Made by a program: the position numbers and the translations under genes. From Pempheris klunzingeri (Eukaryota > Chordata > Actinopteri > Acropomatiformes > Pempheridae), in the NCBI RefSeq assembly GCF_042242105.1, contig NC_092014.1, forward strand, positions 7,563,374-7,627,373: a stretch of 64,000 nucleotides of DNA. The letters run 5' to 3'. Numbering within the stretch: the first letter of the stretch is position 1; the number at the start of each line of letters is the position of its first letter. A model generated the notes under the pieces. The model saw only the letters and a list, made by a program, of their open reading frames with translations. It did no database searches and had not been told where the DNA came from. This document shows, piece after piece, positions 1 to 64,000 of this stretch.

Positions 1-1
1 C

Positions 2-810
2 GCTCTCTCAAAGCTCTACATCCAGGACTCAGGTAGACGAGGATACAAAACACTTAACAAAAACTAAGTCCTTCTGGGGATCATGAATGTCTTTATGACA
101 TTTTCATGGAAATCCATCCAATAGTTGTTAAGATATTTTAGTCTGGATTTAACAACAGAAACTAGTTCTAATAATTACTGTTGCAGACACACATTAAAAT
201 ATGTGTATGTGAGGCATTCACTTCTGTTGTTTACAGGTGAGCAGACAAAGTATGAAACCGGTGACTGCAGAAACACAGTGGAGCTCAATGAGAGACCTGG
301 AGATCAGTGTTACTGGGAGGAGATTAAGGGTAGTGGCTGTAAGTACTACAGGAACGTAGTCACCAACAGATACCTCGGTAAGTACAGAAACTCATCTTAA
401 CTGAACAAAAGAAAGAGTATGAGTATGTCAAAAAACGTGGCGTTTAATAAATTGAGCAAAATAAACTTCACATTGCAAGCTAGAAAAAGGGCAACGTTTC
501 TCTCTCCATGTCTGTACAAACATGGATCCTGTTGAGTCAATAAAAAAACAAAAAAGTTTTCAAATGATTTTTTTCCCAATGCGCTGCCTGTGTGTCTGTA
601 GGGTTTGATTCCAGCAGGAACCAGGTCCACTGTGAGGTCAGTCCGTCTGAGTGTGAAGAGTGGCTGATGTTGGTGGATCAGACAGACCGCAGTCATCGGA
701 GAGCCGTCATCATCAAGAATAAACACTCGGGGAGCTTCCTGGCAGTCCACAACGGCCACTTAACCGGACTAACGTCGTACAATGAAGACTGCAGATGGTT
801 TTTAGAATAG
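2..810 (+). CDS. 3' part of an unrecognised gene; three coding exons seen
   Basis: Three exons join in frame through two phase-1 introns: 2-32 (gene starts before the window), 237-377 and 602-810, with stop TAG at 808-810. Splice sites are canonical (donors gtagac and gtaagt; acceptors ttacag and ctgtag). The joined C-terminal part is about 126 aa. It is rich in Cys and aromatic residues and has a repeated pattern of short strands, e.g. KNKHSGSFLAVHNGHL and a final NEDCRWFLE. That HSGSFLAVHNG-type hairpin is reminiscent of beta-trefoil folds (fascin/FGF/IL-1-like), but this is only a shape impression; I do not recognise the family. No membrane segment is seen in the visible part. It is convergent with plrg1. 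Sure that it is a coding gene; unsure of function. Confidence 0.7.
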
Positions 811-961
811 AACGGGGCGATTCAACTTCATTTCGCTTCTGTCAAGGACGAGATAGCTATGAAGACGTTTGCCTAATGAAAACGCAGTAGAAAGCTTAAT
901 GTGTGTATCTACAACCGGCGGTTTGGTAGACATAAAATTCAGGATTGCTATTATGACAACA

Positions 962-967
962 AATAAA
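962..967 (+). promoter_or_regulatory. polyadenylation signal of the 2-810 gene
   Basis: AATAAA lies about 150 bp after the stop codon of the upstream gene. It is only about 20 bp from the plrg1 stop on the other strand, so the two 3' UTRs must abut or overlap. Confidence 0.6.
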
Positions 968-985
968 AGAACTAATAAAAAATGA

Positions 986-3900
986 TTAGAATCGTTTTCT
1001 CTTGAGGATTTCTGGTTTCCAGTTGATTGGATGGCTTTCTTCTGTCTGCAAGGAAGAAAATAGTCAAATTATACATCTGCTGCCTGGGGACAAACTTTAA
1101 AATCTAAACTTTTAATGTGACATAACTTACAGCGGTGTCGTCCTCTTTGTATACTTTTATGGTCTTGTCGGCCTCGGCGGTGATCAGTCTGCTTTCCGAG
1201 TGGTCAAACACGCAGGCAAAGATGCCCGACTCGCTGTCTAGAGATCCGGGCTGCACAGCTGCATGAATCCGCTGGAAGTTGTAGCCCGTCCTCCAATCCC
1301 ACATGTGGATGGTTCCATTGTCAGCTACAGAGAGAGAAAAAAAAACATGCAAATGATGAATCCCGATTTGAAGCTAAATGTGTTTCTAATCAATAACTGG
1401 GAAAAAGAAGACTCTATTATTATAGATATTAAAGTTTTCTGTAGTTGAAACAAGTAGTGAAGTTGAAAAAGTGAAAAGTGTAGCAAGTTATGAGTACCTC
1501 CAGACACCAACACGCCATCAGAGTTAACAGCAAGGGTGTTGATGATGGCGTTGTGGCCCGACAGGTTCTGGATGAAGTTTCCATCTGGGAACATCCACTG
1601 CTTGATGTTATCGGCAGAACCAGAAGCAAAGGTGTATCTGCACAACACAGCAAATAAGACGACAGCATGTTAAGCATATTAAAAACTATTTGTTTTCACG
1701 ATAATTCCTGCAATATAATCCTTTGGGTAAAATGTCTATGTTTGCAATAACTCAGCAGGGGCTTGTATTTGTTTATTGTTTATTCATTTTCCAATTTCAT
1801 GTTTCTTGAGTGCTTACAAGTTTTCATAGGCCTGGACAAAAAAAAAAAAAAAAACAGCAATTCAAAACCTCAAATAAAAACCTGAGAAAAGCAAAAAAAT
1901 CCTAAAATAGGAACATTCAGCATATTTACTTACTTTATAAATGAGTTACAATAGTGAATCAAGTATTCAACTGCTTAAATGTTTCAGCACGACACTCACA
2001 CAAGCTCAACATCAGGGTGAGGTGACTTGGGTCACTTACTGTCTGGGGTGCAGCACAATAGTTCGGACAGACTTCTTGTGGTTTGTCAGAGTTGCTCTGG
2101 TTTTTCCAGCGATCAGATCCCACAGTCTGATGGTTGAATCGTGGCTTCCTGCAAGGAGATAGTCAGTTGAGATTAACAGTTAAAGGCTGTTTGAACGGCA
2201 ACAACTCGAACACTAAATGACGATACAGAATAATGTATTTGGTACTGTAGACTTAAGAGTGTATTTACCAGTGACGATTTGTGGTTCTGCAGCCTGACAT
2301 CTGACTGTGGCCACAGTGTTGGTGTGGCCGGTTAATGTGTGCACGTTGGCTTTTGTCCTGATGTCCCAAACCTGCACGGACAGAGAAGAAATGCAATTAG
2401 TTTAATTACTGAATCTTTACTCATACATCGTATTCAACTATAGCCCCCTGATGGAAGGATGGTTTCTCAAAACATCAGTCCGATCTTATACTTTTCCTTC
2501 TTCAGTTTTCTAACGTGTGAGAGATGAATGCTATTCGTACTTGGGTGCACACCACAGAAAACTACACCAAGACCAAGGGACAATGAGGTGTTCTCTTAAA
2601 AGCAGAGCTGGATGAATATGTTGTTCATCATTTAGCTATATAGGTATAAGGTGATAGATGTAGGTATCTGTTAGCCAGAATGTACTCATGCTAGGAAAGC
2701 ATAACACAAGACAAGAAACTGAACACAAACCGGAGGATAAATCATGACCAAGAAGAGTTCAGATAAGAAACTTGTGTGTAACATTGCAGGGGGAATGAAT
2801 AAAGCTATGAAAATGCAACAGTGACTGATGAAAGTAAAGGAGAGAAGCCTTTCCTGACACATGAACTGAACCTGTTAAGTTAAATCACATTATTTCAATG
2901 TTATCATTTGTACATTTGATAGCGAACACGCAAAGTACAAGCTTACCCTTGCTGTGGCGTCTCTGCTGCATGTCACCAGCACATCAATAGTTGGATGTAG
3001 GTCTAAATCATACACGGCACTGAGGTGCCCGTGGTAGTGCCTGATGACCTAATAAACAGATTGCGAGGATAATCCAGTAATTCCATAACTCAACTTTTTA
3101 AGATTTGTTGGTCATATGTTTTACTCTTGCCACAATGCTGTACCTTGTTGTATTCAAGATCCCAACACTTGACTTGCTTGTCCTCTCCACAGGAGAACAG
3201 GTAGGGGCTGCGAGTGCTCACTGCCACACCACGCACTGTACTGATGTGTCCAGTCAGGGACAGTTTCAGCTTCCCACTGGCCAGGTCCCAGATCTGTCGA
3301 GACAAGCAGCCTTCCCGTCATAATATGAGCATTATAAAAACAGAAATAGCGCCTTCACAATGCCAGCTTGAGGTGGCACGATCATTAAAGCTGCTGCTGT
3401 AGTTACTTGGAAAAAATGCTTTGGATGCTGCTTGTGGATCCGAAAATAAAAGTGTAAGTTAACAGCAGAGTGTAATAATGTAATAATCCTGCCAACCATC
3501 CTGGCATTCATACACTGACTCAGTAAACAATAGCAATATATGACAATGTCTCTGGCTACATTGCTGTAGGGATGGGAGGAACAGCATTTCATTTTTTTTA
3601 TGTATGCAAGTACATAAGAAAATGACAAATAAATAATTTAAAATAATTTACCCGGATAGGTGAACAGAAAATGAAAGTACTGGATAACATTTGTTAGACA
3701 TCTGTTTGACATTTCACACCCAAAATAAGAAAGAAACAACTGAATGAATAAAGCTTTACTCACCTTTATGGTTCTATCTGCAGACCCTGTGACAAACCAC
3801 TGATTCCCAGGCTCCACAGCAATGGACCTCACCCAGCCCAGGTGACCACTAATGACCTGTCAGATAAGACACCCCACATGTGGGCCTCACTTTAGTGTCC

Positions 3901-6069
3901 GTGTGTCAACTATATCAACAAATAAAGGAAAACACAGCGTAAATTGGAACATTTGAAATGATTTGTAATCACCCGAAACAGTTTCCATGGTGGATGCCAC
4001 TGGGGTTTGGGCATGGTTGGTGCTTTCCTCATAAGCGCAGAATTTCTGGTTCCGCCTCCCTCCAAGAGCGACTAAAAAAAAAACCAAAACAAAACAAAAA
4101 AACTGGAACCAAATACTCAGCTCATTTTCTGTACTTTTTCGGGGGTTTTACAGTAAAAGGTAAACAAGACGTTGCATCAAGTGAACGTAGAAACACACAA
4201 CTTACCACAGCAGTCGATTGAGGATGAGACCTCTCTGCTCCTCCTGCGTGTCGATGGATGTCACCAACACTGGCTGCGGTGCGGCTCATGTCCTGCCTAA
4301 AATTCAACAATGGGAAAATTGTTTGTTTCTATATTGTTATATACTGTATATTTATATATACAACATTTTTGTATATATTGTATATTTGTATACATATTTT
4401 TTCCATGTCAAAATCATGGAAAAGTTCTGAAAATTTACTTCATCTTGAGTCTCTATGCCAAATTACTGCCAATAGCTTACTAAACTTAGAACTGACTTAA
4501 CTTACACACTGTGGAGAAAAATTAAAGGTCTACCTGGCTTGTGAGGGCGGCAAAGCCAGAGCCAAGGAGTGGACTCCTCCCTCACTCGGATTCCTGTGCA
4601 TCTTTGTGTCAGCAGTCAAAGCCACTCCTATTGAATGAAAATACTGGTATGAACACTAGAATAATGCAGAAACAGTTGCCTGAATGGGCTCAGAACAATT
4701 ACAAGCATGCATCTTGATTAAATTAATAGCATAGTACTAACCAGGTCCAGAGGGATAAGCATGTGTCCCTGTGATCAGGTAATCTGGGTCATCCCCTGAA
4801 AGGTTTTGGCAAAGAAACACCTCAAATGAGCAAATTTCAGAGCATCAGTGTTCAGGAAAACAGGAACATTATCTTACAATTTCTCCAAAATAAAATTTTT
4901 AAGAGACCAAATGGATTCTCTGGCTTTTAAAATTTTCTGCACGAGTATTTTTCATCATGTTCTCTGTTACTCTCTGCTCTCATACTGAGGGTAACGTACA
5001 GTGTTTGTTGTATTTGCATCCTCACCTGGCTGTGTGTAGCTCTGGTGACTCAGCAGGCTGCCAGGAAGCTGTGACACTCTGTCTTTCCCTTCCTTCAGGA
5101 CAGGCATGTGTAAAACTGCACCATAATCTGCTTTCAGTTTCACGTCCATCTTTAACTTGAAGCTGCAAATACAGGAGACAATCACGCATCATACAGAGAA
5201 GATGTGTTTTGTCATGTTCTCATTTTCTCTTGTGGTATTATGTAACTTCATATCACAACACTGATATATATCAAAACTCGACTGATCTATTCTTTAGTTA
5301 ATTCAGAGACTTAAATACCTGACAAAACAATGTACTTCATCATCAGCCATCTCATGATATAATATATTTGTCCTACAATATCAGATGTATCAACACAGTA
5401 AAAATGGCTTCTAAATGTATAACCCTTCCCTCAGTTTGAGTGACTTCTACCTTGTGAAAACTTAAGTTTAAGGTAAATATGTCTCTGCCTATTCTCCCTT
5501 GTTACACGACCAAACATTTACTAGACATAATTTAATCTAAATGTCTGTAAGAGATTCATCATAATCACACAAACAGAAATAAATGCAACTTCAATGTTCT
5601 TTCTCTCTATACTGACCGAGCATTGGAGACAAAGGGTAGATTTAAATTCAAGCTTTAAATGTCCGTCTGAAGTAGATAAAGTTCATACACTTCTGCAAAA
5701 GCTGTTAGTGTTGTTTTACTGTTAGCTACCTGTCGTCATCCTGTGCGATGGACTTCGCATGGTCGGACACAAACATATCATGCGTCCTTTTGAGAGACCT
5801 GAAGACCAGAGTGTGGACTGAGTGCTTCTGGACATCCTGTGGAGGGGAATAGTTATCTTAAAAACGTTACATTTAAGCAATATAAAGACGACGACATTTA
5901 TGATCTACCCTACGCTTGAATGTACGATATACAGAGCAAAATCGTATCGTAAACGTAACGCGACCCAACAATTAGCCGGGCCCCGACTTGGTGTATGTTC
6001 AGTGGCTCCAGAGCGGGAGCGAACAAAAGGCAATAAAAAAGACTTTAAACCGCCGCTTACCTCACTCAT
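986..6069 (-). CDS. plrg1: Pleiotropic regulator 1 (WD40 spliceosome protein)
   Basis: PLRG1 is a nuclear WD40 protein of the CDC5L/Prp19 complex, needed for pre-mRNA splicing. Fifteen coding exons were placed on the minus strand: 6061-6069, 5730-5836, 5026-5162, 4742-4795, 4534-4627, 4206-4296, 3973-4071, 3764-3856, 3144-3293, 2947-3048, 2269-2371, 2040-2148, 1498-1637, 1131-1324 and 986-1045. They sum to 1542 nt, i.e. 513 aa, against 514 in human, and every junction keeps frame. The N-terminus reads [20 protein letters not shown]; seven WD repeats fill the second half (e.g. [20 protein letters not shown]); the tail is [15 protein letters not shown] as in mammals. Start chosen because it gives the short first exon typical of the family. 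No break was seen. Neighbour of fibrinogen genes, as in other vertebrates. Confidence 0.97.
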
Positions 6070-6260
6070 CGTGGTGGTATAAGCACAGACAAAACACCAC
6101 AGCTGAAGAAACTACTTTATCGACGATTATAGCTTGTAGGCGCTCTAAAATGTATCACAATACTTCAAAACACGACCATCACCGCAACCAGGCGACCAAA
6201 CGACCCGGAAGTAAACAGCACCGGCAGCAGCCAGCAGCTTTGTCAGCGCCACCTACCGGT
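6070..6260 (-). promoter_or_regulatory. plrg1: plrg1 5' flank / probable promoter
   Basis: The sequence just upstream of the plrg1 start lacks an evident TATA box. It contains CCGGAAGT at 6205-6212, a match to the ETS-factor site common in housekeeping promoters, in a locally more CpG-containing stretch. Transcription start not determined; inference from position and motif. Confidence 0.4.
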
Positions 6261-7675
6261 CAGGAGGGCACTGCAACAAAAATAAAACAGCAACAAAAAC
6301 AGCAGCTACAAACCATGTGCTCAGTTACCTTTCTATAAGCAGTTCTGATTATGTATACTTTACAGTTTGTATATTTTACTATTACTCACATGCTAACCAC
6401 AGCATATTTTGTTTTATTTTATTGTATTTTTAATTTTATCATACCCAAACTGTTGCACTGTTGTATGTCGTATGTCTTAGTTTCTTGTGTCTTAGATTTT
6501 TTCTTTGACTTTTAGAGACACAAGACACAAGTGATTTCTTTTCTTCTTCCATACTAACATGTTGGGAGCCTGATAATCAAGAATTTCGCTGCCAGTGACT
6601 GCTTCCTGTCATTTTTGTGCGTATGACAATTAAAGACCTTGAACTTGGGTGAATATTTAATTTTCCTGCCTTGTGTGCCGGGCTGTAGTACATGGTTTAA
6701 TGATTATCCAATCTTCAATCTTCTCCAAAAAATTTTTTCGTAGTTGGTGCCAAGCGTGTTGGTGGGCATATTGGCCTAGTAAGACAATAACAGAACAATC
6801 TGTTTTAGACCAAAATTGTCCTTAACCGTTTTACTGCGAGACCAATTTGAAAAACACTTATTTACTTTAGGGAAGGAGGGGGACTGCATATCAGCCTTTT
6901 GCTCAACTATACCCCATACTTGCCCATAAAAGGACATTTGATGTTTGACACAACCATCAACGAGTTGGAGCCAGATGGAATTTGGACTCATGGTTATCGA
7001 GGTGAATGTGGTGATGCATGGAGACAAGTACTGCCAGTACACTGTGCAAAGCAGATAAACTGTCCAAATGTGGATCCAAATAAGCATGGCTTCCTGATAA
7101 GAACTGTGCCACAATAACCAGGTCGCATATTGGTTTTGATGTTAGCTTTAGAAGATATTATTCCAACTGAAACTGTGCTGGGCAAGTTTGTTTAATGTAA
7201 ACCTGTCTTGTGTAACCTTGAGGTTGGAAGAAAATAAAACAAAAATCCTCAGTGTATGGGTAATTAAAGTCAGCGTTTAGAAAATATAATAAGTCTGGGG
7301 GTTTAAGGCATGCAGAACAGCATATCAAGTTGAAACTTTCTTTTTCAAATCACCTAGAAGTACTGAATGACACTACGAAGAGCACATATGTTTAAATCAT
7401 TATATTGCATGCTTCTTAAGTTTGTACCAGAATGTTTTAAAGTGCCTTTTAGAAGGACTTTCATAATCACTGTCCAGGTGAATATCTTTCAGTTATCTAA
7501 TTACATTTTATGAGACATTAAGCTAAAAAAGGACACTCTTTGTCAAAGTTTTTTTTACACCTATACTCATATATACAGTATATTTACACATTTACATTGA
7601 ACATAGACCATAAATGTTTGTTTTTTTGTTTAAGTTAAATGTTCTTGTCTCCCTTTTTGTCTGTTTATGTCTAAG
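6261..7675. other. Spacer left of a LINE tail, no gene recognised
   Basis: AT-rich DNA. 6590-6655 resembles a LINE 3' tail (a TATGACAATTAAAGACCTTGAA-like end), low certainty. An open frame of 72 codons at 6899-7117 (+) has no recognised family, no splice context and no start support; I do not call it a gene. Confidence 0.4.
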
Positions 7676-7679
7676 TACA

Positions 7680-7760
7680 CGAGAGCAGTGGAAAAAACGA
7701 AGTCAAATTCCTTGTATGTGCTTATATACTTGGCCAATAAAAGTTGATTCTGATTATAAA
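7680..7760 (+). mobile_element. 3' tail of an L2-type LINE or LINE-derived SINE
   Basis: The segment has the typical teleost L2 tail layout: AAATTCCTTGTATGTG, then ACTTGGCCAATAAA, ending GTTGATTCTGATT. Only the tail is present; no reverse transcriptase lies upstream. Confidence 0.55.
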
Positions 7761-8084
7761 GCAAATAGATTTTAGCCTCTTAGCTTCTTTTTAACCTGGC
7801 ATTGAATTTGTTCAAAATGTCCTATTTTTAGTCAGATTACTAATGAATCTTCTTTTCTTCTTTTCCCATGCTTGTGTGTGTGTCGATATGTTGTCATTAC
7901 ACCCCCTTTTTATATCCTGTTGTGTCGTGATCTGTAAATTTCACACATCAAAGTGGAACTTGGATTGCCGTGTTCCAAAGTATACAACATATCATGAATG
8001 CAGTGAAGTCTTTTAATTTGAAAAATTAGTACATTTAATGAACACAACAGAAAGTTCTTGATACACTCTCTAAGTTAACAGGCT

Positions 8085-8970
8085 ACTTTGTGGAACCACA
8101 GCCAGCAGTCTTTTTGTATAGTTCTAGTTTGGCACACCTGGATTTGGAGACCTTGCCCAATCTTCTTTGCAGAAGCTGCTTTGTTTGTTTCTGCTAATGG
8201 ACCACAACCTTCAGTCTGCAGATTTTCTGAGGGATTTAGGTCAGGGCTTCAACTTGGCCTCTCCACAACATTCACCTCGTTCTTTGCAAGCCACTCCATG
8301 GTAGCTTTGGTCTTGTGCTTTAGGTCCTGGTCCTGTTGGACACATTTTCAGTCTTTTTGCAGACCTCTTCGGGTTCTTCTCCAGAATTTCCATTGGTTTG
8401 GTTCAAACCATCATACCTTTCATTCTGAAAATTTCCCCAGTCCCTTTAGATGAGAAACATACCCACAATATAGTGCTGCCATTGTTATGCTGCAGGGATT
8501 TTCAGGGATCAAAACTGATGGGCAGTGTTGGTTTTAAATCAAACATATGGCATGTATCCCTAAAAGTTCCATTTTGGTTTTTTCAACCTATAAAACTTTT
8601 TGCCAGTTGTTGCAGGTTCATCAAACTTAGGTTTGCTTCAAACAGGTTGCCAGATGAAACATTTTCTTGCTACCCTCACATACAGGCCAGATATTTTGTC
8701 CTCTGTTGGCCATAAAACCCTGTGGGTATTTCAAGGTTGCCATTGGATTTTACATAGCATTTCTCTCATGGTGGTCTCTTTGAATGAAACAGCACTTCCA
8801 GTCAGACAGACTATCAGCTGTTTTTATTCATGTCATCAAGATTATTGCAGTGATTCCATACAGGTGTTGGACATTAAGTTAGTATATGGTCTTGAAGGCT
8901 TTTGGTTATCCCTGACATAGTTTAAGTGATGTTTCAGTACAGTGGTTGCATGTATCCATTTATTGGATTT
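8085..8970 (-). mobile_element. Decayed cut-and-paste DNA transposon, antisense
   Basis: Read on the plus strand, the segment follows in order the landmarks of a common fish Tc1/mariner-type transposon in reverse: GGATTTAGGTCAGGGCTTCA at about 8233, CATGGTAGCTTTGGTC near 8297, TAGTGCTGCCATTGTTATGC near 8472, AAAGTTCCATTTTGG near 8562, and a CCATACAGGTGTTGGAC end near 8855. No long open frame survives on the coding strand, so it is a dead remnant. The superfamily assignment rests on remembered repeat sequence and is less certain than the fact that it is a repeat. Terminal inverted repeats and target duplications were not identified. Confidence 0.55.
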
Positions 8971-9128
8971 GAGTTTCAGGATATATATTAACATAATCTG
9001 ACAATTATTCAGGTGAACATATTCATTTTCTATCCACTGTAAGCTCCGTGTGCATCTGTGAAACTGTCATTTGACAGTGAATGAAATGGACAAAATATAG
9101 ACATTTCAGACATTGGTATTTATTTCAA

Positions 9129-9160
9129 GGCTGTCAACCACCTGCTGTGATGCGGCTCAC
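9129..9160 (-). pseudogene. Short echo of the fibrinogen gamma last exon
   Basis: The plus-strand text CCACCTGCTGTGATGCGGCT occurs here and again in the last exons of both fgg copies (near 9695 and 15659), and the match extends a few bases leftward with mismatches. It sits at the left edge of the duplicated fgg 3' block. It may be the scar of a third, deleted copy or of the unequal exchange that made the tandem pair. Too short to be a gene. Confidence 0.4.
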
Positions 9161-9648
9161 ATACCATGTGAGAGGACCAGGTGTAAATAGCTGAGCAGAG
9201 TTTTCTGGCTATTTGTAGATAAAAGAAGATGATAACATTACATTACATACAGGTGTGTTTCTGGTAACTCTTACTTCAGTGTTCTTGATTATATTTTGAT
9301 TTTTAGGGGGTGATTTTGTCTCATCTCCACAGAGCTGCTTGGCATATGGACTTTTCTAAGTTGTATCTTCAGGCTGGTAGCTACTCAGTCCAAACTAAGC
9401 CTGTCTAATAAAGTAACGACAAACTATATTTGGTTAAGAAAAGGCATTTATTTAGTGCTCAAAAAACAATGAGGAAGAAAACGTGAACATCAGTGTCCTG
9501 CTGGGTCTGATCAGCAAAACATGAACACATCATAAAGTCAGACGTTTTATCATGGACGCATGTTATTTCATGTAAGGCGGTTTCAGTGCTGTTGTGCTGA
9601 ACACCTTAACTGCAGCCTAAATAGACCACAAGCACAGTAATCTACTTT
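9157..9648. repeat. fgg 3' flank, copy 1 of a long direct repeat
   Basis: This non-coding block downstream of the proximal fgg copy matches 15061-15611 downstream of the distal copy almost base for base from the shared TTCTTGATTAT region onward. The distal copy has extra bases near 15130-15190. It marks the outer part of the tandem duplication. Confidence 0.85.
9447..9452 (-). promoter_or_regulatory. Polyadenylation signal, proximal fgg copy
   Basis: TTTATT on the plus strand (AATAAA on the minus strand), about 200 bp past the stop codon. The same motif is kept at the same distance in the distal copy. Confidence 0.55.
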
Positions 9649-12600
9649 TTAAGCATCTCCAAGTCCAAATTGTTTCACCCCTCCCTGCTGTCCGCCACCT
9701 GCTGTGATGCGGCTGAGGGGGATGAGCTTCATGGTCGTCTCTTTCAGGGAGTACCAGCGGTCGTGCCACGTGACCCAAATAATGCCGTTGTCGTAGGATT
9801 CACCTGAATCCTTTGCAGAGTACCTGCCACCTAGACGCAGAGAACACAGGCAGTTTAGAGTGGACATAAAATGAGTTTTACAAATATATGTGCTTAGATA
9901 ACTGTTTTGTACTTATAGGGCCTTAAACAGCATCAATCATGGAAATGAACACCAATGAAAAAGTTTGGCGCTGGCTTTTGCCATGCAGTCCTACCCTGGT
10001 AGTATTTGCCATTCAAATGTGCAGCATGACATCTATTCATCCACCAGCCGGAGCCGTCCTGCAGAGCACAGTTGCCATCATACTTGTCATTGTCCATGTC
10101 GAAGGTACTGAACTGCATGCCATTGTGAAATGAGTAGAACTTGTCACTGGGATCATCTCCAAAGTCAAAGCCATCGAAAGCATCTCCAGCATCACCGCCA
10201 AAATAGTAGCCATATGTTAGACGGTACTTGTCGATCTCTGGTCCAACTCTGAACATGACATAGTCGGCATACCTGCAGAAAGGAGGCCAGAGAGGGGAAT
10301 GGAGGACACATGTTTTTGTTAACTTCTGTGTTGTTTTTCTCCTTCAAAGAAAACCTCATTATCAGGGTTTTGTTTGCCTTTGCCCATGTGTTCCTTTGCC
10401 CTTCTCTTTAATAATCTATTATCATGTGTTGGGAGCAAGTTGCTGACCCAAGTGGGGGAGTTCAAGTGTCTCAGGGTCTTGTTCACAAGTGAGGGTAAAA
10501 TGGAGCGTGAGATGGACAGACGGATCGGTGCGGCGTCAGCAGTAATGTAGGTGCTGAACTGGACCGTTGTGGTGAAGAGGGAGCTTAGCCGGAAGGCGAA
10601 GCTCTTGATTTACCAGTCGATCTATGTTCCAACCCTCACCTATGATCATGAGCTCTGGGTGATGACCGAAAGAACGAGATACAAGCGGATGAAATTAGTT
10701 TCTTCTATAGGTTGTCTGGGCTCATCCTTAGAGAAAGGATGAGGAGCTCGGACATCTGAGAGGGGCTCTGAGCAGAGCCACTGCTTCTTCACATCAAAGG
10801 GAGCCAGTTGAGGTAGTTTAGGCATCTGGTCAGGTCACGTCCCATATCTCATCTGGCCTGGGAACACCTCTGCTACACCCTATTGCTCGGGAAAAGGACG
10901 CCCAGAGTGCCCTGCTTGATCTGTTGCCACCACGACCTGACCCCGGATAAGCGGAAGATAATGGATGGATGTATGGATGTATGGATGTATGGATGGATGG
11001 ATGGATGTGTGCATGTGTATGTACTTTTTGTTACCGTCCCAGTCAACAAGATCTATCCTCAGCACAAGTGGGATGGTTGTACCGGCAGTCAGCAAATGTA
11101 TCTTCTCATTGCCGAGCCAGAACTCTGTGTTGGTTTTTGGTGAGAGATCACCAAAGCCGTTCTTGTACTGATTCCAGTCCTTGTTGAAATCCACACTGCC
11201 ATCACGTCTCTGTGGACACGAAAAAGTGATCAGGGTCAAAGTTTATGACAGCAGTGCAAGATTTTGACTCCTTAGTCAACAAAACATTTCTCAAATGCCA
11301 TATTTCAATAAAGGACTGTATCATAACTACTAGTGAAGGGAGGGGTTTTAAAAATGGTTGGGGAATATGTCCTTTCATTTTTGCTGAAAAGAGAGGAAGT
11401 CTTTTTATTTTAGTTTATTAGAATATATAATAACCATTCAAAAGTAGTTACATTGCCTTCGATTGCTATGATTTGCCTCTTCCAGTCATTAAAAGTAATC
11501 AATCATCACATGTAGGATTTAAAGAAAATTATTTGAACACTGAGGAAGGCCTTGTTGTTGCTTTAATAATCAAAACATAAAACACAAAATAACATCCTGG
11601 ACCATATTTCCACAAGTATTCCTGGCAGTTAATAGGCCAATCCTCGCCACCATTCACTTAATCAGACCACATTTCCCTACTTTTCCTGCCTTCTTACTCC
11701 CAGTTTATTAAAGGAGTCTATCAAAAGAGTCAAAAAAACAATCAAAGCGTGGACAAATATAGGACTATTTGGAGTGCTTAGGCTGGCACATGTTTAGAGA
11801 TGCAGCCACTTGGAAGAACCACATCAGTCTTGAGGAATACACACCAACAGTACCATCATAAGAAAATCTGCTGATCACAAATACAATAATACCATTCCCT
11901 AACCAGAAAGCCTAGGCGAATGGAGAGTTGAGAGTAACATCCACAGCCAAAACAGCTGCCTTTTGCTCAAGGAGTCATAGAACACCACCAAAGCGAGACT
12001 GAAAGCTGGCATCAAGGAGGCAAAGACATCAAGGTGACCATCAAGACCATCTCAGGCTACAAAAGCTGAGGCAACCCCAACATGTGTGAGGCCATGTTAC
12101 CAGATGACATTAACACATTATGGTCACTTTATGGTCAGTTTGATCTCCTCAACAAGAGTCAGCTGTTAATTTTGCCCCACCTCCAAAAACCCTGATGAGA
12201 GTGAATATAACTAAAGCAGCAGGACCTGGTAACATCCTCGACCGGGTATTAAGAACATGTGCCAACCAATCAGTTGATGTCATCTCCAACATCTTTAACA
12301 TGTCACTGTCAAATGGAAGTGATCCTGTCTGCTTCACAATAGCCACCATTGTCCCTGTACCTACAAATTCTACAGTTCCTAAACCACCCTCTGGCACTCA
12401 TTCTGATGAAGTGCTTTGAGAATCTGGTTCTCGAGCACATCAAAAACAACATCCCAGCCAGCGTGGATGCTCACCAATTTGAAGTCAGAACCAACAGATC
12501 CACAGAGGACACCATCTGCACTGCCCTCCACTCAGTGTTCACGCGTCTTAAAAAAACAACAAATTAACAACAGCCACATCAGAATGCTGTTTGGTGTTTT

Positions 12601-14762
12601 CAGCTCAGCTCAACTCAGGGCTACCTCACAAACAGACCCCAGACAGTCCGGCTTGACGGCCACACCTCCTCTACTCAAGTGCTGAACACTGGAGTCTCCC
12701 AGTGCTGTGTGCTCAGCCCCCTCCTGTTCACATTGTAACCCCATGATAGCTATCCACCACATCAAGGGTACTCTGCTGTGAGGTTTGTGGGCGACACCGC
12801 CGTCATCGCCCGGATTACAAGCAGTGATGAGAATTCATGTCAGGAGGAATTCATCTGCAGTCTTGCAGAGTGGTGCTCAGAGAAAAAATTTCTGCTCAGG
12901 AAAACCAAATCAGGAGGCGAAGACACACACCCCTAGCTGCATCAGTGGAGCTGGGGTGGAGTAAGTAAGAAGATTTAATTTCCTGGGAATCAGCATCACA
13001 GAGAACTTATCATGGTCCACCCTCTTTGGGAAAGCTCAGAAACAACTGTATTTCTTAAAGAGATTTAAGAAGGCAAAAGCCCCATGTTAAGGTCTTGTTA
13101 AATTTTTTTTACAGAGGATCAATATAAAGCACCCTGACTGGAAACATTACAAACTAGTATGGGATGTGTGCGGCCCAGGACAGGAGGGCTGTCTTCCTAC
13201 CTGGCATCAATGGTGTTGGTGTGGTGAGGTGCCTGCACAGAGCCTAAAGGACATTAAAAGACAATTCCCCCCCCCAGGTACAGCCTGTTCACCTTGCTGC
13301 TGTCTGGAAAGCGATACAGCAGCGACTGTTATCGTATCACCAGACAACGGAGCGGCTTCATTCCTCCGGCTGCAAGACTCCTGAACATATCCTCTGCAAT
13401 CCACCACAATTTTTTTCTTCTTCTGAGTACTAAGCTCTTCTTCTTTGGTAAAAACACTATATAGGAATCATTGAGTGCAAGATGAAGACAGTAAAAAGCC
13501 ATTTTCCCTAAAAGTTAAAGTGAAACATACCCTCTGTATCACTGTGAAGCCACGTCCAGAGCTGTCAATCTCACAGTACACCAGGAACTTCTCAGTGGCT
13601 GCTGCTGGCTTCACATAGTAAAGGCCACTGATGGTACCACCTTTCAATGCAATATCCTGGCAGTCTGATGACAAAACATTTACAATGTGAAAGACTGTGT
13701 GGTTCATTCCAGACCTTTAAATCAGCACATGTTTTTCCTGTTGTTGACCTAGTTAACCTTTTTAAGTAATTATATCCACATTTCGTTTGATTACAAAGTT
13801 TAGAAATAACTCAGGTCCCAACAAATTACATCTAGACTAAATCTGTTTACTTTACATTGATGCACCATATTGATTTGTCTCTAAACACTGAATAAGGACC
13901 AATATTGTTCAGATGAGGCGTGATTGGGAAATTTCTTGTGAAATGGGAATGGCCTGAGGGTCAATAAAGTTACTTTTTATTTATTCTTTTTTTTTTTACC
14001 TGTTCCGCTGGTGGGCTGGATCTCAACTATGTCTTTACAGTGCTGACTGCAATTCTGCTGCAGCTGGATGGCGAGTTCTTTCAAATCTGCCAATCTTTTC
14101 TCATTGGATGAAATTAAATCCTGAAGCTCACTGGAAAGAGGGAAATCAAGATTAGTGTGTGAGTTGGATCCTCAGTAATTTACGTCTCAGTTTTTTTTTA
14201 CAAAAGAAAACAAGACAAGAATAAGAAAATATGAAAATGAAATAAAATGTCAGTGGGGAGTTTGAGCACTTATGTATACAGGGGAAGGAATGGGTTTTGA
14301 AACCCCCAGTGATCTGTGTGCAATCCCTACTGTGTGGGCGAGGAGGAGTGGTACGCATTGGCCTGAAAGTGTAGATGACTGGGTCAAATTGGCAATTGTC
14401 TCAAGTTCCCAATCCTTGTTCACCTCTGTTATATACCTCAGTAGATTGTCAGCCACTCCACATGTAGTAGAACAGAACTTTCCCTGAATGCAGACAGGAC
14501 AAGTGAAAAATCCTGAATCTTAGTTTGCTCATAACCTGTAAACATATTATTTGTATTTGAATACTCACAGAGCTCTGATTTGGGGTGCATGTTGCCAGGC
14601 TGTCAAGTGCGATTTGCTACAAGAAAAAGACAAATTGATAAAGACTTTTGTGCTCAAGAATACAGCGTTAGTGATCTGAATCTTAATTCAGTAACTTACT
14701 GCTGATGAGAAAGAGAAAAGTAACAGAAGTCCTCCTGCTGCCGCAAGAAGCGATGGTGCCAT
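9649..14762 (-). CDS. Fibrinogen gamma-like tandem copy with a shortened coiled coil
   Basis: Exons: 14700-14762 (signal peptide, [21 protein letters not shown]), 14569-14616, a truncated third exon starting at 14483, then 14000-14130, 13531-13664, 11025-11209, 9995-10272 and 9649-9830. Compared with the intact neighbour, the distal half of exon 3 and all of exon 4 are gone, removing most of the rod between the two disulfide rings (CSTTCG and CSQHCKD remain). Phase-2 donors at 14380/14379 (gtcatc) or 14437/14436 (gtatat) would keep frame and give 374 or 355 aa; neither is strong. The globular domain is intact and ends [17 protein letters not shown], keeping the QQ and K of the cross-linking tail. 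One codon is lost near residues ESYDNG (EFGYDNG in the neighbour). Two LINEs lie in its introns. It may be a decaying copy or an altered secreted protein. Confidence 0.8.
10430..11011 (+). mobile_element. 3' fragment of an RTE-type LINE with ATGG-rich tail
   Basis: A 5'-truncated non-LTR element in the intron between fgg-copy exons 11025-11209 and 9995-10272, antisense to the gene. It still shows [20 protein letters not shown] and [17 protein letters not shown] (about 10570-10680), typical of the RTE reverse-transcriptase C-terminus. It is broken by several frame changes and ends in an ATGG-rich simple repeat (10970-11006). CATGTGT occurs on both sides (10423-10429 and 11012-11018), a likely target-site duplication. 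The same intron in the other fgg copy lacks it (177 against 752 bp), so the insertion postdates the gene duplication. Confidence 0.85.
11690..13440 (+). mobile_element. Degenerate CR1/L2-type LINE in a fibrinogen intron
   Basis: Pieces of a non-LTR reverse transcriptase appear in order on the plus strand, in different frames: a linker like NQKAWANGEL (about 11900), KAAGP...[12 protein letters not shown] (12214-12270), [18 protein letters not shown] (12485-12540), [14 protein letters not shown] (12694-12735), [11 protein letters not shown] (the FADDT region, about 12786) and [13 protein letters not shown] (about 12980). Many stops and frame changes show it is dead. It lies in the intron between exons 13531-13664 and 11025-11209 of the proximal fgg copy. 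That intron is 2.3 kb here but 0.54 kb in the other copy, so the insertion is lineage-younger than the duplication. Confidence 0.85.
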
Positions 14763-14819
14763 GTTGCTTTGGTCACTAATTGTGGTCTTGTCTCTTTGCA
14801 GAATGAAGAGCAGTTTAGC

Positions 14820-14845
14820 TCTGAGGGATATTTATCTGAACAAGG
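14820..14845 (-). promoter_or_regulatory. TATA-like promoter element, proximal fgg copy
   Basis: On the minus strand the sequence reads TTCAGATAAATATCCCTCAG, about 65 bp upstream of the ATG, with an ATAAATA core. The whole 14763-14905 flank is nearly the same upstream of the other copy, so a shared liver-type promoter was duplicated with the gene. Promoter function is inferred. Confidence 0.5.
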
Positions 14846-15060
14846 TCCTCAGTTCAGTGTTTGATAAGGGGTTCATAGGCAACATCCCACTCACTGTGAG
14901 TAATTTGACAGCGGTTATTTCCCGGATTTATAAGTTAACTAACTACAAACAAAGACATGTACTTTGACTGCTGATCCTACAGGGGGCTGAAGCCATAGTC
15001 TCCTGGTTGTAAACCATTCAGTTGCCTCACTCATCTCCAAATGTGCAATTGTTCTGCCTT

Positions 15061-15611
15061 CATACCATGTGAGAGGACCAGGTGTAAATAGCAGAGCAGA
15101 GTTTTCTGGCTATTTGCAGAAGTATATAAAAGAAGATGATAAAATATTATATTTTCATTTACATTTATGCTTAATGTATTTATTTAAAGGCTGCCACATT
15201 ACATTACATACAGGTGTGTGTTTCTGGTAACTCTTACTTCAGTGTTCTTGATTATGTTTTGATTTTTAGGGGGTGATTTTGTCTCATCTCCACAGAGCTG
15301 CTTGGCATATGGACTTTTCTAAGTTGTATCTTCAGGCTGGTAGCTACTCAGTCCAAACTAAGCCTGTTTAATAAAGTAACGACAAACTATATTTGGTTAA
15401 GAAAAGGCATTTATTTAGTGCTGAAAAAACAATGAGGAAGAAAACGTGAACATCAGTGTCCTGCTGGGTCTGATCAGCAAAACATGAACACATCATAAAG
15501 TCAGACGTTTTATCATGGACGCACGTTATTTCATGTAAGGCGGTTTCAGTGCTGTTGTGCTGAACACCTTAACTGCAGCCTAAATAGACCACAAGCACAG
15601 TAATCTACTTT
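15061..15611. repeat. fgg 3' flank, copy 2 of a long direct repeat
   Basis: Partner of 9157-9648. The near identity continues through the last two exons and the intron between them (15612-16260 against 9649-10290), then falls off in more upstream exons. Confidence 0.85.
15410..15415 (-). promoter_or_regulatory. fgg: Polyadenylation signal, distal fgg copy
   Basis: TTTATT on the plus strand (AATAAA on the minus strand), about 200 bp past the stop, matching the position in the other copy. Confidence 0.55.
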
Positions 15612-18600
15612 TTAAGCATCTCCAATTCCAAATTGTTTCACCCCTCCCTGCTGTCCGCCACCTGCTGTGATGCGGCTGAGGGGGATGAGCTTCATGGTCG
15701 TCTCTTTCAGGGAGTACCAGCGGTCGTGCCACGTGACCCAAATAATGCCGTTGTCGTAGCCGAATTCACCTGCATCCTTTGCAGAGTACCTGCCACCTAG
15801 ACGCAGAGAACACAGGCAGTTTAGAGTGGACATAAAATGAGTTTTACAAATATACGTGCTTGGATAACTGTTTTGTACTTATAGGGCCTTAAACAGCATC
15901 AATCATGGAAATGAACACCAATGAAAAAGTTTGGCGCTGCCTTTTGCCATGCAGTCCTACCCTGGTAGTATTTGCCATTCAAATGTGCAGCATGACATCT
16001 ATTCATCCACCAGCCGGAGCCGTCCTGCAGAGCACAGTTGCCATCATACTTGTCATTGTCCATGTCGAAGGTACTGAACTGCATGCCATTGTGAGACGTG
16101 TAGAACTTGTCACTGGGATCATCTCCAAAGTCATAGCCATCGAAAGCATCTCCAGCATCACCGCCAAAATAGTAGCCATATGTTAGACGGTACTTGTCGA
16201 TCTCTGGTCCAACTCTGAACATGGTGTAGTCGGCATACCTGCAGAAAGGAGGCCATAGAGAGGGGAATGAAGGATTCATGTATGAGGTAACTTCTGATGA
16301 GTCTTGTTTTTCTTCTTTAAAGGAAACCTCATTATCAGGGTTATGTTTACCTTGCCAGTGTGTCCCTTTGTACCTCTCTTACATAATCTGTTATCGCATG
16401 TGTGTGTGTGCGTACTTTTTAGTGCCATCCCAGTCAACAAGCTCTATCCTCAGCACAGTTGGGATGGTCGAACCAACAGTCAGCAGATGCATTTTCTCGT
16501 TGCCGAGCCAGAACTCTGTAGTGTCATCTGGTGAGAGATGACCAAAGCCGTTCTTGTACTGATTCCAGTCCTTGTGGAAGTCCACACTGCCATCACGTCT
16601 CTGTGGACACGAAAAAGTGATCAGGGTCACGATTATAGCAGTGTAAGATTTTGAGTCCTGTTTTTGCAGTTGGGTAACAAAACATTTATTCTTAAAACTC
16701 TTAAAAAAGTAGTTCACTAAGGAACTGGTGTGTAAAAAAGAGTCTTATCCTTTTCCTCCTACTGAAGACAGGGATAGTAGAGTATTAACCTTAAAAAGTT
16801 GCTACTTTCGGTTTTTATCCTTTGCCTTTTGCAGTCATTAGTAGTGAAATATTCCGTACCAACTCCGTTCTGCTTTGTTATTTTGAGATATTGGTGAGAG
16901 GATGTTGCAATTTTTATTTTCATTCAATTCAATTAAAAACTTTAATTCAGTCACCAACCAGCATTATCAAGTGTTTGGTTTTAGACAAATTATGTTTTTT
17001 TCACAGTATCACATTCTTCCTCTTCAACAAAATACTGGACAGGAATCATTTGATCGAGATGATGACAATAAAGAGTCCTTTTCCTTAACTGTGGTGAAAC
17101 ATAGTGTTATGTTCAACACAATGAAAGTGAAACATACCCTCTGTATCACCGTGAAGCCGCGTCCAAAGCTGTCAATCTCACAGTAGACCAGGAACTGCTC
17201 GGTGGCTTTCGCTGGCTTCACATAGTAGAGACCACTGACGGTGGCGCCTTTGTTTGCGACATCTTGGCAGTCTGATGAAAAAAGGGATGAAGAAGAAGAT
17301 GAAAAGGGAAGGCTCAACAAATGTAAAAGACTGTTTTGTTTTGCTTAAGACCAGTGTTGTTTATTATAAATCATGCTAAAAATTATCACATATTTTTTCC
17401 TGCTGTTATTTGATTTGGTTTTTCGGTAAATATGTCCACATTTCTTTAAATTATAAAGATTAGAAATAACTTAGCTGAAATGAGGTCACAACAAATGACA
17501 CCGGTCTGTTTACTTTGTATTGATGCACTATATTGATTTTAGTCTCTAACTAAACATTGAATGAGGACAAATGTTCAGATTGATTTAGAAACCTCTTGTG
17601 AAACACGACTGGCCAGAGGGTCAGTGTTTTTTTTTTCTTTTACCTGTTCCTGTGGTGGGCTGGATCTCGACTGTTTCTTTACATGGCTCACTACATTTCT
17701 GCTGCAGCAGACTGGAAAGTTGTTTCAAGTCTGTCATTCTCTTCTCGTTGGATGAAATTAAATTCTGAAGTTCACTGGAAAGAGAGAAATAAATGTGAGT
17801 TACACGAGCTGGATCTGACTAATTCATCTCTCAGCTTCTTACACAGAACAGTGTGAAGCTCAGAAATATTTTACAAAATAGATAAGGCTAGAATACGAAG
17901 TTAGATAATGAAAAAGAAGAATAAAGAACATCTGACGAGTATTATTTTATTATTATTATTATATTAAACATCATATTCATTTATTATTCCTGGTGTTTGT
18001 TTTATGTTACATATTGTATTTCATCTATAACAATGCATCATGATTTATACTCTGTTTGCTTGCCTGCACAGTAACTAGTTACTAAGGCTGGAAAAATATT
18101 GCAAATCAATTGAATAAATGTGCTTACAACTTTGACAACTTACAATATTTGCTGTTCCTGTGTGATGATGGTCTTCTCAAAACGAAGAACATCATCCAGC
18201 ATACTCGTTGACTTTTTGAAGTATGAATCTGGAATAAAAATGATACTTTGAATATATTAACAGCAGTGGGACTTGAGTCAAGCCATCAATTTAATCTATT
18301 TAAAGAACATACGTTAACACAAGTGACTAAAGTGCTTCACAGAGGAATTCTGAAAAAGGTGAGGGCACACAAAGCCAGCTGATGACTTGAGACCTGAATG
18401 TGTTACCTTGTGGGGAACTCTTTTGAGCTGAAGTAGCAGAATCTTTCATGTAGACGACTGTTTCTTCTGTCCCTTGGGTCAAATTGGCAATTTGTTCAAG
18501 CTGGTCTTGCATACTGTCCAAATCCTCACGCACGTCTGGCATATATTTCAGCAGGTAATCAGCCACTCCACATGTAGTAGGACAGTATGTTCCCTGAATA

Positions 18601-18640
18601 CAGATAATGCAAGCGAAACATACCGATCATTGTGTGCTCA

Positions 18641-18683
<43 letters not shown>

Positions 18684-18907
18684 GTAAAGGTGTCATTTAT
18701 AACTGCATACTTACAAAGTCATCTTTTGGGATGCATGTTGCAAGGCTGTCTCCTCTGATTTGCTGCAACAAAAAAGCAAAATCAATTCAGACTTTTGTGC
18801 TCTAGACAACTGGTTTTGCCAAACATCTGAATTTAGTAACTTACTGCTGATGAGAAGGAGAAAAGTAACAGAAGTCCTGCTGCTGTATTAAGAAGCGACG
18901 GCACCAT
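15612..18907 (-). CDS. fgg: Fibrinogen gamma chain, complete
   Basis: A secreted plasma clotting protein; gamma pairs with alpha and beta chains through disulfide rings and a coiled coil, and its globular domain binds calcium and the A knob during fibrin assembly. Nine exons: 18845-18907, 18715-18762, 18407-18593, 18144-18228, 17644-17774, 17138-17271, 16416-16600, 15961-16238 and 15612-15796, total 1296 nt = 431 aa, all phases consistent. Signal peptide about residues 1-21. Rings CPTTCG and CSEPCKE flank the coil. The fibrinogen C domain holds the calcium loop [10 protein letters not shown] and the stretch [17 protein letters not shown]. The tail [17 protein letters not shown] matches the human QQ...AKQ cross-linking region. 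Exon 2 has a single Cys (ATCIP) where human gamma has two adjacent ones. The QQ/K tail and order with plrg1 and lrat support gamma over beta or alpha. Confidence 0.95.
18641..18683. repeat. (ATCT)n microsatellite
   Basis: About ten uninterrupted tetranucleotide units in the intron between fgg exons 2 and 3; absent from the corresponding intron of the other copy. Confidence 0.95.
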
Positions 18908-18961
18908 GTTGCTTTGGCCACCAGTTGTGGTCTTGTCTCTTTGCAGACTGAAGAGCGGTTC

Positions 18962-18990
18962 GACTCTGAGGGATATTTATCTGAACAAGG
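18962..18990 (-). promoter_or_regulatory. fgg: TATA-like promoter element of fgg
   Basis: The same TTCAGATAAATATCCCTCAG block as in the proximal copy lies about 65 bp upstream of the ATG. Its conservation between duplicates within otherwise drifting flank supports function. Confidence 0.5.
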
Positions 18991-19049
18991 TCCTCAGTTC
19001 AGTGTTTGATAAGGGGTTCATATGCAAACATCCCACTCACTGTGTTGGG

Positions 19050-22000
19050 ACAAAGCTGTGACTCAAACAGCCAACAGCGGTCATTTCCCAGATTTGACGA
19101 ATCTGTGCTTGACAGCTGTAGTTGAGCCATCAGAAGACGGCCGAAAGTGCAGGTACGATGACAAAGCAAGCTGAGAAGATTGATGACTCAGACTTTTCTA
19201 TCAACTAAGTAATGGCATTTTTTTTTTCTGTAGGACTTGAACTATCAGTCAAACTAGAAGAACTGGGATTGCGACACAGTTTGTTAACCTTTCTTACTCA
19301 TCATAAAATACAAATCAAAAGAGAAATGACAGCATGAGTCATTCCTTAAAGACACAACATGTCCCTGTAAAACATTAATGGGTTGTCAATTAAAATGTTC
19401 TAACAAATGCCAGATGAACAAATTGTTTGTCAAACAAAACCACAAAATGTCCATGGAAAAATATTCATTTTGAACCGTCGAGGAGATGTCAGGTAAGATA
19501 TTGCAATAAGACATCTCAAGAATATGACAACCCATTTCTGTCGGGAAAAGAAACTAAATAGAGAGATAGAAAAAAGAATGTATGATTATGAGCCCTGGCT
19601 CATGGACTTTATCAGGTCACTTTGTAATAGTATAGTATACTGCAGTCTGGTGAATAATGTTGACCTCTTACTTGAAAATTGGCTGCACCTATAGGTAAAA
19701 CCACTAGTGGGAGTGGAACCACAACAAACCAAACATACATACTTTACAATCAGTGAGCACACATTCAAATTGAAAACTTTATTGCTCTTCAGAATGCAAC
19801 AATGTAGTTCTGCTTAAGAGAACACATACATGCAAAATTATATAGAAAAAGAAGTGAGCTAAATTTGACAGTTGTTCCAAAGAAACTAATCTGACTCAAA
19901 ACTACACTGATACAATAAAGTTATGATAAAATAAGTTCAGGCCCACCGAAAAAGTCTGTATAGATGCTTCTCTCTCTTTAGATGCTCTGCAATGAAGACA
20001 AGATGAATCATATATATTGAACTTCAGACCTTTATAAAATTTCTCTTCATAGACAGTTTATTTTGTATTTCAGAAACAAAGGGGTATTTTCACTGCAGGG
20101 AAGCTTCACAGTGTTTTTCTAAGAAAACAATGTGGGATTTTCACTGGTTTCATTTATGAGAAGCACATGTGCAGCTGTTGTTGACTGAAGTGGAGCTGAA
20201 CGCTCTGATACAAGACAGATCAATAGACGGGAGCACAGGATCACAGATCTCTGCCTTCAGTGTGACAGCTGAGGACTCGACTAATATTTGGCATCAACAA
20301 ATCATGTCAGATGATGCTATAAATTAATGATTATGATCTTCTTTGTCAAACTCTAAACATGTCAGATATCGGCAATTTCCAAACAGTTATTTAGTTAGTT
20401 TTCACATAGGCAGGCTTGTTTGCTTGTTTTTTTTTCAGGTGATATTTTAAGGTGTTTTCATAGATCATTTAGAACATTTAGTCCCACTCAGTCGGTCTGG
20501 AATAACCATGTTATGTTACACTAATCTGAATGAATTGTGAGTCTTCTACAATACTTTAAAAATTCAATAACTTCAATCAAATAATTCATGATGAAGATTG
20601 TTTTGGACCACTTCTAGGACAAGTAATGATAAAGATTCAATATTTGCCCACCATTTCTGTCATCATTTGGGGGCTTTGAAACACAATTTAGACGTTGATG
20701 TTGGGAAACAACATTTTCTAACCCTAACTGAACATCTAACTACAAATGAAAATAAAAAAATAAAGTACATTGATTGAATTCAAGACTTGAATAAAAGAAT
20801 CAGCTTAAATTTGACACCTGTTGCATGTAAGATTCACAATATTTATTCAATGTAATTTTCTTGCCAAACCAATTTATGCATTGAGTGCATTTATAATTTA
20901 GCAGATGTAACAGATAGGCTGGAGTCACCATTAGAAAAGCTAAAGGTAACACGTCTCGGTGTTGGACTCAAAGGAGTGGATGCATCATTTTTGGAAGTAA
21001 TGGTGTGCGCTATAGGTGGCCTTAATTTGCTTGAATCTGGTTGCAATAATTCAACCAGTGTACGATGGTCAGATCAAAGACTCAGCATGCACTGGTGGTC
21101 ATCACTGTACTTGTAGAGAGCACGAACTGATAGAGTGATCAATCTAATGGTATGCTCAAAGTTTGTGAGTGAATATTATCACACTGATATGTATCATTTC
21201 ACACATTCAGCACAGTAGAAATGCTCAATCACCTCTTGTGTCTGTCATGTTTATCTCCCCACAGGGTTCTGGTTTCATGCTGCTGTGAATTACACCTCTT
21301 CCCTTGAGAAAGATGAGCCTGTTTTAGCAAGACGCCCACATTTTTAATGGAAATATTTGTCTGCTCTGGATTTCAAGGTTAAAATGTCAGTGGGTTAATA
21401 GATCTATCACGTCAACATTTTAAAAGATATACATTTTTTTTTAGGAATGTTTGCAGTCATTCCATACTGTTACGGCCACGTTTCACTGGTCTGATCACGC
21501 CAATATATTGTTTGCTGTGCAGCTGTTGGTAATGGCTAACCAAGGGATATTCCTCAGGGTGCAAACAAGCCTCTTTTTTATTACAGCAAAATAAACAGTG
21601 CAGATATATGTGACAAAACAAAACTGAATAAGGCTTCATATGTGGGCCTCATGTTGACATTAGATGATAAATCTTACCTTGACTACCTCTGTGTGACCTG
21701 GTTTTATTATGTGGAAAAAAGCAGGCCCAGGATGGATATAAAGCTTCGCTGACCTGAGAATGAACTGCCAGGCCCATGAACCTAAACAGTGCTGAACTTT
21801 TGCTGAACTGGCCTCTTTGTGTAGAAACACCAGATGGAAAGTGTCTCTTTCTTTCTGTAAGTGCCATGAAGACATGAACACTTTCCCTGAACACTGTGTC
21901 CAGGATGTTAAGCTGTGCTTTGAGCTGTTGTTATAAATGTATTCAGACACTGATGCCAGGGTAACATTCTTACATTGTATGTACTTCAACAGAACGCACA

Positions 22001-23042
22001 GCAATAGAAAAACAATTTGAAGTTGTGCATTTTCTGGATTAAGTCAATGTTTAGACAGTAAATCAAACCATACTTAAATGGTGCTGAGGCGCTGTTTTTC
22101 ATGAGACCGTAGGAAATATGTCTGCCAGTAATCAACTTAAGTTTTAAGGCTGAAAAACAAAGTCAGCATAGTTCACGAATGGTCTGACCAGGAATTAAAT
22201 TTAAAGAGCCTTGTAGGTTCCCCCACTGGCCACATGTATAAGTCTGGAGCCGTTTGACCATGGTGTAAATCTCCCCAGGACAGAGGGCAAAGGTTTGTTA
22301 TAATGCCACCTCAGGGTTCAACCTGTGGTCACAGAAGATAAGTCGACTCAGCTGACCGTGGATCTGAAGTAAAACATGCAGCATGGCTGACACTTTGTTG
22401 TCCACAACCCATAAATGATTTTGCTGTAATAACATCATCAATCATCTTATGGGAAAACATCTTTAACACGATGCTTTGGCCTCAAGTTTGATTGTGTTGC
22501 TAAGCGACTGAGTTACTCTTGATATTAGCACTACTGTATACGTTTCTTGTACTCTGCTCTGCTTCCATGTTTAATTTACTTACACCCACTTTGGAGCGGC
22601 TTCATGTGGTCATGCAGCTATGCTAGAATGATATTAATATACCAGCATATAAATGCTTGCCTCTTTCATGCACTTGCTCATTGTGTCATTTATTACCCTG
22701 ACTGATTCATACAGTATGCACTCGTTCTGTGTTCTTTCTGAGAAAAAACAAGTTGTTCCAAATCAACCAGTCGAGCTGAATTACGATAAAGTAAGAATAA
22801 AGATATCAGGTAAATCTGCATGTTTAATTTTTCATGGCTTATATCATGATTACCTTGATAATTCCTTTCATAGATGTTTAATATCTGTTTTTGGTGATTT
22901 CTGAAATCACATTGATTAGTGTTACCAATTTCTGTCCATTTTTATTGCTTTTAAGATTTTTCTTTTTTAAATTTTAGATATTGTACAGTGGAAAGCTTGT
23001 CTTGTTCTGGCTGCAGTATGAATGTTCACTTTGGATTCAGAA
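19050..23042. other. Spacer between fgg and a MITE; nothing recognised
   Basis: AT-rich sequence with only short open frames. The longest are about 60-114 codons (e.g. 21660-22004, minus) and lack family resemblance, splice support or a start context. No RNA gene seen. Confidence 0.5.
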
Positions 23043-23508
23043 ATTGGTGGAAAACAACAAGTGTACATTTACTAAAATACTTCACTCATGTACAGTTTTA
23101 CCGTATTTTACTTGAATATTACCATTTCATGTTACTTAAGTACATGCTCTTTTTTACTTGATCTATTTTACAGATTAATTTTAATAAGAGTATGTTATTA
23201 ATGATGAATAATTATTATAGATCAAACAACCTAAAACAAAGTTAATTAAATTAGCTCCTTGACCAGCTACAACATGCTGCTTATATCATCCAGTGATATT
23301 TCACATGATAACTAACAGAACAATCGAGAAGGGGCAATTCTATTCAGTTGTAATTTTGATACTTTAGTACAATTAGTTTGCCGGCAACACTTAAGAGCCT
23401 TCACTAAACAAACATTGAGAATGCAGGACTTTTACTTGTAATTTTCAGTATTTTACAATATTTCTAACTTTACCTAAGTAAAGGATCTGAATACTTCTGC
23501 CACCACTG
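23043..23508. mobile_element. Miniature DNA transposon of a common teleost family
   Basis: The right end reads AAGGATCTGAATACTTCTGC then CACCACTG, and the left end TTGGTGGAAAACAAC is a worn inverted partner. Inside are family landmarks: ACTTAAGTACA near 23138, TAGCTCCTTGACCAGCTACA near 23251, TTGATACTTTAGTAC near 23357 and GCAGGACTTTTACTTGTAAT near 23423. No coding capacity. Length about 465 bp suggests a nearly full copy, mobilised in trans. Confidence 0.75.
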
Positions 23509-24506
23509 AATATGGCACAAGGATATGCAATATAAATCAATATAAAAAAAGTGTGCGTGTAGATGCTTAGAAATTAAACTGAACCTCTGTGTGACTCTTT
23601 TCAACCCCAATATAGTTTTTTTTTCAATTCTGATTGATAATATGTTTGTATTCAGTTTCAGTTCACCACCACACTCACTCATTTATTATTGAGGTAATTG
23701 ATTCACTCAAGATTCGTGTGGTACCACTGCGGACACACACTTCACAAACAGTAATATGAAAGTTTATTTTTGCCTATAATTTATGATTGCAATCTTATCA
23801 TTTGGGAATTTTGCAGGGTATAAGTTCACGTTTCAAGATGTGTAATGCCGTATACTCATTAATCACACACACACTTCCTCAAAAGGGTATCTATGCCTTG
23901 TGGGTCAGGCTAATTTTCCCATAGTCTGGAGAAGCAGTTGGCCTGAGTTAAATACCAGCAATAATTTGCCCCTTTTGCAGGGATCTGGCATATCTAGGTC
24001 AGCAAATGTACTGTAACAAATTATTCAAAGACACAAGATCAAGAAGGCTGCAGTGTTTCTCAAGGTATTTTCTGGGTTAAAAGATGAGCGTGTAATTGAA
24101 GCCTACAGGATTATGATAATCTGGTCAAAGGAATGTTTTATCTCATCATATGGTTCCTCTGAGAAGATGCAGACCATCACAACACAGCCTGCTTTTTCCC
24201 AACGCTGATCCTAGACTGATGCCGGGACAAAACAGATTAGCCACTGAGTCCACTGCCCACCAACTTTTCTGCAAGTCATTGTCTGGAGGGTAATTAGCTT
24301 AGTAGTATAATAAGAAATGTGTTTCAAATCACCAACAGGGTAAACAAAAGTTGAAAAATTCAAAACAAAACGAATGTTAAAATGAAAACCAGCAGTTTAG
24401 CCAGTCAGTTTTTTCTTTTCTTTTGTTTCTTTTTGCAGCACAATCTCAAGTTGTTATGGCCCTCTATGAAACTCATTTTGAGCCTATGCTTTGGGATGGT
24501 AAAGCT

Positions 24507-24640
24507 CAGTGGTGGAAAGTAACTCAGTAGATTTACTGGATTACTGTACGCAGCAATTTTGAAGTATTTGTTCACAAGAATTTCTGTTATATGCACCTTT
24601 GTAAGGTGGTCTGTTCTGCTCAAAGGATACTTTTGATACT
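24507..24640. mobile_element. Partial copy of the same or a related miniature transposon
   Basis: Begins CAGTGGTGGAAAGTAACT, the characteristic terminus, and continues with diverged ATTTACTGGATTACTGTA and GCAATTTTGAAGTATTTG blocks before fading out. Only one end is visible. Confidence 0.65.
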
Positions 24641-24754
24641 TCAAGAGCCTTTTAGTGGTAATAATTCTTAAAGATATCCTCCATTCAAGCTACTGTAGGT
24701 TCAGTGACTTCTATGAATTTACCTAAATGATTAAATGACATGCTATCAAGTTGC

Positions 24755-24805
24755 TTATTTACATTTTTCATCTAGCAGACACTTTTAAAATGCTACCATC
24801 AACTT
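24755..24805. repeat. Possible fragment of a fish interspersed repeat
   Basis: TTTACATTTTTCATCTAGCAG followed by ACACTTTTAAAA resembles the widespread ACATTT..CATTTAGCAGACGCTTTTATCC repeat. A similar short echo occurs near 58455-58480. Weak match. Confidence 0.3.
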
Positions 24806-25701
24806 TGCCACCAGGCATTTGTAAGTCCAATATTCACTCTGATTTTAGATCTGGTTTTGGCCTAAACATCCCTTAACTAAGGTTGTAACCCTCAAGCTGC
24901 TAAATGCTCCCCAGTGTTCACTTGCTTTATTTACAGTTTCCCTCTGCGGCTGGAAATGCTGCTGATGAGAGCGAATCAAAACAGTGGAGTTGTGGCCAGA
25001 AAACCAAAACAATAAACTGAAAGATGCTAAACTCCACAGAGCTGAGGGTAATCACAGAGTTGGGTGATCATTTTCTGTATTCGGCATGACAACATGTACA
25101 TGTAGGCTAGTCATTGTATATATAAAAGTGCAGCTTTAAAGTAGATTAAGAGTGATTTTGTTGTGGGGTTATCGTTAACTTACTGCCTCTTTATGTGACT
25201 GCATTTTGTCCTTTACCAGATTTAAATGAGAGGAATACAACTGCTCATATTACTTTCTTATTACTAATGTTTACACATTCCTGCAGTCCTCAGATCTGCA
25301 GGAACAGTTGCAGAGTCAGAACAACACACTGAAACAGCATCTGGCAACTGTCTCACACAGCTGGAACCAACTTCTAGTCATTTTATACACAAACTTTACT
25401 TTACTCACTTTCACACCAGTGTCATTAATGATTCATTTAATCTACATCAGCTTTATTTCACTCTATTGTGTTGCACGGTTGCACTATTGAATAGAACCAG
25501 TGTGCTTTGCCTTAATTCTTTGCACGTTTCACTTAAAATAAATTCCCTCCTGCACAGCTAATTCTCTTGTTTGCTGCAGTTCGTGAGGGCCAAATGAAAG
25601 TGTTTAGAGGCGAGCAATGTGCGTCAGGCAGAAAAAAAAAAAACTAAGATGCTGAGGAGGTCAAGGAGGGAGAATGCGCACGTGCACAAGGGCACCCGTG
25701 G

Positions 25702-25758
25702 CCAATCGTGTCCTCTGGATTTCCCATCTCTCCTCCTCGTGCCAGTCAGGATAAAAAG
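25702..25758 (+). promoter_or_regulatory. CCAAT and TATA boxes of the first lrat gene
   Basis: CCAAT at 25702-25706 and ATAAAAAG at 25751-25758 lie about 105 and 55 bp before the ATG at 25809, a conventional core-promoter arrangement. Confidence 0.6.
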
Positions 25759-25808
25759 CTCTCTTCACTCAAACGCCTCAGGATATTTCCCCCCCGTAAA
25801 GTCTCACG

Positions 25809-27536
25809 ATGCTGCAGCTGTTGACATTCCTGGTGGAGAAGCTCTCTCTTCTCTCCAAGTTCAAACTTTTTGAGTCCAGCTGGTCGGATGCTGCGGACAA
25901 GAGCCGGGAGCGCCACGCACAACGCGGTCACCCACCGACTCTCCGAAGAGGAGACCTGCTGGAGGTCCCCAGAACCCTTTTCACCCACTACGGCATTTAT
26001 CTCGGTGATAATAAAGTCGCCCACCTGATCCCCGACATCCTCCCTGTGCTCACAAACGACCAGAAGCTCATCAGTACTGTCATCACAAACAAGAGGCTCA
26101 TCCTCGGCTGCATGTACAAGTGTGCCACGGTGCGCGTGGACACGCTGGAGGACTTTGCATATGGCTCCAGCATAATGGTCAACCACACGGACAAGACGGT
26201 GAAGAATCACGCACTAGCCAATGAAGATGTGGCGAAGAGAGCTGAAAAACTCATCGGAGCAATTCCGTACAGTCTGCTGTGGAATAACTGTGAACACTTT
26301 GTGACATACTGCAGATATGGATCTGCAGTGAGCCGGCAAACAGAGAAGGTACAGTCATTAACAGGTTCCTCAGTTTGGTCAGTAACCAATGATACTTATG
26401 TCTCATTAAGTGTCATTGGTTATTGATCATGTAAATAGTGTGATTTTTGATTGGCTGTATCCAGATTTAGCCAAGTGCATCATGCAGGTCAACATATTAC
26501 AAGCTGTGTTTTTGGCACCTTGGAGTGTGTCTTCATGCTCACAGAAAAAAAGATGCTGTGTTTAAATCCTGATTCACTTTTTACAGTTTAATCACAGTCA
26601 GATTAACAGCTAGGAGGATGGTGAGCAAGAGTTTGTGTTAGATCCCCCCCACTGATCCCCGCCCCCAGCCTTGGTGCTTTGTGTATGTGCCCTGTCATCT
26701 CCATGTCCCCATTAGATGCATTTTTATTAGACACAGCTTTAGTAGGAATATGCACCATGTGAATATAGTGTAAAGAAAAATTTTAGAAACTAGATTTTGA
26801 CACAGGGCGCCTCTGACACGGTTTAGATCAAGATAATCAATTTACTTACTAAAGAAAATACCGAACTCATTAAATCTATGTCATCTGCTGTGTGAAATGG
26901 TGCCACTACATATCATATGTAACTTATCTTACTGTAACTTATTATTTTAAAAAGATATATACTTTTTTTTGGATGTTAGAGATGGTCCTCATTTGTACCT
27001 CCACTATAAAACACTACAAGAAACCCTGATAATACAGGACACAATTTAGTTCCCATGGTGCTTTAGTGGTGCACCTTCTCAAACAAATCTGCAAATCAGA
27101 TTACTGAAAGCATCCAACACTGAGGGGATTTTAGGGCTTCTAGGAGTTAGGAGTTCTAGGAGTGTGTTTAACCATCACAGGTGAGGAGTACCGTTGCCAT
27201 GGTTACCTCCAAGTTAAGTTAGCAGTCTGACTTTGAGTGGTGGTTACACTGTTCACAGGAAGATAGGATTATATATGTGGCAGGCGGGCGACTGTTCATG
27301 TATCCATGGCATCAAATTCTAAATATTAGTCCATTAAGCAGGACATGTGAAATAATAATTAACCATATTTATTTCCCTTGTAGTTCTGTGAGGTCTTGAA
27401 ATCAATCATCAGAGACCAGCGCAGCGTGATTGTCACAGGCCTTCTTGGAATCATCTCTATCGTCTATTTCGGCATGGCAACGTCAACTACAGTACCCACA
27501 ATCCTTATCCCCTTTACTCTGTGGATGGCTGGGTGA
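25809..27536 (+). CDS. lrat: Lecithin retinol acyltransferase, tandem copy 1
   Basis: LRAT moves an acyl chain from phosphatidylcholine to all-trans retinol, forming retinyl esters for storage and the visual cycle; it is an ER membrane protein of the NlpC/P60 fold. Two coding exons, 25809-26348 and 27384-27536 (donor gtacag, acceptor ttgtag, phase 0), encode 230 aa, the same length as human. Catalytic residues sit at the human positions: His60 in [11 protein letters not shown], His72 in NKVAH, and Cys161 in [11 protein letters not shown]. The N-terminus is hydrophobic, and the C-terminal segment after IIRDQRSV (about 190-230) is a membrane anchor ending FTLWMAG. Start chosen for the match to family length. 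It sits after fgg as in other vertebrates. Which teleost lrat paralogue it is cannot be told here. Confidence 0.96.
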
Positions 27537-27891
27537 AGCAGTTCAGCACGAGGAACCTGCAAACAAACTGAACTGAATGGCGAGGACTGACTGGAAACCT
27601 CCTCAGAGCGGTGCACTCTTGTCACATGATGCCTTATGAGCCTGCATTACAACCATACTTTCATTATTATTGTGTAGATGACATTTAATGTTTTGTGTTG
27701 ATTCATGCATCAATAGTGTCCTATATGGTGTTTATTTGTCCTCCCATAAAAGGGTGAGGAAATACATGAATTCTGACATTTGAGTCAGTGCAAAAAAAGA
27801 ATATAATGTCTACAATAATATCTTAATGTATATACAGTGGGTATTTTATCGAAGTGTCCTTAATATAATGTTGTAAATATGACAAATGTTT

Positions 27892-27897
27892 AATAAA
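27892..27897 (+). promoter_or_regulatory. Polyadenylation signal of lrat copy 1
   Basis: AATAAA about 355 bp after the stop codon, followed by a GT-rich stretch (TTGTGTCTTGTGTGTCTTGG), a typical downstream element. Confidence 0.65.
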
Positions 27898-28209
27898 CTG
27901 TTTATATTTACTTGTGTCTTGTGTGTCTTGGCTGAGTGTGACTCTCACTGAGCCCCAAATTAGCTTTAACATATGTGATATATCATGATATGTTTCCTTA
28001 CTGAGAGACTCAGATCTAAAAGATTGATACAATATGCATGTAAATAGAAAGTATAGATATACTGCAAACTTGAACAATCACATCACAGCAACTTCATTAA
28101 AATGCAGTTAGTTGTAATATTGGAGTTACGACCTTTGACCTTTACTATAAATTGCAATGGATTAAACTAATTCGATATTATATGTCAAAAGTACATTACA
28201 CCCCTAAAA

Positions 28210-28232
28210 CGATGATCACATCGTGATCATCG
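28210..28232. repeat. Perfect 10-bp inverted repeat with 3-base loop
   Basis: CGATGATCAC, loop ATC, then GTGATCATCG, between the two lrat genes. Could form a small hairpin or bind a dimeric factor; function unknown. Confidence 0.8.
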
Positions 28233-28565
28233 TGTGTTTTTCTAGATATCCAAGAAAGTGCTGAATAATGATGAGATGAATTTAAAGGGCTGCAGACCAG
28301 TCTAGTCTACGAATAAACAAAGGCTGTTTATGTGGGTGTGATGGCTCAATATCAGTGACCTTTTCAATGAGGATTTAACTTGTTGCCGGGCCAGCCTTTT
28401 TAATGAGGACCCTTGACCTTAATACGCCAGAAACAAGGCCTGATTTTCAAAATCCAACAACACAGCAAAGTGATTACAGAAAGCTCCTTTATTTCTATCA
28501 AAATCGTACTTAAACGTTGGTCAATACTTAATCCTACTAACCACTTTGGCCACTCCCAGTTCCAA

Positions 28566-28576
28566 CATAAATAAAT
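28566..28576 (+). promoter_or_regulatory. TATA-like box of lrat copy 2
   Basis: CATAAATAAAT lies about 40 bp before the ATG at 28610, so the second gene has its own core promoter and probably a short 5' UTR. Confidence 0.5.
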
Positions 28577-28609
28577 TGGGTGTCAACCACCTTGCTGCAT
28601 GCTGCCATC

Positions 28610-30344
28610 ATGTTTCTGTACCAACTACTCAACTTTTTCTTTGTAGCCTCAAAGAAGGAAGAGAAATCTAAATATGACCTGTCTCTTTACAAGCGTGGCG
28701 ATCTATTAGAAGTCCCCAGGACATTATTCACACATTTTGGTATCTACTTGGGCGACAATCGCGTGGCTCATCTGATTCCGGACATCCTGCCGGTTATTTC
28801 CAGGAATAGATCTGCAATTGCCAAGATGGTAACAAATAACCGCCTACTGCTGGGGGTCCTCACTAAGGTTGCCAGCGTCCGAGTGGATTCTGTGGAAGAT
28901 TTTGCGTATGGCTCAGAGATTCTGGTCAACAACATGGACAAAGTGTGCAGCAGGGCTCCTTTGGATGGGGATGAGGTGGCCAGAAGGGCAGAGAAACTCC
29001 TGGGCTCAGTCACCTACAGCTTACTGTGGTACAACTGTGAACACTACGTCATGTACTGCAGATATGGCATGGCCATCAGCTACCAGACGTACCAGGTACA
29101 GACTCTGGCCTATCAGTAAACATTTAAGGATCGCTTTATGTTTTTTTTCTCCACACTGGTTGTTAAAAGATCCTTTCTTAACCAATGTAAGTGATGGGGA
29201 CCAAATCCACAGGCCTTGTGCTGTGTAAAACTGCGAAGCTTAACCAAAGCTAATATGAGACTTACAAGTCAATATCTTGTGGTGTTACAGCCATTTTAGC
29301 TCTTTGTTCCTTTGCCAACTTTTCTTAGCTTCAGGGATAGTAAAATGAGAATATTGCCATGAAAATACAGTAAATTTGGAAGATAGCCATTTTATTTGAC
29401 TATACTAAGACTGCCGAAGCCTCACGTAAGCTTTGGCTGAACCTTGAAATTCATTTCTGCATAGAACGTGTACTGTAAACTTAAAATGCAACTGCATTAG
29501 GAAGGAATCTCTCCACAGCCAGCATGAACAAGAGGAATGATTACAATGACCAATAACTCTTTTAATTGATTTATAGATGCATGATAACTGTTTTAGGGCA
29601 GAGAAAATATCTTATCCTTTACTATAAGATCAATTAACATCAAGTATGATTGAATTAGTCAATGAATTGTGGTTTGCAAACTGTCTGTTGCATTAGAGAT
29701 ATACTGTATATAAGCTATTATTAATGTCATGGCTGAGCAGCTTGTCAAAGCAAAACTCCTTTCCATGATTTCTTAAGTGTTTCTGCACTACATCCTGGAG
29801 AATATTGCATGAGAAAGGTCACATGGAAAAGGTTTAAGTATCATCGCACGTGCAGGATTTGCAGTAATGAAAAACAGAATTTGCGTGTAACACTCGGTGT
29901 AAGGTGGTGTTAATCTAAATGTACTTGTGATGGTGTGACCGAGGTAAACAGCTTTAGTTCACAATGACTGGCTATCTTACAGCCAGACTTACTGATATTT
30001 GCTCAAATGGGGATATTTTCAAACCAGTCATGAAAATTAACTTATTCACGAGGCGATTAGCTCCACCTAGTGTTACTTCACGCCAAATTTACTGCCGTGC
30101 TGGAGGTAGTGCTGACAGACCTCTACTACACAGATAATTTGCGATCTACTTTGCCTCAAATCGCTGATTCTCACTCTCTTTCTTGTAGTTCTGCACAACA
30201 GTACGGAAGATTGTTTGCAGCAGGATGAGTTCCTACTTGACTGCACTGTGTGGTGCAGGAACCATGCTGTACCTGGGCTGTGTGACGCCACTGACAGTTT
30301 TACCGACCCTGCTCATCTCATTCACCATCTGGATGGCAGCCTAA
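28610..30344 (+). CDS. Lecithin retinol acyltransferase-like, tandem copy 2
   Basis: Two coding exons, 28610-29095 and 30189-30344 (donor gtacag, acceptor ttgtag, phase 0), encode 213 aa. It keeps the catalytic set: His42 in [15 protein letters not shown], His54, and Cys143 in [11 protein letters not shown]. It also has the same intron position as copy 1, so it is a tandem duplicate. The N-terminus is about 18 residues shorter ([19 protein letters not shown]), still with a hydrophobic stretch. The C-terminal anchor (from about [11 protein letters not shown]) is much diverged but ends FTIWMAA. Upstream GTG at 28580 is in frame but an unlikely start. Divergence in loop and tail suggests changed expression or substrate handling; enzyme activity is likely but not proven. 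Confidence 0.93.
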
Positions 30345-33300
30345 CAGCCTCTGCTGAGACGACTCAGGAGAAAAGACTTAACATGCTGGAAGCTCAAATG
30401 CAGTCCTGTGGTTTAGCTGCGTGACTAAAGCCACTGGGAAGTGTGTGTGTGCACCATTAAAAAAAATGTCAGCGTTTTACTTTTTATGCTATTTGGAAAA
30501 CTGTTGATTTTTTTTTTTTATCTGATGTTTTATTTGTCTTTGCCTCGATGATTTGATCCTGACAGTCACGATGTTATAAACCCTTTTGTTAGATTTCTAA
30601 TTTTGCAAGCTATTCATCATTAATGTTCACCAGTCTCTGATAGTCAACATTAATTTCATTTAACAGTCACAGCTCATAGATTATAAATTGACTTTGACTT
30701 AGCAAAATGGAAAACTCCTGAGGAGTGAGATAAAGCTGAACAGAGGTATTTGGAAAGAAGAGACTGACCTGTAGATACATGATGGTGTATGCAGATGGAT
30801 GTTTTAGGTATATTGTTGTGAATGCTTTCTTAGTTCACCATTAGTGTAATATTATAATTATATATCTTGCTTTAGCAAAAAGGTTGGCTTGGACAAAGTG
30901 CAATAAGTTTCTTCTTAATGTACAGAATAATTTTGATATATTGTGAAGACAAATGTCATGTGTGTCAGTCCATTAAACGTGTATTTCTACATACTCCCTC
31001 TTGTGTTTCCTGTATTAAAAATCAAATACTTTCATTGTTTCTGCTTCCATCAAAGTGGATTTTATACCTTCCCTGGCAGAATGACAGAACTGTCTGTGAG
31101 AACATACTACTGAATACAAGGTTGGGAAAAATAGCCACAAGCGGTCCAAATTTGAGTTAAATGAGTTGTTTAGTGGTCAACCTTCTGTCATTGTAAAGGA
31201 TCTGAGATGAGCAACATTAATAAAACTTCTTTTCGCATTTCTCCCAAGAAGCTAGCAGGCCAAATTGACTTGATAATAGTTCAACTGAATACAGGAGATG
31301 CTTCATAATGAACAAGAAATATTAAGAGCATCAGAGTATCAGTGTTATAAATTATTAATTCTGCTTCTGTCCAAAATGAAAAATGGCATCACAGCCCACA
31401 GGAAGACACTCAGTGGTGTGCTAGGACTATTATTTATGTAACAAACCAATAAATCTTTATTATGGTTGGTGGTTGTGGAGCTGTCTGTGCCCGCAAAGCT
31501 ATTAAGGTTATGTAAGTCTTTAAAAGAGATGAAATTGACTTCAAACTAAACGGTGGAAAATTACCCTGTAATGTCTGTGTTTCTTAAAAACCTTTTAATT
31601 ATTTGGAGAATCAGAGAATCAATCTGGACGACAAAGCCGGCAGTGGGTCCTAAAAGAGCAGGGAGGAACAAGCTCGCTACAGCTTGGACGGCACACAACA
31701 ACTGAAACAACAGCTAAAGCGCAGGTTTAGTGGATGCATTTACCGTGGAGCTGATGGGGAATACAAAGCAGGTGTGTGAGTGGGTATGGGGTTAACTGAT
31801 GTGGGGGCTCTCTGGTAACAGCTCCTGGACAGGGGGGGAACGACAGGCTCTGTAACAGCAGGAGCTGATAAACTGGCCGACTGGCAGCAGAGCATAGACT
31901 GTGTGAAATGTTATGAATCAGCTGAATGACTTCCTGTGCCTGTCTGCTACATAAATACACTTAGAATTTATTCCATCATCGATTAACCCTTTGCACAGTA
32001 AGAACAGAGAGGTACCTGTAATCCTGGTTCTATGAGAACAACAACCATCTAATAGACTGTCAAAGAGTAAAGCCTCTGTGAAAAAGAACTGGATTTTATT
32101 GTATTTAAAGACAGAAGTTACATGTTGCTCTTCTCATCTTTTTCAAAATAAATGTACCCCATGAAGATTTTGAACACTAGTAGTGCTATAGAGCAGGTCC
32201 CTAAGGAACTGCAATCGGTATGTTAATTTGGCCTCAAAGCAAAATAAAGTAAGTAAGTAAACTTACTTAAACTCCACAGAGCACTTTCAGCATTTTGTTT
32301 TGCTTAAAAGAAGAAATTATATGATGTTGTGTATTAATAAAATACTACTCAAATATGAGCCAGTAATGATATAATATCATTAGCTTCATGTATTCACACA
32401 AAATGTAAAGAGACCATTAAAAGATACATCATTTCATCTGTAACCTGTAGAAAAAGGGAGCAGGCTCTAGATTACAACTACCAGAGGCTCCTTACCATTA
32501 GCTCAGATAAAACAAGCCCATGTCCAGGATAGTAAGATGTAAAAACTCAATGTGGTCAAACTCTATGAATGTATCTGAAACAAAGGAACACAGATAAGGA
32601 CCAGTGCTAATGGAGGATAATTGCCTTGACATTAGAGTAAGGCACTATTCCTGCAGAGGAGCACTATGTATTGATTCAAGAGAGGCTGATGTAACAGGCT
32701 GAAGCCCCCAAGTTCTATTAAGCGGAGTGCAGGTGCACAGTCTCTGCTGGGATTGAAGGGTAAGTGAGTTTGTCACCTCTAAAATTGGCACCTTTCAGCT
32801 TTTAGCCTGGAGTCACTGAGGGAGATCTATCCAATCATATCTACATTCCCACAATGATCTCCTCTTATAGCTACAAATAAATACATCAAACATGGATCAC
32901 ATGGCTGCTTTAGCAATCACATTTTTTGTTTCTGGAAGAACAGGGTGGGATGAAGTTATGCCAAGAGCACAAACAAACTCTGTCTCAAGGATAAAGTGCT
33001 CCAAGCATAGATATGTTTACAATGTCCACCATTCAACAGGACCATTACAGGGGGAAGAAGCATGAGTGTATTCTTCCTGATGAATTTGTTTACTCATAGT
33101 TTATGCTTCTTATATTGCTTGATGGATATTTTGTCCTTTTACAGATGAACGCCCTTTATGTTTGCTATCTGAACACAGCAGTAAGTCTCCATTTCATCAG
33201 TTTCATCCATATCAAGGCCTTGAGGGATATTAAAATCCAAACATTCAGACTGTGAAGAGGTTCCCACACTATGGAAAGACTAGTAGTTACTCAATTAAGT

Positions 33301-36300
33301 GCCTCTCCCTCTAGCAGCGGTCTTTTTGTTTTTTTAACATTTCAATTTAGGCTTAGATGCAAATAAATAACATAAACATTTGTCGTCCAATTTAAACGCA
33401 GCAATTAACACAGATGATGTATTTATTATTATTTAATTTACTAATTTAAATAGAAAACATTGGTATCTGCTGTCTTGAAATTTAACGGTATATGGCACAA
33501 GTGCCGAGCATGTACTTGCAAGAGACTACATGGTTTCCATTTCATGCCATTCCATTCCAGTTTCTTCTCTGTGTAAAGTCACATAAATACTGGCAGAGTC
33601 ACATGGTGTCATATCCTTTAACAAATGTCAATTTATGACCATACTCTCCTACACAACTGCAGAACTGACAAAAGAGACTGTCCAGGTCCAGAAGCTGTCG
33701 ATATGGGAAGCGATTGTGATGGAAGGGAAGAATGGATTCATGCTGAACAGAGAAATAGGACAATTGCATCCTCATGCACTGACATTCATCACATTGACCA
33801 CACACATGTACAATGCAAGCCCCGTGTGTGTGAAAAGGAAGAGCGATGCGTTATTGTAATTTAAATGCTAATTTGTAGGCTTGACTGAACTTTTATCACG
33901 ATCATCTCACTTAGTGTCTCTGGAGATCCAGATAAAGGTTGAAATTTACACACCCAGAGAGACATCTGTTAAGTGAAACCTGCGCAGCCATATGAACAGA
34001 AAATACATTTCATTGCATCTGAAAAAGCTAATTACGAGCTCGCCATACGCTATACATCTAATTCCTCGTTTTGAGTCGGGCTAGGGACTTTAGTTGAATG
34101 TTGTCCTTTCTGTCCCTTCATTTCTTGTCATCTGCTGTCACTATCAAATTCATATCAGTAAAAAGACAGTTTGGAGAGTAATCATGGGATTTGTCACATT
34201 GGATTTGAATTTGGACACTTGCATCCTCGTGTTTTCACAAGAAAACAAAACAAGCAGTAACATCTAAATATAGAGTAAGGTTTTTGCTTATTATCATTTA
34301 ATTATTTAGATCTTAAAATGATCTAAATAAAATGTGTGCTTATTTCTCACTGAAGATTTGATTCCACTAATAATAGCTCAGGATAGGAAGTATAACAGCA
34401 CAGCAAATGCAGTGGGAAGTTTCCCTTGTTTAACCATTTTACCTTCAAACTGACACGGGGTGTTTGGATCATGATATCATGCAGGGGTGTGAAGCTTTGT
34501 AAAGAACAGATGGCATTCGGTCAATAATTGTATCTTAATAGGCTGTGCCCTGAATGAGCGCCCTGTGCAGCTTAACACATTAACATGCTGCTGTCCTTCA
34601 CACACACAGTTTTCAAGGCATAAAAACTCCTGCAGGTATTTAGACATGCTTCAGCCACTTCAGACATCCCTGGAGCATTATTCTATTTAGAACAACACAA
34701 TCAATAATCACTTCTCTGTGCTGTCATGTTCAGTTACTGGATCGCTGTATGTTGTTGTTTATGTGCGGCTCTAATTTAGAAAATGATTTCTATAACTCTA
34801 CTCTAAATGGGACAAATGAACCATAAAACAATTAGGAAATATATAATCTAGAGTCATCTACATAGATACCCTTGCACTGCCTTTGCACTGGAAAGGACAT
34901 AGACATTGTGCAAGCGTTAAACTAATATTAAGAATGCCTTTTAATTCTGTTTACTGATATTATCCGCTTTATTAATGCTGTGAAATTCACATAAATGATC
35001 TGAAGCAGTCATTTGGGAACTTCATTTGAGAGAGTTAAAAATAGAGAAATGATAGTGATGAATGTGATATATGATAAACTTAAACCTGAATGGTCCTTTT
35101 CATTTTCTTATGCAGAAATCTCCTGCAATCTCATATGTAGCTCTAATAGATTCAAAACAATAACACAAGGAAAATACATTAAAGGTACTCTGATCAATAT
35201 TTCTATGTCGAAATGGGAACAAATATCGCATAATAAGAAAGTACAGCTTGCAATGAACCAACAGAGAATCATCACCCTGCTCTGCAGTTTGCCTCAGACT
35301 TTTTTTTAGCATCTCACAGCTCATTGCTTTGGTTTTAAGGCCACAAACGTAACTGTTCTCATTTGCTTTAAATGCTCACATCAGAGTAATTCCAAAAGCT
35401 CTCCGAAGACCCACTGCACGTTACCTGGCCACCAGCAATCAGCAGAAAGACAAAGCTGGTGAACATAGTGAAGCATTTAGCAGCTTAATGTATTTTTTGC
35501 AGGAGTTGATCAAAACAGAGCTACAAGGAGAGTGGATGTTGGACTTTCATCATGTGGCCAGAAACATGACCCCAAATGAACGCTAAAGTTGCCTCATGTC
35601 TGCTGGATGTAATGGATGCAATAGCTGCCTGGAAGTGATGGAAGAAAGAAGAAAGTAGTCTGTAAAATGTTAGAATAGTAGTTAACGAGCTGTAATCTTA
35701 AAACACAGTATTGTTTTTCATTGACAACAGAAGACTCTCGTCTTTTGCTGACATTTAACTTTAAACAAGGTAATCTTTTACAGTCTGCCTCACCTCCTAA
35801 ACTCCTAAACTCTGCCCAATATATTCAGGGTTTGCTGGTTTTTCTCATTACTTCACCATCTGTGTAGTTTCACTATGGGCAAAGTGAGCTTTTGCCAAGG
35901 ACACTGCTTGACATTAACTCAATATCCAATGGCCTCATGGTGTCTTGGTTAACATTGGCAATCAAATTATGAACCCAATTACCAGCCAGAGGCCTAACAG
36001 TTTGAAATGGGTCAGCTACACAGTACTACACTTTAAATGGTAAACTCTGGTAATTGGTAATTGCCATTGACCATGATATAAATGTTAGGGCTACTTCAAG
36101 CGAGGTCTCTAATGATGATGCAGCTTCTGGATTTTACCATTCCAGTAAAGTGCTTTAATTACTCAATATCAACTGAGCCACAATGATGCTGTTGTCATCA
36201 TCACTGATGTGTGTCTGCAAAAATTCATTTCCAGGCTCAGGGTTGAGATCTACTCCCAACTGTCAGTACTAACTAGTTGATGTTGGCAGACTTATTTGTT

Positions 36301-37080
36301 AATTGCTGCATAATAATCATCGCTGTGAATCTCATTAAAAGGCACAATCTGTTTAGCTGAAGGAGACCCTCTGGAGTGTTTCATGAAGGTGTGGTTGTCT
36401 GTAAGTGTTGGCCCCAAACTGGCAATCTGTGCTGTAACATAATATGAGTATTACCTTTGACTTAGTGCTAACAAGGTCGTAAAGAAGCAACCATGTGTGT
36501 GCTCCTGCATTCAACCTCTCTTCTGCTGTCAAATTCAGTCAATGTTGCATTATGTTTGGATAATATGTTAGTAATGACATGGCAAATATTTCTTTCTATA
36601 AAGATGTTATGATGTTATAAATGTATTTAATTTATAAAAAAATTGTTTTTCTTTTTGGAAAACTTGAGCCTGGCATGTGAAGCAGTTTGTGTCTTTACCA
36701 ATGAGGATTCTCTGATGACTTACTGATTATTACACCAAATGGACTCACACAGATTCATATCATGTGTTGGTTGAATAGCTGAGCTTTGTGTGCTCTCCAC
36801 TGCAGTGGTGCACTCAGAACAGAGCAGCAGGCATTAATGTTAAACCGTTGAAAAGCTGATTTGATTCTTTCTTTCTCAAATATAAATAAAACATGGTTTT
36901 CTCGTGCTGTAGGTATTTAGCTGAGCTTTGAACACAAATGCTCCATTTACACTATTCTTCACGGGCTATCCTTCTGCATTGGGCACTGAGGGGCAGAGAT
37001 GTGCCTTTTGCCATTCAAGGACGAACAGACGCGCAGGCTACTCGCTCAGGATGACGCGCATTAAAAACGATCCATTGTAA
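30345..37080. other. Spacer between lrat copy 2 and npy2r; no gene recognised
   Basis: Only short open frames without family resemblance. A (TAAG)n-like patch near 32248-32268 may be a LINE or SINE tail, and the block near 32010-32055 (AGGTACCTGTAATCCTGG) may be an old repeat end. In human, RBM46 lies between LRAT and NPY2R; I see no exon of it here. Confidence 0.45.
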
Positions 37081-37426
37081 AACAAGGATACATCTTCTCT
37101 CGGGTTGAGGATGTTGGTCAGGAAAGGAGCGTTTCCTCCCAACTCCCCATCTGACGGTCTCCCAGAGTCTCACAGGGCAAGTAATGCGCCCTCTACGTTA
37201 AACAGGCTGCAGTGCGCACTGGCAAATGCTGCGCGCTTTGCTGTTGCGCGCACGTTGTTCCTCTTTTATGAAGATTGCTCGGTGTCGATGTCTGAGGGGC
37301 TTCTATTATTTTGGTTATCTGGATTTCACAGGAACAAGGCGAACCGTGTCAAAAAAAGCTGTCACTTAACTTTACTGGAAGCAGAAACAATGAGGGGAAT
37401 CTGAAAATCTCACCCTGGAGCTTGAG
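37081..37426 (+). other. Candidate non-coding first exon of npy2r
   Basis: A locally CpG-richer block (about 36960-37270) ends in CTTGAG followed by the good donor gtgagtg at 37427. NPY2R in mammals has an untranslated first exon followed by one coding exon, and the npy2r coding exon here is preceded by an acceptor (ctttt cacag, ending 38617). Pairing these is inference. Confidence 0.25.
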
Positions 37427-38639
37427 GTGAGTGAATCTTAATCTCAGCATTTGATCTTTTGATCAAATGGAAAAAATAGCTGCAGCCTGCTGTCTCACTG
37501 TAGGACTGAACAACACAGCTCCTGACCCATGCCACGTTTCTCACTTACATTGTCTTTTTCTCTAGAAATTATTATGACATGCTGCTGGTGGTCAGTGACA
37601 ACAGCATTTGAACTTTTAAATGCACTTTTCTGAATAACTTAATCACGACAAACATTTACAAGTTGTCACTCTTCTTCATTCTTGATTGTTATAGATTTAG
37701 GTTTGCCTGTGAGGAGATACATTAAGTGATGAATGAAGATCTCTGCAGCACTTGTCTGTCAAGGACAATACTGTATGTGGTTATGGTTCATGTGTTCAAT
37801 GCGATTGTCCAAGATCTCTATAAGGGAAAATCCACCCTGTGCTAGATAGATAAAAGATAAAACCTGTATAAATTCACAGCAGTAATCCTATAAACTGCCT
37901 ACGAACATCAAGAATTCATTTGATAAGGGCATCAGAAGAGACTTTGAGGGCTTTGGATTGACTGACAGTATAGGCTCATATTAGTTTGAGATTTATTTGA
38001 AGATAGCTTACAAATCAGAAAAAGTGTCCCCACAGCTTTTCTGCGGCTTTTGTGGTACCTTACACTTTCCGTCAAACAGCACCAGCATCAGTCTCCTGAT
38101 GGCATCATCTGCAGTGATGTTTAGCTCATTTTAATCAGACTTGTCAAATTTGCAATTTAAAAATGTGCTGTTCAATATTATCAAAGGAGCACGTATCAAT
38201 TTGCTAAAAGCACTGAATATTTTCACTACAACCATCTCATCTTACAAGGTTTCTACACATGGTTTTAACATGCCTATCATAAATCATAGTTGATCTTCCT
38301 CTGTAATGCAAGTTACATATTTATTATGCATCAATTGCATGTATACTTTTAGAATCCCAAGTCAACACATATTTTGAAAATAATACGTCCAGCGTGCCCA
38401 CTATATTTTCATTAAATGAAATGTTTTTCATAGTCTTTGAAAGAAAATAAACATATGTTTTAGATGTCACCCTTTCATTATTGGAGATTTACTGAAGTTT
38501 TGTCAGGTTGTTGTCTGTAAACTAATAGAAATAACAATAATAGATAAAATAATTTACTTTTTGTGGGTCACAACATGTATTTGCATTGCTGAAACTGATG
38601 TCCATCTTTTCACAGAGTAACATATGGGGACTGTTCACC

Positions 38640-39752
38640 ATGGATGCAGCAGATCAAGTAAACGTGACTCAAATAGAAGATTCACAACTTGAACTTAAAT
38701 CTTCCAACTGCTGTTCAATTAACAGCACAATAAATGACGAGAATTTTCTAAAGCTGGACGACAGCACAAAGCTGGTCGGAGTTCAAGTGTTTCTCATCCT
38801 CGCTTACAGCACAATCATATTGTTTGGAGTCATTGGGAACTCTTTAGTGATATATGTTGTCTACAAGTTTAAAAATCTAAGAACCGTTACCAATTTCTTT
38901 ATTGTAAACTTAGCTGTGGCAGACCTGCTGGTGAACACGCTGTGTTTGCCTTTCACCCTTATCTACACTCTGTATGACGAGTGGAAGTTTGGTCAGGTGT
39001 TGTGCTTCATGCTGCCCTGCGCTCAAGGCATGGCAGTGCAAGTGTCCACCATCACCCTGAACGTCATCGCCCTGGACCGCCACAGGAGCATCGTCTACCA
39101 CATGGAGACCAAGATGTCCAAAGACATGTGCGCTGTGGTCATTGTCATCACGTGGGCCGTCAGCGCCCTGTTGGCCAGCCCGCTCGCCATCTTCAGGGAG
39201 TACGGGACGTTCGACCTTTCACCAGACAAGTCTATTCAGGTGTGCACAGAGAAGTGGCCAGGAAGTCGCATGAATGGAATTATCTACAGTATATCAGCAC
39301 TTCTGGTTCAATACGGTTTACCTCTGGCCATCAACTCTGTCGCCTACATCCGCATCTGGATTAAACTGAAGAATCACGTGATTTACGGAGGTCGGAATGA
39401 CCGCCATAAACGCAGGAAGAAGACCACTAAGATGCTGCTGACCATGGTGGTGGTGTTTGCCGTCAGCTGGTTGCCTTTCCATGCATTCCAGCTGGCTGTT
39501 GACATCGACAGCGCTGTGTTGGACATGAAGGACTTTAAGCTGCTTTTCACTGTGTTCCATATTGTGGCTATGTGCTCGACGTTTGTCAATCCCATCCTGT
39601 ATGGGTGGATGAACAACAACTACAGGACGGCCTTTTTGTCCGTGTGTAAGTGTTATCAACCCTTCAGCTCAAGGTCAAGGCGCTCCGAAGGCAGAGAAAC
39701 CCAAAAAGATAAAGACGGAGCGTTTACAGACAGCAAGTCAACGCATGTCTAA
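38640..39752 (+). CDS. npy2r: Neuropeptide Y receptor type 2
   Basis: A Gi-coupled class A GPCR for NPY/PYY at the plasma membrane. One coding exon of 370 aa (human 381). N-glycosylation sites near residues 8 and 28; seven membrane spans from about 46 to 325. TM2 has NLAVADLLVNTLCLPFT; the extracellular disulfide pair is Cys122 and Cys202. The DRY motif appears as DRH (146-148), as in the Y2 subtype; CTEKWPG precedes TM5; VSWLPFHAFQLAVDID is TM6; NPILY (317-321) is TM7. A Cys pair near 336-338 may be palmitoylated. Start chosen at MDAADQV; an in-frame ATG at 38586 lies before a likely splice acceptor, so it is probably intronic. The DRH and TM6 text fit Y2 better than Y1, Y4 or Y5; a fish Y7-type relative is less likely. 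A possible AATAAA is at 41044-41049. Confidence 0.93.
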   Translation: MDAADQVNVTQIEDSQLELKSSNCCSINSTINDENFLKLDDSTKLVGVQVFLILAYSTIILFGVIGNSLVIYVVYKFKNLRTVTNFFIVNLAVADLLVNTLCLPFTLIYTLYDEWKFGQVLCFMLPCAQGMAVQVSTITLNVIALDRHRSIVYHMETKMSKDMCAVVIVITWAVSALLASPLAIFREYGTFDLSPDKSIQVCTEKWPGSRMNGIIYSISALLVQYGLPLAINSVAYIRIWIKLKNHVIYGGRNDRHKRRKKTTKMLLTMVVVFAVSWLPFHAFQLAVDIDSAVLDMKDFKLLFTVFHIVAMCSTFVNPILYGWMNNNYRTAFLSVCKCYQPFSSRSRRSEGRETQKDKDGAFTDSKSTHV

Positions 39753-42700
39753 GACGCACATTCATGATTCATGACAAGGATAATCATCTGTGGAAATGTG
39801 AAGTTTATATTCATTTTTTGGTGGGTGTTGTGACCTCTTGAAATGAGGGATGAACATAATTGAGGGAAATGAGAAATGACTTATTAACATTTAAAAAACC
39901 ATTATGAACACTGCAGCAAAGGTGGGTCACACTAGCTCTCATTCCAATCAAAACTTGTCAAAGTATTGGAGAGTCAAATTCTGGTGGATATTCCTCATTG
40001 TTGATGCAGTTTGTCTGCGTTGGGCACGCACCTTTATGTTTTTTCGGTTTGAATCTTAAATTTGGGCACCGACAACCCAATCTTTGGAGCTCTGTCAATC
40101 ACACATCCTCCTCACACTTCAAAATCCGAGTTTTGTTCCCCTTTCACTTTAATCATTTAAATTTTCCTTTCTAAAGTCTTCCTTTGTTGTTCCTCTGAGT
40201 CACCTTGCAATGTGCTTAACAAGCAGCAGGAGAATTGTTTTGGCCTAGCTTTTACCTCTCGCGCTACACACAGCCCCACATTATTGGTGAAGGTTGTTGT
40301 GGCTGCAGGCTGAAAGGAATACCTGCAGACACAAGGATTAAAAAGAATACTGCAAACTATGTTTTTACAGTTACAAACATAAATGAATCTCTTGTAATTT
40401 ACTGTTAGTATTGTCCCAAAAAGCCACTAGAATTGAAAACGGGTAATAAAAAAAAATATATGATGGTACCGCAGGGCTCTTTGTAGTAAAAATACAACTA
40501 CAACATCATCACAAAGTATCAGGTATCTATAAAGGGAAATGAACATAATGGTAAATAAGGTTACATTACAGAGATTGACATAGCATTTCTACTTTTTGTG
40601 TAATTATATATAATCTATTTTCACTTCATTGTGTCTTGTGTCCCCACTTCTGACAACTACACGTAGCCCTCCTCCTCCCCCCCCCCCCTCCACCTTCAAA
40701 TAATTTCCATACAGTCCCTTGGTAGAAAAAGAAAAATGGTCATATTTGTGCCTATAGAGTCAAACTGACTTTCTTTTGCTGAGGAATGTTGCTGACATTC
40801 AACATAATATCACCTCTCGTGTCGCAGTCTCTTGTCTCTTTGTAACTGTGTTTGTGTCACTGAAGGATGAGAGTTCTTTTCTATGAGGTGTTTGCGCTAG
40901 TTTGCTCCTCTCATAAGTACCGTGTCAAGCCATCAAGTATGATTCATTTCAGTTTACTGCATAGAACATTATGAAGAGCCGTGAAAGTATGTATATCGCT
41001 TACAGCACAAACCACGAAAAACGCCTATGCATGAATCACATTAAATAAAGCTCCTACAAAAAGAAACATATTCGCATGATACATTCTCAGAGTGTAGAAA
41101 CAAAGTCCTGCTCAAGTAAACGTGAGCATTTGGATTACACACTTAACTGCTGAAAATGACAATATAAGAAAATCATTTTAAAAATTTGTGAAAAACAAAC
41201 AAACCAAAAAAAACAACCAACCAAATATATTCATACACAATTTAAACAATAATGGAGGTAGTAAACCATCTAGTGTGACCCCATTTCTGACATTAATCTA
41301 ACATGCATGGTCTACACACAAAATTAATTCTGAAAAGATATTTGGAACCCTCAATTAAGTAGAAGTTTTTTCCAGATTCAATTCCTTTGAAGCATGTAGA
41401 AACACTCAACAATGGTGAAATTGTGACTATGATACCTGGCAGTGATTGTTTAGAGAAGAAAAGATGCTCATAAATAATAAACCTCTGTCCAATATTCATT
41501 ATAATAATTACTTTGCAACTTTCTGGCAAGTGACTCATCCTTGACAGTACTTTCATTGTTAATTGAGGCAGAGAGCCAATTTCAATCATGGGTGCACTTT
41601 TGAAGTTTGAACACAAGCCAATGCCTAACTTTTCTGCACCATAAAAACCTCCCACAGCAGCGTGGATATCAGTCCACGTTTTCACTCAAGATGGGTTTAA
41701 TATGAAATTCTTTGTTTTTATAGTGTGGACAATGTCGTACATTTTGTAGTGTAAATCAGCAGTAGTTATCACCAGTAGTATAAAAAGTAGAATCCATGTT
41801 AATGTATTTTTTTTTCTGAATTTGTACATAACTATATAAAGGCAGTAAGATGTTTTTCATACTTTTGTTCTTCCTGCTTTTTAGAACAATCACATCATCT
41901 CATGGCAGGGAAATATTTGGAGATATTTACGTGTAATCGGGAGACTTCACTGCATAATTACATGTTATGTAAGTAAAATATGCTGCTGTTAACAATCAGA
42001 AATTCTCTGTATTTATCAAAGGATGCAAGGACCTTTATTCAATTTATCAAGCCAGTGTGCATCGGGGTCCACATAATGTATACGCTCATTAAAAGAATAG
42101 AAACAAACAATTGTAAAACTTCTTCTGCACAGAATTCATATATGTGTATTCTCATATGTTTTTGTGACAATGCCTAAGCTGCTATGTTAATGGTATGATC
42201 AATAACAGTACATTAATTAGTATTTGTATTAGTGCTATCAAATGAACTAATTGAACTGAACTAAAAGTAGACAGCCACACCACTTTCAACAGAATTCCTC
42301 ATTAAGCTTCTGATATCTAAGCATTAGCGTGCATTACAGCAATTACTGGCTTATATGCTGTGCTTTAGGCTACGTATTAGGTATTAGTCAGACAATTAAT
42401 CATTTACGTAATTCTCTGAGTGCACATGTCTAACATGAGTTTCCTGACTATATGCTTGATAAAAAAAAAAGACCTACAGATAAATCGATAATTGTAATTT
42501 GGCTGCTCAAGAAGCAGTTCTACTGTTATCCCCATATCTGGATGAACTGAAATGCGTCTCAACATGAAACATGATAAAATGTGGATTTTGATTACATGTT
42601 GATCCATTTGACATATCTGACATATTTTCACAAGCCTCTGTAATTTGGCTGTTTTTGTTAGAAATGTCCATCTGTCATTTAAAATAAGTGGTCAGTGATA

Positions 42701-44640
42701 ACCGTCAGGATTCAGACATATCTTGACTGGAAAACTGGCAAAGCTGTAGAGTCTTGTGATGTATTTCAAAAGGGTTCCAGTCATTTCATTCACTGTTATC
42801 ATACTAAAAATATTTCTAAATGGACATTTAATGGACACATATTATCAACCATGAAGTAGCAATAATAATAATGTCTCATCAGTTGTCAGCATATGGAGCC
42901 AAGCTTAGAGGTGTTAGAGAAGAATTTGACTGCATGCTGAAACATAGAAATTAATGGACAAATAAAAATACATACAAATAAATCAACATACACACCACTA
43001 ATTAGTCTACTGTACTTAAGCCATAATATTTATTGGGTCTATGTTTTGCGGTCTGAGCTACAAGCACAGAGGGATGCAGATGTTTGTGTGTGTTTGCATT
43101 ATGGGTTCAGTAGGAAACTGAAATAGACTTTCTTATTAGACAGACGAGAGGAGTTCCTCCCCCTCCCAACATGTCTTTGTTTGCGGGGAGCATCCTAATC
43201 ACCACTATTTGCTTTTACAATGATTACACCGGTGCTCAGGTTTTGAAGAGCCCTTCCTGTTGACCGGGTTCTCACTGATTTTCTTTGTGCTTACGTGAGG
43301 AGCCGAGGGACTGGGATATTAGCTCTACAGCTCCATTTTTAGTAAGCTATTCATGGCGTATTCAGCACTAAATCAATAATTGTTTCTTTAACTGTCTGAC
43401 GTTATTGAACAGCTGCTGCTGCCACAAAGTGTGCCCTCGGGAGGAAGATACTTCCTAATCAAGTAAAATGAACAATAGCTTTGAAACAAATTAAATTCCT
43501 CCTTGTTTGCTGATGGTCTTGTCTTTTGGCTTTCATAAGGGAAAGCACTTATGTCGCTCCCTATGTCTGCCCCATGGCTTTCCATCCATATGTATTAATA
43601 TTTGATGAATGGCATTTTGTCAGTGGGATGAATATTGATTTTGTCAATTGAATGTATTTCTATTGTGAAATAATTAAGTGAAGCCAGTAGAGAAACACAA
43701 TGTGACAGCATATTCATTAAATAGCTCGCTTAAAGTACATGGAGTCTTCTTTTAGTTAATGGTGGTTTGTGGCATTCTTTAGTCACATGAGTCCATTTAC
43801 GTGGGATAGATTACTTTATATAACATTTTTAAAAGGGTACACTAAGTCTTTAGGGACTAGTCGTTTTAATCCGTTATTCAATTAGGCAGAAAAGTCACTA
43901 TGTTATCATTCATGAAGTAAAACTGACCTTCATTTGTGGGCTTCAACCTTTTTGCTGGTCACATTATTGTAATTTGGCTTTTTGGACTGGTGGAAAGATA
44001 AAATAGAACATTTTAAAGCTGCATTCATTTTTGGCTCTGACACAATATTTCATTCAGCAGACATGGAGCAGCATTACAGTTCATTTTTGGTACTTTTTTG
44101 CCACCTGAAGAATGTCAGAGTAGATATTCATTGGCATTGTAGCTGTGGTTTAGTCCAGCCCCTGAGAAAAATATGAGTCTTCACCACAGTGAAATGTTAG
44201 ATTGAAGTTGGATTTTTGAGAGATATTTACTCCAGAACCAGCAGCATCTTCTTCCTCTGTAAGGATCCCAGCCTTCATACTGAGCTACTGGAGGCTGACT
44301 AAGGGACCGTCAATAAATTACTGTTTACCTAACACAAAACAATGTTATTTCAATTCTTTCATGACTAACCTGATGATAATAGTGAAAATTATGATTAAAA
44401 AGTAAGACAAATTGGTCTCATGTAGCAGACCTACTTTGGCTGCTCATGTAGAATTTATTTATTTTACACAGATGTTTGAATAACAAATAATAACTTTTTC
44501 TTCAGTGAAAGAGGGGCAATAGAGAACTCAAATATATATTTGAGCAGGCAGTGTGGAAGCCCAAGGCCAATTACAAAGTGAAGCAGGAGAGCAAGCACCA
44601 GGACGAGGACAGCAGAGGTGTGAGGATGGAGCTGCAGTAA
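39753..44640. other. Spacer after npy2r; no gene recognised
   Basis: Holds the presumed npy2r 3' UTR, a C-tract at about 40677-40688, and AT-rich DNA with short unsupported open frames (longest 130 codons at 41293-41685, minus, without family resemblance). No exon or RNA gene recognised. Confidence 0.45.
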
Positions 44641-45064
44641 ATTACTACTGATAAAGCCAAACATTACGTCTGTAATGACGACCCTAAGCTCCCTGATGAA
44701 CTTAACTGATTCTGCTGCAATTGTAATAAAACCTCAAGTCCATTTTTTATGGCTGGGGAGCACAAGATTAGGTGTCTGCTGCGCAGTCAGAACAGCAACA
44801 AAGCTGCAGGCCCTGATCTTGCATCCTTAGCAACTTTAAAATGGTGTGCTGCAGAACATGCTTTTGTTTTGACTGGTATTTTAATCAGTCTATCAACCTG
44901 TGTGAAGTACGTGCACGCATTAAAGCTGCAGTATTAATTCCTGTGCTTAAGGCACCTATTGTTTAACAAACTTAACATCTGTTGTAATGAAAGTGTTTGA
45001 GTGTACAGCATAAACATCTGTCAAGAGCTGTGGCTATAGGCTGGTGGATGATTCTATACCTCTC

Positions 45065-45396
45065 CTTCTCCACTCCATCTTGCATCTAGAGGTGCCTGCC
45101 ATCTCTGCTAGAGTACCCACATCCAACATAGACCCCAACAGGGTCTATGGGTTCTGGGTTCTGTCTGAGGTTCTGTCTGAGGTTTCTTCCTGTTAAAGGG
45201 AAGTTTTTCTTTGCCATTGTCTTCTGATGTTTGCTCATGTGTGGATTCTTGAATCTTTCATTTTGAACTCTTGAATCCTGTGGTAACTACTGATTAAAGA
45301 GTGGTCTAGAATTGGTCTTCTATGAAAAGTGTCTTGAGATAACATTTGCCATGAATTTGCGCTATATAAATAAAGATTGATTTATTGATTGATTGA
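45065..45396 (+). mobile_element. Teleost interspersed repeat with GCGCTATATAAATAAA tail
   Basis: Contains GTCTGAGGTTTCTTCCTGTT then AAAGGGAAGTTTTTCTTTGC and ends TGCGCTATATAAATAAAGAT followed by a (TTGA)n tail (45380-45396). This string is a very common teleost LINE/SINE 3' end. A small internal duplication of GGTTCTGTCTGA is visible near 45158-45183. Confidence 0.75.
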
Positions 45397-45513
45397 GTTC
45401 TATTTATCGACTATAACTCAACTTTTAGTACAATTAAACCCACAAGGCTGTATAACAAACTCTCGCAGCTATGTAACTATGTATCTGGGTCTTGGACTTC
45501 TTACTTGTTAGAA

Positions 45514-45680
45514 CATCCATCCATCCATCGTCTATGCCACTTATCCTTAAGGGTCACAGGAGGACACACAGACACACAGAGACAGACAACCATTCACACT
45601 CACACTCACACTCACACCTACCCTCTTGCTGTGAGGCAGCAGTGCTAACCACCGCACCGCTGTGCTGCCTCACTAACATG
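45514..45680. mobile_element. SINE-like or RTE-tail repeat
   Basis: Begins with (CATC)n, then CTATGCCACTTATCCTTAAG, CAACCATTCACACTCACACT and CTTGCTGTGAGGCAGCAGTG, ending in CTAACCACCGCACCGCTGTG. These are landmarks of a widespread fish repeat; a second, partial copy closes the window at 63905-64000. Confidence 0.75.
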
Positions 45681-45930
45681 GGCTGTCAAAATCAACAACA
45701 GATCTTCAAACTCGTTGACAATAAGCACAGATGCCTCTCAGGGATATGTATGACCTCTGATCTTCTCATTTTACACCAATGAGTGTATTTCCTACTCTGA
45801 TGCTGTAAAGATGATGATCTGCTTGTCAACACTGGTGGGACTGAGACAGCTTCTAGAAACGAGGTGTCCTGCCTAGTCGACTGGTCCAGCAATCACAATC
45901 TGGAACTGAAAATCAACAAAATGCAGACCC

Positions 45931-48900
45931 ATAAACGGAGTGAACGGAGGGAACATCTCTGTGTGAAAAGGAACTGAATCAAGAAGAAAACACTTGAAGT
46001 TTTCAAACTCATCAACTGATTCGGACCAGAGAAAACAAACTGTCTGTGTGAAAATGCCCTTAATGATATATTCAATCAATAATCAAAACGATCATTATTT
46101 GCAGCCCTACATTGCCCTCAGCGCCACATAGAGTTAAATATACTGTACAGTTTATCTGATACAGACTGTGGGCACTTTGTAACCTCAAAACATTCAACTC
46201 AATACTTTGACTATAATGTTTTCTGCTGTTATACAGTCACAAAGCTCAAAAATGATACTTTAGCTCCCCATACTGTCTAGACAGGGTCTTACCACTGCAG
46301 CTAGAGTCACTTCTCTCAATATGCAGTATGTGCAGTGGACTGAACCAAAGATTTAAGCCTATTGATGCAACTGCTGGGCCGTAATATTCTTATTAAAAAT
46401 TATTTGTGTGTATCCTAAAGTCATAATCAAGCCTAGATCATGCATATTAATGTATATGTTTCAACACTTTATTGCAGGTGCTTGTAAGCTTTCCCTGATG
46501 CCATGTTTAGTAATGACTGCACTATAACATCTATCGAAATATTCTGGTTTTGTGGATACTTTTAGATCAACGAAAATAAACGTTTGAAGTTTTGAACACA
46601 CCACTAGTGAGTAATGATGAAACCAATGGTATAGTGTGCTTCATCCTCAGCAGACTCATTTGTGTAACTGTGTCTGCAGCAGAGGCAGGCAATATTTTAA
46701 TCACACAAATTACATTTTCGTCCTTATTATCCTTTTAGTGCCCTTGAACAACAATAGATCAAGCCAATTAAAAAAAAAAAAAGGGGACCAAGACAGTATA
46801 TTACAACATTGCAATGTAAATTATGAATTGTTTAATGAATGTTGATCAATATTCTCTCAAAGCAGGCCAAACAACGAACCAGAGGAATAAAACCACGTCT
46901 TCGTTTACAAAACCCTCCATCTGTGCTTAATGGACGGTTGTAAAAAAAAGCTGCTTTTTTCTAACAGCGATAGGATCAATACTGGTGCCACAGGGAGGTG
47001 TAGCTTTTGTCTTTTGTTGTACCTGCTTAGCAGAAACGGTTGAATACATCACTGTAACCACACATGGTGACTGCCGCCTGCCGCCTGCCGCCCAGATATG
47101 TTTCCACAAAAAGAACAGCTGATGAAGACCAGGCTACAAAAATGAACCACAAACACCAGATGTAACCAGATGTGCTCCCTCTCACTGTAAGCAAGTTGAA
47201 TTTCAGATGAGATGAAGATGAAACTAGAAAATAAATTCTTTGCTCAAAAGTAGGGATGGATTGTATTAACCGTGTTATCTCTCTAAAAGGTTTGAGCCAA
47301 TAACTTACTGTCTAATTTTAACTCGAACCTTGGAATTGTTGTATGGATTTTAAAATGCTTGGTATGACAAGTGTGTGAGGGTAATAATCACTAACTGCAA
47401 CTTATAGTCAAAGTCATCAGAGAGATAATCAAATGTTAAACTGACTGATGTGACTTATATTTTGCATAAGAGAACAAATTGAAAAACACAAAAGTCAAAT
47501 TTATAGTGCCCTCCTTATCCTCTGTGTTTGAGCTTCTCCCCCCCGGGTGCAGACTAACACTACCAAAGGCCAGGTCCAACAGGGTGAAGCATTCTTTTAT
47601 CTCTCAGGCCACCAAACTGTTGAATAATCATGATGACTCAGCTGATGACGAGTTTCCCGTATAACTATGAGGAGGTGATGATGTTTTTTTAAACCATAAA
47701 CATACTCTTGGTTTTATATTGTCACTTGTTTTATGTAAGTTAGCCTCATGTGAGGTCACTGGGGTGCTATGTACCAATAGGAGTGATGAAGGTGTATTTA
47801 TTTTCTCTATCCGGTACAACAAAGCTAACAGGAGAGTCACAGAGATGTCAATCCAACAGTCTTGAAAAGTGGGAAATTCATACAAAAAGAGAAGTCACCT
47901 GTGTGGTTGCCTGGCACGACTGGAAATATGTGAAATCAAATGTAGCTTTTTATGTGTTTTATTGTTTTCTTGGAAGCCTTTTGAAGAAAAATCTACCTGT
48001 ATAATCTCCACTTATAGACTTGAAAAGTGGTTGTAAAAAAGTTGGTAGCTCCATAGAGAACAGAAGCTGAGGTTTAAAGTTAATCCAATTACAATTGATT
48101 CCAAAAAGCCTTTTTTCACAGCTCACATTTTGAGCACAGGTGGTACTAACAACATTAACAATGACTCTGTGCTATTCAAGTGTCACAGTAAGCCATGACA
48201 GCGTGACAGTGAGCCAGAATGCACTACACCAGTACAGTACGCTGAAACTGAAGCAGCTAAATGGAATTGAGCCATCTGTAATTATATTATTTACACTTGT
48301 GCTTGTGCTCAATCTGTGACGGGTTAAAATGCCTTTTGAGAAAAAGACCATAAGTTGCAAGGTTTCATGGTAAATGTCCCTTGAAATGTTCACATATCAT
48401 TAGTTTATCAGGTATTTGCTCAGAAACCAAAATAATAGTCAAACTGAAATTTTGACCAGATGATGGCACAGTATATAAGGAACATTAATGTGTTTCAGAT
48501 TTCATGGTAATCCAACAGCTGAGACATCTAACTTCGTCTCATCTTCATCATCTAATTCGTTATTGGGATGCAACAAAGGTAGCAGCTACTCCTCCTGGGT
48601 TCCACAACTAAACTAAAACTAAACTTAACTAAAAGAAAACAAAGATGGAAACCTCATTGTGGCACCGCAGGGAAAGTCAGGGGATCAACAATGTCAGTAA
48701 GCGTTATCCTCTGGGGAACATGAATGTCTGTACAAAGTGTCATTGCAATATGGAAGCTAATGAAGACAGTACAACAACCACATGTACACATTTGAGCCCT
48801 CTTCCTTTTATTTTAGGACTATTTGCATGCTAATACTATACTTACACTTGCTTTTTTTTGGCATTGGCTATTTTATAATAGATTGCCTGGTAATATCTAT

Positions 48901-49253
48901 TAGTGGTGCTTTGGATCTCAAGACTTCACATCCAGATGCCATCTTACAGTATGAGCAAAAGTCTTTAATGGAAAGACATTAAATTGTGAGAAAACTGGCA
49001 AGATGAAAGTGTCAAATGTCAGTGCCTATTATCGTCTCTGCTGCTCGGCTCTTTAAACAGCCAGGCCGTTCAATTATCACCTTTAAAATGTTCCCACACA
49101 GAGGTGATTTGTCGAGCAAACATCATATTGTCACTTCCAGGGAGAAAAGTGTTTTCTTATCGATCTATTATTGCACACAGAGACAACACCAAAGTGCAGA
49201 TAAACACACAAAACAGATGTAGGACACAGGCTTGTTGGCCAGCGTGTGTCTGT
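45931..49253. other. Spacer before the pdlim3 3' end
   Basis: No gene recognised apart from a LINE remnant at 47480-47690. Part of it (roughly 48.8-49.3 kb) is probably pdlim3 3' UTR, with a possible minus-strand AATAAA at 48807-48812. Confidence 0.4.
47480..47690 (+). mobile_element. C-terminal end of a LINE reverse transcriptase
   Basis: The plus-strand frame at 47479-47664 reads FELLPPGCRLTLPKARSNRV then KHSFISQATKLLN. That is the conserved end of many fish non-LTR proteins (LLPSGRRYRLP..R..R.K.SFIP.A...LN). Nothing upstream is kept. Confidence 0.65.
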
Positions 49254-49304
49254 TTGTGTGTGTGTGTCAGAGCGTTTAGTTTGTGTGTGTGTGTGTGTGT
49301 GTCT
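49254..49304. repeat. (GT)n microsatellite in pdlim3 3' UTR
   Basis: Two GT runs (49254-49268 and 49281-49304) lie 20-70 bp beyond the pdlim3 stop codon. Confidence 0.95.
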
Positions 49305-49324
49305 GTGCTCGCCACAGGGGGGAT

Positions 49325-52120
49325 CTATGCAGAGGGAAAAGTCGTGATGAGGTCGTGTCCCTCCGGTGGTCTCATTCTAGCACGAGCGTGAGTCTCACAG
49401 TACAGCTGCCCCTCCACAAAGAAATAGCCCTTCTGTTTGAGGTTGACGTCACAGTCGGAGCACACAAAGCAGCCAGGGTGACGATATTTGTCTCGTGCTT
49501 TCACCACTGTCCCGCTGTAGCACAAAACACAGAGAGGCGCATGTCAAAAGCAAAGAGGAGTGTGTGCATGGAGAGTGATGTAAACCTTTTACATTTTTCA
49601 ATGCTAAGTTGACTGTTGTAAGTCTTACACGTTTGCAGAACAGTGTGTGTGTATTCAAATATAAGTGATGGACAAAATCATAGCAACACCTATTTGGTTT
49701 TTTACTGAGAACTTTGCAGTATTTTGTTAAAAACACCATGTTTGCAGGTTAAAAATTTTAGATGTTCCAATTTATAAAATTTATGTTACATATCTAATGT
49801 TATGACACATAGACATTTACATTGGTGTGCTACTGATTCCTGCATTTGTTGAACAATGTATTAGCATAAAGGTAACGTGTTTATGTACAGTATGGTCAGA
49901 CATACATTCATTTTACAGTTTGCGATGTATTGGATGATGCATGGATGATGTAGTGGACTGCATTGTTTTGGCAATTTTCTCCATCCTTTTGTTTGCATCG
50001 ATTCATGGATGCCCTCAATGTGAATCACAGATAATTGTCTCTATTTTTACTCACACAATCCCATTCCCACACTTGTCGCAGACAGGTAGTTTCTGGAGGT
50101 TTCCTGTGGGCGGAGTTGGTTTGGTTGTCGGGGCTTTTACCGTCCTGGTCACAATGGGACGAGTGCCTGCCCACACGGGAGAGAAACCACTCAACAAAAC
50201 AAGCCTCGTACATAATTGGAGCACATATATAAAAACAAAACACTAAAGAGATATGAGGCAGGCACACTTGTAACCTCTTGACACTTCCTGATGGATTAGT
50301 GTATTTCATAACCTCACGACATATTTTACCTTTCATTTAATACAGGAAACGTTTGCAGCAGTGCTTTTGTACGTTGGGACGTTGTGAGACCAGTTAGTCG
50401 CACAGTGTCAAAATATTGCAGACATGATTTAAATAAATAAATAAATAAATATGTGTTCCCTGCAGCATAATGAATATATTTTACTGCAATAAGTTGTTTA
50501 TGCCACAGGTTGTAGGTCATCAAATGAGCAATTTGATTTTCTCATTTCAGCTGTAGCGTATGAGATACAGAAGGGTGGTCACATGGTTCTAGCTTCAATG
50601 TTTTTGAATAAGACACTGAAACCCAGAATTGTTCCTGATGTGTGGGACATAAAAAATAAGTCGTTGTAGACAAAGTGCCTGTCTTCAAGACACGTTGTAT
50701 AGGGGAAAATAAAAAAACTGTACTTCAATTTGCCATGTATTGATGTACTTAATATATTTTGATGAGATGTATTTTTCTATCAGGTAAAATATACCCGATG
50801 TTAGTGATGGTGTTACTAACTGTTAAGTTAATGTATTGGGTTAAAACATTTGTGTGTGTTGCTGCGATGAGACTGTACGTCTATTTCTCTTTTTTTTTGG
50901 TGTCAGCAAAAGTACAAATAATTCCATGAGCAGGTAATCATTTCAGCCTGTGAGATGCGTTTGTGTTGCAGAGGCAACCGTCCAGGAAAGAGGAAGAGCT
51001 CACCATCACTGTCAATAAAGTCTTGGAGGGCTCTGAACGAGCCAGACTGCCGAGGCTCGTGGGGCTCATCCTGGTCTTTCTGCAACATCTGGTACACGTC
51101 AGAATCCTCGATGCTGGTCAGAGTCCTGGGACTGAGCAGCACATTCAGACACACACATGCATACACACAGAACACTACCTGGTCAGGATGCAAACACAAA
51201 TGCAGCCCCTGCTGTCTGTGACGCAGCGCTGCTTTGGCCTCTAGGTTGCCATGTGACAGTGACAAATTCAACTTCTTTTCCCACATCAGCCTAAGTCAGT
51301 TTCATTAAGAGGGATTTCTCCATGTTAGTGGCAGAAATGATGCATTGCGCCGATGTTTTTTTTTTTTTTTTTGTTACTTGTGGTTACTGAGTGAAGCAGG
51401 TCAGGTGAGAACAACCAGCTGGAGATTTTAGAAATGCAGTACAGCGTGGTGAGTCGACCTTAAAAGGAAAAAAAATGGAGAAAAGGGAGTAAGGAGTAAG
51501 ATAATTCATGAGCCGGACCACACGGAGAAAGAAAAGAAGATGTTGATTAATTAGAGATTTTAGAGTCTGCCAGCATGCTGGTTCTACAACATGCCCCTTT
51601 TAATGTGTATTGTTATTTGTGATTTATCATAAGCATAAGGTCTGATATATAATAATTCTATCTGCTGGTTACAGTGGTTAAGCATACATTATAATTAAAC
51701 AAGCTCACCTCTACATTTCCATGTAAAGCAGCCAAGACGTGATATCTGCTGGCAGCTGACGTGACTTTCACATGATATACTATGTCTCATTGTGAAGTTG
51801 TGGCTGAGCAAATGAAAGATTAATTCTTGTGAGCTGTGGTAATATATTCTCAGTGTGACACACCATCTATCAGGTAGCCTAATGAAATACACATGAGGGG
51901 AGGGGGAGTCCAGAGGCTAATGTGCTGTAGAGCATCTGAGGCAGTGCTAAGCTGCTCAGCTGACACCTCCAAACAAACTGAGTGGCTGAGTGATTCAGGA
52001 CCTGAGTCATGTGAAAGAACAGGTGGACGACAGCAAATGTAACTATAATAAGACAGGAAGAAATCACAGTGGGAACAAACTCTACGGCTACATTAGAAGC
52101 CCACTGAGACTGTTATGGTC

Positions 52121-52159
<39 letters not shown>

Positions 52160-55100
52160 CTTGGATAAATAAAAATGAGCTCTCTGCTATTATTAAATCC
52201 TCTCAGTGGTAGGGAAAACTTTTAGCCTGAGAGTGGCGCCAGAGGAAAGGTTAGTCCTGCGATAAGATGCTCTTTGCTCATTACAACATTTTACACCTTT
52301 AACTTTAGAATATTTCATCCCAGATGCGTGTTTTCAAGGTCATAAATGAACCCCGAGGCTCATTTAATTTGTAGTTTGGGAGAGAGGTAAATAGACCACT
52401 ATTTTACTATTCATAAAGCAAAAGTAGTTTAATATGCTAAATATTACTACAAATGACTCATACGCTAAAAGCTGAGCTGGCTGACTCTCTGCACACTGAT
52501 ATGGCTCTTAAAAGAATAATAATAATTCTGATAATAAACGGTAAATGGACTGTAAGACCACTCAGAGTGCTTTAACTCTACATTCACATTTACCCACTCA
52601 CACATGGACACTACCCACGCACACCTCGGAAGAGTGATTGTACAGCATTTTGTCCGAAAACTTTATCTTCCACCGTTTCTTTTGTACTTATTGTGTACAA
52701 ACATCTTTAGGCCCATGTGTGTCACATGATGTCACAATTATGGCCACTACACCAAAGTTGATGCACTGGACCTTTGTACCGCAGACCAACACATTCATTC
52801 ACCGATTTGCATCAGTGCACCAGCACAAAAATTCAAGATGCAACTGTTCAGATTTTTAAAAAAAAGTATGAACTGGATACAATCTGGGATGAACTTGTGA
52901 TCCGTCATCTCTGAAGTCTTTACATCACTAAAATCCGATTTGAATCCATTTTGAAGTGGAGCATCTGCAGATTGATTCCATTACTGATATGTTATATCTA
53001 CTAGCATTATTAGATGATAAAGACACGAGATGAATAAATCACTGTTATGCTATCTCTTATCTTCACCACCATGTTGACTCCAGGGGTTTTCACTCTCTGC
53101 AGTATTTCTCTGGCATGATTTAGACTAGAATATTGTAACCAGCAACTAATTAAAGGTTAAGGTCTCAGCTGTAAGTAAATATGTTTTAATGTACCCAAAT
53201 GTTTACTAAAATTAGGTGAGTTGTGAAGTTGTGAAGTCATGTTGTGCATTTGTGCCCTTTTGTTCCCTTTTTTTTTTGGAATCTTCCTTTTTAGATTTTT
53301 TTTCCTGCACTACAGAAGACTTGTTTGTAAAAGGGCTTCATTGTAAAAGGGCCAAAAAGAGGCAGCATAAATGAGATGCCCACTGAGTTGCAGTACAAGA
53401 GAAACAAATTTGAAGTAACAATTTCATTTTTTTAGTTCTTTTATGATTTGCTGTTATCTTACGAAGATCCAAAGAAATAAAGAAACAAAATAAACTGTGC
53501 CAGACTGAATTGCACAGCGTGGTATTATTTTTCATCACGTTGGATCAAACTGTGTCAAATCACACTGCGCTGTAATAAGGGTGCATTGCATCGCCTAGCA
53601 TTGGTAATTGCTTCATATGAATCAGATGATTGGCGATGCATAATTGACATAATCATCTGTTGATCCATGTTGCTATTGCTGGCATGGCTGACAGTCAGTG
53701 CACTCAAGTCTCACATGCTGTTAGATGATGTGAGGTGCAGGGCTTTGTAAGAACCCAACTGCCATGTCTAAGCTGCAGAGTGAGTGAGAACCATCACCTC
53801 ACTGGCTTTGGGGGCACCAGGCCCCGGATCTGGCCCTCCATGGCGTCCTGGATGTTGCCTGAGGAGTAGAGGCCGATAGGAGTGTTGTAGGCTGTACTGA
53901 CCACCTGGCGCTTGTCATCGATGTTCGCTGCTGCAACGAATGGCTGAGCTTTCCGGTTGTGAGCAGCGCCAATAGGTTTGTACTCCTGCAGGGAGAAGAA
54001 GGAAGTGAGGCCATTACCGAGACAATGATGATGTGAGGCAGAATGGCTACCATAATCTTTAACAAACAGGACTGTTTCTCACACACTCTTACAAACCTGC
54101 TGCTCTGCTTCCAGGTTGATTTTATACGGGTGAGCTCTACCGTCCTCTGTGACACGGGGTGACCACAGCTTTGATTCATTCCTGGAAATGAAAAACAGAT
54201 CCTGGTCAGAAGGTCACCACAGCATGACGGATGAACTGACTCTTTTCCGAGTGTGTGCGAGTTTTCTATAATCCCAACCTATAAAACATCAGAACTGAGG
54301 TTTGAACTTCTGCTTACATGTTGGCCTTTTTCTGTCATATCATAAAATACTTTTTAAAGAGAAAAACTGTCTAAATTAAGCCAAAGACACCAGCCAAACC
54401 AAATTCACTTGACTTTTGACTGCGTTATGGGACACTATTGTCCCATTATACAACCCACAAAAAAGGTAAGAGGTTCAAACTAAATATTAAAGAAAAAAGA
54501 CTAATGTATGGACAATGCTTTGGTTTTAGGGGTTACATACCAGAAAGAACTGTTGTTATATAGTGCCAGTGTGTGTTATGATATCATTTATTGACTCTTG
54601 GATGTGGACCTAAAAGCAACAACTGATCCAATCAAATACCACATCCAGGGCCTATAAAACCTAATTTAGAACTGAATAACCAGCTGTCTGACACAGAGAG
54701 GGAACACGCTTCTCTAACAGTAATTATTGCAAAGCTAATGTATTAAATTTCATTATACTGTGCAGGCATTGTCTTCACTCAGTCCAACACCTGTTTGCAG
54801 AGTTTTTGTTTCTGCTTATAACCTTTCAACAGTCAGAGAGAGCTGATAGGTGGACTCCTTTATCTTGTTCTGGGCTTCACAGTGCAGCATGTCTGTGGCC
54901 GAGGCTCCCTCGATGGCCAGGATGACGTCACCAGGACACAGGTTGGCCAGGGAGGCCTTACTGCCGGGAGTGACCTGGATGGGAGCAGAAGACGCAATAA
55001 GAGGGATGGACGACAACTAACTGCTGTGTCTTTAAGTGTCCAATGAGACGATCCAGACTGGTGTCAAAGTAAAAGAAAAGGCTTGTGGTGTTTCAACACT

Positions 55101-58100
55101 TTTATGAAGACAGTATTATTTAGCAGCCATTTGTATGTTGAGAAAGCAGAGGGACTGCTGATTTAAAAAATAGGAGAAAGAGAGAAGAGATGCCAGTTCT
55201 CTTGATTTGCTTTTAGCATTTATTTCCTTTTATGATTTATGGATTTGAATCCCTCAAAAATCCATAGATAAATATGTTCTACAGAGTTCATTTTGAGTCC
55301 CAACCATAAACATATATGCCTTCATCTGACATCTCTAATTGCTGGAGGTCATGAGAAGTTTCAGACCTGAAAACAGGGCTGTGGACAAAAGATGAAACAC
55401 CTGACACATTAGTAGAGGTGAAGGGAAATAAGTCTGTTGCTAATATTTTTTTCAGTTAATAAATGAATGAATAATACAAATGAAAAAGAGAATATACTGT
55501 TTTTATAATCAGTGATTTCACATTAGAAGGAATCCCAAAGCAATGTCAGTCAGTCTTTTGCTTCCCGTCTCTCTATAAATCCTGTTCCAGCAGTTCGGTA
55601 TGCACAGGTGGAGGTGCCTTGTGAAACGTTATGGTCTGTTCTCCATCACCGGCACGTCACCTCTTAATACAGAACTCGACTGCAAAGCCTGTTGTCCATG
55701 TTCCCCTGCTGGGATCACAGCTTTATATGATTTTTTTCTTCTCTTTCTCTGACTCTCACTCTGCCTAAACACAAAACAGACTCCACTAAGAAGCCAGACT
55801 ATTCAGTCAAACGCATAACAGAAAAGATTCAGGCCATTCATGACCTAAATCTTCACTTTTTTCACCACATGCACTCTGCAAGATACTAAGTAACTCCCTG
55901 ACATGCAGCAGGAGGGTTCGCCGTTAGGGAAAGGCTTTGCCCTGGTTGGTATGCGTGCGTGTAAACTGTCCGTCCCCTGTCATGGAGATAAAGTAAACAT
56001 GCGTTGCTTCTCAGTAAGTGACAGCATCCAGATGGAATATGTATTCTGCCGGCCAGGAAGTGATCAAGATGAATAAGAAGTCCCAGAAAGCCATCAGGGT
56101 CACGGAGAATACCTCAGTGGGCATCTTCAAACCAAACCGACACCCCCGCTTACACTTCACAGGTCATGACCTGTGCTCAGCCATATTGCATTACGGGACA
56201 TTTAGCTATACTGAACACTGGGATGTTACACTGAAACATGAATTAGGTCATCTGCCTATAAATAAGTGTCGATGAAAGTGCTGAGGGGATGTCTCACGCT
56301 GCCAAAGAGGGAGCAGTAATTTACAGTGGAGCGTTTGTTGGACTGCTGCTGTCTGATCGCATGTTTTACTGCTCCGATGTCTGTTACCTGAATCTGTGCA
56401 CAACTACGCTTTCTATTGGGTTCTTTTAGTTTCCATGCAGCTCAACTGTCACGTCAAACATTTGTCTTTGATTAAATTACAACCATATTTCCCTCTATTC
56501 CTTTTTGCTTTCTCTGTGTTTTCTCTTTTTCCTTCTTTCTCATGGTTTTTTGATTTGATTTGCAAGCTGGTTGTGCCAAGTAAGTTAGTGCTCCATAATC
56601 AAGGTAAGATAACCCTGATGACATCACCTTGGTTATTTTCTCACACCTGACAAAGCTCCTCCAGAGCCACAGACTGTTTTCAGGTTCAGTATCACTCCCC
56701 ATGACATGAAGATCAAGTAAACTGATCTGGATGTGTACATTCGGCGGAGTGGCCCTTTAAGGCTGCTGTCTGCTGAAGAAAAAGATTATTATCACTTATG
56801 TTTACTTTCTTCAACCAGCTGGGAACACCAGCGGGTCGTAAAGAGGAGGATGTTCCTGACCAAACATGGCAGTGGAGGCAGACGCTTCACTTGTGCTTAA
56901 ATAAAGCCGGAGATTTCACCGCAGCCACATTTTCCTTTCATTTGTGCCACAGACAGTTGAATGTATCGATGAGGTCAGGTATGTTAGAGCGTCATCTCCC
57001 TTTAACAAGTACATTTTAACACATTGCTTCTTGTATTACCGCTTACACATGGGATCCCCTCCTTCCTCGCCCATCCCTGTCCTCTCTCATCACTGCTCTC
57101 GAATTGAGCCTCCGAGCGTCCACTAACACAACAGGTGTGAGGTCACTGGACACAGCCAGTGGTTTGGAGACCCGACTGTGCTTTTAGTCAGTAGTTCCTG
57201 AGGTCTTCCCCTAAATATAGACGCACATAACCCCAACAGAGCGGGATTACTGGGTCTCTCCACAGCTGATCCTGTGTGACAGCGGGGGTACAGCACACAA
57301 AGTCTGAATGCTAATGAAGACACCACTGTTCAAATCCAGAGTGTTTACAAGAGTTACAGCAAGTTATAACAGGGTTTTTCCATAGAGATAGAGGAATATA
57401 TGTATGAGATGAGGTATATATGTTGTGAAGTAATATTTTTTCTTTGTGATATATATTCATTTCTGTGTGTGTTTTCCTTCCTTCCTTATTTATGTATTAA
57501 AAGCTGTATCTTGTATTATAGTTATGTGTTTAATCCATACAAAAACTGAAGTGTTGCTAGCTGTTTCCACCTGCCTCCAGTCTTTGTGCTAAGCTAAGCT
57601 AACTTGCTGCTAGCCTCAGATATGACAGTGGCGGGGATCTTTTCATCTAACTCTCACTGGGAAAAAGCGAATAAAGTCTTTCCCAAAATGCTGAGTGATT
57701 CCTTTAAATTGAATAAATTCTTAATAGTACTTGTGGTTATTTCACTACATGTAATTCTGCTGTTTGGTTGGACTTTGTGCACAACAGGAAATACCAAGTT
57801 AGTTCCAGGAAATCATTTATATCAACAGATGAAGATAAATTAAAATTCACCAGTCAGCAACCATGACCCTCTAAACAGCTTTTAGAGCTTTTATTTTTCA
57901 TTAACTTTCTGTCTCCTAAATGATTTGTTCATCCAAAGTACAATACATTTAATCTGCAACCCCCAATGTTATAATAGATTCAAATACAGTAACACTGTGC
58001 TCATCTTCTCCAATCTCTAACAAATGTATTCTGTATTCTGTGTTGACTCGCCTGTCAGCATTAATGTCCAGAATGTGTGGAGGATTTAAACAAGTTTGGA

Positions 58101-58723
58101 CAAACAAATTGGTTCCTACATCTCGAGGATTTAATTTTCTTCCATATTTTTCACCAGGGTTTGATTGATTAACACACTCTGCAGGACTGTTTCAGATAAG
58201 AATACCATAATCTCACTGAGCTTCAGCCTGAAATCCACTCAATGAGACACTCGTATGTGTGTGTGTGTGCACATGTCAGAGTACGATGTAAGCTGCTATT
58301 TGTAACTAAGCCTCTTGTATTCGCTGTGGCACAGGTGCAACCCCATACCACGCCGAGTCCAGACAGACTCTTTCTGGAATGAACCCTCCTGGAAACACAG
58401 TGTTGACGCTAAAGCAAACACAGACTCTTCTGGCCTGGACACCTAAAGCACATTCACATTCACATTTTAGACATTTGGCTGATCCAAGAACAGTAGAAAC
58501 AGTTATGGCAGTTACACGCTGGGAAATAGTTTTGTTTTGATGAAGTTAATAAGAGGTAAATCTTTTTGCAAACTGATTTATACCATTTTTCTTCTGTTCT
58601 TATGACAGAGGTATCCTCTCACTCACTCACCCTGGAGATGGTCAGGGGCTGATTGAAGTCCTTTCCCCCCGTCAGGCGAAACCCCCAGGGGGCCGGACCG
58701 TCCAGCACGACATTGAGTGACAT
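49325..58723 (-). CDS. pdlim3: PDZ and LIM domain protein 3 (actinin-associated LIM protein)
   Basis: ALP sits at the muscle Z-disc, where PDZ and ZM regions bind alpha-actinin. Seven exons: 58631-58723, 54823-54974, 54097-54181, 53798-53985, 51004-51125, 50055-50166 and 49325-49514 (stop 49325-49327), total 942 nt = 313 aa with every phase matching. [23 protein letters not shown] plus [20 protein letters not shown] (about 1-83). The ZM motif lies in [20 protein letters not shown] with PIGLYS after it. [14 protein letters not shown] and PRQSGSF lead to a single C-terminal LIM domain, from [10 protein letters not shown] to [16 protein letters not shown]. The length is close to the short human isoform (316 aa). 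Text matches PDLIM3 better than PDLIM1 or PDLIM4, and sorbs2 lies next to it as in human 4q35. Exon 5 has two possible acceptors 12 nt apart (first base 51125 or 51113). Confidence 0.95.
50431..50451. repeat. (AAAT)n short tandem repeat
   Basis: About five tetranucleotide units in the intron between pdlim3 exons 5 and 6. Confidence 0.9.
52124..52159. repeat. (CA)n microsatellite
   Basis: About 18 uninterrupted CA units in pdlim3 intron 4. Confidence 0.95.
52540..52615 (+). mobile_element. Fragment of a fish SINE-like repeat
   Basis: GGTAAATGGACTGTAAGACC, CACTCAGAGTGCTTTAACTC and CACATTTACCCACTCACACA follow the familiar GTAAATGGACTG...CCACTCAAAGCGCTTTACA...TTCACCCATTCACACA order, with part of the middle missing. 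Confidence 0.7.
54975..58630 (-). other. pdlim3: pdlim3 intron 1
   Basis: About 3.7 kb. Contains the repeat at 57545-57707 and several unsupported short open frames. Large first introns in muscle genes often hold enhancers, but no specific site could be supported. Confidence 0.5.
57545..57707 (+). mobile_element. Teleost interspersed repeat (CTAAGCTAAGCTAAC family)
   Basis: Shows GTTTCCACCTGCCTCCAGTC, TGTGCTAAGCTAAGCTAACT, GATCTTTTCATCTAACTCTC and TTTCCCAAAATGCTGAGTGA then TTCCTTTAA, in the order of a very common fish non-coding repeat. The other end of the element was not found. Confidence 0.7.
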
Positions 58724-61375
58724 GGCCCTCCAATGTCTCCCTGCTGTTAGGTAACAACAGCACAGACAGTGAACCTGCACACTGCAGGCAACACAGTTAA
58801 AGAGCAAAGAAATATCAAAGTGATGGAGATTTTGAACCTCGTGGGCGGGTGCAGGGGGAGGAGAATGGACAGGACCCTCCCCAGGAGTGAAGTAATTGGT
58901 CAGAATTAGGGAACTGGCTCCCAGACTGTTCTACCAGCACTTGCTCGCCAGTTTTCCCTTTTCTGTTAGGCAGTTTAACTTCTTTCTCCAATTTTTTCTT
59001 ACTGCTTCTCTTTCCAAATACAAGCCAATGTTTTGCCTCTTAAATCAGCTGCTACCAAACCTTCACTTTCCCTGCTCAAATCCAGTTTTGGCTCACAGTC
59101 TGCGAGTACCTAAATGGACACTTAGAGTAAGGATGTAAACCAGCCTCCAGACCCCCCCCCTCCCCTCTCTTCTCATCCCAGCGTAGCTCACAGCCTGGCT
59201 GGCCTCCTCTCGCTCTGGTTGACGGGTCTTGCTGCTCCTGTCCTTATTTGGTCTGGAGGCACAGCTCCACTTCGAGGCCCTGGAGGTCCCACAGGCACAT
59301 TCCAGCCACTATTGATCTGGATGGGACCCATGCCTCTCACCCTTGAGCTTGTTAACAATCCAGTTCAACACGTCATCTCTCTTTTTCTCTGCTTATACCA
59401 CAAACTGTGTCTCTCTCGTCTGCTGACGAGTTTTTTTTCTCTTCTCTGGAAAAGACTTTTTCTAGGCTACAAAAACCTTGTTTCACGTGCTATTTGTTTA
59501 TGATCACAATGTTTTATTAGCCAGCCGAGGATATTTCTGTCTTGTTGCCACATGCTCTTCATATCTGCATCATATCCAAACTCATAAAAAACACCAGAGG
59601 CTTCACTGGAGCACTTTTGCCAACAAACTGTGTGTAAGGCCTGTTAATTTATGTCAGCACAGACTGAGTATGGCATGTTTCCATCCTGTAAATAAATAAA
59701 TAAACACGGTTGAGTAAATTAAGAATCACACCACAAAATCCATCATCTGCTGAAAATCTTAAAGTTTTTTAAAAGTGAGCCAGATTCCTGGTTTGTTTCT
59801 GCAGTTGCCATGACGATGTAACTCCCTGACAAATAAGGGAAGTTGATGAAGTATTCACACTCCAAAGTTTTTCTCTCCTTGGACAGACACGTCTGCCTGC
59901 ATTAGGTTTTCCTATTCATCCACTCAATCGCTCTCCTTCTCACTGCCAATAATTCACACCAGCAACTCAAGTATGTGAGCACATACATGCACAGTACAGC
60001 ATGTGTCTGCTTTACTGATTAAACCTGTACAACAGGCATGTATGTTAAAAGTGGTGGTCAGACCATCGAGACAGCTTTAAATCTGATAGAAGGTGCCCTA
60101 GAAGTGCTTCAGAACTACAGTACTTAATGTATTAATCCACAGCTGGAAATAGTCCCTAGCAAATACACTGTTTACTCTTGTTTTAGTCATGTTGCTTAAA
60201 AACCACAGTGCTCAGCTGTTTAGAGATTGCTAACACTTTTTAAAAAAAGAGAGAGGGAGCATACATCTGTGACCTGTTTCAGTAGGGAGAAGTAAGCTTG
60301 GAGCCAAGTGACGAAGAGGAAAGTCATTAAGTACGGAGTGATGGACAACTGAACTGCTGGTTTTGGTCTTTTCATGCGTTTTGTGGAAAACAGAAGAAAA
60401 ACTCAGTGGAGGTTTCATTGGGATTTAAGAAAAAATATTATGCATTTACAGTTACATCAAATATTTGCAAAGCCCTTCTGTTAATGTATTGAATAATTGA
60501 ATTACTGCCACCTACTGTCCATATCTAGAATTGTCAAATGGAGGCCATGAATACATATCACATCACATCTGTGCTTGAAGTAAAAAGGCAGGAAAGGGTT
60601 CAAAAGGTCTGCAGCTTACCTTCAAATATAAAAATGACTGAGATTTCACCTTCAGCCATCAGTAAACAAAGCTGTCTTTCCTCTTAAGCTGAAAGGAAAA
60701 AATAATTGGAAATGTTTCATCTACCAGCTGGATTTTATTAGCAATACAGCCCCATAAAATCATCCAACAAATGCTAAGATACTGTAGAAATACTTAGGTC
60801 CAAGAGTGTGCATTGAATTTGATATTAACATGAATAACATATAAGATTTACATTTTTATTACATGTATAAACATATCAGGAGTCAAATTCATGTCTTCAA
60901 TCCAAATCTGTTCCTAATGTATCAAAGGCAGACGAGAGGTTTGCTGTATTTTTCAACACTGTTTGTGATCATGTTCTGTGCACACTTCCATACACCTTCC
61001 TGATGTTTTCTACACTATATATGCATAAATTAATTTTTTGCATCACAGAAGAGGTTTACATATACATGGCTATTAAATTAGTGAGCTGGAAGTAAGGCAG
61101 CAATCACCAACTCTACTCACTCTACCTACAGTAACTTCAGTTTAAATACGTCACTGGCTCTTAAAACAACAAATAACTGGAGGAAAGAAGGCCTACATGC
61201 CAGGCTACAATAATAACCGTGAAAAAAGTGGAAATTAGCACCACTGATGAAGAATGTGAAGAAAGAAGGAGAGGAAACCAAATGTGATGGTGGGTGAGAA
61301 AAAGCCGACTTTATAAAGCAAGTGGATGTTGGCCATTTTACAGCTCTCATACAAAAGGCTTACAAAAACACCACA

Positions 61376-61407
<32 letters not shown>

Positions 61408-62999
61408 AAGTGTTCTCACACCAGCTCAAATAGTGGACGACAGGGGTGACGTATGATGTGTGAATGATAAAACAAAATATATCTTAAGGTGCATTAACAA
61501 CTGTTTTGTCGTCAGTGTCCATCCAATGTGACACAAGTAAAATGAGGAAAAAAAAAAACATAAATCATATTTACTAAGCATGACAACATAACATGGAACT
61601 TGCCAATAATTCCAAATAGTGTATAACTACATGACAGAGACTCACTCACTGACAGAGTTAAAGATGCCACCAGAGTCTAGCGAAAAAACTGCAGTTACAT
61701 GACTGAAGTTTTTGATACAAAGCGATATCATCCTGCATCTTAAATAGTTCAACATAAAACATCATGACATCTGGCGTAATTATAGCCCATGAACTACTGT
61801 GGCATTTGTCACTCGGCGTCTATCTGGACAATGATACTTTGCTTGACAATAAAATAACAATCCTTCAAATGTGGGTTTGCTGTTGTTAACCAATGGTAAA
61901 AAAAACAAACATGTTCCATCCTTTCTAAAACCGTCTTCTAACACAGTTTGACCAGCACATGTCCTCTAATAAATATAATACCTAAAAAGGTTGGTAACCT
62001 TTTTGCATACACTTTTCAAACATGACCAATATTCCCCAAAGCCTCGCAGCCATACTGACCTCTAGTGAGTGAGATCTGAAATAAAAACAAAACACGAAAT
62101 TGTGTTAAAGTTTTGTTAAAGTGCATCAATCCTAGTGTGAAGATCAAGAACCAACAAGTTGAAAATGTGTTTGTGTTTTCTAATCTTAAATTTTTAATCT
62201 AATGCTTCAACAGCACAATGATACTTCCTCACTTCTTCAAATGCAATATTTAAAAATCTTTCCTTAATGATGATTAGCGATAGTGTTTCAGGACAAATGT
62301 ATCCCCAAATGCTTCAACCAATCAATACCGTGGCTTACACATAACATTAATACATGCAGTCTTTTCCACATGTACCTGTGGGAAGAAACGTCCTTTAACC
62401 TGAAGTATCGGCTTCATGCCCGCGATCGCTTCAACATATTTAGTGTAAAACAGACCTGCTGACAGAATGCTGTTTTTACAATAGTCTCTGCGCTGAATGT
62501 CTTTGGGGATATTTGTGATTGAACACTGAAATGAAATGTAGCAAGCATTTTTAAAGGTGAGATACTGCAGAAAAATAAAAGAAGGTGATAGTGGTGATCT
62601 TACTGCCCTTTATCAGAAAGACAAGCATCACTGCAGTGCCCTGTTTTCTATAATTGAGTGTCTGCAATGTTCCTTCAATATCCTTCCGTCACTGTCAAAA
62701 GTTAAAGGTCACTGACTGGAGCACAAAGTTTGGGTTCTCCGTGATAGAAAAATAAGGATAAAAAGATAAGATTAAAAAAAACAACATTATTTTGTAGAAG
62801 TCTTCCATTAAAGATGGCTAGTTAGAGCTAAATGTTCTGTCTGTGTGAAGCTGACGAGCCACACATACACGCAAACACATTAATGTGCGACAGGTCTTGA
62901 GGGACCAGTGTAGGGAGGCGGTGTCCTGCGGGTGCTTTGCTGAGGGCGATGAACGTGTCGTGGACGGGGTTGGAGCCAGGAGGGAGTCTGGAATCATCA
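58724..62999. other. Spacer and probable sorbs2 3' UTR
   Basis: pdlim3 5' flank lies to the left and the sorbs2 3' end to the right. No further gene recognised. SORBS2 transcripts have long 3' UTRs in mammals, so a good part of about 60.8-63.0 kb may be transcribed. The short open frames here are unsupported. Confidence 0.4.
61377..61406. repeat. (CA)n microsatellite
   Basis: About 15 CA units between pdlim3 and sorbs2, possibly within sorbs2 3' UTR. Confidence 0.95.
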
Positions 63000-63793
63000 T
63001 TATAGCTGCTTCACGTAGTTTCCTGGGAAGGTTCCAAACAACTTGCTCCTTCGAGAGGTCCCTTCAAAAACAAAGAGCGACAAAATGAGATTGTAGGTGC
63101 TTGAATCTCTGGCTGATGTCCAGACTGCAGCGAGTTGGAATGACATTAGAGACAGTTTCAGCCAAACCTGGAGATCAAACTCAAACTGAAACATCGTCAG
63201 AGGGCAAAGTTTTTTCGTAAAAGAATGTGAAGGTTAAGATGGCAAACAGATTCTCAGGACGATCACACTTAGACTGAGCTCAACTGTGCAGGTTCATTTT
63301 GACAACAGTCATGCTAGATGTGGTGGGATCACACAGTGCCATCTAGTGGTCTCACTTTGGCACAAACATGTGTTGCTGGTTTTCCAAATACTGACAATTA
63401 AAATAATGTTTTAAGAGATACATCAACTAAATCAACGGACAACAACCATGTATTCCCTCCTCTTACCGACAAACCAGCCATCATCACACTTCTCCATCAC
63501 ATCTACAATGTCGCCCTCCCTCAGCTCGAGCTCGTCCTCGTTGCGAGGCATGTAGTTGTACACGGCCTGGTACCTGTGTCAGAAAAACGAACGGTGAGCT
63601 GATACCCACGATATGCTGCAGGAAGGGTAATAAATATTTATGTCATTTGTTGATTACTACACATATTTTTATACCTACAACAACAAAGAGCCACAGAGCT
63701 ACGTTCTTGTCACAGATAACAGAAAATCAGTGGAATAACATTAAATATGACTTACGGGTCTCCTCCACCCTGGAGTGCATCCTGTACTAATCG
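63000..63793 (-). CDS. sorbs2: Sorbin and SH3 domain-containing protein 2, C-terminal exons
   Basis: SORBS2 (ArgBP2) is an adaptor at Z-discs, stress fibres and focal adhesions; its three C-terminal SH3 domains bind proline-rich partners such as vinculin, Cbl and Abl kinases. Three last coding exons: 63756-63793, 63467-63573 and 63000-63061 (stop 63000-63002), 207 nt, phases matching. They encode [13 protein letters not shown], then the third SH3 domain: [20 protein letters not shown] with the ALYDY-type start, the acidic RT loop, DDGWFVG around the conserved Trp, and the final [12 protein letters not shown] with the SH3 PxNY-like end. The C-terminal tail and the pdlim3 neighbour point to SORBS2 rather than SORBS1 or SORBS3. 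The rest of the gene lies beyond the window's right end. Confidence 0.95.
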
Positions 63794-63904
63794 CTGTGAG
63801 AAAGACAGAAACAGAAAGAAAGAGAAAGAAAGTCAAAATGCGGTATTTGTGAGGCTTTCGTTTTGGGATTTAGGAGGATGAACGGAGAGACTTGTTTGTC
63901 TTGT

Positions 63905-64000
63905 CTATACCGCTTATCCTTAAGGGTCATGTGGGGGCTGGGCCTCTCACCCAAAGACAGCTGGGGCACCCCGTCCAGGTGCACCCTGGGCAGTCAATCA
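63905..64000. mobile_element. SINE-like or RTE-tail repeat, cut by the window end
   Basis: CTATACCGCTTATCCTTAAG, GGTCATGTGGGGGCTGGGCC and CCCCGTCCAGGTGCACCCTG are the same family as 45514-45680 (shared CTTATCCTTAAGGGTCA). It lies in the sorbs2 intron upstream of the exon at 63756-63793. Confidence 0.7.

Follow-up and report, generated by a model that had tools for sequence, protein, structure and literature searches.

The stretch of Pempheris klunzingeri DNA that we analyzed (64,000 nucleotides, hereafter the window) holds two tandem copies of the fibrinogen gamma-chain gene, fgg: an intact neighbor, which we call copy I, and a second, downstream copy, which we call copy T (Table 1). That T is an fgg copy is evident from its sequence, its exon structure, and its position. 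For both, we rebuilt the gene model one exon at a time. All nine coding exons of copy I have GT/AG borders, and human gamma (PDB 3ghg chain C) matches this copy with an E value of 2.2e-164. Copy T retains exons 1 and 2, part of exon 3, and exons 5–9; these are bordered by AG and GT, contain neither a stop nor a frameshift, and have the same border phases as copy I except at the end of exon 3. When the longer of two possible T models (374 aa) is aligned to the protein of copy I, 311 of the 374 aligned residues are identical, which is far beyond chance. Upstream of T exon 1, homology between the copies runs out near 14898-14929.

Table 1. Coordinates of the two fgg copies and of the features of copy T, numbered from the first letter of the window.
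Feature	Position	Strand	Remarks
Copy I, fgg	15612..18907	-	431 aa from nine coding exons; coil at its full 109 residues
Copy T, whole	14762-9649	-	Directly downstream of I, on the same strand
T promoter-proximal/5' UTR region	14763..14880	-	109/118 bases identical to I
T exon 1	14700..14762	-	Start codon and signal peptide (21 letters); donor gtaagt
T exon 2	14569..14616	-	Carries the single N-terminal Cys
T exon 3 (355-aa model)	14437..14483	-	Ring 1 is CSTTC; CPTTC in I, human, chicken, and bovine
T remnant of exon 3 second half	14370..14436	-	Holds donors 14436, 14423, and 14379
T shortened intron after loss of exon 3 tail and exon 4	14131..14369	-	
T exon 5	14000..14130	-	Coil end and ring 2 (CSQHC); first letters TGA
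T exon 6	13531..13664	-	Globular domain
T exon 7	11025..11209	-	Globular domain
T exon 8	9995..10272	-	Calcium site and hole a; largely within the putatively converted tract
T exon 9	9649..9830	-	Includes the stop codon; shorter by one codon than its counterpart in I; QQ...K cross-linking tail retained
Homogenized tract in T	9160..10255	-	Counterpart at ~15061-16221 in I

In gene order and repeats, the window looks fish-like, and the genes around the pair appear to be those that usually neighbor FGG in vertebrates. The gene to the left of the pair is presumably PLRG1, which it resembles by sequence; the one piece of this gene that was scanned gave only a sub-threshold beta-propeller match. Two tandem LRAT-domain frames (PF04970) occupy 25854-26426 (E = 1.9e-41) and 28625-29119 (E = 1.3e-41), and a rhodopsin-type receptor is also found among the fgg neighbors in the window. 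Introns 6 and 7 of copy T (13530-11210 and 11024-10273) are ~2.3 kb and 0.75 kb long, compared with ~0.54 kb and 0.18 kb in copy I; the extra DNA has what we take to be a resemblance to decayed transposable elements. A 91-aa open reading frame within T intron 6 (12144-12416) had no match in Pfam, and an exon 8 peptide, when compared with viral contigs, had no relative there, as expected. Regarding the gene family as a whole, one comparative study reports FGG in 47 of 47 vertebrate genomes and no codon site of FGG under positive selection (PMC4209140).

The partial exon 3 and the absent exon 4 of copy T raise a question: how much of this region was lost? The earlier note on this DNA had claimed that exon 4 and the second half of exon 3 are missing, and this is borne out for all of exon 4 and for most of the exon 3 half. 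Searched against the full 64 kb, the exon 4 peptide matched copy I alone (E = 3e-15); the next match, with an E value of 4.6, fell outside copy T. At the DNA level, exon 4 aligned to T 14436-14131 no better than shuffled sequence, with 460 of 500 shuffles scoring as well or better. The cut into exon 3 is not clean: the remnant contains an in-frame 15-bp gap and further gaps of ~16 and ~12 bp. Gap-tolerant pairwise alignment was used for the stretch from exon 3 to exon 5, mafft having misplaced the exon 3 remnant; in this alignment, homology to exon 3 is not significant past ~14370. On its own, the segment 14378-14330 does not match copy I beyond chance (244 of 500 shuffles did as well), so we set the end of the remnant at ~14370. 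Exon 5 thus begins ~240 bp away (14130 to ~14370), close to the ~250 bp previously estimated. Immediately before exon 5, the sequence at ~14250-14190 resembles intron 4 of copy I (1 of 500 shuffles as good). The intervening ~100 bp (14350-14250) match nothing else in the window significantly and are possibly filler at the deletion; for the wider segment 14350-14200 against copy I, 43 of 500 shuffles were as good. A weak tblastn alignment across this intron (residues 30-171, 36% identity) was discarded: it is carried by the ends of exons 3 and 5, and there are stops between them.

Which donors could join what is left of exon 3 to exon 5? Of the 16 GT dinucleotides listed for the stretch from 14480 to 14141, those at 14478, 14436, and 14379 are in frame into exon 5. 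The latter two had been put forward as frame-keeping; indeed, their joins to 14130 are stop-free and yield the 355 and 374 aa that had been stated. We ranked the donors with a position-weight table for vertebrates, on which the 14 donors of the two gene models score from 2.7 to 7.6. As routes for splicing, the two proposed donors fare differently: the one at 14436 (phase 2) scores 5.1 and is usable, whereas the one at 14379 (phase 2) is implausibly weak. With a score of -2.1, the latter (CCA/GTCATC) ranks under all 14 donors of the gene models, and we rejected the 374-aa model; the donor is so poor that this form appears unlikely. The GT at 14478 scores -3.2. The top score of the stretch, 6.31, belongs to a donor at 14423 (phase 0) that is absent from the earlier note. 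It lies 13 bases from the in-frame donor at 14436 and outscores it. Because exon 5 starts with the letters TGA, a join from 14423 encounters an immediate stop, and the product would be 57 aa.

The coil that separates the two disulfide rings comprises 109 residues in copy I and 111 in human gamma. In copy T, it would be cut to 34 residues if the 355-aa form is made and to 53 if the 374-aa form is; the shortening of more than 50 residues that had been claimed amounts to 75 and 56 residues, respectively. Likewise, the Pfam Fib_alpha profile is matched over positions 4-143 in copy I and over positions 104-143 only in copy T. The rings themselves had been described as readable. Their cysteines are retained, but both ring prolines are lost: ring 1 reads CSTTC rather than CPTTC, and ring 2 reads CSQHC where copy I has CSEPC and the human, chicken, and bovine gamma chains have CQEPC. 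His217, which is common to copy I and to those three outgroups, is Asp in copy T. The globular domain is recognized by Pfam (PF00147, 286.7 bits) at residues 95-333 of the 355-aa form. For the functional sites of this domain, we assumed the following labels on gamma: D318, D320, and G324 for calcium; Q329, D330, H340, and D364 for hole a; and Q398, Q399, and K406 for cross-linking. All 14 labeled residues in these classes match copy I in copy T, and 12 of them match all three outgroups; positions 322 and 338 differ among the outgroups themselves. At the N terminus, human, chicken, and bovine gamma carry Cys-Cys (human Cys8 and Cys9), residues that help to link the two fibrinogen half-molecules (PMC5713436); in T and in I alike, the pair reads Thr-Cys, which leaves a single cysteine.

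Because its coil is too short, the T chain would be expected to fail in hexamer assembly, i.e., to be unable to pair in register with full-length alpha and beta chains; the earlier note had argued as much, and we consider the argument sound. Related lesions give a sense of scale. A 33-residue insertion into the B-beta coil impaired assembly and secretion; the mutant chain was weakly synthesized and secreted in CHO cells, and none was found in plasma (PMC5713436). A five-residue coil deletion is linked, by the title of a work cited in that report, to bleeding and hypodysfibrinogenemia (PMC5713436). Another source states that chain assembly needs proper assembly of the coil (PMC8874973).

The earlier note took the globular domain to be wholly readable. 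Readable it is, but partly through an apparent recent gene conversion that had gone unnoticed. Copies T and I differ by 14-27% in the introns that we compared outside the tract (22/81 in intron 1, 59/301 in intron 5, and 22/156 at the 3' end of intron 7) vs. 1-3% inside it (3/164 in intron 8 and 4/398 in the 3' UTR and flank). Counted in 100-base bins, the mismatches fall from 11 to at most 3; from ~10230 to 9231, they stay at 1–3 per 100 bp, and they rise again over the last ~100 bp of the tract (5/82, with gaps). This pattern indicates a recent conversion that extends from inside exon 8 to ~9160, past the 3' UTR, in which one copy overwrote the other, presumably in the direction from I to T. 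The perfect look of the globular domain in copy T would then owe much to the homogenization of exon 9 and most of exon 8, and the intact look of its calcium site, hole a, and cross-linking tail would be partly borrowed. Half a kilobase downstream of the T stop codon, a 20-bp fragment at 9157-9138 is an exact match to exon 9, and right after it an 18-bp piece (9133-9116) is 94% identical to the 3' flank of copy I (15193-15176). Together, the pieces at 9157-9116 look as if a complex recombination had left its scar where the converted tract ends.

Outside the tract, comparison of exons 5–7 (150 codons) between T and I gave a dS of 0.41 and a dN of 0.12, for an omega of 0.28; for T exons 1–2 (37 codons), omega was 1.06. 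With dS halved equally between the copies, and supposing that T took 65-80% of the replacements, the implied branch values of omega are ~0.36-0.45 for T and ~0.11-0.19 for I. Since omega in exons 5–7 is well below 1, neutrality over the whole life of copy T is excluded. We thus rejected the notion that T has been a pseudogene throughout its history: an open frame and an omega of 0.28 over ~0.2 neutral changes per site are not the product of chance. The polarity of the replacements was assigned with the human, chicken, and bovine gamma proteins as the sole outgroups. Among the 237 sites at which these three agree, 16 have changed in T only, 3 in I only, and 41 in both copies; the excess of T-only over I-only changes is significant (binomial p = 0.004). 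A looser rule places 23 changes on T and 9 on I (p = 0.02); it could not assign the other 31 of the 63 T/I differences. In a protein tree, the branch lengths are 0.167 for T and 0.056 for I; T has evolved approximately threefold faster.

The few changes inside the tract bear on the more recent history. There, ~5-7 nonsynonymous changes accompany 1 synonymous change and a 3-bp deletion, close to the neutral expectation of 4:1. Exons 8–9 taken whole, a count that takes in the opening codons of exon 8 before the tract begins, have a ratio of 9:2, not significantly different from the 38:30 of exons 5–7 (Fisher p = 0.18). Finding 6 of 7 changes in the tract to be nonsynonymous is unlikely if both copies were as constrained as I (p = 0.016 at an omega of 0.16), but it is compatible with an omega of 0.28 (p = 0.08). 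Non-coding sequence in the tract does not differ more than coding sequence: 7 of 562 positions vs. 10 of 458 in exons 8–9, with 3 of those 10 differences falling in the opening part of exon 8 that the tract does not reach. On these small counts, the changes in copy T since the conversion look neutral. A copy dead since that event would have suffered approximately one or two disabling hits, and the probability of none is ~0.16-0.41 with the indel rates that we assumed. Because so little time has passed since the conversion, a stop-free T is unremarkable even if the copy is dead.

What, then, is copy T? The earlier note had posed a dichotomy: T is either in decay or a secreted fibrinogen-domain protein in its own right. 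This framing was right, and the evidence leans toward decay, albeit without proving it. We think it probable that T is a once-constrained fgg paralogue in late decay. This reading is favored because the rod, the native exon 3 donor, and the ring prolines are lost and because recent change looks neutral. The very poor donor behind the 374-aa form, the better-scoring competitor of the 355-aa donor, and the roughly threefold faster protein change in T weigh on the same side. Viewed as a candidate pseudogene, copy T is without exon 4 and without the original donor of exon 3, yet it has no stop or frameshift; the donor at 14436 keeps the frame.

The history that we envision begins with a tandem duplication of fgg that produced T as its downstream member. 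For most of the time since then, T would have been a working, constrained coding gene. Exon 4 and the end of exon 3, including its donor, would subsequently have been lost, taking away the coiled-coil rod needed for assembly with the alpha and beta chains; relaxation of constraint presumably came after the loss of the rod. Today, T may be transcribed at most from its conserved proximal promoter, and such RNA would be spliced by way of improvised donors within what remains of exon 3. Use of the donor at 14423 would generate an RNA with an early stop, encoding 57 aa and probably degraded, while use of the donor at 14436 would yield a 355-aa gamma-like chain that, in all likelihood, would have no partner. 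The recent conversion, which took in exon 9, the 3' UTR, and the greater part of exon 8, would have made T look better preserved than its history warrants.

Several observations sit uneasily with decay. The retained exons are free of stops and frameshifts, and every remaining splice site is GT or AG. The pairwise omega of exons 5–7 and the estimate for the T branch are both below 1. The proximal promoter of T differs from that of I at 9 of 118 positions, a lower rate than in introns 1 and 5 (22/81 and 59/301). The functional residues that we checked match those of I, though largely within the converted tract. Finally, the counts since conversion are small, and they are compatible with an omega of 0.28 (p = 0.08).

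The principal alternative, a functional, separate secreted protein, we regard as unlikely but deserving of serious attention. Copy T has a signal peptide, an N-terminal Cys, two Cys pairs, and a complete globular domain; on a 34-residue stub, its product might form small disulfide-linked oligomers and serve as an FGL1- or ficolin-like lectin or as a modulator of fibrin via hole a. The open 355-aa frame, the constraint in exons 5–7, and the conserved proximal promoter are consistent with such a role. So, at face value, is the distribution of the T-only changes at outgroup-invariant sites, which cluster in the assembly part (exons 2, 3, and 5; 10 of 33) rather than in globular exons 6–7 (5 of 66; Fisher p = 0.006), a contrast that leaves out the sites changed in both fish copies. 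Those sites, however, are also relatively commoner in exons 2, 3, and 5 (14/47 vs. 13/79), and we discarded the contrast as a sign that the head was kept: against this both-copy control (10:14 vs. 5:13), it is not significant (p = 0.52), and the N-terminal part may simply evolve faster. Further counterpoints are that the donor at 14436 is outranked by its out-of-frame neighbor at 14423 and that recent changes look neutral, on small counts; the constraint may wholly predate the loss of the rod. A specific version of this alternative casts T as a working rod-less gamma, namely a free, secreted head that binds calcium and knobs and is mounted on a short disulfide-linked stub. Such a protein could compete in or modulate fibrin polymerization, or it could act as a lectin; we consider this version to be distinctly doubtful.

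The contrast between T exons 1–2 (omega 1.06) and exons 5–7 (0.28) would also fit an arrangement in which T exons 5–9 serve as an alternative 3' half of copy I, leaving T exons 1–3 free to decay. In this scheme, exon 4 of I (donor 18143, phase 2) would be joined to exon 5 of T (14130, phase 2) to make a full-length gamma chain with the T head. The two copies have the required strand and order, the phases match, and the join is stop-free and encodes 430 aa. But the read-through transcript would have to skip exons 5–9 of I as well as the polyadenylation signal at 15415; moreover, T exon 5 lacks the ring 2 proline, and T still has an exon 1 with an open frame and, before it, a promoter region that is conserved. 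We judge this scheme to be very unlikely. The chance is slight, too, that the lesion is an artefact of assembly or haplotype in which the stretch from the 3' part of exon 3 through exon 4 was collapsed or lost between similar tandem copies. Misassembly is common where tandem copies share blocks that are almost identical; against this, the T exon 3 remnant has several separate small gaps and substitutions of its own, the ~100 bp of remaining intron that is unmatched in the window is not DNA that a simple collapse would make, and the aligned blocks flanking the gap are only ~70-74% identical between the copies and are easily resolved. That an unseen coil exon has replaced exon 4 to give a full-length T is scarcely credible. 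In its favor, the ~100 bp at 14350-14250 have no significant match to I; against it, the ~240 bp of remaining sequence contain nothing like exon 4 and have two stops in the exon 5 frame upstream of that exon.

If T is in fact decaying, then the locus illustrates how a duplicate on its way out can seem untouched in the part that conversion has renewed. Annotators should take note, since automated annotation would probably call T a plausible 355-aa "fibrinogen gamma chain-like" protein. If T instead functions, it would be a clotting chain freed from its hexamer, and both the working of a lone gamma head in plasma and a route from fibrinogen to short secreted fibrinogen-domain proteins would become testable. 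Among the titles listed for fish fgg duplicates or gene conversion in the openly accessible literature, none reports a rod-less gamma copy.

How does T compare with known systems? It is like human, chicken, and bovine FGG in its ring cysteines and in its calcium, hole-a, and cross-linking residues, and its exon borders and phases are those of copy I, which matches human gamma. It differs from them in its coil (34 or 53 residues vs. 109-111), in both ring prolines, and in exon 4. FGL1 (fibrinogen-like protein 1, hepassocin) is secreted, its coil is short, and it has a single fibrinogen globular domain; the predicted T product would be alike in all three respects; a working rod-less T would, if real, be an independent re-invention of the FGL1/ficolin architecture from fibrinogen. 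The likeness does not extend to descent: in a search run with copy I, the score was 551 bits to human gamma and 208 bits to FGL1, and T is a tandem copy of fgg. Finally, T resembles partly deleted tandem paralogues under conversion in its loss of exons, its faster change, and its near-identical tract, while differing from them in that its retained exons have neither a stop nor a frameshift.
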